From: Gracilibacteraceae bacterium
GTDB taxonomy: Bacteria; Bacillota; Desulfitobacteriia; Desulfitobacteriales; Syntrophobotulaceae
Length of the DNA stretch: 45,195 nucleotides
Direction of reading: 5' to 3'
Assembly: GCA_031266805.1 (NCBI GenBank)
Contig: JAISAH010000110.1
Span: forward strand, 1 to 45,195
The position numbers were made by a program, and so were the translations under genes. Below the pieces are notes generated by a model. The model was not told the DNA's origin and did no database searches. It was given only the letters and a program-made list of their open reading frames with translations. Positions within the stretch are counted from its first letter, which is position 1; every line of letters begins with the position of its first letter. Of the stretch, positions 1-45,195 are shown piece after piece.

Positions 1-179
1 ACTGTAAACCTAAAATACCACCGCGCTGGCGGTTTCATTCTTAATCTTGTCGTTGATTTGGGAACGCCGGCATCTTGCCGGCTGGAAGTCGCTCCCAAAT
101 ACCCCTCTGAACTGTAACCTATCAAACCCGGCATGAAGCCGGAATGACGGTGGGCGTTGACAATTCCTAGCCGCGGGGG
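1..179. other. Non-coding left edge with palindromic repeats
   Basis: No convincing gene is seen. An inverted repeat ATTTGGGA (56-63) / TCCCAAAT (93-100) encloses a second one, GCCGGC-N6-GCCGGC. A degenerate copy of the dispersed palindrome found elsewhere in this window lies at 128-150 (CCGGC-N5-GCCGG followed by AATGACGG). The region ends in the promoter of the epimerase gene. Confidence 0.6.
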
Positions 180-185
180 TATAAT
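157..185 (+). promoter_or_regulatory. Consensus sigma-A promoter of the epimerase gene
   Basis: TTGACA (157-162) and TATAAT (180-185) are both perfect hexamers with the ideal 17-base spacer. The start codon at 273 lies about 80 bases beyond the predicted transcription start. The first transcribed bases fall in the hairpin at 189-214. Confidence 0.85.
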
Positions 186-188
186 AAA

Positions 189-214
189 AAACAATCAAGG
201 CTCCTTGATTGTTT
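189..214. terminator. Perfect 12-bp-arm hairpin, minus-strand terminator
   Basis: AAACAATCAAGG (189-200) and CCTTGATTGTTT (203-214) are perfectly complementary with only CT between them. Read on the minus strand the stem is followed by a run of T (complement of the A run at 184-190), the classical intrinsic terminator layout. On the plus strand it sits at the very start of the epimerase transcript with no proper T run. It may end topA transcripts that read through antisense to the epimerase. Confidence 0.7.
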
Positions 215-272
215 GTGGGTTCTGATATCCGGTCGCGGTGAAAAATCTATGTTAACGGGAAGGGGATTGACC

Positions 273-1154
273 ATGCGCGTATTTATCACAGGCGGCACGG
301 GTTTTATCGGCGCCGCCGTCATTCGGGAACTTTTGGGGGCGGGCCACGAAATAATCGGGCTTGCCCGCTCGGAGAAGGCCAGAGAGGCGCTTACGGCCAT
401 GGGCGCGGCGGCGCTGGACGGTTCGCTCGAAGACCTGGGCAGCTTGCGGCGCGGGGCGGAGGCCGGCGAAGCGGTGATCCACCTCGCGTTCATCCACAAT
501 TTCGCTGATTTTGCGGCGTCGGCGCAAACCGACAAATTGGCGATCGAGGCGATCGGGGAGGCGCTTATCGGCACGAGCAAGCCTTTTATCGTGACTTCCG
601 GCGTCCCGTCGGGCGAAAACGGGCGCGTCATAACGGAAAACGACGGATCCGACCCCCGTTTTCCGCGCCTGTCGGAACAGGCGACGCTGCCGCTGGCAGG
701 GCGCGGCGTTCAGGTCCTAATCGTGCGCCCCTCGCGGTTCGTGCATGGCGACGGCGTGTACGGTTTTATCACGCAGTTGATGAATATCGCCCGAGAAAAA
801 GGCGCGGCGGCGTATATAGGCGACGGCGCGAACAGGATCCACGCCGTCCACCGGCTCGATTTGGCGCGTTTGTACCTGCTGGCGCTGGAAAAAGGCGTGG
901 CGGGCGCGAAGTATCAGGGAGTCGGCGACTTTGCCGTTCCCTATCGCGACGTCGCCGCGGCGATCGGCAAACGTCTGGATCTGCCGGTCGTTTCCATACC
1001 GGCGGACGCGGCGGCGGAGCATTTTGGCTTCCTGCTCGGTCAGGTCGCCGGCGCGGATAACCCCGCGTCGAGCGAGATAACTCAGGCCGCCCTCGGCTGG
1101 AGGGCGGAAGGACCGTCGCTTTTAGAAGATTTAGGAAGCATTACGCGTCCTTGA
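273..1154 (+). CDS. NAD(P)-dependent epimerase/dehydratase, atypical SDR
   Basis: The 293-residue protein opens with a beta strand and the Rossmann glycine motif TGGTGFIG (residues 6-13), typical of extended or atypical short-chain dehydrogenases that act on sugar nucleotides or similar substrates. I chose the ATG at 273 because it puts the motif at the N-terminus and has a GGGAAGGGG ribosome site just upstream; an in-frame start at 213 would add 20 poorly conserved residues. The usual Tyr-x3-Lys catalytic pair is not evident after the SGVPSG segment, so it may be one of the atypical SDRs that bind NAD(P) with altered or no catalysis. The substrate cannot be told. The gene is convergent with topA and overlaps its 3' end by 14 bases. 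Confidence 0.8.
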   Translation: MRVFITGGTGFIGAAVIRELLGAGHEIIGLARSEKAREALTAMGAAALDGSLEDLGSLRRGAEAGEAVIHLAFIHNFADFAASAQTDKLAIEAIGEALIGTSKPFIVTSGVPSGENGRVITENDGSDPRFPRLSEQATLPLAGRGVQVLIVRPSRFVHGDGVYGFITQLMNIAREKGAAAYIGDGANRIHAVHRLDLARLYLLALEKGVAGAKYQGVGDFAVPYRDVAAAIGKRLDLPVVSIPADAAAEHFGFLLGQVAGADNPASSEITQAALGWRAEGPSLLEDLGSITRP

Positions 1155-3222
1155 CGATGACGGAGTACCGGCATTCCTTGTTCGCGCAGCTGTGGCGGAC
1201 GCCCTGCCGGCTTTGTTTTTCCACCATGAAGCCGCCGCAGCGCGGGCAGGTTTCGCCGGTCGGTTTTTCCCAGGAAACAAAATCACAGTTGGGCCAGGCG
1301 CTGCAGCCGTAAAACCGGCGCCCTTTTTTCGAGCGGCGGACGACCACGTTCGCCCCGCATTTGGGACAGGCCACCCCCGCGTCCTCCAGCAAAGAACGGA
1401 TATTGCGGCAGTCGGGAAAACCGGGGCAGGCCAGGAATTTACCGTAGCGGCCCATTTTTATCACCATATGCCGCCCGCATAACTCGCAAATTTCTTCCGT
1501 TTCCGGGTCCCGCACTTCGATCCGGCCGACAGATTCCTCGGCCTTCGCCAGTTCGGCGGCAAAATCGCCGTAAAAATCGCGGATAACGTCCTTCCAGGGC
1601 AGCCGCCCTTCCTCCACCTCGTCGAGACGCGCTTCCATGCCGGCCGTGAATTCCGGATCCACCACGTCGGTGAATTTGTCTTTCAGCAGGGCGACGACCA
1701 CTTCGCCCAGCTCCGTCGGCAGGAGCTTTTTTTCCTCGCGCACCACATAACCGCGGGCCTGAATGGTCTCGATGATCGGGGCGTAAGTGCTGGGGCGGCC
1801 GATCCCGCCTTCCTCCAGTTTGCGCACGAGCGAGGCTTCCGTGTAGCGTGGCGGCGGTTCGGTGAAATGCTGTTTATCCGTCAGTTTTTGCAGCGTGAGG
1901 GTTTCGCCCTTGGTCAGGCTGACTTTGAGCGCGCCCGGTTCCTCCTCGTTTTCGTCGCGGCTTTCCTCATACACGGAAAGATAACCCGGAAATTTTACCG
2001 TTTGGGCGTTGGCGCGAAAAAGAAAAGCGGCGGCGGTCACATCGACGGCGACCGTGTCGAAAACGGCGTCGCTCATCTGCGACGCGAGAAAACGCTCCCA
2101 GATCAGGCGGTACAGGCGCAACTGCTCCCGGCTGAGATAAGGCTTCATATCGTCGGGCCGGCGCGGGACAGCCGTAGGGCGGACCGCCTCATGCGCCTCC
2201 TGCGCCCGCCCTTTCGCGGTGTATTGCCGGGGTTTTCCGGGGACGAACGGCGCGCCGAAAACAGTCTTTATATAATCCCGCGCTTCTTGCTGCGCTTCCG
2301 CGCTCACCCGCACCGCGTCCGTGCGCATGTAGGTGATCAGGCCGACCGTGCCGTCCTGGCCGGTGTCCAGCCCCTCGTACAGCTGCTGGGCGACGATCAT
2401 CGTTTTTTTGGGAGAAAATCCCAGTTTACGGTAGGCTTCCTGCTGGAGGGAGCTGGTGGTAAAAGGCGGGGCGGGCTGTTTGCGCTTTTCCCGCGTCCGG
2501 ATATCCTGCACCGCGAAAACCGCTCCGGTCAAAGCGCCGAGTACGCGCGCCATCTCCGCCTGAGAGCCGATATTCAGTTTTTTCCCGTTTTCCTGCAGCA
2601 GTTTGGCGGTAAATTCCCCGCCCGCGCTCCGCAGCAAAGCCTCCAGCGTCCAGTATTCCGCCGGCACGAACCGCCGGATCTCGTCCTCCCGGTCGCAAAT
2701 GAGGCGCACCGCCACCGATTGCACGCGGCCGGCGCTCAGGCCCCTTTTGATTTTATGCCATAACAGCGGGCTCAGTTTGTACCCGACCAAACGGTCCAGC
2801 ACGCGCCGGGCCTGCTGGGCGTCCACTTTATTAAAATCCAGACGGCGCGGGGATTTGACCGCTTTTTGCACCGTGCTTTTCGTTATTTCATGAAATTCCA
2901 CACGGCTGGCCGCCTGAAGATCCAATTCGAGCAAATGCATGAGATGCCAGGCGATGGCCTCGCCTTCCCGGTCCGGGTCCGAGGCCAGCAGCACATTATC
3001 CACGCCCTTGGCCGCCGCGCGCAGTTCTTTCACCAGCGGCCCCCGCCCGCGGATAGGGATGTATTTCGGTTCAAAATCATGCTCCACATCCACGCCGATC
3101 TGGCTTTTGGGCAAATCGCGCAAATGCCCCATAGAGGCTTTGACCACATAATTGCGTGATAAAAATTTGCCTATGGATTTGGCTTTGGCGGGAGACTCAA
3201 CGATTACCAGTGTTTTTGCCAT
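1141..3222 (-). CDS. topA: DNA topoisomerase I
   Basis: This is a type IA topoisomerase of 693 residues, the enzyme that relaxes negative supercoils behind RNA polymerase. The Toprim domain is at the N-terminus (residues 1-110, with SDPDREGEAIAWHL at 81-94). The active-site tyrosine is Tyr298 in the motif GLITYMRTD. Three four-cysteine zinc ribbons follow at the C-terminus, beginning near residues 579, 619 and 659, the usual Firmicute arrangement. The ATG has a TGAGGAG ribosome site. A promoter is visible upstream at 3253-3281. The usual neighbour dprA is not next to it. The 3' end overlaps the convergent epimerase gene. Confidence 0.97.
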   Translation of the reverse strand: MAKTLVIVESPAKAKSIGKFLSRNYVVKASMGHLRDLPKSQIGVDVEHDFEPKYIPIRGRGPLVKELRAAAKGVDNVLLASDPDREGEAIAWHLMHLLELDLQAASRVEFHEITKSTVQKAVKSPRRLDFNKVDAQQARRVLDRLVGYKLSPLLWHKIKRGLSAGRVQSVAVRLICDREDEIRRFVPAEYWTLEALLRSAGGEFTAKLLQENGKKLNIGSQAEMARVLGALTGAVFAVQDIRTREKRKQPAPPFTTSSLQQEAYRKLGFSPKKTMIVAQQLYEGLDTGQDGTVGLITYMRTDAVRVSAEAQQEARDYIKTVFGAPFVPGKPRQYTAKGRAQEAHEAVRPTAVPRRPDDMKPYLSREQLRLYRLIWERFLASQMSDAVFDTVAVDVTAAAFLFRANAQTVKFPGYLSVYEESRDENEEEPGALKVSLTKGETLTLQKLTDKQHFTEPPPRYTEASLVRKLEEGGIGRPSTYAPIIETIQARGYVVREEKKLLPTELGEVVVALLKDKFTDVVDPEFTAGMEARLDEVEEGRLPWKDVIRDFYGDFAAELAKAEESVGRIEVRDPETEEICELCGRHMVIKMGRYGKFLACPGFPDCRNIRSLLEDAGVACPKCGANVVVRRSKKGRRFYGCSAWPNCDFVSWEKPTGETCPRCGGFMVEKQSRQGVRHSCANKECRYSVIVKDA

Positions 3223-3252
3223 AACGTTCTCCTCAGTTTTGTACTATAGCCT

Positions 3253-3281
3253 ATTCTATGAGGAAAACACCGTTTTGGCAA
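3253..3281 (-). promoter_or_regulatory. Promoter of topA
   Basis: On the minus strand, TTGCCA (3276-3281) and TAGAAT (3253-3258) are separated by 17 bases, each one or two mismatches from consensus. The predicted start is about 25 bases before the topA ATG at 3222. Confidence 0.6.
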
Positions 3282-3370
3282 GCATAACTTGAAATTTCCG
3301 GCGGATATTTTTTGGTAAAGGCGGCGGACAAAAGATTTTGCGCTTGATATGGCATTGCCTTTGGTATACA

Positions 3371-3508
3371 ATGCAGTCAGAGGTGATCGACGCCGCCGCG
3401 GCAGACCAAACAAACGCCAACGGCAAGCGCATAGCGGAGAAGTATGGCATCACGCTTATAAAGAGCGGCGTTGGACAACCGCCGAAAACGATTTCGCAAT
3501 TGGCATAA
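3371..3508 (+). CDS. Possible small protein of 45 residues, unknown
   Basis: An ATG-to-TAA frame of 45 codons sits in the otherwise empty 460-base gap between topA and the Panacea gene. The residues read as plausible protein (a helical AEKYGI segment then a basic/proline tail), but no family is recognised. The ATG lies directly against a promoter-like TGGTATACA (-10, 3362-3370) with TTGATA at 3344-3349, so a transcript from that promoter would start inside the frame. It may be a remnant of a longer gene. Confidence 0.2.
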   Translation: MQSEVIDAAAADQTNANGKRIAEKYGITLIKSGVGQPPKTISQLA

Positions 3509-3613
3509 TTTTTGCAATAGCAGGAACCGGCGTCCTCGAAGCTCCGCCGCCTGACCGGCTAACATTTTGCGTTATTTTTTACCTGTTTATTCCATAATTG
3601 GTCTGTTTTTGTT

Positions 3614-3640
3614 TTGGCGGCCGCTTATAGCTATGATAAT
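3614..3640 (+). promoter_or_regulatory. Possible promoter of the Panacea/toxin pair
   Basis: GATAAT (3635-3640) is preceded by TTGGCG (3614-3619) with a short 15-base spacer, and lies about 43 bases before the ATG at 3683. Neither the spacing nor the -35 box is ideal. Another candidate (TTGATA...TATACA, 3344-3370) lies 300 bases upstream. Confidence 0.35.
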
Positions 3641-3682
3641 ATAAAAACAAAAGCTTATCCGCGTGTCTGCAAGGAGGTTTTT

Positions 3683-4150
3683 ATGCATGACGTTCTCTAT
3701 ATCGCAAGATGGTTTCTGAACCGTGACCGCGCGAATGATACGCTTGGTGACAGCGACGGCATTTCCAACCTTAAACTCCAAAAGCTGCTCTATTATGCGC
3801 AGGGTACTTTCCTTGCCGTAAAAAACGAAAAACTTTTTGCGGACGATCTGCTTGCATGGGCGCACGGTCCTGTCGTTGAGCGCGTTTATCATGTTTACAA
3901 GGATTCTGGTTCGCGCCCAATTGATTTTGACGAAGACTATGACGATTCACATATTGACGATTATGACAAATCACTGCTCGAAGATGTATATTATTCGTTT
4001 TCTGGGTTTTCCGCCTGGAAACTTCGTGAAATGACCCACAATGAAGATCCTTGGAAAAATACGCCCCGTAACCATATTATCGACCCAGATTTGATAAAAG
4101 ATTACTTTACCCGGGAAATCATTGACTGGGATGAGTATGGCAAAGCATAA
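3683..4150 (+). CDS. Panacea-domain (SocA-like, DUF4065) antitoxin
   Basis: The 155-residue protein has the full Panacea signature: an N-terminal helix, then LKLQKLLYYAQG, then WAHGPVVERVYH, ending with a helical segment and PW. Panacea proteins are found as versatile antitoxins (PanA) next to unrelated toxins and in phage-related loci. The ATG at 3683 is chosen because AAGGAGG lies six bases upstream; the longer frame to 3614 has no ribosome site. The stop codon overlaps the start of the next gene by 14 bases, which argues for translational coupling of a two-gene operon. Confidence 0.85.
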   Translation: MHDVLYIARWFLNRDRANDTLGDSDGISNLKLQKLLYYAQGTFLAVKNEKLFADDLLAWAHGPVVERVYHVYKDSGSRPIDFDEDYDDSHIDDYDKSLLEDVYYSFSGFSAWKLREMTHNEDPWKNTPRNHIIDPDLIKDYFTREIIDWDEYGKA

Positions 4151-4577
4151 AAATTCCACTCAAACAAAAACAAAAACCCGCCATGCCCCTTCGCTTGCTG
4201 ATTCTCACGAATATCCGGTTTTTTCGTTTCGACATCTTACAAGCAACAAAACATATTCCTTCGCCTATTTTAAAAATGCGGCTGACGCCAAAGGCGCCGC
4301 ACATTCGTTGCTTGAAAAATTAATAGAACTATCTTCCAATAAGATATCCGAATTGTTGGGGATGCGAAAAGCTCGCGGGTTTGAAACCATACCGCAGAGC
4401 CGTTTCAATCATAAAATGTCAATCGCTGAAACGCCGCTTCCGTCTGACGCTAAACTGTATGTCCTCCGCTTTGACAACCAGAATTTCAGGTTGATTTGTT
4501 TTAAGGCGGAGGACATTTCCAATCTGTTCTACATTATGGCGTTTGATTTTGACTATTCGATATACAGCCACGGATAG
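4137..4577 (+). CDS. Putative toxin partner of the Panacea antitoxin
   Basis: This protein of 146 residues starts inside the end of the Panacea gene (ATG at 4137; an in-frame alternative exists at 4122). It has a basic N-terminus, a central helical part with an LLEKLIELS stretch, and a C-terminal run of hydrophobic strands containing FRLICFKAED. This layout resembles small RelE/ParE-like toxins or their phage relatives, and I recall similar proteins beside Panacea genes. No catalytic residue can be named. Function is inferred from the overlap with an antitoxin-type gene. Its moderate GC contrasts with the GC-rich housekeeping genes around it, which fits transfer. Confidence 0.5.
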   Translation: MAKHKNSTQTKTKTRHAPSLADSHEYPVFSFRHLTSNKTYSFAYFKNAADAKGAAHSLLEKLIELSSNKISELLGMRKARGFETIPQSRFNHKMSIAETPLPSDAKLYVLRFDNQNFRLICFKAEDISNLFYIMAFDFDYSIYSHG

Positions 4578-4746
4578 GATGCGCTTTCCCTTATCTTTCC
4601 CACAGCAGCACGGCGCCGTCCGCCAACCGGGCGAATTCCTCGCCATCCATGAAAACCGGATACGTTACAAAAATAAAGACGCTCCGGAGGCATGGATTCC
4701 GGAACAAGTCCGGAATGACGGGGTTGAGGTATGGATCCGCATGCGG
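4578..4746. other. Intergenic gap with a dispersed palindrome
   Basis: There is no supported gene. A 19-codon minus-strand frame (4591-4650) looks like the tail of a lost gene but has no recognisable identity. One copy of the dispersed palindrome lies at 4696-4716. Confidence 0.4.
4696..4716. repeat. Dispersed palindromic repeat, 8-5-8
   Basis: ATTCCGGA and TCCGGAAT are perfect arms around ACAAG, followed by GACGGGG. It belongs to the same family as the copies at 128-150, 5853-5873, 28801-28825, 36508-36549 and 43038-43058, all in gaps between genes. Confidence 0.8.
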
Positions 4747-5805
4747 TTATCTATTATAGTCGGGTTTTTCCAACGGCATGGGGCCCGGGTTTTGCAGGAC
4801 CCACTTCACGGCGAGTTCGCTCAAACGGTCAATCGCGGCGTCTTCGTCGTCGCCTTTAGCCTTGATGCCGGACGCCCATTCCTTGGCCTCGGCCAGTTCT
4901 TCCGCCGGGAGCGGCGCGCCCGAGGCGAAATGCCTAATCAGCGCGTTCAGCATTTTGCGGTAATCCGCGTTCCAGTTCGCGCCGCCGTTTCGGTATAATT
5001 CATCCGCGACCCGCCCGGTGATGCGGACGACCTCGCCCTGTACCGTTTTGGCCGCGCCCCGCGAGGGGACGAGAAACTCCCAAAGCTCCTGATGCTGCTC
5101 CCGCCATCCCTGCGCGGAGGCGGTAATGGGGGAAACGCCGTCATGCGAGCGCCGCCGGGCGACGGGTTCCATGCTAAGCAGCGCGTAGAGCTTTGCCAGT
5201 CCGGCTTCGGTCGCGGCGAGATAATCCTTGTTGAAATTCTCCCGGTGAAACTCAAAATTCTTGCCGACGCGCAGAACGCTTTCCGTCATACCCGGCGTGA
5301 CCTTCGCGCCCGCGCTCAATAGGGCCTCCGCTGTTTCGGCGATTTTGGCAATCGCGCTGTTGCTGCAGCGGGCCAGGCAATAGGCGAGCGGCGTTTGCCC
5401 GGTGTCGTCCTCAGCCTCCAGATCCGCGCCGCGCTCCAGCAGAAGCCGCACGGAATCCGCGGTCCCGTAGTCCGCGGCAAAATGCAGGGGCGTATCGCCG
5501 TACCGCGCTTTGGCGTTCACATCCGCGCCGAGTTCGAGGAACAGCGCCAGATTCCCGCGCTGCATTTGATAAAACAGCGGCGTTCTGTCGTAGTAATCCT
5601 TGGTATTAATGTCAAGGCCCTGCTCGACAAGCCATCGCACAAATTCATCGGGGACCTCATAATTGTGAAGGGCCGTACGCAGGCTGTAACCGCTGTCGTA
5701 AGCGCCGATCTCGCATTTGGCATAAACCGCTTTCAGCGCCTCGATATCGCCGGCGTCCAGCAGTTCGCGGAAATCCTTGGGGAGCGTTTTTCTTTTTTTT
5801 GCCAT
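4747..5805 (-). CDS. Ankyrin-repeat protein
   Basis: This cytoplasmic protein of 352 residues carries about three to four ankyrin repeats in its first half. The clearest is GDTPLHFAADYGTADSVRLL followed by LLERGADLEAED and a second GQTPLAYCLA. The second half is helical and not recognised. Ankyrin repeats bind other proteins; no enzyme domain is visible, so the role is unknown. The ATG at 5805 (protein start MAKKRKTLP) has GGAG about ten bases upstream; an in-frame start at 5838 would add 11 charged residues. It stands alone between two dispersed palindromes, with no operon partner. No signal peptide is seen. Confidence 0.75.
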   Translation of the reverse strand: MAKKRKTLPKDFRELLDAGDIEALKAVYAKCEIGAYDSGYSLRTALHNYEVPDEFVRWLVEQGLDINTKDYYDRTPLFYQMQRGNLALFLELGADVNAKARYGDTPLHFAADYGTADSVRLLLERGADLEAEDDTGQTPLAYCLARCSNSAIAKIAETAEALLSAGAKVTPGMTESVLRVGKNFEFHRENFNKDYLAATEAGLAKLYALLSMEPVARRRSHDGVSPITASAQGWREQHQELWEFLVPSRGAAKTVQGEVVRITGRVADELYRNGGANWNADYRKMLNALIRHFASGAPLPAEELAEAKEWASGIKAKGDDEDAAIDRLSELAVKWVLQNPGPMPLEKPDYNR

Positions 5806-5852
5806 TTTATGCGTCTCCTTTTTTGCCCTTGTCATCAAATGACAATTCTTGG

Positions 5853-5873
5853 ATTCCGGGACAAGCCCGGAAT
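5853..5873. repeat. Dispersed palindromic repeat, 8-5-8
   Basis: ATTCCGGG-ACAAG-CCCGGAAT, then GACGGGA. It lies between the sensor gene and the ankyrin gene. It is a near-identical relative of the copy at 4696-4716 with compensating changes in both arms. Confidence 0.8.
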
Positions 5874-5894
5874 GACGGGAGAATCTGCTTCAAC

Positions 5895-7613
5895 CTAAGC
5901 GCTAAAATCCTTCAACGTATCCTGGGTGGCGTTATAAATATCGGATATTTCCGTATGCGCCTGATCAATGGCCGCGGATATATTGGTTATTTTAGCGTTG
6001 ATCGCCGCGATGGATCCGGCCGCCGCGCCTGAAATCCGGCCTGTTTGCGAGACCGTCTGCTGGGATTTATTGGCAAGAGCCTTTACCTCCTGGGCCACCA
6101 CCGCGAAGGCTTTTCCGTGCGCGCCCGCTCTGGCGGCTTCGATAGAGGCGTTTAAGGAAAGGATATTGATTTGCTGAGAAATAGAGGTGATTTCTTTGGA
6201 CATTTTACCGAATTGCCCTATCGCTTCGGTGACGCTGCCGATGGAGGCGACGATTTCATTTGACAAACCGCTGATACTGGAAATATCATTCAAAATTTTA
6301 TCTATATTATCCAGATTGACGTTCGACAGATTGACGATCCGCTCGTGATCCAATTCGATAACGTCTTTTTCATTCTGAACGCAATTGCTCGGTATATCAA
6401 AACCGCGGGCGATCCGGCGCGCCATATCGTAACAGGATTCAGACCCGCACGCCCCGCAGTCGAAGGTTTTTTTCTCGTCGGTCAGCTTGCCTAGGGCGAC
6501 AAACGCTTTTTCGATTTGCTCATCGCTCACTCTGCTCTCCGCGGCGTTTTTCGGCGTGTACCGGCGCAAAAAGTCGTCCAGACGAAACATCTCGTCAAAT
6601 TTTTGGTGAAGCGCGTCGCACTGCGCTCTGTCGGGGCCGGACAGCACGGTCCGGCGGTTTTTATCCATAACGGCGCCCACTTCAAATCGGTTGGAACCGT
6701 GAAAACAGCCCGTCCCGATATTGCAGCCTTCCGGACAGTTCAAAACGTCGAACAGCGCGGGCAGATCGCTCTCACGCTGCCCAGCGAACAATTTAAGCGC
6801 GTCGTAGACGATTTCCTGGCCCTCGGCCTGATCGATGCGCAGCTGTTTGCCCAAATAAAACTCAATATTTTCCTTCAACCCGCCGGGCATGGAAAAAAGA
6901 CGCCCCAACGCCGCTTCTTCATGGTCAAAACCCACCGGTTCCTCCGGCAGCTGGATGTTGTGACTCGTTATGTATTCGTATAATTTCTTTAACGTCACGT
7001 TGTAGTTTATATAACGGGTATCCTCAAACTCGTGTGATTTCGCTATGCAAGGGGAAAGCGCCGCTATCCCGTCGGTGACGCCGCGGTATTTTTTCATGTA
7101 AACTGCTGTGCAAAGCATGGGGCTTTGCACCGGCGACAAGTATTTGATCAAGTCGCGCTCGTAAAGCAGTATGTAATTTACAATAGCGGGGCAAGGCTGG
7201 GTGATGAGGGATTTGGGCTTTTCTCGCTGAATAAAGCGGATATGCGCCCATATGCAAATATCGGCGCCCAGAGAGACGTCGTATATTTTTTTGACGCCCA
7301 TTTTCCGCAGCCAGGCGAACACCCTGCCGCCGTCCAGCCCGCCGACGCGCACAGCCGGCGCGGCGAACAGCGAGATGGGGACTCCGCTTTTGAGGTCGCG
7401 CAAAAACCGCTCGGTGTCGTCCATGTAATCCCGCGCCTGATGCCGGCACGCGCGGATGCAGGCGCCGCAGGCGATGCATCTGTTCTCGTTTACCTTGACT
7501 TTTATGTGACCGTTATTCGTATATGTGAGACTGGCGCCTTCCATCGGGCACTCGCGCACGCATTTGTTGCAGCCGACACAGGCGGATTCGTCGCTGATAA
7601 CTAACTGCCGCAT
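5895..7613 (-). CDS. Soluble [FeFe]-hydrogenase-like chemotaxis sensor
   Basis: The 572-residue protein joins two 4Fe-4S ferredoxin clusters (Cys12,15,18,22 and 46,49,52,56), a [FeFe]-hydrogenase large-subunit domain, a four-cysteine Fe-S domain (Cys386,389,394,411) and a methyl-accepting signalling hairpin (tip about 480-510, ILSLNASIEAARAG). H-cluster motifs are present in altered form: TQPCP (Cys141) for TSCCP, SPCIAK (Cys189) for MPCxxK, and NCPEGC (Cys293, Cys297). All four cluster ligands remain, but the proton-relay cysteine of the first motif is proline. This fits the sensory (group C, chemotaxis-linked) hydrogenases, which are thought to report H2 or redox state rather than turn over H2. 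There is no membrane segment. The ATG follows a GGAGAG site and the gene is 84 bases downstream of cdsA. Confidence 0.85.
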   Translation of the reverse strand: MRQLVISDESACVGCNKCVRECPMEGASLTYTNNGHIKVKVNENRCIACGACIRACRHQARDYMDDTERFLRDLKSGVPISLFAAPAVRVGGLDGGRVFAWLRKMGVKKIYDVSLGADICIWAHIRFIQREKPKSLITQPCPAIVNYILLYERDLIKYLSPVQSPMLCTAVYMKKYRGVTDGIAALSPCIAKSHEFEDTRYINYNVTLKKLYEYITSHNIQLPEEPVGFDHEEAALGRLFSMPGGLKENIEFYLGKQLRIDQAEGQEIVYDALKLFAGQRESDLPALFDVLNCPEGCNIGTGCFHGSNRFEVGAVMDKNRRTVLSGPDRAQCDALHQKFDEMFRLDDFLRRYTPKNAAESRVSDEQIEKAFVALGKLTDEKKTFDCGACGSESCYDMARRIARGFDIPSNCVQNEKDVIELDHERIVNLSNVNLDNIDKILNDISSISGLSNEIVASIGSVTEAIGQFGKMSKEITSISQQINILSLNASIEAARAGAHGKAFAVVAQEVKALANKSQQTVSQTGRISGAAAGSIAAINAKITNISAAIDQAHTEISDIYNATQDTLKDFSA

Positions 7614-7697
7614 TCAAATCTCTCCAAATCGTTTTATCCTTGTTTTACTTATCGGCCGAAGAAATGGTTTCTTTAGGGAATCCCGAGTATTATGCCA

Positions 7698-8489
7698 TTA
7701 ATTGCCGAAATAGACGAAAAGCGTGTAGTAAACCAGCGGCACGGCGAGGAGAAAACTGTCGAAACGGTCGAGTATGCCGCCATGCCCGGGGATGACCCGG
7801 CCGGAATCCTTGATCGCCGCCGCGCGTTTCAGCGCCGACTCGAACAGGTCGCCCAGTTGGGCGGTGACGCTGATGGCCAAGGCGAGCGGAGCGGCGAGCC
7901 AAAGCGGGGCCAGTTGGGTGAAGAAAGCGAAAGCGCCGCCGAAAGCGACGGCGACGATCAGACCGGCCGCCGAGCCCTCGACGGATTTATTCGGGCTGAC
8001 GCGGGGGGCCAGTTTATGCCGGCCAAAGGCCGAACCGATGAAAAAAGCGGCGCTGTCCGTCAGCCATACGGTCAAAACCGCGAAAAGACACCAAGTGAAG
8101 CCGTCGGGCAGGTCCCGCAGCCGCTGCAGATATGTAAAAAAAATGACCGGATAGAAGAAAGCGGAGATCTGGAAGATGATCTCCAGGAAGGAAACGGCGG
8201 GGAACACCAGGACGTAGCGGGCCATGAGCAGGAAAAAACAAAAATAAAGAGCCGGCAGGAGCCAGCTTTGAAAATCCAGCCAGAACAGCGCGAGCCACGC
8301 GGCGCATAGCACGGAAGGCCATATCTCCTCCCGCAGCCACCCGGCTTTGCGACCGATGTTAAAGTATTCTCTCAGCGCGAGGAGGGAGAGTAGCGCGATA
8401 GCCGTCGCCAGGTATTTCCCGCCGAGGTATATGAGGAAAAGAAACAAAGGCGCTAAAACGAGGGCGCTGAGGACACGGATGATCATCAT
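7698..8489 (-). CDS. cdsA: Phosphatidate cytidylyltransferase
   Basis: The membrane enzyme makes CDP-diacylglycerol from phosphatidate and CTP, the precursor of all phospholipids. The 263 residues form many hydrophobic segments. The family signature lies near the C-terminus, QLGDLFESALKR followed by KDSGRVIPGHGGILDRFDS. The start ATG overlaps the uppS stop codon by four bases and its ribosome site (CGGAGGAAAA) lies inside the end of uppS. This makes it the last gene of the pyrH-frr-uppS-cdsA run. The usual following gene dxr is absent here; the hydrogenase-like sensor follows instead. Confidence 0.95.
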   Translation of the reverse strand: MMIIRVLSALVLAPLFLFLIYLGGKYLATAIALLSLLALREYFNIGRKAGWLREEIWPSVLCAAWLALFWLDFQSWLLPALYFCFFLLMARYVLVFPAVSFLEIIFQISAFFYPVIFFTYLQRLRDLPDGFTWCLFAVLTVWLTDSAAFFIGSAFGRHKLAPRVSPNKSVEGSAAGLIVAVAFGGAFAFFTQLAPLWLAAPLALAISVTAQLGDLFESALKRAAAIKDSGRVIPGHGGILDRFDSFLLAVPLVYYTLFVYFGN

Positions 8490-9211
8490 TTTTTCCTCCG
8501 CACAGAGCCAAAGCGGCGATCCCGGCGCCGGTATTCCGTCAGGGCGTTTTCCAGAGCGGCTTCGTCAAAATCCGGCCAGCAGAGATCGGTGACGACCAGC
8601 TCGGCGTAAGCCGTTTGCCAGAGCAAAAAATTGCTGAGACGCGACTCGCCGGAAGTGCGGATCACCAGCTCCGGATCAGGCAGGCCGGCGGTATGGAGAT
8701 AGAGGGCAAAACGGTCTTCGTCGATCTCAGCGGCTGCGAAAGTACCCGCCCGCGCCTCCTCCGCCAGAGCCCGCGCCGCTTTGACGATCTCGGCCCGGCC
8801 GCCGTAATTCAGGGCTATCTGCAAACGGAGGCCGTCATTTTCGCGCGTCCGTAGGCCGGCCTGCGCCGCCAGTTCCCGCACGTCGGCGGGGAAAGGCGCC
8901 ATATCCCCGATTATGCGTATGCGCACTCGCATGGCGTGCAGTTCCTCGACGGTCTTTTGAAAATACTCGCGCAACAGCCCAAAGAGAAAATTGACTTCGC
9001 GGCGCGGTCTTTTCCAATTTTCGGTAGAAAAGGCATATACTGTTAGATAGCGGATCCCCAGATCCGCGCTGTGCCGCACCACCCGCCGCAGGGCTTCCAC
9101 GCCGGCCCGATGGCCAAAACTGCGCGGCAGCCCGCGCCGCTCGGCCCACCGGCCGTTGCCGTCCATGATGATCGCCACATGCCGCGGGTCTGTCAGCAGT
9201 TCCATCGTCAC
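8486..9211 (-). CDS. uppS: Isoprenyl (undecaprenyl) diphosphate synthase
   Basis: This cis-prenyltransferase builds undecaprenyl diphosphate, the lipid carrier of peptidoglycan and other envelope polymers. All family blocks are present: HVAIIMDGNGRWA at the N-terminus (catalytic Asp), GHRAGVEALR, YAFSTENW(K)RP, LQIALNYGGR, and the C-terminal PDPELVIRTSGESRLSNFLLWQ with the YAEL segment. The first codon is GTG at 9211, overlapping the frr stop; an ATG at 9205 is the alternative. The GTG has the better-spaced AAGGAAAAAGAG ribosome site. The 241 residues match the family length. Confidence 0.96.
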   Translation of the reverse strand: MTMELLTDPRHVAIIMDGNGRWAERRGLPRSFGHRAGVEALRRVVRHSADLGIRYLTVYAFSTENWKRPRREVNFLFGLLREYFQKTVEELHAMRVRIRIIGDMAPFPADVRELAAQAGLRTRENDGLRLQIALNYGGRAEIVKAARALAEEARAGTFAAAEIDEDRFALYLHTAGLPDPELVIRTSGESRLSNFLLWQTAYAELVVTDLCWPDFDEAALENALTEYRRRDRRFGSVRRKK

Positions 9212-9768
9212 ACCGCGATGATCTCTTTTTCCTTGGTTTCCAGCGCGGAATCCACATCTTTGATATACTTATCCGTCAGTTTCTGGACGCGGTCCTGATT
9301 TTTTTTCGCCTCGTCCTCCGAACAGAGCTTTTCTTTTTCGGTTTTCCGGATATCCTCCAGCCCGTCGCGGCGAATGTTGCGCAGGGAGACGCGCGCTTCC
9401 TCCGCCCGTTTTTTCACCGATTTCACGATCTCCTGCCGGCGCTCCGCCGTCAGCTGGGGGACGACCAGCCGGATGACCGCGCCGTCATTGGCCGGCGTGA
9501 TGCCGAGGTCCGATTTCAGGATCGCTTTTTCCACGGCGGCGATCGCCGTCTTGTCCCAGGGCTGGATCGTCAGAGTGCGCGGGTCGGCTACCGCGATATT
9601 AGCCATCTGGCTGATCTGGGTCTGCGTGCCGTAGTAGTCCGCCGTTATTTTGTCCAACATGCCGGGGGAAGCCAGTCCGGCCCGTACCGCGCGCAGATCC
9701 TTGCTCAGGATATCCAGGGTCTTTTTCATTTTTTCTTCGGTGACGCGAACGATGTCCTCCAAATCCAC
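9208..9768 (-). CDS. frr: Ribosome recycling factor
   Basis: The 186-residue factor splits post-termination ribosomes together with EF-G. The sequence has the family's three-helix-bundle pattern with the conserved RAGLASPGMLD and YYGTQTQISQMANI segments, then DPRTLTIQPWDK. The start is GTG at 9768, with GGGAGGG six bases upstream formed by the last codons of pyrH. The gene is one base away from pyrH and overlaps uppS, so it is translated as part of the same message. Confidence 0.97.
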   Translation of the reverse strand: MDLEDIVRVTEEKMKKTLDILSKDLRAVRAGLASPGMLDKITADYYGTQTQISQMANIAVADPRTLTIQPWDKTAIAAVEKAILKSDLGITPANDGAVIRLVVPQLTAERRQEIVKSVKKRAEEARVSLRNIRRDGLEDIRKTEKEKLCSEDEAKKNQDRVQKLTDKYIKDVDSALETKEKEIIAV

Positions 9769-9769
9769 G

Positions 9770-10489
9770 TTAATCCCTCCCTACATATGTGCCTATCATC
9801 TGTCCCTGCACAGCTTTGAGGATATTGCCGGTTTGGTTCAGGTCAAAAACGATGAGTGGTATGTTGTTGTCCATGCAGAGCGAAGCGGCGGTGGAATCCA
9901 TGACGCCCAGACCGCGGTTCAGGATGTCAAAATAAGTCAGGCGCTCAAACTTGGAGGCGGCCGGATTGCGGTGCGGATCGTCGTCGTAAACGCCGTCCAC
10001 CATCTTGGCCATCAAAATGACTTCCGCTTCTGTTTCCGCCGCGCGGAGAGCCGCCGCCGTGTCTGTGGAAAAAAAAGGATTGCCGGTGCCGGCGGCGAAG
10101 ATGACGACCCGGCCTTTTTCCATATGCCTGATGGCGCGCCGCCGGATATAATGCTCGGCGATCTGGCGCATTTCGATGGCGGAAAGGACCCGGGTGTACA
10201 CGCCTTCCTGCTCGAGCGCGTCCTGGAGGGCCAGCGCGTTCATCACCGTGGCCAGCATCCCCATATGGTCGGCCGTCGCCCGGTCCATCCCCATCGCGCT
10301 GCCGGTCACGCCGCGCCACAGATTGCCGCCGCCCACGACCATGCCGATTTCCACGCCCAATTGGCGTATGTCCTTCACCTGAGCGGCCACGGTCTTCACC
10401 GTCTGCGGTGAGATCCCGTATCCTTCCTCGCCGGCCAGCGCCTCGCCGCTGATTTTAAGGATAATCCGCCTGTAACGCGCTTCTTTCAT
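9770..10489 (-). CDS. pyrH: UMP kinase
   Basis: The enzyme phosphorylates UMP to UDP in pyrimidine nucleotide synthesis. The 239-residue amino-acid-kinase-fold protein shows [28 protein letters not shown] and [20 protein letters not shown], plus the KVDGVYDxDP-type loop ([11 protein letters not shown]). The ATG at 10489 is chosen over one 15 bases earlier because GGAGG sits seven bases upstream. A terminator separates it from tsf, so it is either expressed by read-through or has its own promoter in the AT-rich gap 10505-10570. Confidence 0.96.
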
Positions 10490-10571
10490 ACCCGCCTCCG
10501 GCATCTGTTTTATTTCAACACTAAAAAAGGTTTTCCTCTCGGAAGTACTGATTTAATTTTTCCGCGCCATG

Positions 10572-10595
10572 AAAAAAGAACACTTGACGTGTTCT
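10572..10595 (-). terminator. Intrinsic terminator after tsf
   Basis: On the minus strand, AGAACAC and GTGTTCT (plus-strand arms 10577-10583 and 10589-10595) form a 7-bp stem with a five-base loop and are followed by TTTTTT (complement of 10572-10577). It lies 12 bases past the tsf stop and separates rpsB-tsf from pyrH-frr-uppS-cdsA. Confidence 0.85.
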
Positions 10596-10606
10596 CTTTT
10601 CGCCGG

Positions 10607-11260
10607 TCAGCGTTCGATTTCTCTCATTACCTCATCCGCGAAATTGCTCTGTTTTTTCTCGATGCCCTCGCCCAGCTCAAAACGGGCAAAACGGCGAATG
10701 GAGATTTTTTCGCCTACCTTGGCGATTTGGTCGAGCAGTATCTCTTTGATGGTTTTGTCCGGATCTTTGACAAAAGGCTGTTCCATCAGGCAAACTTCTT
10801 TGTAAAACTTGCCGATGCGGCCTTCGATCATTTTTTCCGCGATTTGGGCCGGTTTCCCCTCATTCAGGGCCTGCGCCCGCAGTATTTCCCGCTCGTGCTC
10901 CAGGATCTCGGCCGGTATGTCACTCGTAGTCACATATTCCGGCCGGGCGGCGGCTATCTGCATGGCGATATCGCGGACGAAACGGTGATAATCCTCACTG
11001 CGGGCGACAAAATCCGTCTCGCAGTTTACCTCCACCAGGACGCCGATGCGGCCGCCGCCGTGGATATAGGATTCCACCAAACCTTCCGCCGCCACGCGGC
11101 CTTCTCTTTTCGCCGCGGCGGCCAGACCCTTTTCCCTCAGGGCGTCGATTGCTTTGTCTATATCGCCGTCACATTGGACGAGGGCTTTCTTGCAGTCCAG
11201 CATACCGGCGCCGGTTCTCTCCCGCAGTTCTTTGACCTGGGCGGCGCTGATTTCAGCCAT
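10607..11260 (-). CDS. tsf: Elongation factor Ts
   Basis: The nucleotide exchange factor for EF-Tu. The 217-residue protein begins with the UBA-like domain, [19 protein letters not shown], then the conserved [11 protein letters not shown] core segment and the terminal [10 protein letters not shown]. It is the short form of the family, lacking the extra subdomain of the enterobacterial protein. The ATG has GGGAGG upstream. It follows rpsB by 27 bases and is followed by a terminator, so the two form one transcript. Confidence 0.97.
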
Positions 11261-11287
11261 AATTTTCCTCCCAATTTTCCTCCGAAA

Positions 11288-12006
11288 TTAATCGGCCTCC
11301 GCGTCTTCCGGCTGATCGTCCAACCCGCCCTGCAGGCCTTCGACTACCGCGTCAGCCATGCGCCCGGTCAGGAGCTTGACTGATTTGATCGCGTCGTCGT
11401 TGGCCGGGATGACCACGTCGATCTCATCCGGGTCGCAGTTCGTGTCGACGATCCCGATGAGCGGAATATTCAGCTTGCGAGCTTCCGCCACAGCGATGCG
11501 TTCTTTGCGCGGATCGACGACGAACACCGCGCTGGGCAGTTTTTTCATATCTTTGATGCCGCCGAGAAAACGTTCCAGTTTTCCCATCTCATGCTTGAGC
11601 GAGGCCACCTCTTTTTTGGGCAGCACCTCAAAAACGCCGCCTTCTTCCATTTTTTCCAATTCACGCAAACGGTCCACGCGTTTCTGGATGGTCTGGAAGT
11701 TAGTCAGCATCCCGCCGAGCCAGCGCTCGTTGACGTAAAACATGCCGCAACGGTCCGCCTCTTCTTTGACGGTTTCCTGCGCCTGTTTTTGGTGCCGACA
11801 AAAAGGATGCTGCCGCCCGCCTGGGCCAGATCGCGCACAAAATTGTAGGCTTCGTCCACTTTTTTCACGGTTTTTTGCAGATCAATGATGTAGATGCCGT
11901 TCCGCTCCGTAAAAATGTAGCGAGCCATTTTGGGGTTCCAGCGCCTTGTTTGATGCCCGAAGTGTACGCCGGCCTCCAATAATTGTTTCATAGAAACAAC
12001 AGCCAT
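11288..12006 (-). CDS. rpsB: Ribosomal protein S2, frame-disrupted
   Basis: Small-subunit protein S2. The first part (from the ATG at 12006, [19 protein letters not shown]) is open to ILFVGTK, and the rest ([17 protein letters not shown] to the stop at 11288) continues in another frame. The join is at a run of five T on the plus strand (11786-11790); a sixth base would restore [16 protein letters not shown] and a normal product of about 239 residues. S2 is essential, so a sequencing or assembly error is the likeliest cause, with slippage at the run as an alternative. The start has GGGGGTG upstream. The gene heads rpsB-tsf behind a strong promoter. Confidence 0.9.
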
Positions 12007-12123
12007 TGTAACACCCCCTTTCCTGTTTTTTTCCGCCGCGGACATCGCTCCGGCGGCCGCCCTGAGAGGGAACCGGGCGCCGGTCCTTCCGCGTGTGTAT
12101 TTTGCAAAAAATCCACTGCCGGA
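12007..12123 (-). promoter_or_regulatory. GC-rich leader of rpsB
   Basis: About 115 bases lie between the promoter and the rpsB start. They contain a GC-rich dyad around 12071-12088 (GGAACCGG against CCGGTCC) and a second GC-rich block near 12047-12062. S2 operons are often autoregulated at the leader. I cannot match this to a named leader motif by eye. Confidence 0.3.
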
Positions 12124-12152
12124 ATTATACCACATCAAAGAGAGGTTAGCAA
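12124..12152 (-). promoter_or_regulatory. Strong promoter of rpsB-tsf
   Basis: On the minus strand TTGCTA (12147-12152) and TATAAT (12124-12129) are exactly 17 bases apart, with an extended TGG before the -10 box. The -35 box lies inside the 3' end of the BlaR1-like remnant. Confidence 0.8.
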
Positions 12153-12461
12153 ATTTTTTCGACCGGTCTTGACCAGATCTCTCTCCGCCCCCAGATCAAT
12201 ATTTTCCAAGAGTTTATTGTTACGGTAAAACGTCATCGTGGAATTTATATAATGCTCATCGCCGAAATAATCTTCTCTGACTTCAATTTCGCCGCGATTT
12301 GCCGTCAATCCGGCAATAAGCAGGATAAGGGCGGCCAGCCCCAACGCCATCCATCTGCCAGGAAGTTTGTAATTCAACACATTCAGCACACGCTTGATCC
12401 TCCTATTCCATGACGGCGCGAACGCTGTCACAAATAGTTTATGAAGCTTGGGTATAGTCAT
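12135..12461 (-). pseudogene. C-terminal remnant of a BlaR1/M56-type sensor
   Basis: The 108-residue frame begins with an RRIKRVLNVLNYKLPGRW segment followed by one membrane helix and LTANRG. That pattern matches the tail of the M56 peptidase domain of BlaR1/MecR1-like antibiotic sensors, just before the extracytoplasmic part. The zinc-peptidase HExxH core and the other membrane segments are missing, and the extracytoplasmic part stops after about 50 residues. The remnant ends where the rpsB promoter begins. No blaI-type repressor gene is adjacent. Confidence 0.5.
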
Positions 12462-12641
12462 CAGCCCGCTTACTCACCCCGTAAAACATGGTATACAGGA
12501 AGAGCAACAAACTACAGAGCAAGGGGGATCCGCACTTGACTAACGATTGTTTGTTAGTTAGTTAAATATATTATAGTATAAGTGTATTGTTTGATATGTC
12601 AAGTGGGGTGAAAATGTATAATCCTGGTAAAATCATGGTAA
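12462..12641. other. AT-rich regulatory gap
   Basis: There is no gene. The gap holds a dyad and promoter described separately, and an outer inverted repeat ACTTGAC (12534-12540) / GTCAAGT (12598-12604). A 31-codon frame from ATG 12614 (ribosome site GTGGGGTG) runs into the broken TolC-like segment in a different frame and could be the displaced start of that gene. Confidence 0.45.
12539..12574 (+). promoter_or_regulatory. Operator-like dyad over a promoter
   Basis: ACTAAC (12539-12544), eight bases, GTTAGT (12553-12558) is a perfect dyad of the kind bound by TetR-family dimers. It covers a promoter-like TTGTTT (12547-12552) with TATTAT (12569-12574) 16 bases away. It points toward the broken TolC/HlyD segment. 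No regulator gene is next to it. Confidence 0.45.
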
Positions 12642-13436
12642 ATTTACCGCCTTGCGGAAGGCGATCAGGACGCGCCACACCGCTTCCGCCCGGCGTTTCA
12701 CCTGTCTGACTATGCTCATTTTTTCGCCGCGGAGATCGTCGGTTACATAGACGAGATGCTGGATATCTACGCCGATTACACGGAAAAAGGCAACACAGCC
12801 GGGCAGCTCAGTGTCAAAGCCGCAATAGAGCGGGCGAAGGCCGACCTCACTACGCAAAAACTCCAATACGCCGCGCTCTGTCTGCAAAGAGATCTCGCGG
12901 CTTTTTCCGCGGAACGCGCCGCGCGGGTGCTGGACGAACGACAGCGGCTGCTGGAATATGAGTTTTATGCGCAGTATTCACTCCTGCCTGCGCATGAGGA
13001 TATGGACGCCTATTACGAAGCCGCGATCGAGGAACTGGAGGAAACGCTCACTGAGGTCGAGGCCCGGCAGGAAAAGGGGCTGAGTACTTATCTGGATATC
13101 GAGCGGGTCAGGGCGGACCTCGACACGGCCAGAGCGGAGAGATCCATACTGCGGATCAGCCGGCGCGGTCTTGACGAGAAAATCAGGCAATACACGGGTT
13201 TGACCAGTGTCCCAGATGTCACCCCGCTGAATACTTTGGCCGCGCCCAAGGCGAGAGACGTTTATCTGGACGCTTTTCTGAACGGCAATACGGCCAGAGA
13301 CGCCCGCTCGGCGCAGATATCCGCCTATAAGAGGTATATTGAGTATCTGGCGGACGATCCCGCCGCGGACTCTGACACGGCAAAACGAGTTATTCGCCGC
13401 GTTTCTGGCCGGGGAAGATCTCCGGGCGCCGCTTGA
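12642..13436 (+). pseudogene. TolC-like outer-membrane factor, truncated
   Basis: The open frame runs from 12642 with no credible start until an internal ATG at 12756, and stops at 13436. It encodes long amphipathic helices with heptad-like Leu/Ala spacing, including EARQEKGLSTYLDIERVRAD and an AERSILRISRRGLDEKI helix. This is typical of one repeat of a TolC-type exit duct for type I secretion or efflux. The signal peptide and the other half are missing. Its end overlaps, in another frame, the start of the HlyD-like frame, so a deletion or frameshift joins the two near 13380. Translation probably fails. Confidence 0.55.
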
Positions 13437-14529
13437 GGAAGCCGGGATTTATGAGCAGGACGTATACGCGCAGATCAAAGCCATGCAGGACGACTTCCGG
13501 GCGCGGCGAGAGCAGTACGCCGCCCAGATCAGGCAGGCTGACCAGCAAGTGGAGATAGAAAAAAGCAATCTGGCCAAACTCCGGGAAAACCTGATCGCGC
13601 TCACACGGCAAAGTGAGCTGCTTCAAGTGAGGATCGCCGCCGAATCGCCGAAAGAAAAAGAGATCCTGATGCTGAGTTCACGGGTCGAGATAGCGACGCG
13701 GGAAGAAAGAGATTACCTGGAACTCCAGCAAACCGGCGCCATAGCGAAAGCCGAGTGGGAGAGCAAACTGAACGAGCTTAATTTGCTGAAAGCCCAGAAA
13801 GAGATAAGCGAAGCGGAACTCGCCACAGAAGAATGGCAGCTGAAAATGGAAGAAGAAAGCCTGTCCGCGCAGATAAGGGGAGCCGAGCAGGACATTGGGG
13901 CGCAGGAGATAAAAGACGCTCAGGCGCGGGAAACGCTGGAGCAGGTCATAGCGGCCAATCTGAGCCTGTACACCGAGAACGAGAAAAACGTCCGGGAAGT
14001 GATGGTAGCGAACAACGCCCAGATAGCGAGCGTTGAAGCGGATCTGCAGCGGGTGGAGGAAGCGCGGAAACAGGAAACGCTGGTCTCGCCCGTGAACGGG
14101 ACGGTGCAGGCGATAGCCGTCAGCACGATCGGAGCGGTGGTCACGCCGGCGCAGGCCGTGATAACCATAGTGCCGGAAGGGACGAACCTCATAATAGAAG
14201 CCGCCCTGCCGAACAAGGACATCGGGTTTGTGCATGTGGGGCAGACGGCCGCGATAAAATTCGACACCTTTTCGTTTCAGAAATACGGCACCGTGCGGGG
14301 CGAGATCATTCAGGTCAGCCCGGACGCCATAGCTGATGAACAGAGGGGTTTGGTGTACAAGATCAAGGTATCGCTCAGCAAAGACTCGATAAACGTGGAA
14401 GGAGAAGACGTGCTGATATCGCCGGGAATGGAAGGGACGGTGGAAGTAGTGACGGGAAGGAGGCGGGTGATAGAGTTTTTCCTGGAGCCGATAGTAGAGC
14501 ATTTTGACGAGGGGTTAAAGGTGCGGTAG
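13339..14529 (+). pseudogene. HlyD-type membrane fusion protein, lacking N-terminus
   Basis: This frame of 396 codons encodes a long coiled coil (residues about 40-240), then the second half of the lipoyl motif, ETLVSPVNGTVQAIAV...GAVVTPAQAV, and the beta-barrel end with VHVGQTAAIKFDTF and GTVRGEIIQVSPDA. These are the C-terminal two thirds of a type I secretion periplasmic adaptor of the HlyD/PrtE kind. The cytoplasmic tail, membrane anchor and first lipoyl half expected before the coiled coil are absent; the upstream DNA is in a different frame and TolC-like. No ABC transporter gene is in the window. It could be intact only if a frameshift near 13380 is repaired and a novel fusion exists. 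Confidence 0.7.
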
Positions 14530-14593
14530 GGCCATAATTCGGCGGCGAATGGGAGATCATCACATTTATTGACATATTTTTCTATATTCTCGC

Positions 14594-14623
14594 TTGACAA
14601 AGGTGGCTGAATTGTTTTATAAT
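14594..14623 (+). promoter_or_regulatory. Consensus promoter of the lipoprotein/RTX operon
   Basis: TTGACA (14594-14599) and TATAAT (14618-14623) are perfect hexamers with an 18-base spacer. Transcription would start near 14630 and read the small remnant, the lipoprotein and the RTX gene. Confidence 0.85.
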
Positions 14624-14675
14624 TACCTTGAAACATCTGATGCGACGTGATCAGGGATTGTGTCAGGGGGTGCAT

Positions 14676-15002
14676 GTGTTGAAGCTATCTTTATCAGCCG
14701 TCATTATTTTAGTTTTCGCCATATTCACCCTTGCCGCGTTAAACGCTGGCGATTCTTTTGTTTCCGAGATGGAGAAAGTCGGCGCGTCAAATAGCTTTGC
14801 CCAAATTACTGATTTGGAAGCGGACATGGATGAGATCGCCGGGTACATAGATGAAATTTATGTTGATAGCACATCCAATGGCAACATGGTCGGGAAAGTC
14901 TGTGTTACCACCGCGATAGAGATAGAGCCAGAAAATCTCTATCATCCGCCGCGTTCTTCCTTGTTCAGTGCCCATAGAAACCGATTGCTTTACTGCCGAT
15001 GA
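14676..15002 (+). pseudogene. Short secreted-type remnant, paralogous to the TolC-like segment
   Basis: From a GTG at 14676 (AGGGGG upstream; TTG at 14679 is the alternative) a 108-residue protein begins with a clear signal-peptide or anchor, KLSLSAVIILVFAIFTLAAL. Its middle, EIAGYIDE...NGNMVGKVCVTTAIE, aligns with EIVGYIDE...KGNTAGQLSVKAAIE of the TolC-like segment, at both protein and DNA level (14826-14925 against 12735-12840). After that it diverges and stops. It looks like the 5' end of a second copy of the same gene, cut short, now the leader gene of the lipoprotein/RTX operon. A small functional protein is not excluded. Confidence 0.5.
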
Positions 15003-15018
15003 TCATGGGGGGTATTAC

Positions 15019-16059
15019 ATGCAATTCGAGAGGAAAAGTGTACAAAGAAATTCTTTGTTATTATTCTTGTCGTTAGTTCTCACCTTGATTTGCTCCGCTT
15101 GCGCGCCAGCGGCGTCGGAAATTGTCATTGATTGGGGCGATTTGACCTATGAGCAGATACGCGGTTTTGAAGAAATCCCGCTGGCGACGAGAGGCGAACT
15201 GACGCTGATGCTCAGTGATTTGCTGTATGTATACGGTCCGTTTACAAACTCAAGTTACAGTGCTGGTTTTACTGCAGATCAGTATATACTTCAGGTTGCT
15301 CAATCTATTTACGACGAGCCAAGTCTGCGGAGTGCCGTTAATTTTACGTTAACTTTAGGCAATGCTTGGGCTTATGCCATTGACGGCGGTTGGGACGGCG
15401 TTCCGAATGATACGGCGCGTGCAGTCGCGGACTGGCGCATAGCCGAAATAGACAGGGATTTGGCCGCGTTGTCCGATGATTTGGAAACAGCTGCCCGTCT
15501 ATATACCGTCAAATATCTCACTACGCCGGAATATCATAAAAAATGGGTGTTAAGAGATGCCGGGGCTTATTATTTTTTGATGGAAAAAGATGTAAGTCCG
15601 GAGACGTTAAGCGATTATTATAGCGAAATAGTTGAAAAAGACGGATTGCTGTCGCTGGGAATTTTGGTCAAAAACATGGACGCAGCTTTTGAGGAGATGT
15701 ATCTTGATGATCTGTATCAATACATGCGCGAAGGGAATAGTTTGATCACATACGCTCCCGCGTTTGATTACGGAAGTCATAAACAGAATGTATTCCCATT
15801 CACAATTTATCCAGACAATGAATCCTATAGTTCTTTTAGTTGGATACAGACAGCGGAGGAAGGTGATTTTCACTACGATCTTGAGGCTGGTTGGCTTTGG
15901 CAGGCGATAAGGAGTGATGAAAGCGCGCTTAAATATCATTATAATTTAATGGATTCGCGTGTATATAGATGGGTGCCTATTCCTGATGATTCATGGACGG
16001 TTGATGAAGAGCTGATGAAACGCATAAAAATAGCAGACAATCAAAACTCTCAAACTTAA
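15019..16059 (+). CDS. Putative lipoprotein of unknown function
   Basis: The 346-residue protein starts at ATG 15019 with a strong GGGGGG ribosome site. A positively charged start (ERKSVQRN) is followed by a hydrophobic stretch and ICSAC, so Cys29 is the probable lipidation site although Cys rather than Leu occupies the -3 position. The mature part is acidic, rich in Tyr and Trp, and not recognised. It is followed after 24 bases by the RTX gene and shares its promoter. Possible roles are surface partner, inhibitor or assembly factor of the RTX protein, on context alone. GC content is lower than in the housekeeping genes. Confidence 0.7.
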   Translation: MQFERKSVQRNSLLLFLSLVLTLICSACAPAASEIVIDWGDLTYEQIRGFEEIPLATRGELTLMLSDLLYVYGPFTNSSYSAGFTADQYILQVAQSIYDEPSLRSAVNFTLTLGNAWAYAIDGGWDGVPNDTARAVADWRIAEIDRDLAALSDDLETAARLYTVKYLTTPEYHKKWVLRDAGAYYFLMEKDVSPETLSDYYSEIVEKDGLLSLGILVKNMDAAFEEMYLDDLYQYMREGNSLITYAPAFDYGSHKQNVFPFTIYPDNESYSSFSWIQTAEEGDFHYDLEAGWLWQAIRSDESALKYHYNLMDSRVYRWVPIPDDSWTVDEELMKRIKIADNQNSQT

Positions 16060-16083
16060 ATTATATATTTAGGAGGACATAAG

Positions 16084-19000
16084 ATGCACAACAACAACCG
16101 ACTTATAGGCCAAATGGAAACTGCTCTAGAAATCATTAAAAAACAAAAGGAAGGCAAAGAAATAGCGCGGTTATACAATTTGGAAACCGGGCAAATAGCA
16201 TATTACTATAGAACAGCTGACAAAAAATATGCACTCATCGGAAATATCCCTATATCTAGTGATATAGTCAACGCTTTTAATGCAAAATTCTGTTGTTATA
16301 CAGATGTTTCACAGGTAAATTCTCTGGATATTGATATAATTTATAGCCAAACTGAGTCTAACTCGGATTTCATTGTAGGAGTTGGTTCAAAATATGGCGA
16401 AAGATATAAAGAGGAATTCATGACCCTTGCGAACAGGTTTTTGAAAGCTTGCCTAGGGTTGGGTGGATTAATAAGAAATCCATCCAGTAAATTCGGGGAT
16501 ACTTTTATGGACTACGCGTCAATTGCCTCATTTAGCACTGAGTTACTGAATTTCGCTATTAAGGAGATTCAAGCCTTAGACCCAGAGTTTGTTGGAGCCG
16601 AGGTGCTTGATAAGATTGCTAGTGGAAACTTCGGTTTTGATGCACTGAAGGTTTTTTTGGATCTCACTGGTTTTTTGTCTGAAATGTTCATTGCGGTTGG
16701 TACGGCGATAGGAAAGCCAGTAGCGTTAGCTATCACTATTGATACTATATTCGACGCCCTTGCCAATCAAGAGTCTTTATTAGGATTTACCACTTATATG
16801 TTTAATGAATTCCCTTTTATGGGTGAAACTTTAGGGTCTTTTTTGCGAATAGCGGTAGATGTTGTCACGGAAGGTCAATTAAATACTATTCTTGGCCAGT
16901 TGCAATTTGGTAATTATATAGATTCTGCCTATAAAGATCCTTTGCATCCTGAATACAATGGCCCAACATGCTATCATGCTTATAAAGATGGCCGAGGGGA
17001 ATGTTCCCATTGTGATGAGAGCGGTGGCGGTTCAGGTGGGAATCCTGGCTCAGGTGGCGGTGATGATGGCGGTGGCGGCATAGGCGGCGGCCCCGGTGAC
17101 ACTAACTCTGGCGATAGCGAGGATCCTTCGCCAAAAAGCTTGTGGGATATGATAAAGGAGGGCTGGAACAAGTTTTGGGATGATTTTAACAAAATCGGAG
17201 ACCCGTTTGATGGTGCCGGACCGCCGCCTAACTATATTTGGGATCCGGACGTGGGTCTCTATTATATGCCTTATACGCCGCACAAGCATACCAAGGCCAA
17301 TAAAGAACAATCGGAAGCGGCCAGAAGAAGCAGACATGTTGACCCGCTGGTTTTAGATTTAAACGGGGATGGCATAGAGACAACTGGGTTGGATGACGGA
17401 GCTTATTTCGATATGAACGCCGATGGTTTCGCGGAGCGCACTGGTTGGGTCGGCGGCAGTGACGGCATGTTGGCGCTGGATGTAAACGGTAACGGAATTA
17501 TCGACAACGGATCTGAATTGATCAGCGACCAAATGCCGCTTGACGGCGGCGGGTACGCGCCAAACGGTTATGACGCGCTCAGTTCGTTTGACGATAATGA
17601 CGACGGAGTAATCGACGCCAGTGACGCTGTTTACTCAGAACTGCTGGTCTGGCAGGATCAGAACAGCAATGGGATTTCAGAAGAAGGAGAATTGCACAGT
17701 TTAGCGGAATTGGGCATTGTCTCCATTGGCCTTAATCCTTACTATCACACGGTCAATCTGGAGAACGGGAATGTCGAAGCCGCCACAGGGAGCTACACTC
17801 TGGCTGACGGAACCACCGGGCAGATGGGCGAATACCTGTTGGAGGCGAATCCGACCGACAGTATACCGCAGATCGACATTGAAATTCCGGAATATTACAA
17901 ATCATTGCCTGATTTGCGCAGCGCCGGTATTGTATATACGCTGCATCAAGCGATGGCTATGGATACGACCGGTGATCTGTCTGACTTGGTATTCGATTTC
18001 AGGTATGCCTTGAATGAGGCGGAGCGTTATGCTCTGATTGATCAAATCATTGAACTCTGGGCAGGCGTGAGTGATGTTGCAGAAGGAAGCCGCGGCGCGA
18101 ATATTGACGCCAAGCAATTAGCCGTGGTGGAAAAAATCACCGGCGAGCCGTTTGTGGGCGTGGAAGGGGCGAACCCGATACCGGAAGCGGCGCCGTTTTT
18201 GCAAGACGCCTATGAGTCGATTCGCACTTATGTGTACAACGAATTGTCCATGCAAACCGACATGCGGTGGATGCTGGATGAGATCATGTTTGCCCAGAAT
18301 GAAGACGGCTACTATCTTATCCAATGGGACACGGTGTTGAGCGCCATTGACAGCGAGTTGTCTTATGATCCGCATGACGGATATAGCCGCGTGTACAAAC
18401 TTCTTTCCGTATTGCAGGAACAAATGTCCACCCAACCGGGATATGAAGAATTTTTAGCGGAACTTTCTTCGCGGTCAGGCGCATTCAAGGTATTGGTTGA
18501 TACTGTGGCGGCAAAAGAGTATATGCCTTATCGAGGGTACTATCTGGGTAGTTCGGGAAGCGACACAATAAGCGAAACAGGCTTGATCTTCGCCGGCAGC
18601 GGAGATGATATAGTAACCGCGGGAGCGGGGAGTACTGTTTTCGGGAACACAGGCGACGACACCATAACGGCAGGGGCTGGGAGTACTGTTTTCGGTGATA
18701 TAGGTGACGACACCATAACAGCGGGAAATGGGAGTACGGTTTTTGGAGGAACTGGAAACGACGCCCTCATAGGTGGCGTGGGGAATCACACTTATGTGTT
18801 TGATATCGGAGACGGACAGGACATAATAACAGACAATGGTGGTAGTTACAACAGCAATGTCGGCACTGATAAAATCATACTGGGAGAAGGAATCGCACCA
18901 GAGGATGTGTTGTTGGCGCGTAGCGGCAATGACTTGATCTTGAAGATTGGCGGCAGCGGCGATCAGATAACCGTGACGAACCATTTTGCCAGTGTATTCT

Positions 19001-20103
19001 ATCAAATTGAGCAAATTATTTTCTCTGAGGATGGAACTGTTTGGGATTCAGCATATCTGTACAGCCACGACTTCATCATTTCAGGAACGGAGAGCGATGA
19101 CGTTCTTACCGGAAGTATTAACGATCAGTTTTATGCCAGTCAGACTATCATCGGCGGCGCCGGAGACGACACCATAACGACAGGTTCGGCGACAACTACG
19201 GTGTATGGCGGCACAGGCGACGATACTATCACAGGTGGTGTGGGGAACCATACCTATGTGTTCAATCTCGGAGACGGGCAGGATACAATAACAGATAATG
19301 GTGGTAGTTACAACAGCAACATCGGCACTGATAAAATCATACTGGGAGAAGGCATCGCGCCAGAGGATGTGCTGTTGGCGCGCAGCGGCAATGACTTGAT
19401 TCTGAGGATTGGCGGCAGCGGCGATCAGATAACAGTTACGAACCATTTTGCCAGTGTATTCTATCAAATTGAACAAATTATTTTCTCAGAAGATGAAACT
19501 GTTTGGGATTCGGCATATCTGTACAGTCATGACTTCATCATTTCAGGAACGGAGAGCGATGACGTTCTTACCGGAAGTATTAACGATCAGTTTTATGCCA
19601 GTCAGACTATCATCGGCGGCGCTGGAGACGACATCATAACGACGGGGTCGGCGGCAACCACGGTGTATGGCGGTACAGGTGACGACACTATCACAGGAGG
19701 CGTGGGGAACCACACCTATGTGTTTGATATCGGCGACGGGCAGGACACTATAACAGATAATGGCAGTTATTACAGCACTATTGTTGGCACAGATAAAATT
19801 GTCTTTGGCGAAGGAATCGCGTCGGAAGATGTGCTGTTGCTGCAAAGCGGCAGTGACTTGATTCTCAAAATAGGAGATGGAACCGACCAAATTACGGTTA
19901 AGAACCATTTTGTTAGCAACGCTTATCAGATCGAAAACATTATGGCCGGCAGTTACACTCTGGCGCAGGCTAACGTGAACGTTCTGGTGCAGGCGATGGC
20001 GAGTTTTGAAGCGACCTACGGTATGTCGTGGGAACAGGGCGTGGCAGAAGATAACGATAACGCGCAAAGTATTTTGCAAAACGCTTGGGTCACAGCGGTT
20101 TAA
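16084..20103 (+). CDS. Large RTX calcium-binding protein
   Basis: The 1339-residue protein starts at ATG 16084 after TAGGAGG. Residues 1-310 are helical and unrecognised. A Gly/Ser/Asp linker spans about 312-345. At about 419 begins DPLVLDLNGDGIETTGL, the conserved block of FrpC-like and related RTX proteins, with further D-x-N/D-x-D calcium loops (DVNGNGIIDNG, DDNDDGVIDASD). From about 820 come nonapeptide repeats (GSGDDIVTAG, NTGDDTITAG and similar). Three copies of a 154-residue module, each starting HTYVF at about 902, 1056 and 1210, follow. Such proteins leave the cell unfolded by type I secretion through a C-terminal signal and fold on calcium. No protease, lipase or pore-forming motif is seen. 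Confidence 0.88.
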   Translation: MHNNNRLIGQMETALEIIKKQKEGKEIARLYNLETGQIAYYYRTADKKYALIGNIPISSDIVNAFNAKFCCYTDVSQVNSLDIDIIYSQTESNSDFIVGVGSKYGERYKEEFMTLANRFLKACLGLGGLIRNPSSKFGDTFMDYASIASFSTELLNFAIKEIQALDPEFVGAEVLDKIASGNFGFDALKVFLDLTGFLSEMFIAVGTAIGKPVALAITIDTIFDALANQESLLGFTTYMFNEFPFMGETLGSFLRIAVDVVTEGQLNTILGQLQFGNYIDSAYKDPLHPEYNGPTCYHAYKDGRGECSHCDESGGGSGGNPGSGGGDDGGGGIGGGPGDTNSGDSEDPSPKSLWDMIKEGWNKFWDDFNKIGDPFDGAGPPPNYIWDPDVGLYYMPYTPHKHTKANKEQSEAARRSRHVDPLVLDLNGDGIETTGLDDGAYFDMNADGFAERTGWVGGSDGMLALDVNGNGIIDNGSELISDQMPLDGGGYAPNGYDALSSFDDNDDGVIDASDAVYSELLVWQDQNSNGISEEGELHSLAELGIVSIGLNPYYHTVNLENGNVEAATGSYTLADGTTGQMGEYLLEANPTDSIPQIDIEIPEYYKSLPDLRSAGIVYTLHQAMAMDTTGDLSDLVFDFRYALNEAERYALIDQIIELWAGVSDVAEGSRGANIDAKQLAVVEKITGEPFVGVEGANPIPEAAPFLQDAYESIRTYVYNELSMQTDMRWMLDEIMFAQNEDGYYLIQWDTVLSAIDSELSYDPHDGYSRVYKLLSVLQEQMSTQPGYEEFLAELSSRSGAFKVLVDTVAAKEYMPYRGYYLGSSGSDTISETGLIFAGSGDDIVTAGAGSTVFGNTGDDTITAGAGSTVFGDIGDDTITAGNGSTVFGGTGNDALIGGVGNHTYVFDIGDGQDIITDNGGSYNSNVGTDKIILGEGIAPEDVLLARSGNDLILKIGGSGDQITVTNHFASVFYQIEQIIFSEDGTVWDSAYLYSHDFIISGTESDDVLTGSINDQFYASQTIIGGAGDDTITTGSATTTVYGGTGDDTITGGVGNHTYVFNLGDGQDTITDNGGSYNSNIGTDKIILGEGIAPEDVLLARSGNDLILRIGGSGDQITVTNHFASVFYQIEQIIFSEDETVWDSAYLYSHDFIISGTESDDVLTGSINDQFYASQTIIGGAGDDIITTGSAATTVYGGTGDDTITGGVGNHTYVFDIGDGQDTITDNGSYYSTIVGTDKIVFGEGIASEDVLLLQSGSDLILKIGDGTDQITVKNHFVSNAYQIENIMAGSYTLAQANVNVLVQAMASFEATYGMSWEQGVAEDNDNAQSILQNAWVTAV
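18789..19950 (+). repeat. 462-bp tandem repeats in the RTX gene
   Basis: Blocks starting at about 18789, 19251 and 19713 repeat with a 462-base period (154 codons). The first two are almost identical over their whole length; the third is diverged and incomplete. Near-identity at DNA level shows recent duplication. Confidence 0.85.
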
Positions 20104-20139
20104 TGATTCGGGAGGGCCTGCTGTAGCGAAACTGTAATA

Positions 20140-21204
20140 ATGATGACGAAGAAAGAAGATAAAATCCAAATCCGCAACAGCACCAATGACTTTCTTGTAT
20201 TCTCAAGGGAAAATGGTGGCGACGGCGTTGATGTCTTGGTTGCTGATGAGAACGTATGGCTGACGCAGAAGTCTATCTGTTCGCTTTACGATACATCAAA
20301 AAGCACCGTTTCAGAGCATTTGACCAACATCTTTGTAAGCGGGGAGTTGGAGGAAACAGCAACTGTTCGGAATTTCCGAACAGTTGCTCCAAACGGCAAA
20401 ACGTACAATTACAAATACTACAATCTGCAAGCGATTATCGCGGTAGGCTTCAAAGTCAATTCCCAAAAAGCCATCCGTTTCCGGGCATGGGCGGCGGACG
20501 TTCTCGCCGGCTTCGCGGTGAAAGGCTACGTATTTGACAAGGAGCGGCTGAAAAACGATAAGATCTTTTCCCAGACTTATTTTGAGCAGTTACTTGAAGA
20601 TATACGGGAAATCCGGCTGTCCGAGCGGAAATTCTACCAGAAGATAACAGATATTTACGCCCTTTCCTACGACTATGACCCGAAAAGTCGGGACACGCTT
20701 CTGTTTTTCAAAATAGTACAGAACCGATTGCATTTTGCCATTCACGGCCATACGGCAGCGGAGATAATCGCAGAACGTGCCGACGCCGAAAAAACTCACA
20801 TGGGGTTGACGACTTGGGAAGCCGCGCCCAAAGGCAAAATCCGCAAGTCTGATGTAATTATCGCCAAGAACTATCTTGGTGAGCAGGAAATGCAATCACT
20901 TGAACGGATAGTCACGGCATATTTGGAGTTTGCGGAGTTTCAGGCGACGAGGCAAATCCCGATGTCACAGGACGACTGGAAGAACCGGCTTGACCTGTTC
21001 TTGCAAGCGGCAGGCACAGACCTGCTGACCAACGCGGGAAAAGTAACGGCGTTGGAGGCGAGAATACACGCAGAGAGCGAGTTTGAAAAATACCGTGTCA
21101 TACAGGACAGGTTGTTCAGTTCTGACTTTGACAGATTCTTGCAGGAAGCAAGCCTTGAGGACTTGACTCGCAAGATGGACACAAAGGGTGGCAACGGCGA
21201 ATGA
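20140..21204 (+). CDS. RhuM-family protein
   Basis: The 354-residue protein has the RhuM pattern: VWLTQKSICSLYDTSKSTVS (a winged-helix-like segment), then ATVRNFRTVA, the YYNLQAIIAVGFKVNS block, and a long helical C-terminal part with the HTAAEIIAERADAEKTHMGL segment. RhuM proteins are named from a Salmonella pathogenicity island and are common in mobile and defence-type regions; their molecular role is not settled, and a DNA-binding part is inferred. Two ATGs (20140, 20143) are possible and the ribosome site is weak. It follows the RTX gene by 36 bases. An exact palindrome lies within the coding sequence at 20359-20387. Confidence 0.85.
   Translation: MMTKKEDKIQIRNSTNDFLVFSRENGGDGVDVLVADENVWLTQKSICSLYDTSKSTVSEHLTNIFVSGELEETATVRNFRTVAPNGKTYNYKYYNLQAIIAVGFKVNSQKAIRFRAWAADVLAGFAVKGYVFDKERLKNDKIFSQTYFEQLLEDIREIRLSERKFYQKITDIYALSYDYDPKSRDTLLFFKIVQNRLHFAIHGHTAAEIIAERADAEKTHMGLTTWEAAPKGKIRKSDVIIAKNYLGEQEMQSLERIVTAYLEFAEFQATRQIPMSQDDWKNRLDLFLQAAGTDLLTNAGKVTALEARIHAESEFEKYRVIQDRLFSSDFDRFLQEASLEDLTRKMDTKGGNGE
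20359..20387. repeat. 29-bp perfect palindrome inside rhuM
   Basis: GCAACTGTTCGGAA (20359-20372), one T, TTCCGAACAGTTGC (20374-20387). The arms are 14 bases with no mismatch. It encodes the conserved ATVRNFRTVA stretch. Confidence 0.9.
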
Positions 21205-21252
21205 AACTCCAAGCAAGAAACGCGCTGCGTAAAGCTCCGCTACAGCTTGGAA

Positions 21253-21675
21253 TTATCGCGCGTTGTAAACCGGCAATCCGTAGCCCGTTATTTTTACGCT
21301 GTTAAGCGCGTAACTTCTCCGCGCGACGGAATCTGACGAATTGCCCTCAATGGTACGCACGGTTTCGCCCTCGTCGCGCTCCACGATGCCCACATGGTCG
21401 GAAACGCCGTCGCCCTCCCAATCGAAAAAAAAGATGATGTCGCCGGGTCTGGGCGTATAGCCGCCGTCCCGCCATCGCCCGCGTTCCTTGAACCAGCGTA
21501 TGCCGTCCTCGCAGGCGGAAAACAGGGGCAGCGCGCCCGCGTCGATATACCCAAGCCGGTCGGCGCACCAACTGACGAAACAGGCGCACCACTCGACGCG
21601 GCTCGTAAAACCGTACCAACGCCAGTACGGCTGTCCGCCGATATTGCCGATCTGCGTGTCGGCTATCTCAATCAT
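21253..21675 (-). CDS. CHAP-domain amidase/endopeptidase, probably a fragment
   Basis: The 140 residues are a complete CHAP domain that cuts peptidoglycan: EWCACFVSWCA (Cys30 as likely nucleophile), RPGDIIFFFDWEGDG, and SDHVGIVE with the catalytic His. There is no signal peptide and no ribosome site of any strength before the ATG at 21675. The reading frame stays open about 20 codons upstream with domain-like residues (LASSGDGS) and then hits a stop. I infer the catalytic end of a larger secreted hydrolase or phage lysin whose front was lost. It is convergent with rhuM, 48 bases away. Confidence 0.7.
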   Translation of the reverse strand: MIEIADTQIGNIGGQPYWRWYGFTSRVEWCACFVSWCADRLGYIDAGALPLFSACEDGIRWFKERGRWRDGGYTPRPGDIIFFFDWEGDGVSDHVGIVERDEGETVRTIEGNSSDSVARRSYALNSVKITGYGLPVYNAR

Positions 21676-21780
21676 GGAACCATCGCCGCTTGACGCAAGC
21701 TTAATGGAAACAAATGATGGCTACGATAAGTTTGTAAGAGAGTGGTGCAACTAACTCGCCGCTCTCTTTACTTTATTTTC

Positions 21781-23169
21781 CTAAAACATATCCTCAAACC
21801 GCACAAGCCGAACGTTACCCCCTTCGTCTGCTCTGGAAACGAGTCTGGCGGTGAAACCTGTTTTGGAAAACAGCCAGAGCCATACTTTTTCGTAGTGAAA
21901 CAAATGTGTTTTTTCAGTAAGCGCCGTAAGAACATCCACGTCCACCGGGGCTTTTCTCCACTTGCATTCGCAGAACAGGGCGCTGCCTTTGCGGTAGGTC
22001 AGCACGTCAATTTCCTCCTGCCGCTTTTCGTGAGGATTGTTCCCCCACCATCTTCCGATTTTGCCGGGCAGGAACGGGAGCGCGTTCTTTTTGGCCTGCT
22101 CCAGCAGGTACTGCTTGCAGATTTCCTCAAAGACCAGCCCCATATACGCGGGCAGTTCCGTTGCTATCTCAGAATCGAAAACAGCGCTGCCGAGGCTGGA
22201 CACAATGCCGCTCATATTTGGGAACACGAACCGATACCAAAAGCGGAACATCATATCGTCTAAAAGGTAAATGCTCCGTTTTGACGACGTTTCGGTCACA
22301 GGCAGTTCCTTTTTCACAATGCCAAGGGACATAAGGGAATTGAGATATTTGGCGCATTTATTACTCTCGATCCCGCATTTCGTGGCGATTTCATTCAGAC
22401 GCGAAGCGCCGTCCGCGATTGCTTCTATGATGCCGTTGTAGGTGGCCGGTTCACGCAGTTCCTGCTTCAAAAGGTTCGACGGTTCCTCAAACAGAGCGCC
22501 GGAAGCGGTCAAAAAGAGATCGATGATGTTTTCCGCCGCCGATTTCGTGGAATTAATCTTATTCAGGTATTCGGGAACGCCGCCTGTTACGCCATAGAGA
22601 ACGGCCTTGTCCTCTTTTGAGAACGACTCCAGAAACGGCAGCGCTTCGAAGAAACCAAACGGTGTTATTTTGAACTGCGCCGTCCGTCTGCCGTAAAGCG
22701 GGCTTTTATAACCAAGAACCTGGTTTTCCATGAAACTCATGCTCGACCCGCAAAGGATCAGGAACAGCTTGCTCTCCTGAAACCGCGCGTCTATATGCGC
22801 CTGCAGGATCGAAGAAATAGGGCGGTATCCTCCTGCGAGAAAAGGATATTCGTCAATCGCCAGCACGACTCTGCTGTCCTTTGAGATTTGATAGATGTAA
22901 TCGAACGCTCTTTCCCAATCGGAAAAGAAGGCATTTTTAGCAAGCTCTCTGGCCGTCACGGAATACACGTCGCCGGAAAAAACGTTCAGGTTCACCGCGC
23001 CGTCAGCTTCGCGGGCGACAAAGTAAATCGCCTTTTTATCTTTGATGAATTCCTTGATGAGCGTGGTTTTCCCCACGCGTCTGCGTCCATAAATAATCGC
23101 GCACTCAAATTTGTCGCTGGCATACATTTCATTGAGTCTTTTGAGTTCCGCATCCCTGCCGATAAACAT
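21781..23169 (-). CDS. DUF234-type AAA ATPase with nuclease-like C-terminus
   Basis: The protein of 462 residues has Walker A GRRRVGKT (28-35) and Walker B LAIDEYPFL (about 100-108) of the archaeal-type ATPase family. A winged-helix part follows (ATKCGIESNKCAKYLNSL). The C-terminal DUF234 domain contains EEIDVLTY and CECKW, a PD-(D/E)xK nuclease-like pattern. These genes are widespread in anaerobes and often sit in mobile regions; their function is unknown. The ATG at 23169 has AGGGAGTG upstream; the longer frame from 23223 would translate the repeats at 23192-23236. It is a single-gene unit. Confidence 0.85.
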   Translation of the reverse strand: MFIGRDAELKRLNEMYASDKFECAIIYGRRRVGKTTLIKEFIKDKKAIYFVAREADGAVNLNVFSGDVYSVTARELAKNAFFSDWERAFDYIYQISKDSRVVLAIDEYPFLAGGYRPISSILQAHIDARFQESKLFLILCGSSMSFMENQVLGYKSPLYGRRTAQFKITPFGFFEALPFLESFSKEDKAVLYGVTGGVPEYLNKINSTKSAAENIIDLFLTASGALFEEPSNLLKQELREPATYNGIIEAIADGASRLNEIATKCGIESNKCAKYLNSLMSLGIVKKELPVTETSSKRSIYLLDDMMFRFWYRFVFPNMSGIVSSLGSAVFDSEIATELPAYMGLVFEEICKQYLLEQAKKNALPFLPGKIGRWWGNNPHEKRQEEIDVLTYRKGSALFCECKWRKAPVDVDVLTALTEKTHLFHYEKVWLWLFSKTGFTARLVSRADEGGNVRLVRFEDMF

Positions 23170-23191
23170 AATAGTCACTCCCTGACAATCA

Positions 23192-23236
23192 AACTGATGA
23201 GTTTGCAACTGATGAGTTTGCAACTTACGAGTTTGA
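23192..23236. repeat. Three tandem 15-bp units upstream of the DUF234 ATPase
   Basis: AACTGATGAGTTTGC occurs at 23192-23206 and 23207-23221, and a variant (AACTTACGAGTTTGA) at 23222-23236. The first with its flank forms CAAACT-N4-AGTTTG, a dyad. They lie 23 to 67 bases before the start codon, where an operator would act. Confidence 0.8.
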
Positions 23237-23332
23237 TTATATGCCGAATGACCTGAAAAATCAATAGCGACCGGATCAAATCAGCTTCCTGCAGTTTCCT
23301 TACCGCCCGTACCGGTCAAGAAAAGCCGCTTC

Positions 23333-26300
23333 TCAGCCGATCTGAGCTAGGATCGCCGGATCTTTGATCGTCTTATCCTCGGCCAGGAGGATGATCTTGG
23401 ACATGACTTCCGCCGTGCGCGGGTCGTCGTCGGCAAAGGGCAGGAACACCCGGCCTCGGTGCTGGCTGGGCACGGCCAGAATGTTCACCGCGCCGCGGCC
23501 CATTTTGTGGACCTGAGCGCTCCCCAGATGCACGGTGTATTCGCCCAGTTTGCCGGTGATTTTCGCGTGGCGGCCCTCGACGCTGACGTTTTCGATGTGC
23601 AGGAGCCGCAAAAGCTCCGCCACGATGACGGCCCGCATTTCCACGGTGGAGAGACTGGCCTCCGGATCGACGCCGCCGACGTGAGCCACGGACACCACCA
23701 GGTCGATGTCGCGCATGATCTCGGAAAAAATCACCGGGGGGATCTTCTCCAGCGGGATCGCTTCATGGGTCTTGCGGTCAAAGAATTCCACGGTCTCCAG
23801 CGTGGGAGCCTCGATGTCCGCCGGAGAAAACCAGTCCGCGGCGGCGTACAGTTTGACATAGATGTTTTCCCGGAAATAGACCCGCTGCAGGCCCGTCTCG
23901 TAGTCCACGGTCCACAGGCGGCTTTTCAGGAGGGCCACGGTTTTTTTCGGCTGCACCTGATGCCCGGCGTAGCGGCGGGAAACGGTCCCCGCCTCCCGCT
24001 CGTCCTCATTGAGCAGGTAGAGCTCCCGGAAGATCTGTTTGAACGGCTGCACCAGCTTCTGCTCAAAAGCGTAACGCTGGCAGTCCCGCCACGTCCCCAA
24101 AGTATACAAGTCGAAAGGATGGGCCAGACGCACCTGAGCGCCGTCGCCCAAGCGCTCCGCCAATTCGGCGTACAGGCCGGACGCCGCGGCGGCGCCGCCC
24201 TCGTCCAAAGTGACAAAGACCAGCTTGGTCAGGAGAGGCGCCACCACCGGATGCTGCATCAAAGCCTTGATTTCCCCGAAGGGGAAGACGTCGCGGTTGA
24301 CCATGACGAGTTCCAAATTTTCCCTGGCGCGTCTGTACTGGGCCTTAAGGGCCGTGACGCTTTCCTTGCACTCCAGGACATAGGGATCTTTTTTCAGGGC
24401 CCCGGGGACGGAAGCCAGCGTCTTGCCGTTCTTTTCGCAGATCAGGGCCGCCTCGCCCCCGTCCCGCACGGCTACGCGCACCTGGTATTCGCCGATGGTT
24501 TTACCGGTGAAATAGTCCCCCAGACTCTCGACTTTCAGGATCTCCATGCGCCAGGTAAAACGCAGCGTATTGGCAAAACCGGCGTTACGGGCCAGGTTTT
24601 CCAGAGCGATGGCGCAGGCTTTTCCTTCGCTGGCGCGGCGCTGGGCCCCAAAAGTCTTGCTTTCCTTCAAAAAAAGCTGGATGTTTTCATAGCGTTCCAT
24701 AGCCGCCTGCTGCTCTTTCCCTTTTTTCAGCGGAATCAGCGCGTAACTCAGGAGCTTGTCCTTGTTGCGTTTTTCGTGGATCTCCCGCCACAGCGCGGCG
24801 GTGTCGAGTTTCCCCAGCACCGCGTCGGCAAAAAGCTGGGCCCGGCGGTGGTTCGCTCCATCCGTCAAATATTTGGCGCAGTCGTAGACCAAGGCGAACC
24901 GTTCTTCGCCCAGAGTGGCGTGAGCGTCCTTGAACCAGGCCACGTCGAAGGCGCCGTCGTTGAATTCTTCCGGCGTGATGGGGCTGTAGCGCGCCACTTC
25001 CGTTTCTTTTTCCGCGGAAAAACTGTCGTTGACATGGGCGTGAAAATACCAGACCGCGCTCTGCAGGCCCGGCCAGCCCAGATAATCGCTCACAGGGCCG
25101 ATCCAAGCGGGCGCGTACATGGCCGCCTCGATCAGGCGTTTATCGGCGATCCTCCCGGCCAAAGCCTCCCGCAACGCCGCGGCGCCTTCTTCCGGCCCGG
25201 GACGCGAAGCCTTGAGCAAACTGGAGAGTACGATTTTTTTCGTCGGATCGCCGCTGCTGTAGATATAGCCCCGGACAAAAGTTTCCTTACCCATGGCCAC
25301 GAGGATCTGGGCAAAGGTGTCCGCCCCTTCGTGCCAGCCTATCTCCAGGGCCAGAGCGCTGACTTCGGTGGCGCTGTCCCCCCGCTTGAGCTCTATCTCA
25401 ATCACTCTCGCCGCCCCCTCGTCGGCGGTTTTCTTCAAAACAGGGTACTGCTCGACGATTTTTTTGGTCCTTTCCCAGCGAATCTTCCCCGCGTAGTTGC
25501 GGATGCAGTTGGCGTTACCCAAAAACACCGTGCGGTACATGGCGTCGATCTTGACGATACCCGCCTCCACCGCCCGCGCCACGTCCACGTCATTCATATT
25601 CACATAAAACATATCCGACAGGCGGCCCAAGGTGAAACAAAGGCCGGTGTAGGCCAGAAAATGCTCGTCCGTGCCGGCGGCTTTTCTCAGCTCGCTCATG
25701 AAAAAAGTCACTTCTTTGGTATCGGCGAAGGTACAGTCTTTTCTCCGGCCGTAACCGTAACTCCTATCGTTTTCCTCATAAATGGGCCGCTTCCACTCCT
25801 CCGCGGCGACCTTGGCGGCGATATCGGCCAGAGCGCCGTAAAGGGCGGCAAAACGCTCGTCCTCGGCGTATTCTGTTCCCAAAATTTGGATGATATGTCT
25901 GGCCATCTCGCCGTATTCCCGCCCATGGCAGTAGACATTGAGCTTGTTTGTTTCTTTGGCGCGGAAAAGTTTTTCCACGACAGCGTTCGTCTCATCCCGG
26001 TAATCCGGTTCGTAGACGTCCATGTAGTCCTCGACTGATTCCATAAATCGGAAAAGAATGATCTCGCTGAAGGTGACGGCGTTATCTTTGATCCAACCGC
26101 GCCATACCTCCGGCAAAACGAATTTTTCAAAAGGCGTGAGGTTCTCGTCGTCATTCGCCTCGGCGCGGGCGCGGGGCCAGGTCAGGCCGCCCAGCGCGGT
26201 TTCCTTGTCGCCGTCGTAGCTGTAGATCTTGTAGGTGTAGTCCCGGTTTGCTTTGATCAGTTCGCAGAGGGCGTCGAAAATTTTGGTGATCCGCGCCTTG

Positions 26301-28270
26301 TGGCGGCCTTCAAAAAGCCCCGGGGCGCCGAATATCTGCTCCAGCCGGTGTTTTTTATCCACGGCGGGAAAGGGGAAATCGGGGATATAGGCGGGATCAT
26401 ACAGGCCGAAACCGTTAGCCGGGCCGTATTTTTCCTCCGCAGCCCCCAGAGAGTCGACCAGCACCCGCTCTCTGTCGCTCATCTTCGGCATGAGGGCGCA
26501 AAACTCCGTCGCCGCGGCGCGGTCCAGTTTTTCCGTCTTTACGAGCTGAGTCAGCATATCGAGGCCGCCCAGACGCATGTTTTCGTTTTTGTCCGCCAGC
26601 AAGGCTTTCGCCGCCTCCACCGGGCGTTCCCCGCCCATGCCCAGCAGGATCTTGACGGCGCTTTGCCGGATGTCTCCGGTTTTTAAGGCGAGCAGAGCGG
26701 CGACGGCTTTTCCCTCCTCCGCGGCCAGACCGGCTTGCTGGGAAAATTCCGTGACCGTGCTCAGGGCCTGCGTGCGGACGCTCATGCTTTTATCGTTTAA
26801 GGCGGTGAAAACGAAGGCCCGGCCTTTGGCCTCCCGGGGATCCGCCAGGAAAAAGCGGATAAACGCGGCCCGGTTGTCCGGATCCGCTCCGGGCATGATC
26901 TCCAGGAGCCGGGCCGTTTTTTTCGGGTCAAAGTCGTAGCCGGCGACGGTGAGGATCCGCGAAAACAGGTCGCCCGGCGAGAGCGAGAGGTCATGCCAGG
27001 GGAAGGGTTTGCCCTGAGCCAGATAACCCTTGGCCGGAACGAGGGGAGTCATGGCCAGCAGCGCTTCGAATTGCCGGTCCCGCGCGGCGCCGTCCGCCAA
27101 AATCTCATGCTCGCGGCATTTGACGCCGAAGATCTCCGCCGTCTGATATCTGCTGAAGCTGCCGGTGAGGTAATTGGTAAAAACGAGGGAAAGCACGTCC
27201 AGATCCGTCTCGCCCAAAAGCCGGGCGGCGGCGAAGGATTGCAGGGCGCTGTTTTCCGTCTGGGCCAGAAAATAGAGCGCTACCAATTTTTGGTATTTAG
27301 CGCCGTTCAGCAATTTGTCGATCAAGGTGAGGGCGACGTTCATCTCCCGGACGGACGCGGCCCAGAGCGCGGCGTAGATCTCCGTGACGTCCGCGCTGGC
27401 CGCGCCGGCCGCCAGAGCCTGCGCGTCGGTCAGATACGTATAGCCCAGCGTCAGGAGTTTGGCCGCCACGCGCTTGTCGTCATATGTTTCGCCGAGGCCC
27501 ATCCAGACGTCGAGCGCCCTGACCGCCGAGGAATAGCGGAGCAGGTCGTTGTCCAGGACGACTTTCATCAGACCGATGAAGGCTTCCACCCGGCCGTTGT
27601 CGGCGTTTTCCAGAATAGACTGGCGCAGGCCCTCCTGCAGCCGCGCCGCCAGGAGCGTCCCTTCCAAAAGCCGGTGCAGCTCTTCGTCAGCGCTTTTGAG
27701 GATGCCGTTGATGATGGCGTCGGAAAGGAGTTTGGTGTTGTTGTCGCCCAAGATGATATCTTTCACGGCGGCGGCGGCTTCCTTGTCCCCGGCGTCGAGC
27801 CGCGCGGCGAGAAAATCGCCGTACACCATGGTCCCGAGCCATGCTCGCCCCGCTGAGTCGGCGTCCGGGGGAGAAGTCAGGTCTTTGACGAGATCGAAGT
27901 CCTCCCAGGAGAAAAATATAGAATCCAAAACGCTGATGAAGCGGTCAATGTAAGGTTTTACCTCTTTGGTTCGGAATGAGCGGCGGTAGGAGGAGGGAGA
28001 GTGAACGTAGAGGTTCAGCCGCCCGGCCGCCTCGCCCGCCCAGTCCGCCGCGCGTTTACCGTGAATGACCGTAAAAAGTTCCCGGGGGCCGTTATCGAAT
28101 ACTGCGGCGAGCGTTTGGGGCGAGCCTTGCAGCAAAAGCCGGGACAGCGTCTCCCGCGCTTCCCGCCGCTCATACCAGTCGCCTTCCTTGCAGGCGACCA
28201 GCGCCTGGGCCACCGCGCCGGCGCGGCCTTTCTGCTGCCGGAGTTTGCCGATGATCGCGTCCTTGTCCAT
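23333..28270 (-). CDS. Giant DUF4132-domain protein
   Basis: The 1645-residue protein has an N-terminal half of helical, HEAT-like repeats (for example ALNDKSMSVRTQALSTVTEF and LADKNENMRLGGLDMLTQLV near 490-580). The C-terminal part carries the DUF4132 signature, including HPFDLYTLGTWRDCQRYAF, DWFSPADIEAPTLE, SEIMRDIDLVVSVAHVGGVD, and a closing NILAVPSQHRGRVFLPF with LLAEDKTIKDPAIL. Relatives occur in many bacteria, some next to MoxR ATPases and von Willebrand proteins; the biochemical role is unknown. It has no signal peptide or membrane segment. It starts 18 bases after the small protein at 28289-28705 and shares its promoter, so the two probably act together. Confidence 0.85.
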   Translation of the reverse strand: MDKDAIIGKLRQQKGRAGAVAQALVACKEGDWYERREARETLSRLLLQGSPQTLAAVFDNGPRELFTVIHGKRAADWAGEAAGRLNLYVHSPSSYRRSFRTKEVKPYIDRFISVLDSIFFSWEDFDLVKDLTSPPDADSAGRAWLGTMVYGDFLAARLDAGDKEAAAAVKDIILGDNNTKLLSDAIINGILKSADEELHRLLEGTLLAARLQEGLRQSILENADNGRVEAFIGLMKVVLDNDLLRYSSAVRALDVWMGLGETYDDKRVAAKLLTLGYTYLTDAQALAAGAASADVTEIYAALWAASVREMNVALTLIDKLLNGAKYQKLVALYFLAQTENSALQSFAAARLLGETDLDVLSLVFTNYLTGSFSRYQTAEIFGVKCREHEILADGAARDRQFEALLAMTPLVPAKGYLAQGKPFPWHDLSLSPGDLFSRILTVAGYDFDPKKTARLLEIMPGADPDNRAAFIRFFLADPREAKGRAFVFTALNDKSMSVRTQALSTVTEFSQQAGLAAEEGKAVAALLALKTGDIRQSAVKILLGMGGERPVEAAKALLADKNENMRLGGLDMLTQLVKTEKLDRAAATEFCALMPKMSDRERVLVDSLGAAEEKYGPANGFGLYDPAYIPDFPFPAVDKKHRLEQIFGAPGLFEGRHKARITKIFDALCELIKANRDYTYKIYSYDGDKETALGGLTWPRARAEANDDENLTPFEKFVLPEVWRGWIKDNAVTFSEIILFRFMESVEDYMDVYEPDYRDETNAVVEKLFRAKETNKLNVYCHGREYGEMARHIIQILGTEYAEDERFAALYGALADIAAKVAAEEWKRPIYEENDRSYGYGRRKDCTFADTKEVTFFMSELRKAAGTDEHFLAYTGLCFTLGRLSDMFYVNMNDVDVARAVEAGIVKIDAMYRTVFLGNANCIRNYAGKIRWERTKKIVEQYPVLKKTADEGAARVIEIELKRGDSATEVSALALEIGWHEGADTFAQILVAMGKETFVRGYIYSSGDPTKKIVLSSLLKASRPGPEEGAAALREALAGRIADKRLIEAAMYAPAWIGPVSDYLGWPGLQSAVWYFHAHVNDSFSAEKETEVARYSPITPEEFNDGAFDVAWFKDAHATLGEERFALVYDCAKYLTDGANHRRAQLFADAVLGKLDTAALWREIHEKRNKDKLLSYALIPLKKGKEQQAAMERYENIQLFLKESKTFGAQRRASEGKACAIALENLARNAGFANTLRFTWRMEILKVESLGDYFTGKTIGEYQVRVAVRDGGEAALICEKNGKTLASVPGALKKDPYVLECKESVTALKAQYRRARENLELVMVNRDVFPFGEIKALMQHPVVAPLLTKLVFVTLDEGGAAAASGLYAELAERLGDGAQVRLAHPFDLYTLGTWRDCQRYAFEQKLVQPFKQIFRELYLLNEDEREAGTVSRRYAGHQVQPKKTVALLKSRLWTVDYETGLQRVYFRENIYVKLYAAADWFSPADIEAPTLETVEFFDRKTHEAIPLEKIPPVIFSEIMRDIDLVVSVAHVGGVDPEASLSTVEMRAVIVAELLRLLHIENVSVEGRHAKITGKLGEYTVHLGSAQVHKMGRGAVNILAVPSQHRGRVFLPFADDDPRTAEVMSKIILLAEDKTIKDPAILAQIG

Positions 28271-28288
28271 CTGTGCCTCCTTTTTTTG

Positions 28289-28705
28289 CTAAAAGCGCCG
28301 CCCGGCCAGCATCACCAGGCGGATAAACGTGACGGTATCGCCGTCTTTCAAAGTAAAGGGAGCGCCCGGCAGGGCCTCGTCCTCGTTGACCAGAACCCGG
28401 TAGATGCCGTCGGCAAAGGATTGCAGGGCGTTTTGCACCGCTTTTTCCTCATCCTGATCCTTCTCGTTCACGTGGCTGCCGAAGCCGATCTTGCCCGTAT
28501 GTTCCCCGTCCTCCATCTCCTGCCGCGACAGGTAGTGAAAGAGCGGCGCGTCCACCGCCTTGGCGTTGTAAGCCCGGACGTTCTCCCGCACCAAGTGCTC
28601 GATCAGCTTCTCCGGCGAATCCGTGGCGCCGGGAATGGTCCAGGCCTGTTTTTCCAGCATGTCCCGCCGTTTGCCGGCGGCTTTGACGCGGACAAAAATA
28701 TCCAC
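28289..28705 (-). CDS. Small DUF4132-linked protein, beta-grasp-like ends
   Basis: The 138 residues start at GTG 28705 with GAGGAGG seven bases upstream. The first 45 residues (DIFVRVKAAG..., then SPEKLIEHLVREN) and the last 35 (RVLVNEDE..., PFTLKDGDTVTFIRLVMLAG) read like the strand-helix and closing strands of MoaD/ThiS-type beta-grasp proteins, separated by an acidic insert of about 50 residues. It ends GRRF, not the Gly-Gly used for thiocarboxylation or conjugation. Family not recognised. It heads a two-gene operon with the DUF4132 giant, so a partner or substrate role is a fair guess; the fold is inference. Confidence 0.6.
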   Translation of the reverse strand: MDIFVRVKAAGKRRDMLEKQAWTIPGATDSPEKLIEHLVRENVRAYNAKAVDAPLFHYLSRQEMEDGEHTGKIGFGSHVNEKDQDEEKAVQNALQSFADGIYRVLVNEDEALPGAPFTLKDGDTVTFIRLVMLAGRRF

Positions 28706-28753
28706 GCGGACACCTCCTCATCCCAGGATTATTTTTTGGGATCCGTTTTCCAT

Positions 28754-28759
28754 AGTATA
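28754..28759 (-). promoter_or_regulatory. Extended -10 promoter of the DUF4132 operon
   Basis: On the minus strand TGTGGTATACT gives an extended -10 box (TATACT, plus 28754-28759). The -35 position is poor. The start codon is about 45 bases downstream. Confidence 0.5.
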
Positions 28760-28800
28760 CCACATTAAACCGGAGATGTTTTCCCTTTTCTGCGAAAAAT

Positions 28801-28825
28801 ATTCCCCGGCTTGTCCCGTGATCCC
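28801..28825. repeat. Degenerate dispersed palindrome
   Basis: ATTCCCCGGC-TTGTC-CCGTGATCC, a diverged copy of the family seen at 5853-5873, in the gap between the divergent DUF4132 operon and histidine kinase. Confidence 0.5.
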
Positions 28826-28918
28826 AAGACGATTTTTCTCACTGACATTGCTCCGACAATAAAATCAGTGAAAAACCAAAGCGAAAAATCTTGCGTACTT
28901 ACCGTATTTATGGCAGAA

Positions 28919-28924
28919 TATAAT
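28919..28924 (+). promoter_or_regulatory. -10 box of the histidine kinase gene
   Basis: A perfect TATAAT lies 39 bases before the chosen ATG. The -35 region at the right spacing (TACTTA) is weak. It supports a start after 28931. Confidence 0.45.
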
Positions 28925-28963
28925 AGAATCATGGGACGTCTACGAATGATTACGGAGGGCGCC

Positions 28964-30364
28964 ATGCAGGAGTTCAAGTTCCGCCACCAGAGCCGGCAAG
29001 TGAATGACTTTTTGCGGGATCTGACCGAGCCTTTGTTTGTCGCGGACAAAGAGGGGCTCATTCTCTGGGCTAACGAATCCTTCCAGCGTGTGTTCTCTTT
29101 GCCGGCGACGGAAAAGGCGCCCGCCGCCTCGTTTTTATCCTATGTTCACCCGGAAAGCCAGGAGAGGTTGCGCCATGATCTGGCCGTCCTTTGTTCCGGG
29201 CGGACTCCCCTGACCAGAGAAATATGCCTGTGGGCGGAAAACGCCTGGCTTAATTTTGCCCTCGATATTTATCCGGCCACCGACTGCTGCTACTGTCTGG
29301 CCCGGGACATCACGCGGCAAAAAACATATGAGGAAGAAAAACTGCAGCTGCTGTCCGTGGCCGAGGCCTCTCTGGACGCGATATACGCGCTGGATACCGA
29401 CGGGCATATCCGCAGCTGGAACAGGGCGGCGGTCGCTATTTTTGGTTATACCGCGGAGGAAGCGATCGGCTGCAATGTGGAGATCCTGGCCCTTCCCGGG
29501 CAAAAAGAGGAGATCGACGCGGTCATCCAGCTCATTCGTCAGGGCGCGAGCTACGGTTATGAGACCGTGCGGCAGCGAAAAAACCATGAACTGGTGTCGC
29601 TTTTTATCACTATAGCCCCCATCCGCGATTCGCACGGCGTCCTGCTGGGCGCTTCCGTGGTCGCCCGCGATATAACGGCTTTGCAAAAACAGAAACTGGA
29701 GATGTCCCGGCTCGACCGCCTGAACACTTTTGCCGAACTGGCCTCCGTCATCAGCCACGAGGTGCGCAACCCCATGACGACCATCGGCGGGTTTTTGCAG
29801 ATGCTGCAAAAAAAGACGCGGGACAAGAAGCAGCTGGAATATTTTTCCATAATGTCCGAGGAATTGAAGCGCGTCAACGCCATTTTAGGCGAATTTATCA
29901 CCATCGGCCGCACCAAGGAGGTAAAACAGGAAAAACAAACCCTGAAATCGATCATTTACAGCATGGCGCCCCTCTTGGAAGCGGACGCGGCCTATCAGGG
30001 CAAGATAATCAAGTTCAGCCTTAAAGACACCTGCGCGACTTTCGTCAACGCCAACGAGATCCGCCAGCTCGTTTTGAACCTCATGCGCAACGGGCTGGAG
30101 GCGATGGAGGCCAACGGCATTTTGCAGATAAAAACCTCCAGCAAAGACAATAAAGTCATTCTTGCGGTCAAAGACGACGGGCACGGTATAGCGGAGGAAC
30201 ATCTGGAAAAACTTGGCACGGCTTTTTTCAGCACGAAGGAAACCGGCACGGGCCTTGGCCTTTACGTTTGCTATGAAATCGTCCAGCGCAACAACGCCAC
30301 GTTGAATGTGCTGACCGGCGCGGACGGCACCACCTTTATGGTGACGTTCCCGGCGGCGGGGTAG
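28964..30364 (+). CDS. PAS-domain sensor histidine kinase
   Basis: The soluble kinase of 466 residues has two PAS domains (about 15-120 and 125-250; second with WNRAAVAIFGYTAEEAIG), then the phospho-acceptor segment SVISHEVRNPMTTIGGFLQM (His near 265) and the ATPase domain with NLMRNGLEAM (about 371), DDGHGIAEE and TGTGLGLYV. The layout resembles Bacillus sporulation kinases and NtrB-like kinases. No membrane helix and no response regulator lie nearby, so it is an orphan. I chose ATG 28964 because GGAGGG lies five bases upstream and the -10 box at 28919 places transcription start just before it; the frame extends to 28811. Confidence 0.9.
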   Translation: MQEFKFRHQSRQVNDFLRDLTEPLFVADKEGLILWANESFQRVFSLPATEKAPAASFLSYVHPESQERLRHDLAVLCSGRTPLTREICLWAENAWLNFALDIYPATDCCYCLARDITRQKTYEEEKLQLLSVAEASLDAIYALDTDGHIRSWNRAAVAIFGYTAEEAIGCNVEILALPGQKEEIDAVIQLIRQGASYGYETVRQRKNHELVSLFITIAPIRDSHGVLLGASVVARDITALQKQKLEMSRLDRLNTFAELASVISHEVRNPMTTIGGFLQMLQKKTRDKKQLEYFSIMSEELKRVNAILGEFITIGRTKEVKQEKQTLKSIIYSMAPLLEADAAYQGKIIKFSLKDTCATFVNANEIRQLVLNLMRNGLEAMEANGILQIKTSSKDNKVILAVKDDGHGIAEEHLEKLGTAFFSTKETGTGLGLYVCYEIVQRNNATLNVLTGADGTTFMVTFPAAG

Positions 30365-30365
30365 T

Positions 30366-30430
30366 GACGAGTGGGGAGTTGAGAGTGGAGAGTTGAGAGT
30401 GGGGGGAGTGGGGAGTTGAGAGTGGGGAGT
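30366..30430. repeat. Low-complexity GAGAGTGGGGAGTT-type repeats
   Basis: About five imperfect tandem copies of a GAGTTGAGAGTGGGGA-like unit fill the space between the kinase stop and the next gene. The putative start of the next gene lies inside it. Confidence 0.85.
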
Positions 30431-32086
30431 TACCGAATCTTTAGGAGGGCTGCGGCGCTCCTGATTGCGGTCGCCTTGTTGCTGCCGTCTGCCGCCGCCG
30501 GTTCGGCGGGAGGCGAGACGCGGGCCTTCGTTTATGCGCCGGATTCCACAAGCGTGATCGCCAACCCCGGACGGGGCTATTTTGAAAATTTCAGCGGGTT
30601 TGACTATCTTTATCCGCAGTATTTCGATGAGGAATACACGGAGTGGCTCACCGACCCGGAATATGACGCCTGGCGTTTCGGCGGCGGTTACCTTGAGCGC
30701 TTGCGCGCGCTGCGTAAAGACGGGGTGACGGTGCTGGACGCCAATATCTACCTTAACGAATACATCGACTCGCCCGAACTGCCGCCGTCCTTCCCGGCCG
30801 AGCTGTCCAAAGCCCTGCGGGTCGTGCGGGAAGCGCGGATGAAAATCATCCTGCGCGTGGTATACGCGGACGACTGGACGCCGATGGTCGTGGAAAAGAA
30901 CTATTTGCGCCATATCGAGCAAATCGGGGCGGTCATCGCCGAAAACGCCGATATCGTGGAGGGTCTTTGCGCCGGGATCCTCGGTCCGTGGGGCGAGTGG
31001 CACGGCGACGACCGGACCGTCATGGCGGCCGACAGATCCTACCGGCGCGAAGACCGCCCCGAATACCAAAACCACGCGCCGACGACAGATCTGAACTCCC
31101 CGGAGCAGGGCGCGCGGCGATACCGGCTCGTCAAGCAGTGGCTGGACTGTACGCCGGATACCATACCCCTTCTCCTTCGCTACACGGAAAACCTCATGGA
31201 GATAAAGGCGCTGGCGCAGGATCCTCCCGAAGGCGCGGCGGCGCTGACACAGGCGCAGTTTGACCGGCTGGGTCAGCACGACGACGCCTTCGCTTCGTAT
31301 GTCATGAGTTACACGCGCGGCGGCGGCTGGGAGGAGGCTTTTTACCCATATTGGAACGGCGGCAAAAGATACGATCAGGTCAAAGACGTGGCGGCGCTGG
31401 CGGCCCGGCTCGAGACGTCCGGCGGCGGCGACGTCCTGCAGGCCGGCGAAGCGGGCTGGTGGCCCTACTATGACCGTGACCTCGGCATAGACGATCCGCT
31501 GGCCGATACGGCGGCGATCGACGCGGGGGCGCGATTGGCGCTGAGCGAGGCCGCCGCCAGAAAATTCACTCTGATCAACCGCGCCTATGACGTCAAACAT
31601 CTCGACTTCTGGAAAAACGCGGCCCTCCCCGCCGCCGGCGGCGATCCCGCCGAGAGCGCCTACACCCGCCTGGACCGCAAACTCGGCTACAGGCTCCGCC
31701 TGGAGAGCGCGGAATTTACGACCGGCGCCGGGAGCGAGGATATTTTCACGATCAGGGCGGCGCTCCGCAACGACGGCTACGCGGGCGTCGTCAGGCCGCG
31801 TCCGCTGTTTATAGTGTTCGATAACGGCGTCAACCGCTACGACGTCGAGCTGACGGACGTGGATGTCCGCACGTGGCGGAGCGGCGTCAGCCGTCTGGAC
31901 GCTTCGGTCTCATTTCCCGCGGGGATGCAGGCGGGCGAGTACGCGGTCGCGCTGTGGCTGCCGGATCACTATGAAAATCTGCGCGGTCTGCCGGAGTATT
32001 CCGTGCGGCTGGCCAACAAGGATATTTGGCGCGGCGACAAGGGCTATAACTACCTCGGCGCGATCAAATATCAAGGGAGAGACTGA
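30416..32086 (+). CDS. Secreted DUF4874/DUF4832 protein, glycosidase-like
   Basis: The 556-residue product begins with a signal peptide (RRAAALLIAVALLLPSAAAG). The N-terminal half matches DUF4874, NPGRGYFENFSGF, YLNEYIDSPELP, and the GILGPWGEWHG box near residue 192 whose Glu could be catalytic. The C-terminal half matches DUF4832 with AFASYVMSYTRGG and a beta-rich end. Such proteins are predicted TIM-barrel, glycoside-hydrolase-like enzymes acting outside the membrane; substrate unknown. The start is uncertain: TTG 30416 or GTG 30422 both lie in the low-complexity repeat, while an AGGAGG at 30443 has no normal start codon after it. Confidence 0.75.
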   Translation: MRVGSYRIFRRAAALLIAVALLLPSAAAGSAGGETRAFVYAPDSTSVIANPGRGYFENFSGFDYLYPQYFDEEYTEWLTDPEYDAWRFGGGYLERLRALRKDGVTVLDANIYLNEYIDSPELPPSFPAELSKALRVVREARMKIILRVVYADDWTPMVVEKNYLRHIEQIGAVIAENADIVEGLCAGILGPWGEWHGDDRTVMAADRSYRREDRPEYQNHAPTTDLNSPEQGARRYRLVKQWLDCTPDTIPLLLRYTENLMEIKALAQDPPEGAAALTQAQFDRLGQHDDAFASYVMSYTRGGGWEEAFYPYWNGGKRYDQVKDVAALAARLETSGGGDVLQAGEAGWWPYYDRDLGIDDPLADTAAIDAGARLALSEAAARKFTLINRAYDVKHLDFWKNAALPAAGGDPAESAYTRLDRKLGYRLRLESAEFTTGAGSEDIFTIRAALRNDGYAGVVRPRPLFIVFDNGVNRYDVELTDVDVRTWRSGVSRLDASVSFPAGMQAGEYAVALWLPDHYENLRGLPEYSVRLANKDIWRGDKGYNYLGAIKYQGRD

Positions 32087-32089
32087 TTG

Positions 32090-33445
32090 GTGATGACGGA
32101 CAGGGAATTCACGCGGGCTTTGCGCCGCGGCTTAGGCAGCGCCGTCGTCGAATTGAAAAACGCGGAAAATAAGGCGGCGCGCCGCAGCGCCTTGCTGCGC
32201 TGTTGTCTGCGCGATATTTCATACGACTGGCAGTCGGAAGGCACAAAGGGATATTATTTGTACACGGCTATCCGCGCTCTGGGCGGCGAGGATTTTTTTG
32301 AAAAACCCCTGATCGGCAGATTTCTTTCGCGCTGCCCGGACAGGCTGTTCCTCCAGCTGGCGGCGATACTTTCCTGCTATGCCGGCGACGGCAGCGAGGC
32401 GGCGAAAGAGGCTTTCCATGTGAAATACGACTGTTTTGCCGGTAAAAACGGCCGCTTTATCCGGAATTCGTCCGTAGACGAGGGATTTCAGTGGGACGAG
32501 GTGGTGTTTCAGCTTTTTGCCATAGACGGGTTTTCCGCGTTCAAGCGATACGCGGCGGACGCCGGCGGGATCCTTTTGCGTAATCCCGGCGAGCCCGCCA
32601 TATGGGACGACTGGTTTACAGACAGGGCGGAAGGCGTATTTGGTAAAAAAAGGGTCGCCGTTTTCATCAATAAAGCCTCCGGACGCTCAGACGCTGTCAA
32701 GGCTCTGGCGGACGCCCTGAAAGCCGGCGCCGATTCACGCGCGCGATACCAGCCCGGACGGGAGACGATGACGCTCAGCGGCCTGATCCAAGCGGTGCGG
32801 GAAGCGGCCACGGGAGAATATCCCTACTATAAAACGGTGGGCTTCCGGCGCTCGTTTATCACAAATGCCTCCGATACTGAAATATCGGAACTGGCCCGCG
32901 CCGCTCTGCGCGAAGAAGATGAAACGGTAAAGGCGCTGCTGCTGGACATGTTCCGGCGCCGGTCGTTTCCGCTGGATATCACTCCGCTCCTGGACTGCGC
33001 CCGGTCAGACAACGAATTGCTGGCGGAGGCGGCCATAGACTGCTTAAAAGGGGTCAAGGAGAAAAGGATCCACGATTTGGCCATATTTTTGCTGACAAAA
33101 CCCAGCAGGGCGAATCTGTCGGCGCTGGCCTTGCTGGAAAAAAACTACAAAAAAAGCGACGATCCCCTAATTTTTGCAGCGGTAAAAAAATCCGGCGTTT
33201 CCCATGGCGTTCAGCAGGCCATCCGCGACATATACCGCCGCCATCGCTCGTCCGGCGCGCTTCCCGCCTTGCTCCGCGTCTACCGAGACGGGGAATGTTC
33301 CTATTGCCGACGCGGCATTGTGGAAGCGATGCGCCATTGCGGGGTTTTGCCGGCGGATATTCTGGAAGAATGTTTGCACGATTCTTATGACGATACGCGA
33401 AAATTCGCCCAGCGTCTTTTGGCGCGCGGTGCAAACAGATGCTAG
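32090..33445 (+). CDS. HEAT-like helical repeat protein, unknown
   Basis: The 451-residue protein is nearly all helical, with paired-helix repeats in its second half (such as ISELARAALREEDETVKALL and NELLAEAAIDCLKG) typical of HEAT-type scaffolds. The N-terminal 200 residues are not recognised. No enzyme motif, signal peptide or membrane segment is visible. Start codons TTG 32087, GTG 32090 and ATG 32093 are clustered; GTG has the best distance from GGGAGAG. It begins four bases after the secreted protein's stop and its own stop overlaps the DUF3990 gene, so the four genes 30416-34366 form one run. Confidence 0.65.
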   Translation: MMTDREFTRALRRGLGSAVVELKNAENKAARRSALLRCCLRDISYDWQSEGTKGYYLYTAIRALGGEDFFEKPLIGRFLSRCPDRLFLQLAAILSCYAGDGSEAAKEAFHVKYDCFAGKNGRFIRNSSVDEGFQWDEVVFQLFAIDGFSAFKRYAADAGGILLRNPGEPAIWDDWFTDRAEGVFGKKRVAVFINKASGRSDAVKALADALKAGADSRARYQPGRETMTLSGLIQAVREAATGEYPYYKTVGFRRSFITNASDTEISELARAALREEDETVKALLLDMFRRRSFPLDITPLLDCARSDNELLAEAAIDCLKGVKEKRIHDLAIFLLTKPSRANLSALALLEKNYKKSDDPLIFAAVKKSGVSHGVQQAIRDIYRRHRSSGALPALLRVYRDGECSYCRRGIVEAMRHCGVLPADILEECLHDSYDDTRKFAQRLLARGANRC

Positions 33446-33891
33446 TCTATCACGGCGGATATCGCGCGATAGAAAAACCTGAAATCCGCGCCGCTAAGAA
33501 CAATAAAGATTTTGGGCGCGGGTTCTACTGCACGGAACTGCGGACGCAGGCTGACAAATGGGCGAAGCGCTTCGATACGCCCATAGTGAGCGTGTACGAA
33601 TATACGCCAAAGACCGGGTTTAACACGCTGACCTTTGCCGAAATGACGGACGAATGGCTTGATTTTATCGTTGCTTGCCGGAGCGGCAAACCGCATAACT
33701 ACGCGGTTGTCGAAGGGGCGATGGCAAACGACCAGATTTGGAATTATATCGCCGATTTTGTCGGCGGCGTTCTGACCCGCGAGCAGTTTTGGGTGCTGGC
33801 AAAATTCAAATATCCTACGCATCAAATAGCGTTTTGCGCGGCTCCCGCGCTGGAATGCCTGAAATATGCGGAAAGTTATGAGGTGAGGTGA
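33439..33891 (+). CDS. DUF3990 protein, putative ADP-ribosyltransferase toxin
   Basis: The 150 residues show the DUF3990 pattern: VYHGGYRAIEKPEI at the N-terminus, NNKDFGRGFYCTELRTQADKWA, and a central NDQIWNYIADFVGG. The YHG and GxGFY motifs resemble the NAD-binding parts of ADP-ribosyltransferase-fold proteins, and the family is usually paired with small helical antitoxin-like proteins. Toxicity is inference. Its ATG overlaps the HEAT-like gene's stop by seven bases; the next gene starts four bases after its own stop. Confidence 0.75.
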   Translation: MLVYHGGYRAIEKPEIRAAKNNKDFGRGFYCTELRTQADKWAKRFDTPIVSVYEYTPKTGFNTLTFAEMTDEWLDFIVACRSGKPHNYAVVEGAMANDQIWNYIADFVGGVLTREQFWVLAKFKYPTHQIAFCAAPALECLKYAESYEVR

Positions 33892-33895
33892 GAGG

Positions 33896-34366
33896 ATGAC
33901 GGAGAGGGAATCAGGGAGAGAGCCGAAACTGGACAACGATTTATTTTTCGTCTGCTCCGTGATCGAGTATATCGGCAGGGCGAGCAAAAACCGCCGCGCC
34001 GACGTCGTGACCGCGCTGGGCAAAGACGTTCTCGCCCGGTATTTAGAGCTGGCGGACGTATACCACTGCGAGCCCATTGAGAATACCGCCGCCGATTTGA
34101 TGGAAAAACGCGGCCTCGCCGCGGGCGGGTTTGATAATACCGTGGGCGTGCCCAATGTTCCCACGGTTTTCGATATAGCCAAGGTTTACAAACGCCTGAT
34201 AGTCAGCGTCGCTGAAAGCAGCGGCTCGCCGCCGATCGACGCTCTGGTCAGCGTTTATACTTCGTGGATAAGCGACAAGATCAGCGATTACAGGTGCAGT
34301 ATGTACTACGAAAACCCGGAATATTTATACCTGTCATACCTTGAGGGCGAACCTCTTAAGGATTGA
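33896..34366 (+). CDS. Candidate antitoxin of the DUF3990 protein
   Basis: The helical protein of 156 residues begins with a DUF3791-like part (DNDLFFVCSVIEYIGR, ALGKDVLARYLELADVYHCE) and continues with a second helical part (PTVFDIAKVYKRLIVSV, SWISDKISDY). Proteins of this pattern are regularly found beside DUF3990 genes and are presumed to neutralise them. Ribosome site GGTGAGAGG. It is the last gene of the run; a stem-loop follows at 34376-34397. Confidence 0.6.
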   Translation: MTERESGREPKLDNDLFFVCSVIEYIGRASKNRRADVVTALGKDVLARYLELADVYHCEPIENTAADLMEKRGLAAGGFDNTVGVPNVPTVFDIAKVYKRLIVSVAESSGSPPIDALVSVYTSWISDKISDYRCSMYYENPEYLYLSYLEGEPLKD

Positions 34367-34375
34367 AGGATCGCG

Positions 34376-34397
34376 GGGAAAGGGAGTATCCTTTCCC
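34376..34397 (+). terminator. Stem-loop after the DUF3990 operon
   Basis: GGGAAAGG (34376-34383) and CCTTTCCC (34390-34397) form an 8-bp stem with a six-base loop, ten bases past the stop. There is no T run after it, so intrinsic termination is doubtful. Confidence 0.45.
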
Positions 34398-34409
34398 GTT
34401 ACATTACAT

Positions 34410-34434
34410 AGGGACTGTATGGAAATAAAGTGGT
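34410..34434. mobile_element. Solo terminal repeat of the MITE-like element
   Basis: AGGGACTGTATGGAAATAAA followed by GTGGT matches the right terminal repeat of the element at 36319-36477 (as its reverse complement) with one mismatch in 25. It lies in inverted orientation to that end, so the two flank the hydrolase gene and its promoter. Confidence 0.7.
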
Positions 34435-34487
34435 GACGAAGGCAAAAAATACTACGCCGGCATTTATTTTGTCAAAATTATAAAATT

Positions 34488-34521
34488 ATTGCAAAAATTA
34501 TAATTTTGCAATTTTTGCAAT
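34488..34521. promoter_or_regulatory. Possible upstream activator site for the sigma-54 regulator
   Basis: ATTGCAAAA (34488-34496) and TTTTGCAAT (34504-34512) form a 9-bp-arm dyad, followed by another TTTTTGCAAT half (34512-34521). It lies 55-90 bases upstream of the sigma-54 promoter, where an enhancer-binding protein would bind. Assignment to the activator at 39405-40862 is inference. Confidence 0.45.
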
Positions 34522-34574
34522 GGCCTGTTTTGCCGCATGCCCCTTAAACGCCGGCTTGGCGATAACGCGAGTCA

Positions 34575-34589
34575 TGGCACGGTTTATGC
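34575..34589 (+). promoter_or_regulatory. Sigma-54 promoter of the hydrolase gene
   Basis: TGGCAC (34575-34580), five bases, ATGC (34586-34589) matches the TGGCAC-N5-TTGC consensus with one mismatch and keeps the required ten bases between GG and GC. The predicted start lies about 55 bases before the hydrolase ATG. Confidence 0.7.
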
Positions 34590-34654
34590 AATCTATAACA
34601 TATGCGGGAGCAGCACAAAAACCCCCGCAAATATATTTACGAGGAGTGGTATCT

Positions 34655-36331
34655 ATGGCTTTTACCTATCGATTCCGGGACCCCATCCATTCGCCGCTTG
34701 ATTTTGGCGGCTGTCCGCCAAACTACCGCCGCTATATCGAAGGCGGGATGTTGGTGGAGCGTGACGTCCAAGTCATGATGCGTGACGGAGCGCGGATCAA
34801 CGTCGATCTGTTCCGGCCGGCCGACGAAAACTTGAAAGTGCCGCCGCTCATCGCCTGGAGCCCTTATGGAAAACACATTTCCACAACGGCCTTTTTATCC
34901 CGCGCCTATCCGACCAGCGGGGTGGATCTTGATTCCCTGTCTAAATACACTTGTTTTGAGTCGCCCGATCCTGTGCAGTGGGTACCAAAGGGCTATGCCG
35001 TAATCGTCGCCGATATCCGCGGCATGTGGCATTCGGAGGGTAACGCGACTTATATCTCTCCCAAGGAGATGGAAGATGAGTACGACCTGATCGAATGGGC
35101 GGGGACGCAACCTTGGAGCAGCGGTAAAGTCGGACTTTCCGGGGTTTCTTATTTGGCGGTGTCTCAATGGCGTGTCGCGGCCCTGAACCCGCCGCATCTG
35201 GCCGCGATCAATCCTTGGGAGGGCTGGTCGGACACATACCGGGAAGTCATATATCATGGCGGCATCCCGTCTTCTTTCTGGCCTTATATGCATGATCGCT
35301 GGGGTAAGAGCACGACGCGGATCGAAGACTTATTGAAGGAGTCGGAGGAGCATCCGTTTTTCGACGACTATTGGCGGTCGAAAGCGGCGCAGCTGGGTGA
35401 TATCAAGGTTCCGGCCTACGTCGTCGCCAGCTGGTCGGATCACGGTCTTCACACGCGCGGGACTTTGGAGGGATTTAAGAAGATTTCCTCGGAGCGCAAG
35501 TGGCTGGAGGTTCACGGTCGCAAAAAATGGGCTTATTATTACGATCCAGCAAGCCTGAAGCGGCAGACAGCGTTTTTTGACCATATCCTCAAAGGCGTGG
35601 ACAATGAAGTGCTTGACTGGCCGCGGGTCAATCTGGAAGTGCGGCAAAAATACTATGTCGGTTTTACCCAAACGGAGAAAGAGTGGCCGATTGCCCGCAC
35701 CAAGTATACAAAATTTTACCTTAACGCCGAAGATCTCACTTTGAATAAAGAAGCTCCCCTCAATCCGGCTCAATGCTCCTATAACGCGTTAGGCGTAGGC
35801 TCGACGAACAACTGTCTTACTTTCAGCTATAAATGTGAAGAGAGCATGGATCTGATTGGCCATATGAAGCTGAAGGTCTATATGCAAGCCGACGGTTCCG
35901 ACGACATGGATATTTTCCTCAACGTCAAAAAACTGAACGAAGCCGGGGAAGAAACGCGTTTTGCCTATTACGCGCAGTACGACGACGGTCCTGTGGCCTG
36001 TGGCTGGATCAGAGCGTCTCACCGGGAACTTCTGGAAGAGTTGACCACGGAATTTCAGCCAATATTGGCTCATCAGCGAGAGCAAAAGCTGGAACCGGGC
36101 AGTGTGGAGTGCCTTAACATTGAGATCCTGCCTTCCGGCACCCGTTTTGAAAAAGGGGAAACGCTCTGCGTCGCGATACAGGGACATGATTTCAATCAAT
36201 ACCCGATCGATCAGGTGTACGCCCGCCATGACAACAATACGGTCAATAAAGGCCGGCATATTATCTACGCAGGAGGGATTTACGATTCCTACCTGTTAGT
36301 TCCCATTATCCCGAAATCAGGGACTGTATGA
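34655..36331 (+). CDS. CocE/NonD-family hydrolase
   Basis: The 558-residue protein is an alpha/beta hydrolase of the CocE/X-prolyl-dipeptidyl-peptidase family, which cut esters or amides. The nucleophile is Ser165 in GLSGVSYLA. An RGMWHSEG segment precedes it, and SWSDHGLHTRG and EVHGRKKWAYYYD supply likely Asp and His residues. A jelly-roll domain fills the C-terminal half. No signal peptide. The ATG at 34655 has CGAGGAG upstream; the longer frame to 34520 spans the promoter. The last few codons and stop lie in the left end of the MITE-like element, so the original C-terminus was replaced. It leads the transporter module and is probably switched on through sigma-54. Confidence 0.88.
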   Translation: MAFTYRFRDPIHSPLDFGGCPPNYRRYIEGGMLVERDVQVMMRDGARINVDLFRPADENLKVPPLIAWSPYGKHISTTAFLSRAYPTSGVDLDSLSKYTCFESPDPVQWVPKGYAVIVADIRGMWHSEGNATYISPKEMEDEYDLIEWAGTQPWSSGKVGLSGVSYLAVSQWRVAALNPPHLAAINPWEGWSDTYREVIYHGGIPSSFWPYMHDRWGKSTTRIEDLLKESEEHPFFDDYWRSKAAQLGDIKVPAYVVASWSDHGLHTRGTLEGFKKISSERKWLEVHGRKKWAYYYDPASLKRQTAFFDHILKGVDNEVLDWPRVNLEVRQKYYVGFTQTEKEWPIARTKYTKFYLNAEDLTLNKEAPLNPAQCSYNALGVGSTNNCLTFSYKCEESMDLIGHMKLKVYMQADGSDDMDIFLNVKKLNEAGEETRFAYYAQYDDGPVACGWIRASHRELLEELTTEFQPILAHQREQKLEPGSVECLNIEILPSGTRFEKGETLCVAIQGHDFNQYPIDQVYARHDNNTVNKGRHIIYAGGIYDSYLLVPIIPKSGTV

Positions 36332-36477
36332 AAATAACGTAGCCATTTGACTTGATCTTTCGCGCCCTGACTGCGTTGCCAGATTCCGCGAATACAACCA
36401 GTATTAGCGGAACCTGGCGCCTGCTCAGGACACGAAATTCCGTCGTCAACTGACCACTTTATTTCCATACAGACCCT
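36319..36477. mobile_element. 159-bp MITE-like element with terminal inverted repeats
   Basis: Left end AGGGACTGTATGAAAATAAC and right end (reverse complement) AGGGTCTGTATGGAAATAAA are near-identical. Inside, GCCAGATTCCGCGAATAC (36378-36395) pairs with 36401-36418 with two mismatches. The whole can fold into a long hairpin, and no transposase is encoded. Its ends recall IS256-type termini but I cannot assign a family. No clear target duplication is visible. It supplies the hydrolase stop codon. Confidence 0.75.
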
Positions 36478-36507
36478 AAAGAGTAAAAAGTTCCCTCTTT
36501 CCGGGCC

Positions 36508-36549
36508 TCCGGGCTTGTCCCGAGCTTGTCCCGGAGTCGTCCCGGAATC
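36508..36549. repeat. Expanded copy of the dispersed palindrome
   Basis: TCCGGGCTTGTCCC is followed by a second GCTTGTCCCGGAG and GTCCCGGAATC, a copy of the ATTCCGGG-family palindrome with an internal duplication. It lies between the MITE-like element and the first transporter. Confidence 0.6.
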
Positions 36550-36593
36550 AAAAAAGACGGATTGCGAAACAAAAAAGGAAGGCGGAAAACGCA

Positions 36594-37961
36594 ATGGACG
36601 CAGTCAACAAAAAAGGTATTTCCGAAATCATTGACGCCGTCGGCGGTAAATTTTCTAAAAATCTTTTACTCTTACTCGGTATAGCCAATGTATTCTATTT
36701 TTATAACAATATGATCATAAGCTACACCATGTCGCAGATGAGAAGCGAATGGGGGCTGGACGCCTTGCAGACGGGCAGTCTGACGACATACTCCTTGCTG
36801 GGGGCTATGATCGGCGCCGCCTCCGCCGGAATCATCGCCGATAAGATCGGCCGCAAAAAAACCTTGGTCACCGCGGTCTTCATTTGCGGCATTACGACAT
36901 TGCCTATTTATTTTGTCCATAGCTATTCCATATTCGCCGTACTCCGCGTCATATGCGGTCTTGGCGTCGGCGCCTGTCTGCCGCAGGTTCTGACGACGAT
37001 CTCCGAATTCACGCCCACAAAAAGCAGGGCCATCTTTGTCACTTTTGCCATGTGTTTCACCGCTTTAGGCGCAACCACCACCGGTTTGGTCGGGGCTTTT
37101 ATCATCCCGACTTACGGTTGGCGGATCGGCTATCTCATCGGCGGGGTGCCGATCATTTGGGCGGTCATTCTGGCTTTTACGATGTATGAATCACCATACT
37201 ATTTAGCCAGTGTAGGCAGGAAAAAAGAGGCGCTGGAAGTGCTTTATCATTTGGAAAAAATAGGCAAAGGGACGCGCACGGAATTGAGCGAAGACGTACT
37301 GGTATTGCCGCCTAAACCCAAGAAGGTCGGAGTCGGAGCTCTGTTCAGCCGCAATTATCTCAAGACCACCGTCGGTCTTTGGATGATGTATTTCTGCGGC
37401 GCTTTTATCATCTACGGCATCGGCGCCTGGCTGCCGTCTTTGATGCTGGAAAAAGGCTACGCGATGTCCGCGGCATACGCCCTGGGCCTGTCCAATAACG
37501 TCGCTTCCGTCTTTTCCAACGCTGTCACCGGCAAAGGCTCCGATGTTTTTGGCCGCAGGAACAATATAATGCTGGGTTTTGCGGCTTCGGCCGTGATGTT
37601 TGTTATTTTGGCCAATGTCCAAGGATCTTTCATTTTGATTTTCGCGACGATCTTCCTGACCAGCTTTTCCTTCAACTACGCCACCACCGCCGTGCAACCG
37701 CTTGCGCCCGAGAGTTATCCGACGGAATTTCGCGGCACGGGCGTGTCCTGGTTTAATGGCTTCAGCAAATTCGGCGCTCTTCTGGCCCCGCTCGTCGCCG
37801 GCGTGGTCATCGGCGCCGGGGCCAGCTTCTCGACAGCGATACTGATTTTTACGGTCCCGTCCGTGATCGGGATCGGCGCGGCGTTTATCACCGTCAGAAC
37901 CGACACTCGAGGTAAGTCGATGGATCAGCTGGCCGCGGAGAAAGAACTGGCCGAGGCTTGA
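36594..37961 (+). CDS. MFS transporter, metabolite/acid:H+ symporter type (first copy)
   Basis: The 455-residue carrier has about twelve membrane helices. The MFS loop motif is GIIADKIGRKKT, between helices 2 and 3, and RVICGLGVGACLPQVLTTI marks helix 4; both suit the aromatic-acid/metabolite:H+ symporter group. The start ATG has AAGGAAGG upstream. The gene probably once formed one transcript with the hydrolase; the MITE-like element and a palindrome now lie between. Substrate is presumably the hydrolase product, an inference from position. The adjacent second copy is a close paralogue. Confidence 0.88.
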   Translation: MDAVNKKGISEIIDAVGGKFSKNLLLLLGIANVFYFYNNMIISYTMSQMRSEWGLDALQTGSLTTYSLLGAMIGAASAGIIADKIGRKKTLVTAVFICGITTLPIYFVHSYSIFAVLRVICGLGVGACLPQVLTTISEFTPTKSRAIFVTFAMCFTALGATTTGLVGAFIIPTYGWRIGYLIGGVPIIWAVILAFTMYESPYYLASVGRKKEALEVLYHLEKIGKGTRTELSEDVLVLPPKPKKVGVGALFSRNYLKTTVGLWMMYFCGAFIIYGIGAWLPSLMLEKGYAMSAAYALGLSNNVASVFSNAVTGKGSDVFGRRNNIMLGFAASAVMFVILANVQGSFILIFATIFLTSFSFNYATTAVQPLAPESYPTEFRGTGVSWFNGFSKFGALLAPLVAGVVIGAGASFSTAILIFTVPSVIGIGAAFITVRTDTRGKSMDQLAAEKELAEA

Positions 37962-38038
37962 TGTCACGCCCAGAGTCAATGACGGAGGGTACGTTTTGCA
38001 CTGATTGTTAATTATTGTAAAGAAAGGGGAAAAATACA

Positions 38039-39403
38039 ATGGAGATGGTCAATAAGCGAAGCATTTCTGATATTATAGATTCTTTCGGGTTGAACAGATT
38101 TACCAGAACTCTGGTCGTCCTGCTGGGCATAGCCAATCTTTTTGATTATTATGACAATATGATCATCAGCTACAGTATGCCGTTGATGAGAGTCGAGTGG
38201 GGGCTGGACGCGGTACAGACCGGTAGTTTGACGACTTATTCCCTGCTGGGCGCCATGATCGGCGCCGCGGCTGCCGGCATCATCGCCGATAAATTCGGGC
38301 GCAAAAGAACTTTGGCCGTCTCGGTCTTTCTTTACGGTCTCACTACCCTGCCAATCTACTTTGTCCATAGCTATTCCGTATTCGCCGTACTTCGCGTTAT
38401 ATGCGGTCTCGGCGTTGGCGCTACCGTACCGCTGGTTCTGACGATGATCTCCGAATTCACGCCCACGAAAAACAGGGCTGTCTATGTCACCATCGGTATG
38501 TGCTTCATCGCTTTGGGCGCGATCTTCAGCGGTTTGGTGGGGTCTTTTATCATTCCGACCCACGGATGGCGGATCGGCTATCTCATCGGCGGGTTCCCGA
38601 TCATTTACGCGATCATCTTGCATTTTACGGTATACGAGTCGCCCTACTATTTAGCCGGCGTGGGCAAGAAAAAAGAAGCGCTGGAAGTGCTTTATAAACT
38701 GGAAAAAATGGCGAAAGGGACGCGCACGGAATTGAGTGAGGACGTACTCATCCTGCCGCCCAAACCCAAGACGGTCGGGGTCAAAGCCCTGTTCAGCCGC
38801 AATTATATCCGGATCACCGCCGGCCTTTGGATAATGTATTTCTGCGGCGCTTTTATCATCTACGGCATCGGGGCCTGGCTGCCGTCCTTGATGCTGGAAA
38901 AAGGGTACGCGCTGTCAGCGGCGTACATCCTGGGCTTATCCAACAATACCGCTTCGTTCTTTGGCAATGTCGTCACCGGCAGAGGCTCGGAAAAATTCGG
39001 CCGCCGGAATAACATCGTCCTTGGCTTCGCGGCTTCGGCGGTTATGTTCGTGGTTCTGGCTTTTATCCAGGGATCGTTCGCTTTGATTTTCGCGACGATC
39101 TTCCTGACGAGTTTCTTCTTTAACTACGCCACCACCGCCGTACAGCCGCTCGCGCCCGAGAGCTATCCGACTGAGTTCCGCAGCACGGGCGTAGCCTGGT
39201 TCAACAGCTTCAGCAAGTTCGGCGGTCTTCTGGCTCCGCTTATCGCCGGTGTCGTCATCGGCGCCGGCGCCAGCTTTTCCACGGCGATCCTGATCTTTAC
39301 GATCCCGTCGGTGATCGCGGTTCTGGCGGCGCTTTTCACCGTCAGGACAGAAACAAGGGGCAAGTCTCTGGAGGAACTGGCCATCGAATCGGAAAAGGCC
39401 TGA
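38039..39403 (+). CDS. MFS transporter, paralogue of the preceding one (second copy)
   Basis: The 454-residue protein aligns with the first copy along its whole length, with long identical runs such as MYFCGAFIIYGIGAWLPSLM and the same GRKRT loop. Differences concentrate at the N-terminus (FDSFGLNRFTRTLVV) and in scattered helix positions, so the two may differ in substrate or direction. AAAGGGG precedes the ATG. It lies 77 bases after the first copy and its stop is one base from that of the convergent activator gene. Confidence 0.88.
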   Translation: MEMVNKRSISDIIDSFGLNRFTRTLVVLLGIANLFDYYDNMIISYSMPLMRVEWGLDAVQTGSLTTYSLLGAMIGAAAAGIIADKFGRKRTLAVSVFLYGLTTLPIYFVHSYSVFAVLRVICGLGVGATVPLVLTMISEFTPTKNRAVYVTIGMCFIALGAIFSGLVGSFIIPTHGWRIGYLIGGFPIIYAIILHFTVYESPYYLAGVGKKKEALEVLYKLEKMAKGTRTELSEDVLILPPKPKTVGVKALFSRNYIRITAGLWIMYFCGAFIIYGIGAWLPSLMLEKGYALSAAYILGLSNNTASFFGNVVTGRGSEKFGRRNNIVLGFAASAVMFVVLAFIQGSFALIFATIFLTSFFFNYATTAVQPLAPESYPTEFRSTGVAWFNSFSKFGGLLAPLIAGVVIGAGASFSTAILIFTIPSVIAVLAALFTVRTETRGKSLEELAIESEKA

Positions 39404-39404
39404 A

Positions 39405-40862
39405 TCATCCCCGTTCAGTTCCAGTCTCGGCGATGTTTTGAACTTCCGTTTTGTAACGCCGGATCTTATTGTAAAGCGTAGAAAGAGAAATGCCCATTTC
39501 TTCAGCAATCCTTTTCTTAGCTTGGCCGCCGTCTCCGTATTCTTTCAGTTTGGCGGCGATGATGCGGCGTTGCAGGGCGGACATGGAGAGAGAGGGTTCG
39601 GGCACACGCAAAACCGGAGGAGCGGAATCGGCTGACAATTCGCTGAACAAACGTTCCGGCAGATGCTCCGGCCGGAGTTCGACGGAGTCGGTGATATGAA
39701 CCATGGCTTGGATCGTATTGCGCAGTTCGCGCACATTGCCCGGCCAGGGGTAGTCTTGCAGGTGGGCGAGACAATCTCCGGAGAAATGCCGGCCCGTTCC
39801 GGAAAACACCGTCAAAAAATAGCGGGCCAAAATCGGGATATCCTCTTTTCGGCGGCGCAGGGGCGGAATCTCTATGGGTACGACGCATAAACGGTAAAAT
39901 AGATCTCCGCGGAATAGACGCTTCTGGATCTTATCTTCGATGTCCTGGTTGGTGGCGGAGATGATCCGGACATTGGAGGAAATAGGCTTACGACCGCCGA
40001 TCTGCATGAACCGGCCGTCTTCCAGCACCCGCAGGAGTTTGGCTTGGAGAGACGGCGCCAAATCACCGATCTCATCCAAAAACATGGTGCCGCTGTCGGC
40101 TATGCTGAAAAGACCGGTCTTGCCGCCTTTGGCCGCGCCGGAAAAGGCCCCGTCTTCGTAGCCGAACAGTTCGGACTCCACCAAAGTTTCCGGCAGCGCT
40201 GGGCAATTCAGAGTCACAAAAGGCTGTCTGGCCCGTCCGCTGGCGTTATGGACAGCCTGAGCGAATATCTCCTTGCCGGTGCCGCTTTCGCCCAGCAACA
40301 GCACATTGGCTGCGGAAGAGGCGATTTTTTGAGCGAGAGCTATGGTTTTCCGGATCTCGTCGCTTTCCCCGATAATATCCCGGAAACCGCGATGCGCCGA
40401 ATGAAGGGAAGACAGCTGGTTCTTCATCTGCCTTAGACTGCGGTCATATTCTTCAATGCTGCGGCGTACGTTCTCCAAGATCTTGAATGAAGCAACAGTG
40501 CCCACTGCCTCGCCGTCTTTCAGGATAGGGGCGATGGCGGTATATGTGTAATGCTTGTTGATAGTGATCGAGGGATCGTCGCTGCTCACGCCGGGCTGCC
40601 TTTTACGCAGCATAAAAGAGCGACCGACGCCGTCCACCGGGATCTTGGTTTTCAGCACGGCGGGCGCTTGAGAATCGTCGCCTTTGAGGTCGTTTAGATT
40701 ACGGCCCAGGATTTCCTGTTCCGAAAAACCGGTCATTTGCAAAAACGAAGGATTTACCGCCGCGTAGTTCAGATTTTGATCCAACACGGAGACGGCGTCC
40801 AGCTGGTTTTCAAAAATCAGCCTGTAAATGTCCGGGTCGTCCCGTAAGCTGTAAGTTTCCAT
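39405..40862 (-). CDS. Sigma-54-dependent activator with PAS sensor domain
   Basis: The 485-residue protein has a PAS domain (about 10-130), an AAA+ domain (about 160-390) and a Fis-type helix-turn-helix (about 435-475). Walker A is GESGTGKE (191-198) and Walker B FLDEI (261-265). The sigma-54 contact loop reads GAFSGA (238-243) instead of the usual GAFTGA, a conservative change. Such proteins bind enhancer sites and drive RNA polymerase with sigma-54 when the sensor domain detects its ligand. It is convergent with the transporters and likely controls the promoter at 34575-34589. The upstream region has a pentanucleotide repeat. Confidence 0.92.
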   Translation of the reverse strand: METYSLRDDPDIYRLIFENQLDAVSVLDQNLNYAAVNPSFLQMTGFSEQEILGRNLNDLKGDDSQAPAVLKTKIPVDGVGRSFMLRKRQPGVSSDDPSITINKHYTYTAIAPILKDGEAVGTVASFKILENVRRSIEEYDRSLRQMKNQLSSLHSAHRGFRDIIGESDEIRKTIALAQKIASSAANVLLLGESGTGKEIFAQAVHNASGRARQPFVTLNCPALPETLVESELFGYEDGAFSGAAKGGKTGLFSIADSGTMFLDEIGDLAPSLQAKLLRVLEDGRFMQIGGRKPISSNVRIISATNQDIEDKIQKRLFRGDLFYRLCVVPIEIPPLRRRKEDIPILARYFLTVFSGTGRHFSGDCLAHLQDYPWPGNVRELRNTIQAMVHITDSVELRPEHLPERLFSELSADSAPPVLRVPEPSLSMSALQRRIIAAKLKEYGDGGQAKKRIAEEMGISLSTLYNKIRRYKTEVQNIAETGTERG

Positions 40863-40895
40863 GACGTTCCCCGACTCCTTCCAAACTCACTCATC

Positions 40896-40925
40896 ATTGT
40901 ATTGTATTGTATTGTATTGTATTGT
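40896..40925. repeat. Pentanucleotide repeat ATTGT x6
   Basis: Six exact ATTGT units lie 34-63 bases upstream of the activator start codon (ACAAT units on its coding strand). The sixth overlaps the candidate -10 box. Confidence 0.95.
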
Positions 40926-40950
40926 ATATCACGCGGGGGGCAATTGTCCA
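40923..40950 (-). promoter_or_regulatory. Candidate promoter of the activator gene
   Basis: On the minus strand TGGACA (plus 40945-40950) and TATACA (plus 40923-40928) are 16 bases apart. Each further repeat unit offers another TACAAT, so the effective -10 box and the leader length depend on repeat number. Confidence 0.5.
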
Positions 40951-40952
40951 CC

Positions 40953-40985
40953 GCGGCGTTATGTAAAATATTTACATAACGCCGC
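40953..40985. repeat. 33-bp near-perfect palindrome at an operon end
   Basis: Arms of 15 bases (GCGGCGTTATGTAAA, 40953-40967; its complement at 40971-40985) flank ATA. The stop codon of the AAA-ATPase gene lies inside. It has no T run. It may be a terminator-like structure or an operator just upstream of the activator promoter. Confidence 0.75.
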
Positions 40986-42714
40986 CCTTGCTGCCGGCTG
41001 GAGTCAAACTGGCTGCCACCAAAGCCTCTTTCTTATGAAACGCGATGCCGTAGTACAAGACGGCGGTGCAGCCTTCCTTCTTCGCATCAATGGCATAGCG
41101 CTGTTTGTCGATCTGCGCCAAAGCTGCTTGGCAAGCCGTCTCCATTGTATCGTAGTCGTTGGCTTTCTTGAACTCAAAGACGATATAGGGGTTCTTCCGC
41201 CGCTTGGGACAGAGGGTCAGATCCGGGCGGCCCAGCCCGATCTCCCGGTTTGATTTCACGATGTACCCCGACATGCCCCGGAGAATCCCGGCCAAGAAAC
41301 CGTGATAATAGTTCTCAGAGTAGTCGTAGTAACTGATAGTATCAAGCAAGAGTTCTGTGATCTCGCCGCTCATCTTATCGGCGTCGCCTTGCAGGATGGC
41401 GTCGTAAAGGGGAGTCAAGTCCTCGCCCTTCAGTCGCTCGTTGAACCAGTCCTTGACCTGACGTTCATAAATCCGCCGCACTTCTGTGTTGGGTATCTTA
41501 AGGGTATACACCGTCTCATCGTGATCCTGCCGACTGCCTGTGATCGTTAGATATCCGGTAAAAAGCATGAAGTTCCAGGTATAGTCCCCACTTATCTCTA
41601 GGTCACTATAGGTCAGATCCTCACGGATCGTTTTCTCGATCTCCCCGCCGGCCATCAAGGTTTCCATTTCCTCCTTTGCCTCATCGTCGCTTTGGAGGAT
41701 CAGGCGTTTCACAATATCGTTGGAACTGGTGTTTGCCCAATGCGAGCCAAAATCTGCGCCGGGTTGACCGCCTTTGAAATCCGATAAAGTATTGATGACG
41801 CTCCAAGGGTTATAAACGGCATAGCCGCCAATCTTGTAACCATCGTACCACTTGCGAAAACTTTCCGTTCGGGCAGCCTCACCATAATAACTAAGCAAGG
41901 CGTCGACCTCAGTCTGGGTAAAACCGAAGCCGTCGCCGAAGCGGTTGGCCGTGATGGAGTATATCTTAAGGTTATTCATACCGGTAAAAACGCTCTCCCG
42001 ACTGACCCGCAGACAACCCGTGATCACAGCAAACTCCAGGTTATCATTGCTTTTCAGCGCTGCTGAGAACAGAGACCGGATCAGATCTATCATGTCGCTG
42101 TAGTATCCTTGCAGCCATGCCCCGTCCAAGGGCGCATCATACTCATCTATGAGTATAACGCTCTTTTTTCCGGTGACCTTAAACAAACATTCGCTGAGAA
42201 AAAAGAGGGAGTTTTGGTAGTGACTCTCGGAACCTTTTTCACCCATGACAGCATTATACTTCTCGGCCATATCAACAGGCAGTCGATCGGTTATTGCGCT
42301 GTGCTTGCGGTATTCAGCCGCGACTACCTGAACCAATGACTCGTAAGCCAGCGCATAGTTCTTTTTTTTCACATCCTTCAGGGTGAGAGAAATGACGGGC
42401 CGTGAGGTCTGCCAATCCGTGTACTCCGGTCCGGCCTCGGCGATATTCAAATCGGTAAAAAGCTTTCGCCGCTCAGCGTTCTTCTCTTCATCCCCTGTAT
42501 CCTCAAAGAAGTATTGCAAGGTACTCAAGGTCAGGGTCTTGCCGAAACGCCGGGGGCGGAGAAACAGGTTGACATCGGACCAGTTGTCCAGCAGCTCCTT
42601 GATGAAAAGCGTCTTGTCCACATAGTAAAACCCAGAGCTGATCAACTTCTCAAAGTCTTCGACACCGACCGACAGCGTCTTCAGTTCTTGTGTTTCTGCC
42701 TTTGTGTTGGTCAC
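40972..42714 (-). CDS. AAA-ATPase-like protein with PD-(D/E)xK-type nuclease domain
   Basis: The 580-residue protein belongs to the family that joins an AAA-ATPase-like domain (start YYVDKTLFIKELLD, Walker A RPRRFGKT at 53-60, Walker B VILIDEYDAPLDGA about 188) to a C-terminal nuclease-like domain (PDLTLCPKR, IVFEFKKAND near 510). It is abundant in anaerobic bacteria, often in many copies, and its function is unknown. I chose GTG 42714 because AGGAGG lies seven bases before it; the frame upstream to 42765 lacks a site. It stands alone. Confidence 0.85.
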   Translation of the reverse strand: MTNTKAETQELKTLSVGVEDFEKLISSGFYYVDKTLFIKELLDNWSDVNLFLRPRRFGKTLTLSTLQYFFEDTGDEEKNAERRKLFTDLNIAEAGPEYTDWQTSRPVISLTLKDVKKKNYALAYESLVQVVAAEYRKHSAITDRLPVDMAEKYNAVMGEKGSESHYQNSLFFLSECLFKVTGKKSVILIDEYDAPLDGAWLQGYYSDMIDLIRSLFSAALKSNDNLEFAVITGCLRVSRESVFTGMNNLKIYSITANRFGDGFGFTQTEVDALLSYYGEAARTESFRKWYDGYKIGGYAVYNPWSVINTLSDFKGGQPGADFGSHWANTSSNDIVKRLILQSDDEAKEEMETLMAGGEIEKTIREDLTYSDLEISGDYTWNFMLFTGYLTITGSRQDHDETVYTLKIPNTEVRRIYERQVKDWFNERLKGEDLTPLYDAILQGDADKMSGEITELLLDTISYYDYSENYYHGFLAGILRGMSGYIVKSNREIGLGRPDLTLCPKRRKNPYIVFEFKKANDYDTMETACQAALAQIDKQRYAIDAKKEGCTAVLYYGIAFHKKEALVAASLTPAGSKGGVM

Positions 42715-43106
42715 TGTCCCGCCTCCTCTGGCACTCATGATAGCATAACCCAGCGCCCTAAGCAAGTCTGGCAGCGTTTTTGTGTAGCAGCGTTTTTCTC
42801 GCCAATATCCTGAAACTGATCGTTACAGGCAATCGACAGGTTCGCAGTCCTCAAATTCCCCCGTGACATCGTCGTCCTCGCCCGCGTGCATCTCGGTGTG
42901 CTCCGCCAACCGCGTCGCTTACAAGTTTCCGCCGACTCCTTAAGTGTTCTCTGTAATTGCCGAAATAGTATATGATTGCCGGAACAGCGGCATTCTTGGG
43001 AATCGTCGGTACAGTTGAGAGACGGGCCGTCTCCGTCATTCCGGCCTCATGCCGGAATCCGTTTTCCCTCCCCATTTGTACTGTACGCCTCTCCTTCCGC
43101 CGCCCG
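42715..43106. other. Gap with gene remnant and a palindrome
   Basis: No intact gene is seen. A minus-strand frame of about 30 codons ending near 42828 (HTEMHAGEDDDVTGEFEDCE) reads like the acidic tail of a lost gene; family unknown. GCAGCGTTTTT occurs twice at about 42773-42800. A copy of the dispersed palindrome lies at 43038-43058. Confidence 0.35.
43038..43058. repeat. Dispersed palindromic repeat, 8-5-8
   Basis: ATTCCGGC-CTCAT-GCCGGAAT, preceded by CCGTC and followed by CC. Same family and size as the copies at 4696 and 5853, in the opposite orientation. Confidence 0.8.
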
Positions 43107-43280
43107 AATGTAACGTTTTATCTAAAATGTTACATTGCCGCCGCGTTGCTTAGTTTATCAGGGCTTAGGCCCTGATTTTTTTGTTTCTGAACGGTAAAAT
43201 CACGTCGCCGCCGCTGGGGAAGACCCGCTCAAACCGGGCGTTTCGGGCATTATGTAACATTTTAGATAAACTGTTACATA
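43107..43280. mobile_element. 174-bp element bounded by 30-bp inverted palindromic repeats
   Basis: The left end (43107-43136) is AATGTAAC-N14-GTTACATT and the right end (43251-43280) TATGTAAC-N14-GTTACATA. Each is itself a dyad, and the right one in reverse complement matches the left at about 26 of 30 positions. Between them is a strong plus-strand terminator and no gene. It may be a MITE-like insertion or a pair of operators for the following gene. Confidence 0.6.
43157..43183 (+). terminator. Strong intrinsic terminator upstream of the FkbM gene
   Basis: ATCAGGGC (43157-43164), TTAG, GCCCTGAT (43169-43176) then seven T. No plus-strand gene precedes it within 2.5 kb apart from antisense, so it ends an unknown short transcript or attenuates the FkbM operon. 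Confidence 0.85.
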
Positions 43281-43299
43281 CGCTGCAACGAGGAAACAT

Positions 43300-44487
43300 A
43301 TGTTCGACAAACCTTTTATCCCTGTGCGTTTCACCGATCTGATGGATTTTAATTTTATCTGCGATCTCCTGCGCCGGCATACCGCGGATGAACTGGCCGT
43401 CACCTTCATGCTGATGCGCAAACATCAGGCGGAGGCCCAGGACGACGGCCTGCACGCAGCCGCCGAATCGCCGGCGGAACTGCTCAGCGAGGCGAAAAAG
43501 CTCACTGTTCCGATTGCGCGTCATCCTGCGTTCCTCTGGCAATGGGTGGCGGAAGTCAAAGAACATCTGGACGATTATATCTGGCTGCACGGCATTTTGG
43601 CCGACCAGCATTCCCGGGACACTCTGCTGAACGCCATGCTCGGCCGCTTTTTCAGCACTCATGCTTTTCTGGAAAAAACATATACTCCGATCCAGTATTT
43701 TGACTGGAACATACTGCGCAAGAGAGAAAACTCGCTGTACGTCGATTGCGGCGCTTATGACGGCGACTCCGTCGTAAATTTTATCGGGCGCTACGGCTCC
43801 GACTACGCGCATATTATCGCTTATGAACCGACGCCCGACGTTTTTCACGCCCTGCGGCAAAGCGTCCAAAGTCTTCCACGCGTTCTGGTCCGTCAGGCGG
43901 CGGTGGGAGAGAAAGCGGGCGCGCTTCCTCTGCAATGTTTTCAAATGGCAGTGGGGAATTATGTGGTAATGGACGGCTCTCTTCTTTCTGGCGCTGATAT
44001 AACCGTGCCGGTGGTCGCTTTAGATCAGGACATCGACCCGGCGCTGAAAATCTCACTGCTGAAAATGGACGTCGAGGGGGCGGAATCCGCCGCCCTCCGG
44101 GGAGCGCGCGGGCATATTGTCCGCGACCGGCCTCAGCTCGCCATCTGCGTTTACCATTTATTGGATGACCTGCGCGTGATTCCGCGCCTGATTCATTCTT
44201 ATAACCCCGAACAGGACTTCTATTTGCGCAATCATCAGTTGCATGCAAGTGGAGAGATCGTTTTTTACGCCGACCCTGACAAGCAGCCGGAGCAGACCCC
44301 GCCGGCCTCCGACGCTCCGCTGCGCCGGATGCTGGATCTCAGCGCGACTGTTTACGAAGGATTGGATTATCTCCGTCAGGCGGATCCCGCGTCCGAAGCG
44401 GCCCGGCAGACGCGGGATCTGGTTCACCAAGCTCTGGCGACCCTCTTGCGGGGCAGCGAGCAATGGGCGGAGACGACCGGCGAGTGA
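43300..44487 (+). CDS. FkbM-family methyltransferase
   Basis: The 395-residue protein has the FkbM fold for S-adenosylmethionine-dependent O-methylation: YVDCGAYDGDSVVNFI (147-162) as the cofactor loop, YEPTPDVFHAL, and SLLKMDVEGAESAALRGA near 254. The first 140 residues are a helical extension without recognised function, and the last 70 are also helical. These enzymes often modify surface sugars. An ACGAGGA site precedes the ATG. It lies 22 bases before a glycosyltransferase gene, which supports a role in making envelope or flagellar glycans. Confidence 0.85.
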   Translation: MFDKPFIPVRFTDLMDFNFICDLLRRHTADELAVTFMLMRKHQAEAQDDGLHAAAESPAELLSEAKKLTVPIARHPAFLWQWVAEVKEHLDDYIWLHGILADQHSRDTLLNAMLGRFFSTHAFLEKTYTPIQYFDWNILRKRENSLYVDCGAYDGDSVVNFIGRYGSDYAHIIAYEPTPDVFHALRQSVQSLPRVLVRQAAVGEKAGALPLQCFQMAVGNYVVMDGSLLSGADITVPVVALDQDIDPALKISLLKMDVEGAESAALRGARGHIVRDRPQLAICVYHLLDDLRVIPRLIHSYNPEQDFYLRNHQLHASGEIVFYADPDKQPEQTPPASDAPLRRMLDLSATVYEGLDYLRQADPASEAARQTRDLVHQALATLLRGSEQWAETTGE

Positions 44488-44509
44488 CTAAAAGGGAGTG
44501 AGCAGATCA

Positions 44510-45113
44510 ATGCCGCAAGTAAGCGTGATCATGCCGGTCTATAACGCGGAAACCTATCTGGCCCGGGCCGTGGACAGCGTGCTGGCCCAGACCTTGCGCG
44601 ACCTGGAACTCATCCTCGTGGACGACGGTTCCACGGATACATCCTCTGCCCTCTGCGACGATTATGCCGCGCGCGACGACCGCGTTCGCGTCATCCGCCA
44701 GAAAAACGGCGGCGCGCCCGCGGCCAGGAACGCCGGGATAGCGGCAGCTTCCAGCGAGTACATCGGATTCATGGACAGCGACGACTATATCCTGCCCGCC
44801 ATGTATGAACGCCTGCACCTGAACGCGGTTCCTACGGGACGGGACGCGGTCAACTGCGGTTCGTTTGTGCTGAACGACAAAGATTTCACCCCGCCCTATC
44901 CGCGCGCGGAGGACGAGACGCGCCGCTATCCTGCGGCTTATTTACCGTTACGCCGCGCAAACGATCGCCGCCCGGGATATACCGCTTTATTTTGCCTATA
45001 ACCTTATGGGCCAGTCGGTATGGACTATGCTGATCAAAACGGATCTGGCCAGGCTATTGCCCTTCCGCCGCATCCGCTTTGACTTGACTTTGACGGCAAA
45101 AACGGTTTTTTAG
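44510..45113 (+). pseudogene. Family 2 glycosyltransferase, frame-disrupted
   Basis: From ATG 44510 the protein shows the GT-A fold of family 2: VSVIMPVYNAETYLARAVDS, LILVDDGSTDTSSALCDDYA, KNGGAPAARNAG and the metal-binding MDSDDY. This frame ends at 45001, but from about 44931 the +1 frame continues convincingly (YAAQTIAARDIPLYFAYNLM, VWTMLIKTDLARLLPF) to a stop at 45113, and the same frame stays open afterwards to the window end. One base is therefore missing or added near 44925-44935, and the stop at 45113 may be a second lesion. Either a decayed gene or poor sequence near a contig end. A GTG start at 44498 is possible but less likely. Confidence 0.75.
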
Positions 45114-45195
45114 TATAACAATGCGGACTTTCCAAGGGTCCCTGGCCCGAAAACGAAAAAATTCCGCGAAATGTGGTGCCGCGTATGTGAAAAAT

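Follow-up and report, generated by a model that had tools for sequence, protein, structure and literature searches.

Layout of the small and giant genes

The window, by which we mean the whole 45,195-nucleotide stretch of Gracilibacteraceae bacterium DNA analysed here (contig JAISAH010000110.1), carries a small gene that is followed, 18 nt downstream on the same strand, by a giant gene. The features of the pair, read along that strand, are:

28712..28719, minus strand: Shine-Dalgarno-like GAGGAGGT of the small gene, strong as judged by eye
28289..28705, minus strand: small gene, GTG start, 138 aa
28276..28282, minus strand: Shine-Dalgarno-like AAGGAGG of the giant gene, inside the 18-nt spacer, strong as judged by eye
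23333..28270, minus strand: giant gene, ATG start, 1645 aa, DUF5724-DUF4132-DUF7737
24545..28207, minus strand: DUF5724 region of the giant, residues 22-1242
23912..24427, minus strand: DUF4132 domain of the giant, residues 1282-1453
23339..23644, minus strand: DUF7737 domain of the giant, residues 1543-1644

The coordinates agree with the 18-base adjacency of a small gene and a 1645-residue DUF4132 gene described in a sequence-only reading of this DNA, and a strong Shine-Dalgarno sequence (by eye) stands ahead of the GTG start reported there. The DUF4132 label holds for one domain, and DUF5724 plus DUF4132 plus DUF7737 is more exact; the DUF5724 region also contains weak HEAT-repeat matches (HEAT_2 at residues 453-513). 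The motifs LVNEDE and LKDGDTVTF, quoted for the ends of the small protein, are present at its C-terminus. The promoter that the two genes were said to share had only been inferred, and a sigma-70 scan found none upstream of the small gene on the minus strand. The next gene downstream of the pair (21781-23223) encodes an ATPase_2-DUF234 protein that matches the PADLOC candidate PDC-S27 (E 1e-61), and on the plus strand genes for a HEAT-like protein, a DUF3990 protein and a small protein without a Pfam match stand in a row (32087-34366).

Conservation of the pair across genomes

A profile of five small-protein sequences, scanned over 84,980 bacterial and archaeal genomes, returned 55 loci. The giant lies downstream of the small gene in 49 of these, and in 48, including the frame-disrupted pair of one locus (L081), no other recognised gene comes between the two. 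No giant is seen in the other six: four contigs end within or just past the small gene, a fifth (L063) ends 460 nt later, and the last (L036) holds an orphan. This orphan, from an Azoarcus bin (L036 5663-6097), is 67-70% identical to the small gene of the window, and no DUF5724 match was found anywhere in its genome. In a Hungatella bin (L044 10708-17884), the small gene and the giant are separated by a type I restriction system with HsdM-, HsdS- and HsdR-like genes (by eye).

Because the scan pattern came from the small protein itself, we added evenly drawn samples of genomes. Nine of 398 sampled Bacillota genomes have DUF5724 above the cut-off, and the same nine have the small gene, which adjoins the giant in every case; the remaining 389 have neither, one of them giving a sub-threshold DUF5724 match. 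In a second sample, of 338 genomes, the small gene is present in all eight that have DUF7737. Of 199 sampled Planctomycetota genomes, 11 have DUF7737 above the cut-off, 11 have the small gene and 10 have both. Fisher values are 1.6e-18 for Bacillota (9/9 against 0/389) and 5.6e-15 for Planctomycetota, and as both ignore genome relatedness the true significance is lower. The unmatched Planctomycetota giant (G752) has a frame open to the contig start, so that its upstream gene is out of view, and the unmatched small gene (G775) belongs to a genome without DUF7737.

Beyond these two phyla, the pair is present in Bacteroidota, Deinococcota and Spirochaetota and in one alphaproteobacterium, and it is found on plasmid or secondary-chromosome records of Bacteroides, Deinococcus (four species) and Novosphingobium. 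Three Treponema bins (L032, L035, L042) hold versions 68-75% identical to that of the window, and lateral transfer or mis-binning is possible for these and for the Azoarcus bin. Distances among the small proteins co-vary with those among the giants (Mantel r 0.96), a value that speaks to joint inheritance only and not to contact. The adjacency of the two genes is far beyond chance, and the neighbourhood survey proposed from the sequence alone strongly supports a conserved pair, with nine of nine Bacillota and 10 of 11 Planctomycetota genomes.

The small gene tracks the DUF4132-DUF7737 module

Two DUF5724 proteins from the window's own family (L027, L028) end before DUF4132-DUF7737, and the small gene is absent at both loci; it is present beside Planctomycete giants that have DUF4132-DUF7737 and little or no DUF5724. 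Taken together, these loci indicate that the small protein tracks DUF4132-DUF7737. The rule is imperfect, as DUF4132-DUF7737 proteins of Acetobacter (L148) and Nonomuraea (L146) have no recognisable small neighbour. Upstream of the two shorter proteins there is instead a CPLCG-type gene (L027 8011-8766, DUF2225 by Pfam; L028 7009-7878, similar by eye), which may be an alternative partner that goes with the alternative C-terminus.

The C-terminus of the giant is modelled confidently (pLDDT 83). Compared with PDB structures it has no convincing relative, the best being YugN (Z 8.4 over 100 residues), and we therefore leave its activity unclaimed. In the predicted structure DUF7737 has the element order of RWD/E2 proteins (helix, beta meander, two helices), and the region gives very weak RWD/Ubc-like matches (CENP-P Z 5.3, Ubc7 Z 4.9); we treat this likeness as a lead only. 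A sequence search of the PDB with profiles of both the small protein and the giant returned nothing significant, and our literature search found no paper on DUF5724 and no published activity for DUF4132 proteins.

A predicted beta-grasp fold with a conserved tail

Searches of NCBIfam and PADLOC with the small protein gave no match, and the search of Pfam nothing beyond noise below the threshold; relatives of the protein give only noise in Pfam and PHROGs, with one weak Pfam ThiS match (E 0.17). An AlphaFold2 model built on a 49-sequence alignment has a moderate mean pLDDT of 68. The predicted elements are strands at residues 2-8 and 20-23, a helix at 31-48, the inserts, and strands at 102-106, 109-111 and 124-129. 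With modest scores, they form the b-b-a-b-b-b beta-grasp topology of ubiquitin, or bb-a-(a-a)-bbb when an additional helical insert, about 35 residues long, is written in. The small protein of Desulfosporosinus (L024 2541-3071, the same as L046) has an in-frame insert of about 38 residues in the middle loop. Nearly all of the best 50 Foldseek matches to the model of the window protein are ubiquitin folds (best E 0.014), including the PI3K Ras-binding domain, ubiquitin variants, MoaD, SAMP1 and TtuB, and VIA-align places human MoaD at Z 7.5 and ubiquitin at about 6.5. A separate prediction for the Deinococcus homologue DR_A0165, described in PMC9650054, likewise pointed to MoaD and SAMP1. The scores are individually modest and persuade through their agreement, so that a ubiquitin/MoaD-like beta-grasp fold, guessed from the sequence with structure prediction of the 138-residue protein as the suggested check, is now supported by predicted topology and structural neighbours.

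Two alignments (A2, A4) show an invariant glycine close to the C-terminus. The window protein ends in TFIRLVMLAGRRF, its last residues being LAGRRF. Tails in Bacillota and Bacteroides read LAGRMW, LSGW, LSG or close variants (many Lachnospiraceae proteins end in LSG or LSGW, with a single glycine), and one Planctomycetota bin (G469) ends in LAGRMW. The C-terminal Gly-Gly of MoaD and ThiS is absent from the window protein and forms the exact end of ten Planctomycete, four Deinococcus and one Novosphingobium homologues. Its occurrence in three phyla suggests that Gly-Gly is probably the ancestral tail.

Comparison with known systems and neighbourhoods

The small protein resembles the MoaD and ThiS sulfur carriers and archaeal SAMP1 in its predicted beta-grasp fold and C-terminal glycine (Gly-Gly in several phyla). 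It differs from them in its partner, a DUF4132-DUF7737 protein with no MoaE- or ThiG-type partner seen, in its helical insert, in the missing second glycine of the Bacillota forms and in the lack of a significant Pfam ThiS match. No MoaE, ThiG or E1 (MoeB/ThiF) gene was found beside the pair, ThiF having been covered by one query that gave no ThiF-like ORF nearby; the genome of the window has two genes of the ThiF family at other places. In bacterial systems of ubiquitin-like conjugation, the modifier gene is accompanied by E1 and E2 genes and often by a JAB protease gene. As in the Bil, type II CBASS and 6a-6e JAB operons, the gene for a small ubiquitin-fold protein here stands beside a partner gene, but no E1, E2 or JAB gene was found alongside (one ThiF query; the 25 most frequent of 182 neighbour families). 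Nor do the 135 flanking proteins reveal a recurrent third gene, the commonest Pfam family occurring in 3 (again among the 25 most frequent of 182 families). In six loci of one Lachnospiraceae group (L064, L067, L073, L074, L075, L077) the pair lies directly or nearly directly upstream of mutS-mutL (by eye).

Escherichia coli YehI/MolR, a DUF4132 protein in a MoxR-VWA-SWIM neighbourhood, shares a DUF4132-related C-terminal region with the giant. Unlike the giant, YehI ends ahead of any DUF7737-like segment (by eye). Its neighbours are yehK-yehL-yehM-yehP-yehQ; no small beta-grasp homologue was found in this neighbourhood, and YehK, considered as a counterpart of the small protein, gave no match. 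MolR is absent from two surveys of beta-grasp proteins.

The homologous pair of Deinococcus

DR_A0165 (SEP068184) and DR_A0166 of D. radiodurans are a homologous pair in the same order: as in the window, the gene for the small beta-grasp protein immediately precedes a DUF4132-DUF7737 gene on the same strand. Identity to the window proteins is 28% for the small protein and 30% for the giant, and DR_A0165 differs in ending in Gly-Gly. A 412-kb D. radiodurans record has the small gene flanked by trxC and the DUF4132 gene, in agreement with the order DR_A0164 (Trx1), DR_A0165, DR_A0166 given in PMC9650054. The thioredoxin gene adjoins the pair in D. radiodurans but not on the four other plasmids with the pair, as far as these are annotated around it, whereas the giant adjoins the small gene in all five records compared.

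DRA0165, putatively in an operon with drA0166, has been reported as a target of DdrO with an operator at -83, and DRA0166 protein rises after mitomycin C in the wild type and not in an irrE mutant (PMC8533742). In line with that report, the RDRM operator GGTTATGCTATTTACATAAC lies 82 nt upstream of the annotated DR_A0165 start (L101 8053-8072). In PMC9650054, DR_A0165 is described as predicted MoaD-like and found only in Deinococcus, with no operator found upstream; relatives in several phyla contradict the restriction to Deinococcus, and the operator at -82 contradicts the lack of an RDRM operator. The same paper reports that loss of DR_A0165 raises resistance to H2O2 and that DR_A0165 and Trx1 pull each other down, and its main text gives no interaction of DR_A0165 with DR_A0166. 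As for SOS control of the Bacillota-type loci, a DinR/LexA-type box was found upstream of the small gene in 0 of 59, the window included, so the case for DNA-damage control is made for Deinococcus only.

Proposed role and alternatives

As their genes stand side by side in bacteria of distant kinship, the radiation-resistant Deinococcus among them, the small protein and the giant very probably work together. The arrangement that we favour, with some reserve, as the probable one is that the giant has the small protein as an obligate beta-grasp subunit, which docks on DUF4132-DUF7737 with both its body and its tail. The tail of MoaD sits in MoaE. In the same manner the small protein, as a beta-grasp protein of the MoaD/ThiS/ubiquitin class, would bind the conserved C-terminal DUF4132-DUF7737 module of the giant, where its conserved tail (L-A/S-G...) would most likely occupy a pocket, and the HEAT-like DUF5724 solenoid may serve as a scaffold. 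Since the second tail glycine has been lost in the window's lineage, the small protein there probably acts non-covalently, and its part in the complex would be structural or regulatory. If DR_A0165-DR_A0166 is a guide, the module would probably be a device of the response to DNA-damage or oxidative stress. The pairing of the genes, the predicted fold, the link to DUF4132-DUF7737 and the conservation of the tail are shown, while the physical complex, the docking of the tail in a pocket and the stress role in the window's organism are inferred. Against the subunit reading stand the main text of PMC9650054, with its pull-down of Trx1 and no interaction with DR_A0166, the moderate scores of the fold model, the orphan small gene of the Azoarcus bin and the Acetobacter and Nonomuraea proteins that have no small neighbour; the 0 of 59 Bacillota-type loci with a DinR/LexA box count against the stress role outside Deinococcus.

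The sequence-only reading had spoken of a conjugation or scaffold system. As no partner of E1, E2 or DUB type turned up among the neighbours covered and the window tail lacks Gly-Gly, conjugation through that tail is unlikely, and a scaffold or non-covalent subunit fits better. That the small protein is a true carrier or modifier is a reading that we think unlikely. Its C-terminal glycine would be adenylated in trans by a chromosomal ThiF/MoeB-like E1 and then thiocarboxylated or conjugated, with the giant as acceptor enzyme, E2/E3-like factor or main target, and the Bacillota forms would be processed after the glycine or have lost the activity. The exact Gly-Gly ends in Planctomycete, Deinococcus and Novosphingobium proteins, the ThiF-family genes elsewhere in the window's genome, the presence of MoaD, SAMP1 and TtuB among the structural neighbours and the very weak RWD/Ubc-like match of DUF7737 are consistent with such a role. 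Against it stand the LAGRRF tail of the window and the single glycine of many Lachnospiraceae tails, as well as the lack of a ThiF-like gene adjoining the pair (one query) and of E1, E2 or JAB families among the 25 most frequent of 182 in the neighbourhood. We give slightly less credence still to a distinct system of ubiquitin-like modification or sulfur transfer. A housekeeping E1 acting in trans would load a beta-grasp protein that has a Gly-Gly tail, and the DUF4132-DUF7737 protein, with a C-terminal domain that may resemble E2/RWD, would receive or deliver it within the bacterial stress response; the Bacillota branch would then have kept the complex and lost the second glycine.

A defence role and a purely thioredoxin-directed role are both less likely than the carrier or modifier. 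That the pair is a phage-defence cassette seems improbable. For it speak the patchy distribution, the varied contexts, the restriction genes that part the pair in the Hungatella bin, the Lamassu-type and MADS-type matches of single neighbours and the match of the window's next gene to PDC-S27. Against it, neither protein of the pair matches PADLOC-DB, and a PADLOC scan of the 135 neighbours for a defence island gave few defence matches, the Lamassu-type and MADS-type ones in single members only. Phage origin was likewise set aside, the pair having no match in phage records or IMG/VR viral contigs. The small protein could also act on thioredoxin as a redox regulator, as proposed for SEP068184, with the giant its neighbour by regulation only. 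The H2O2 resistance of the DR_A0165 knock-out and the mutual pull-down with Trx1 (PMC9650054) speak for this reading, which we nevertheless consider very improbable, as a thioredoxin gene stands beside the pair only in D. radiodurans among the annotated regions and the giant is there in all five plasmids.

The conserved pairing bears on a published protein as well as on the window. DR_A0165, presented as a Deinococcus-specific peptide, becomes one branch of a multi-phylum family, and the main text of PMC9650054 does not take up DR_A0166, the obvious partner, as an interactor. For DUF4132 proteins, which occur in bacteria of distant kinship, a predicted ubiquitin-fold protein in strict pairing is a first concrete handle, one that points to a domain pair, a partner and residues (the tail glycine) with which the function of DUF4132 may be tested.
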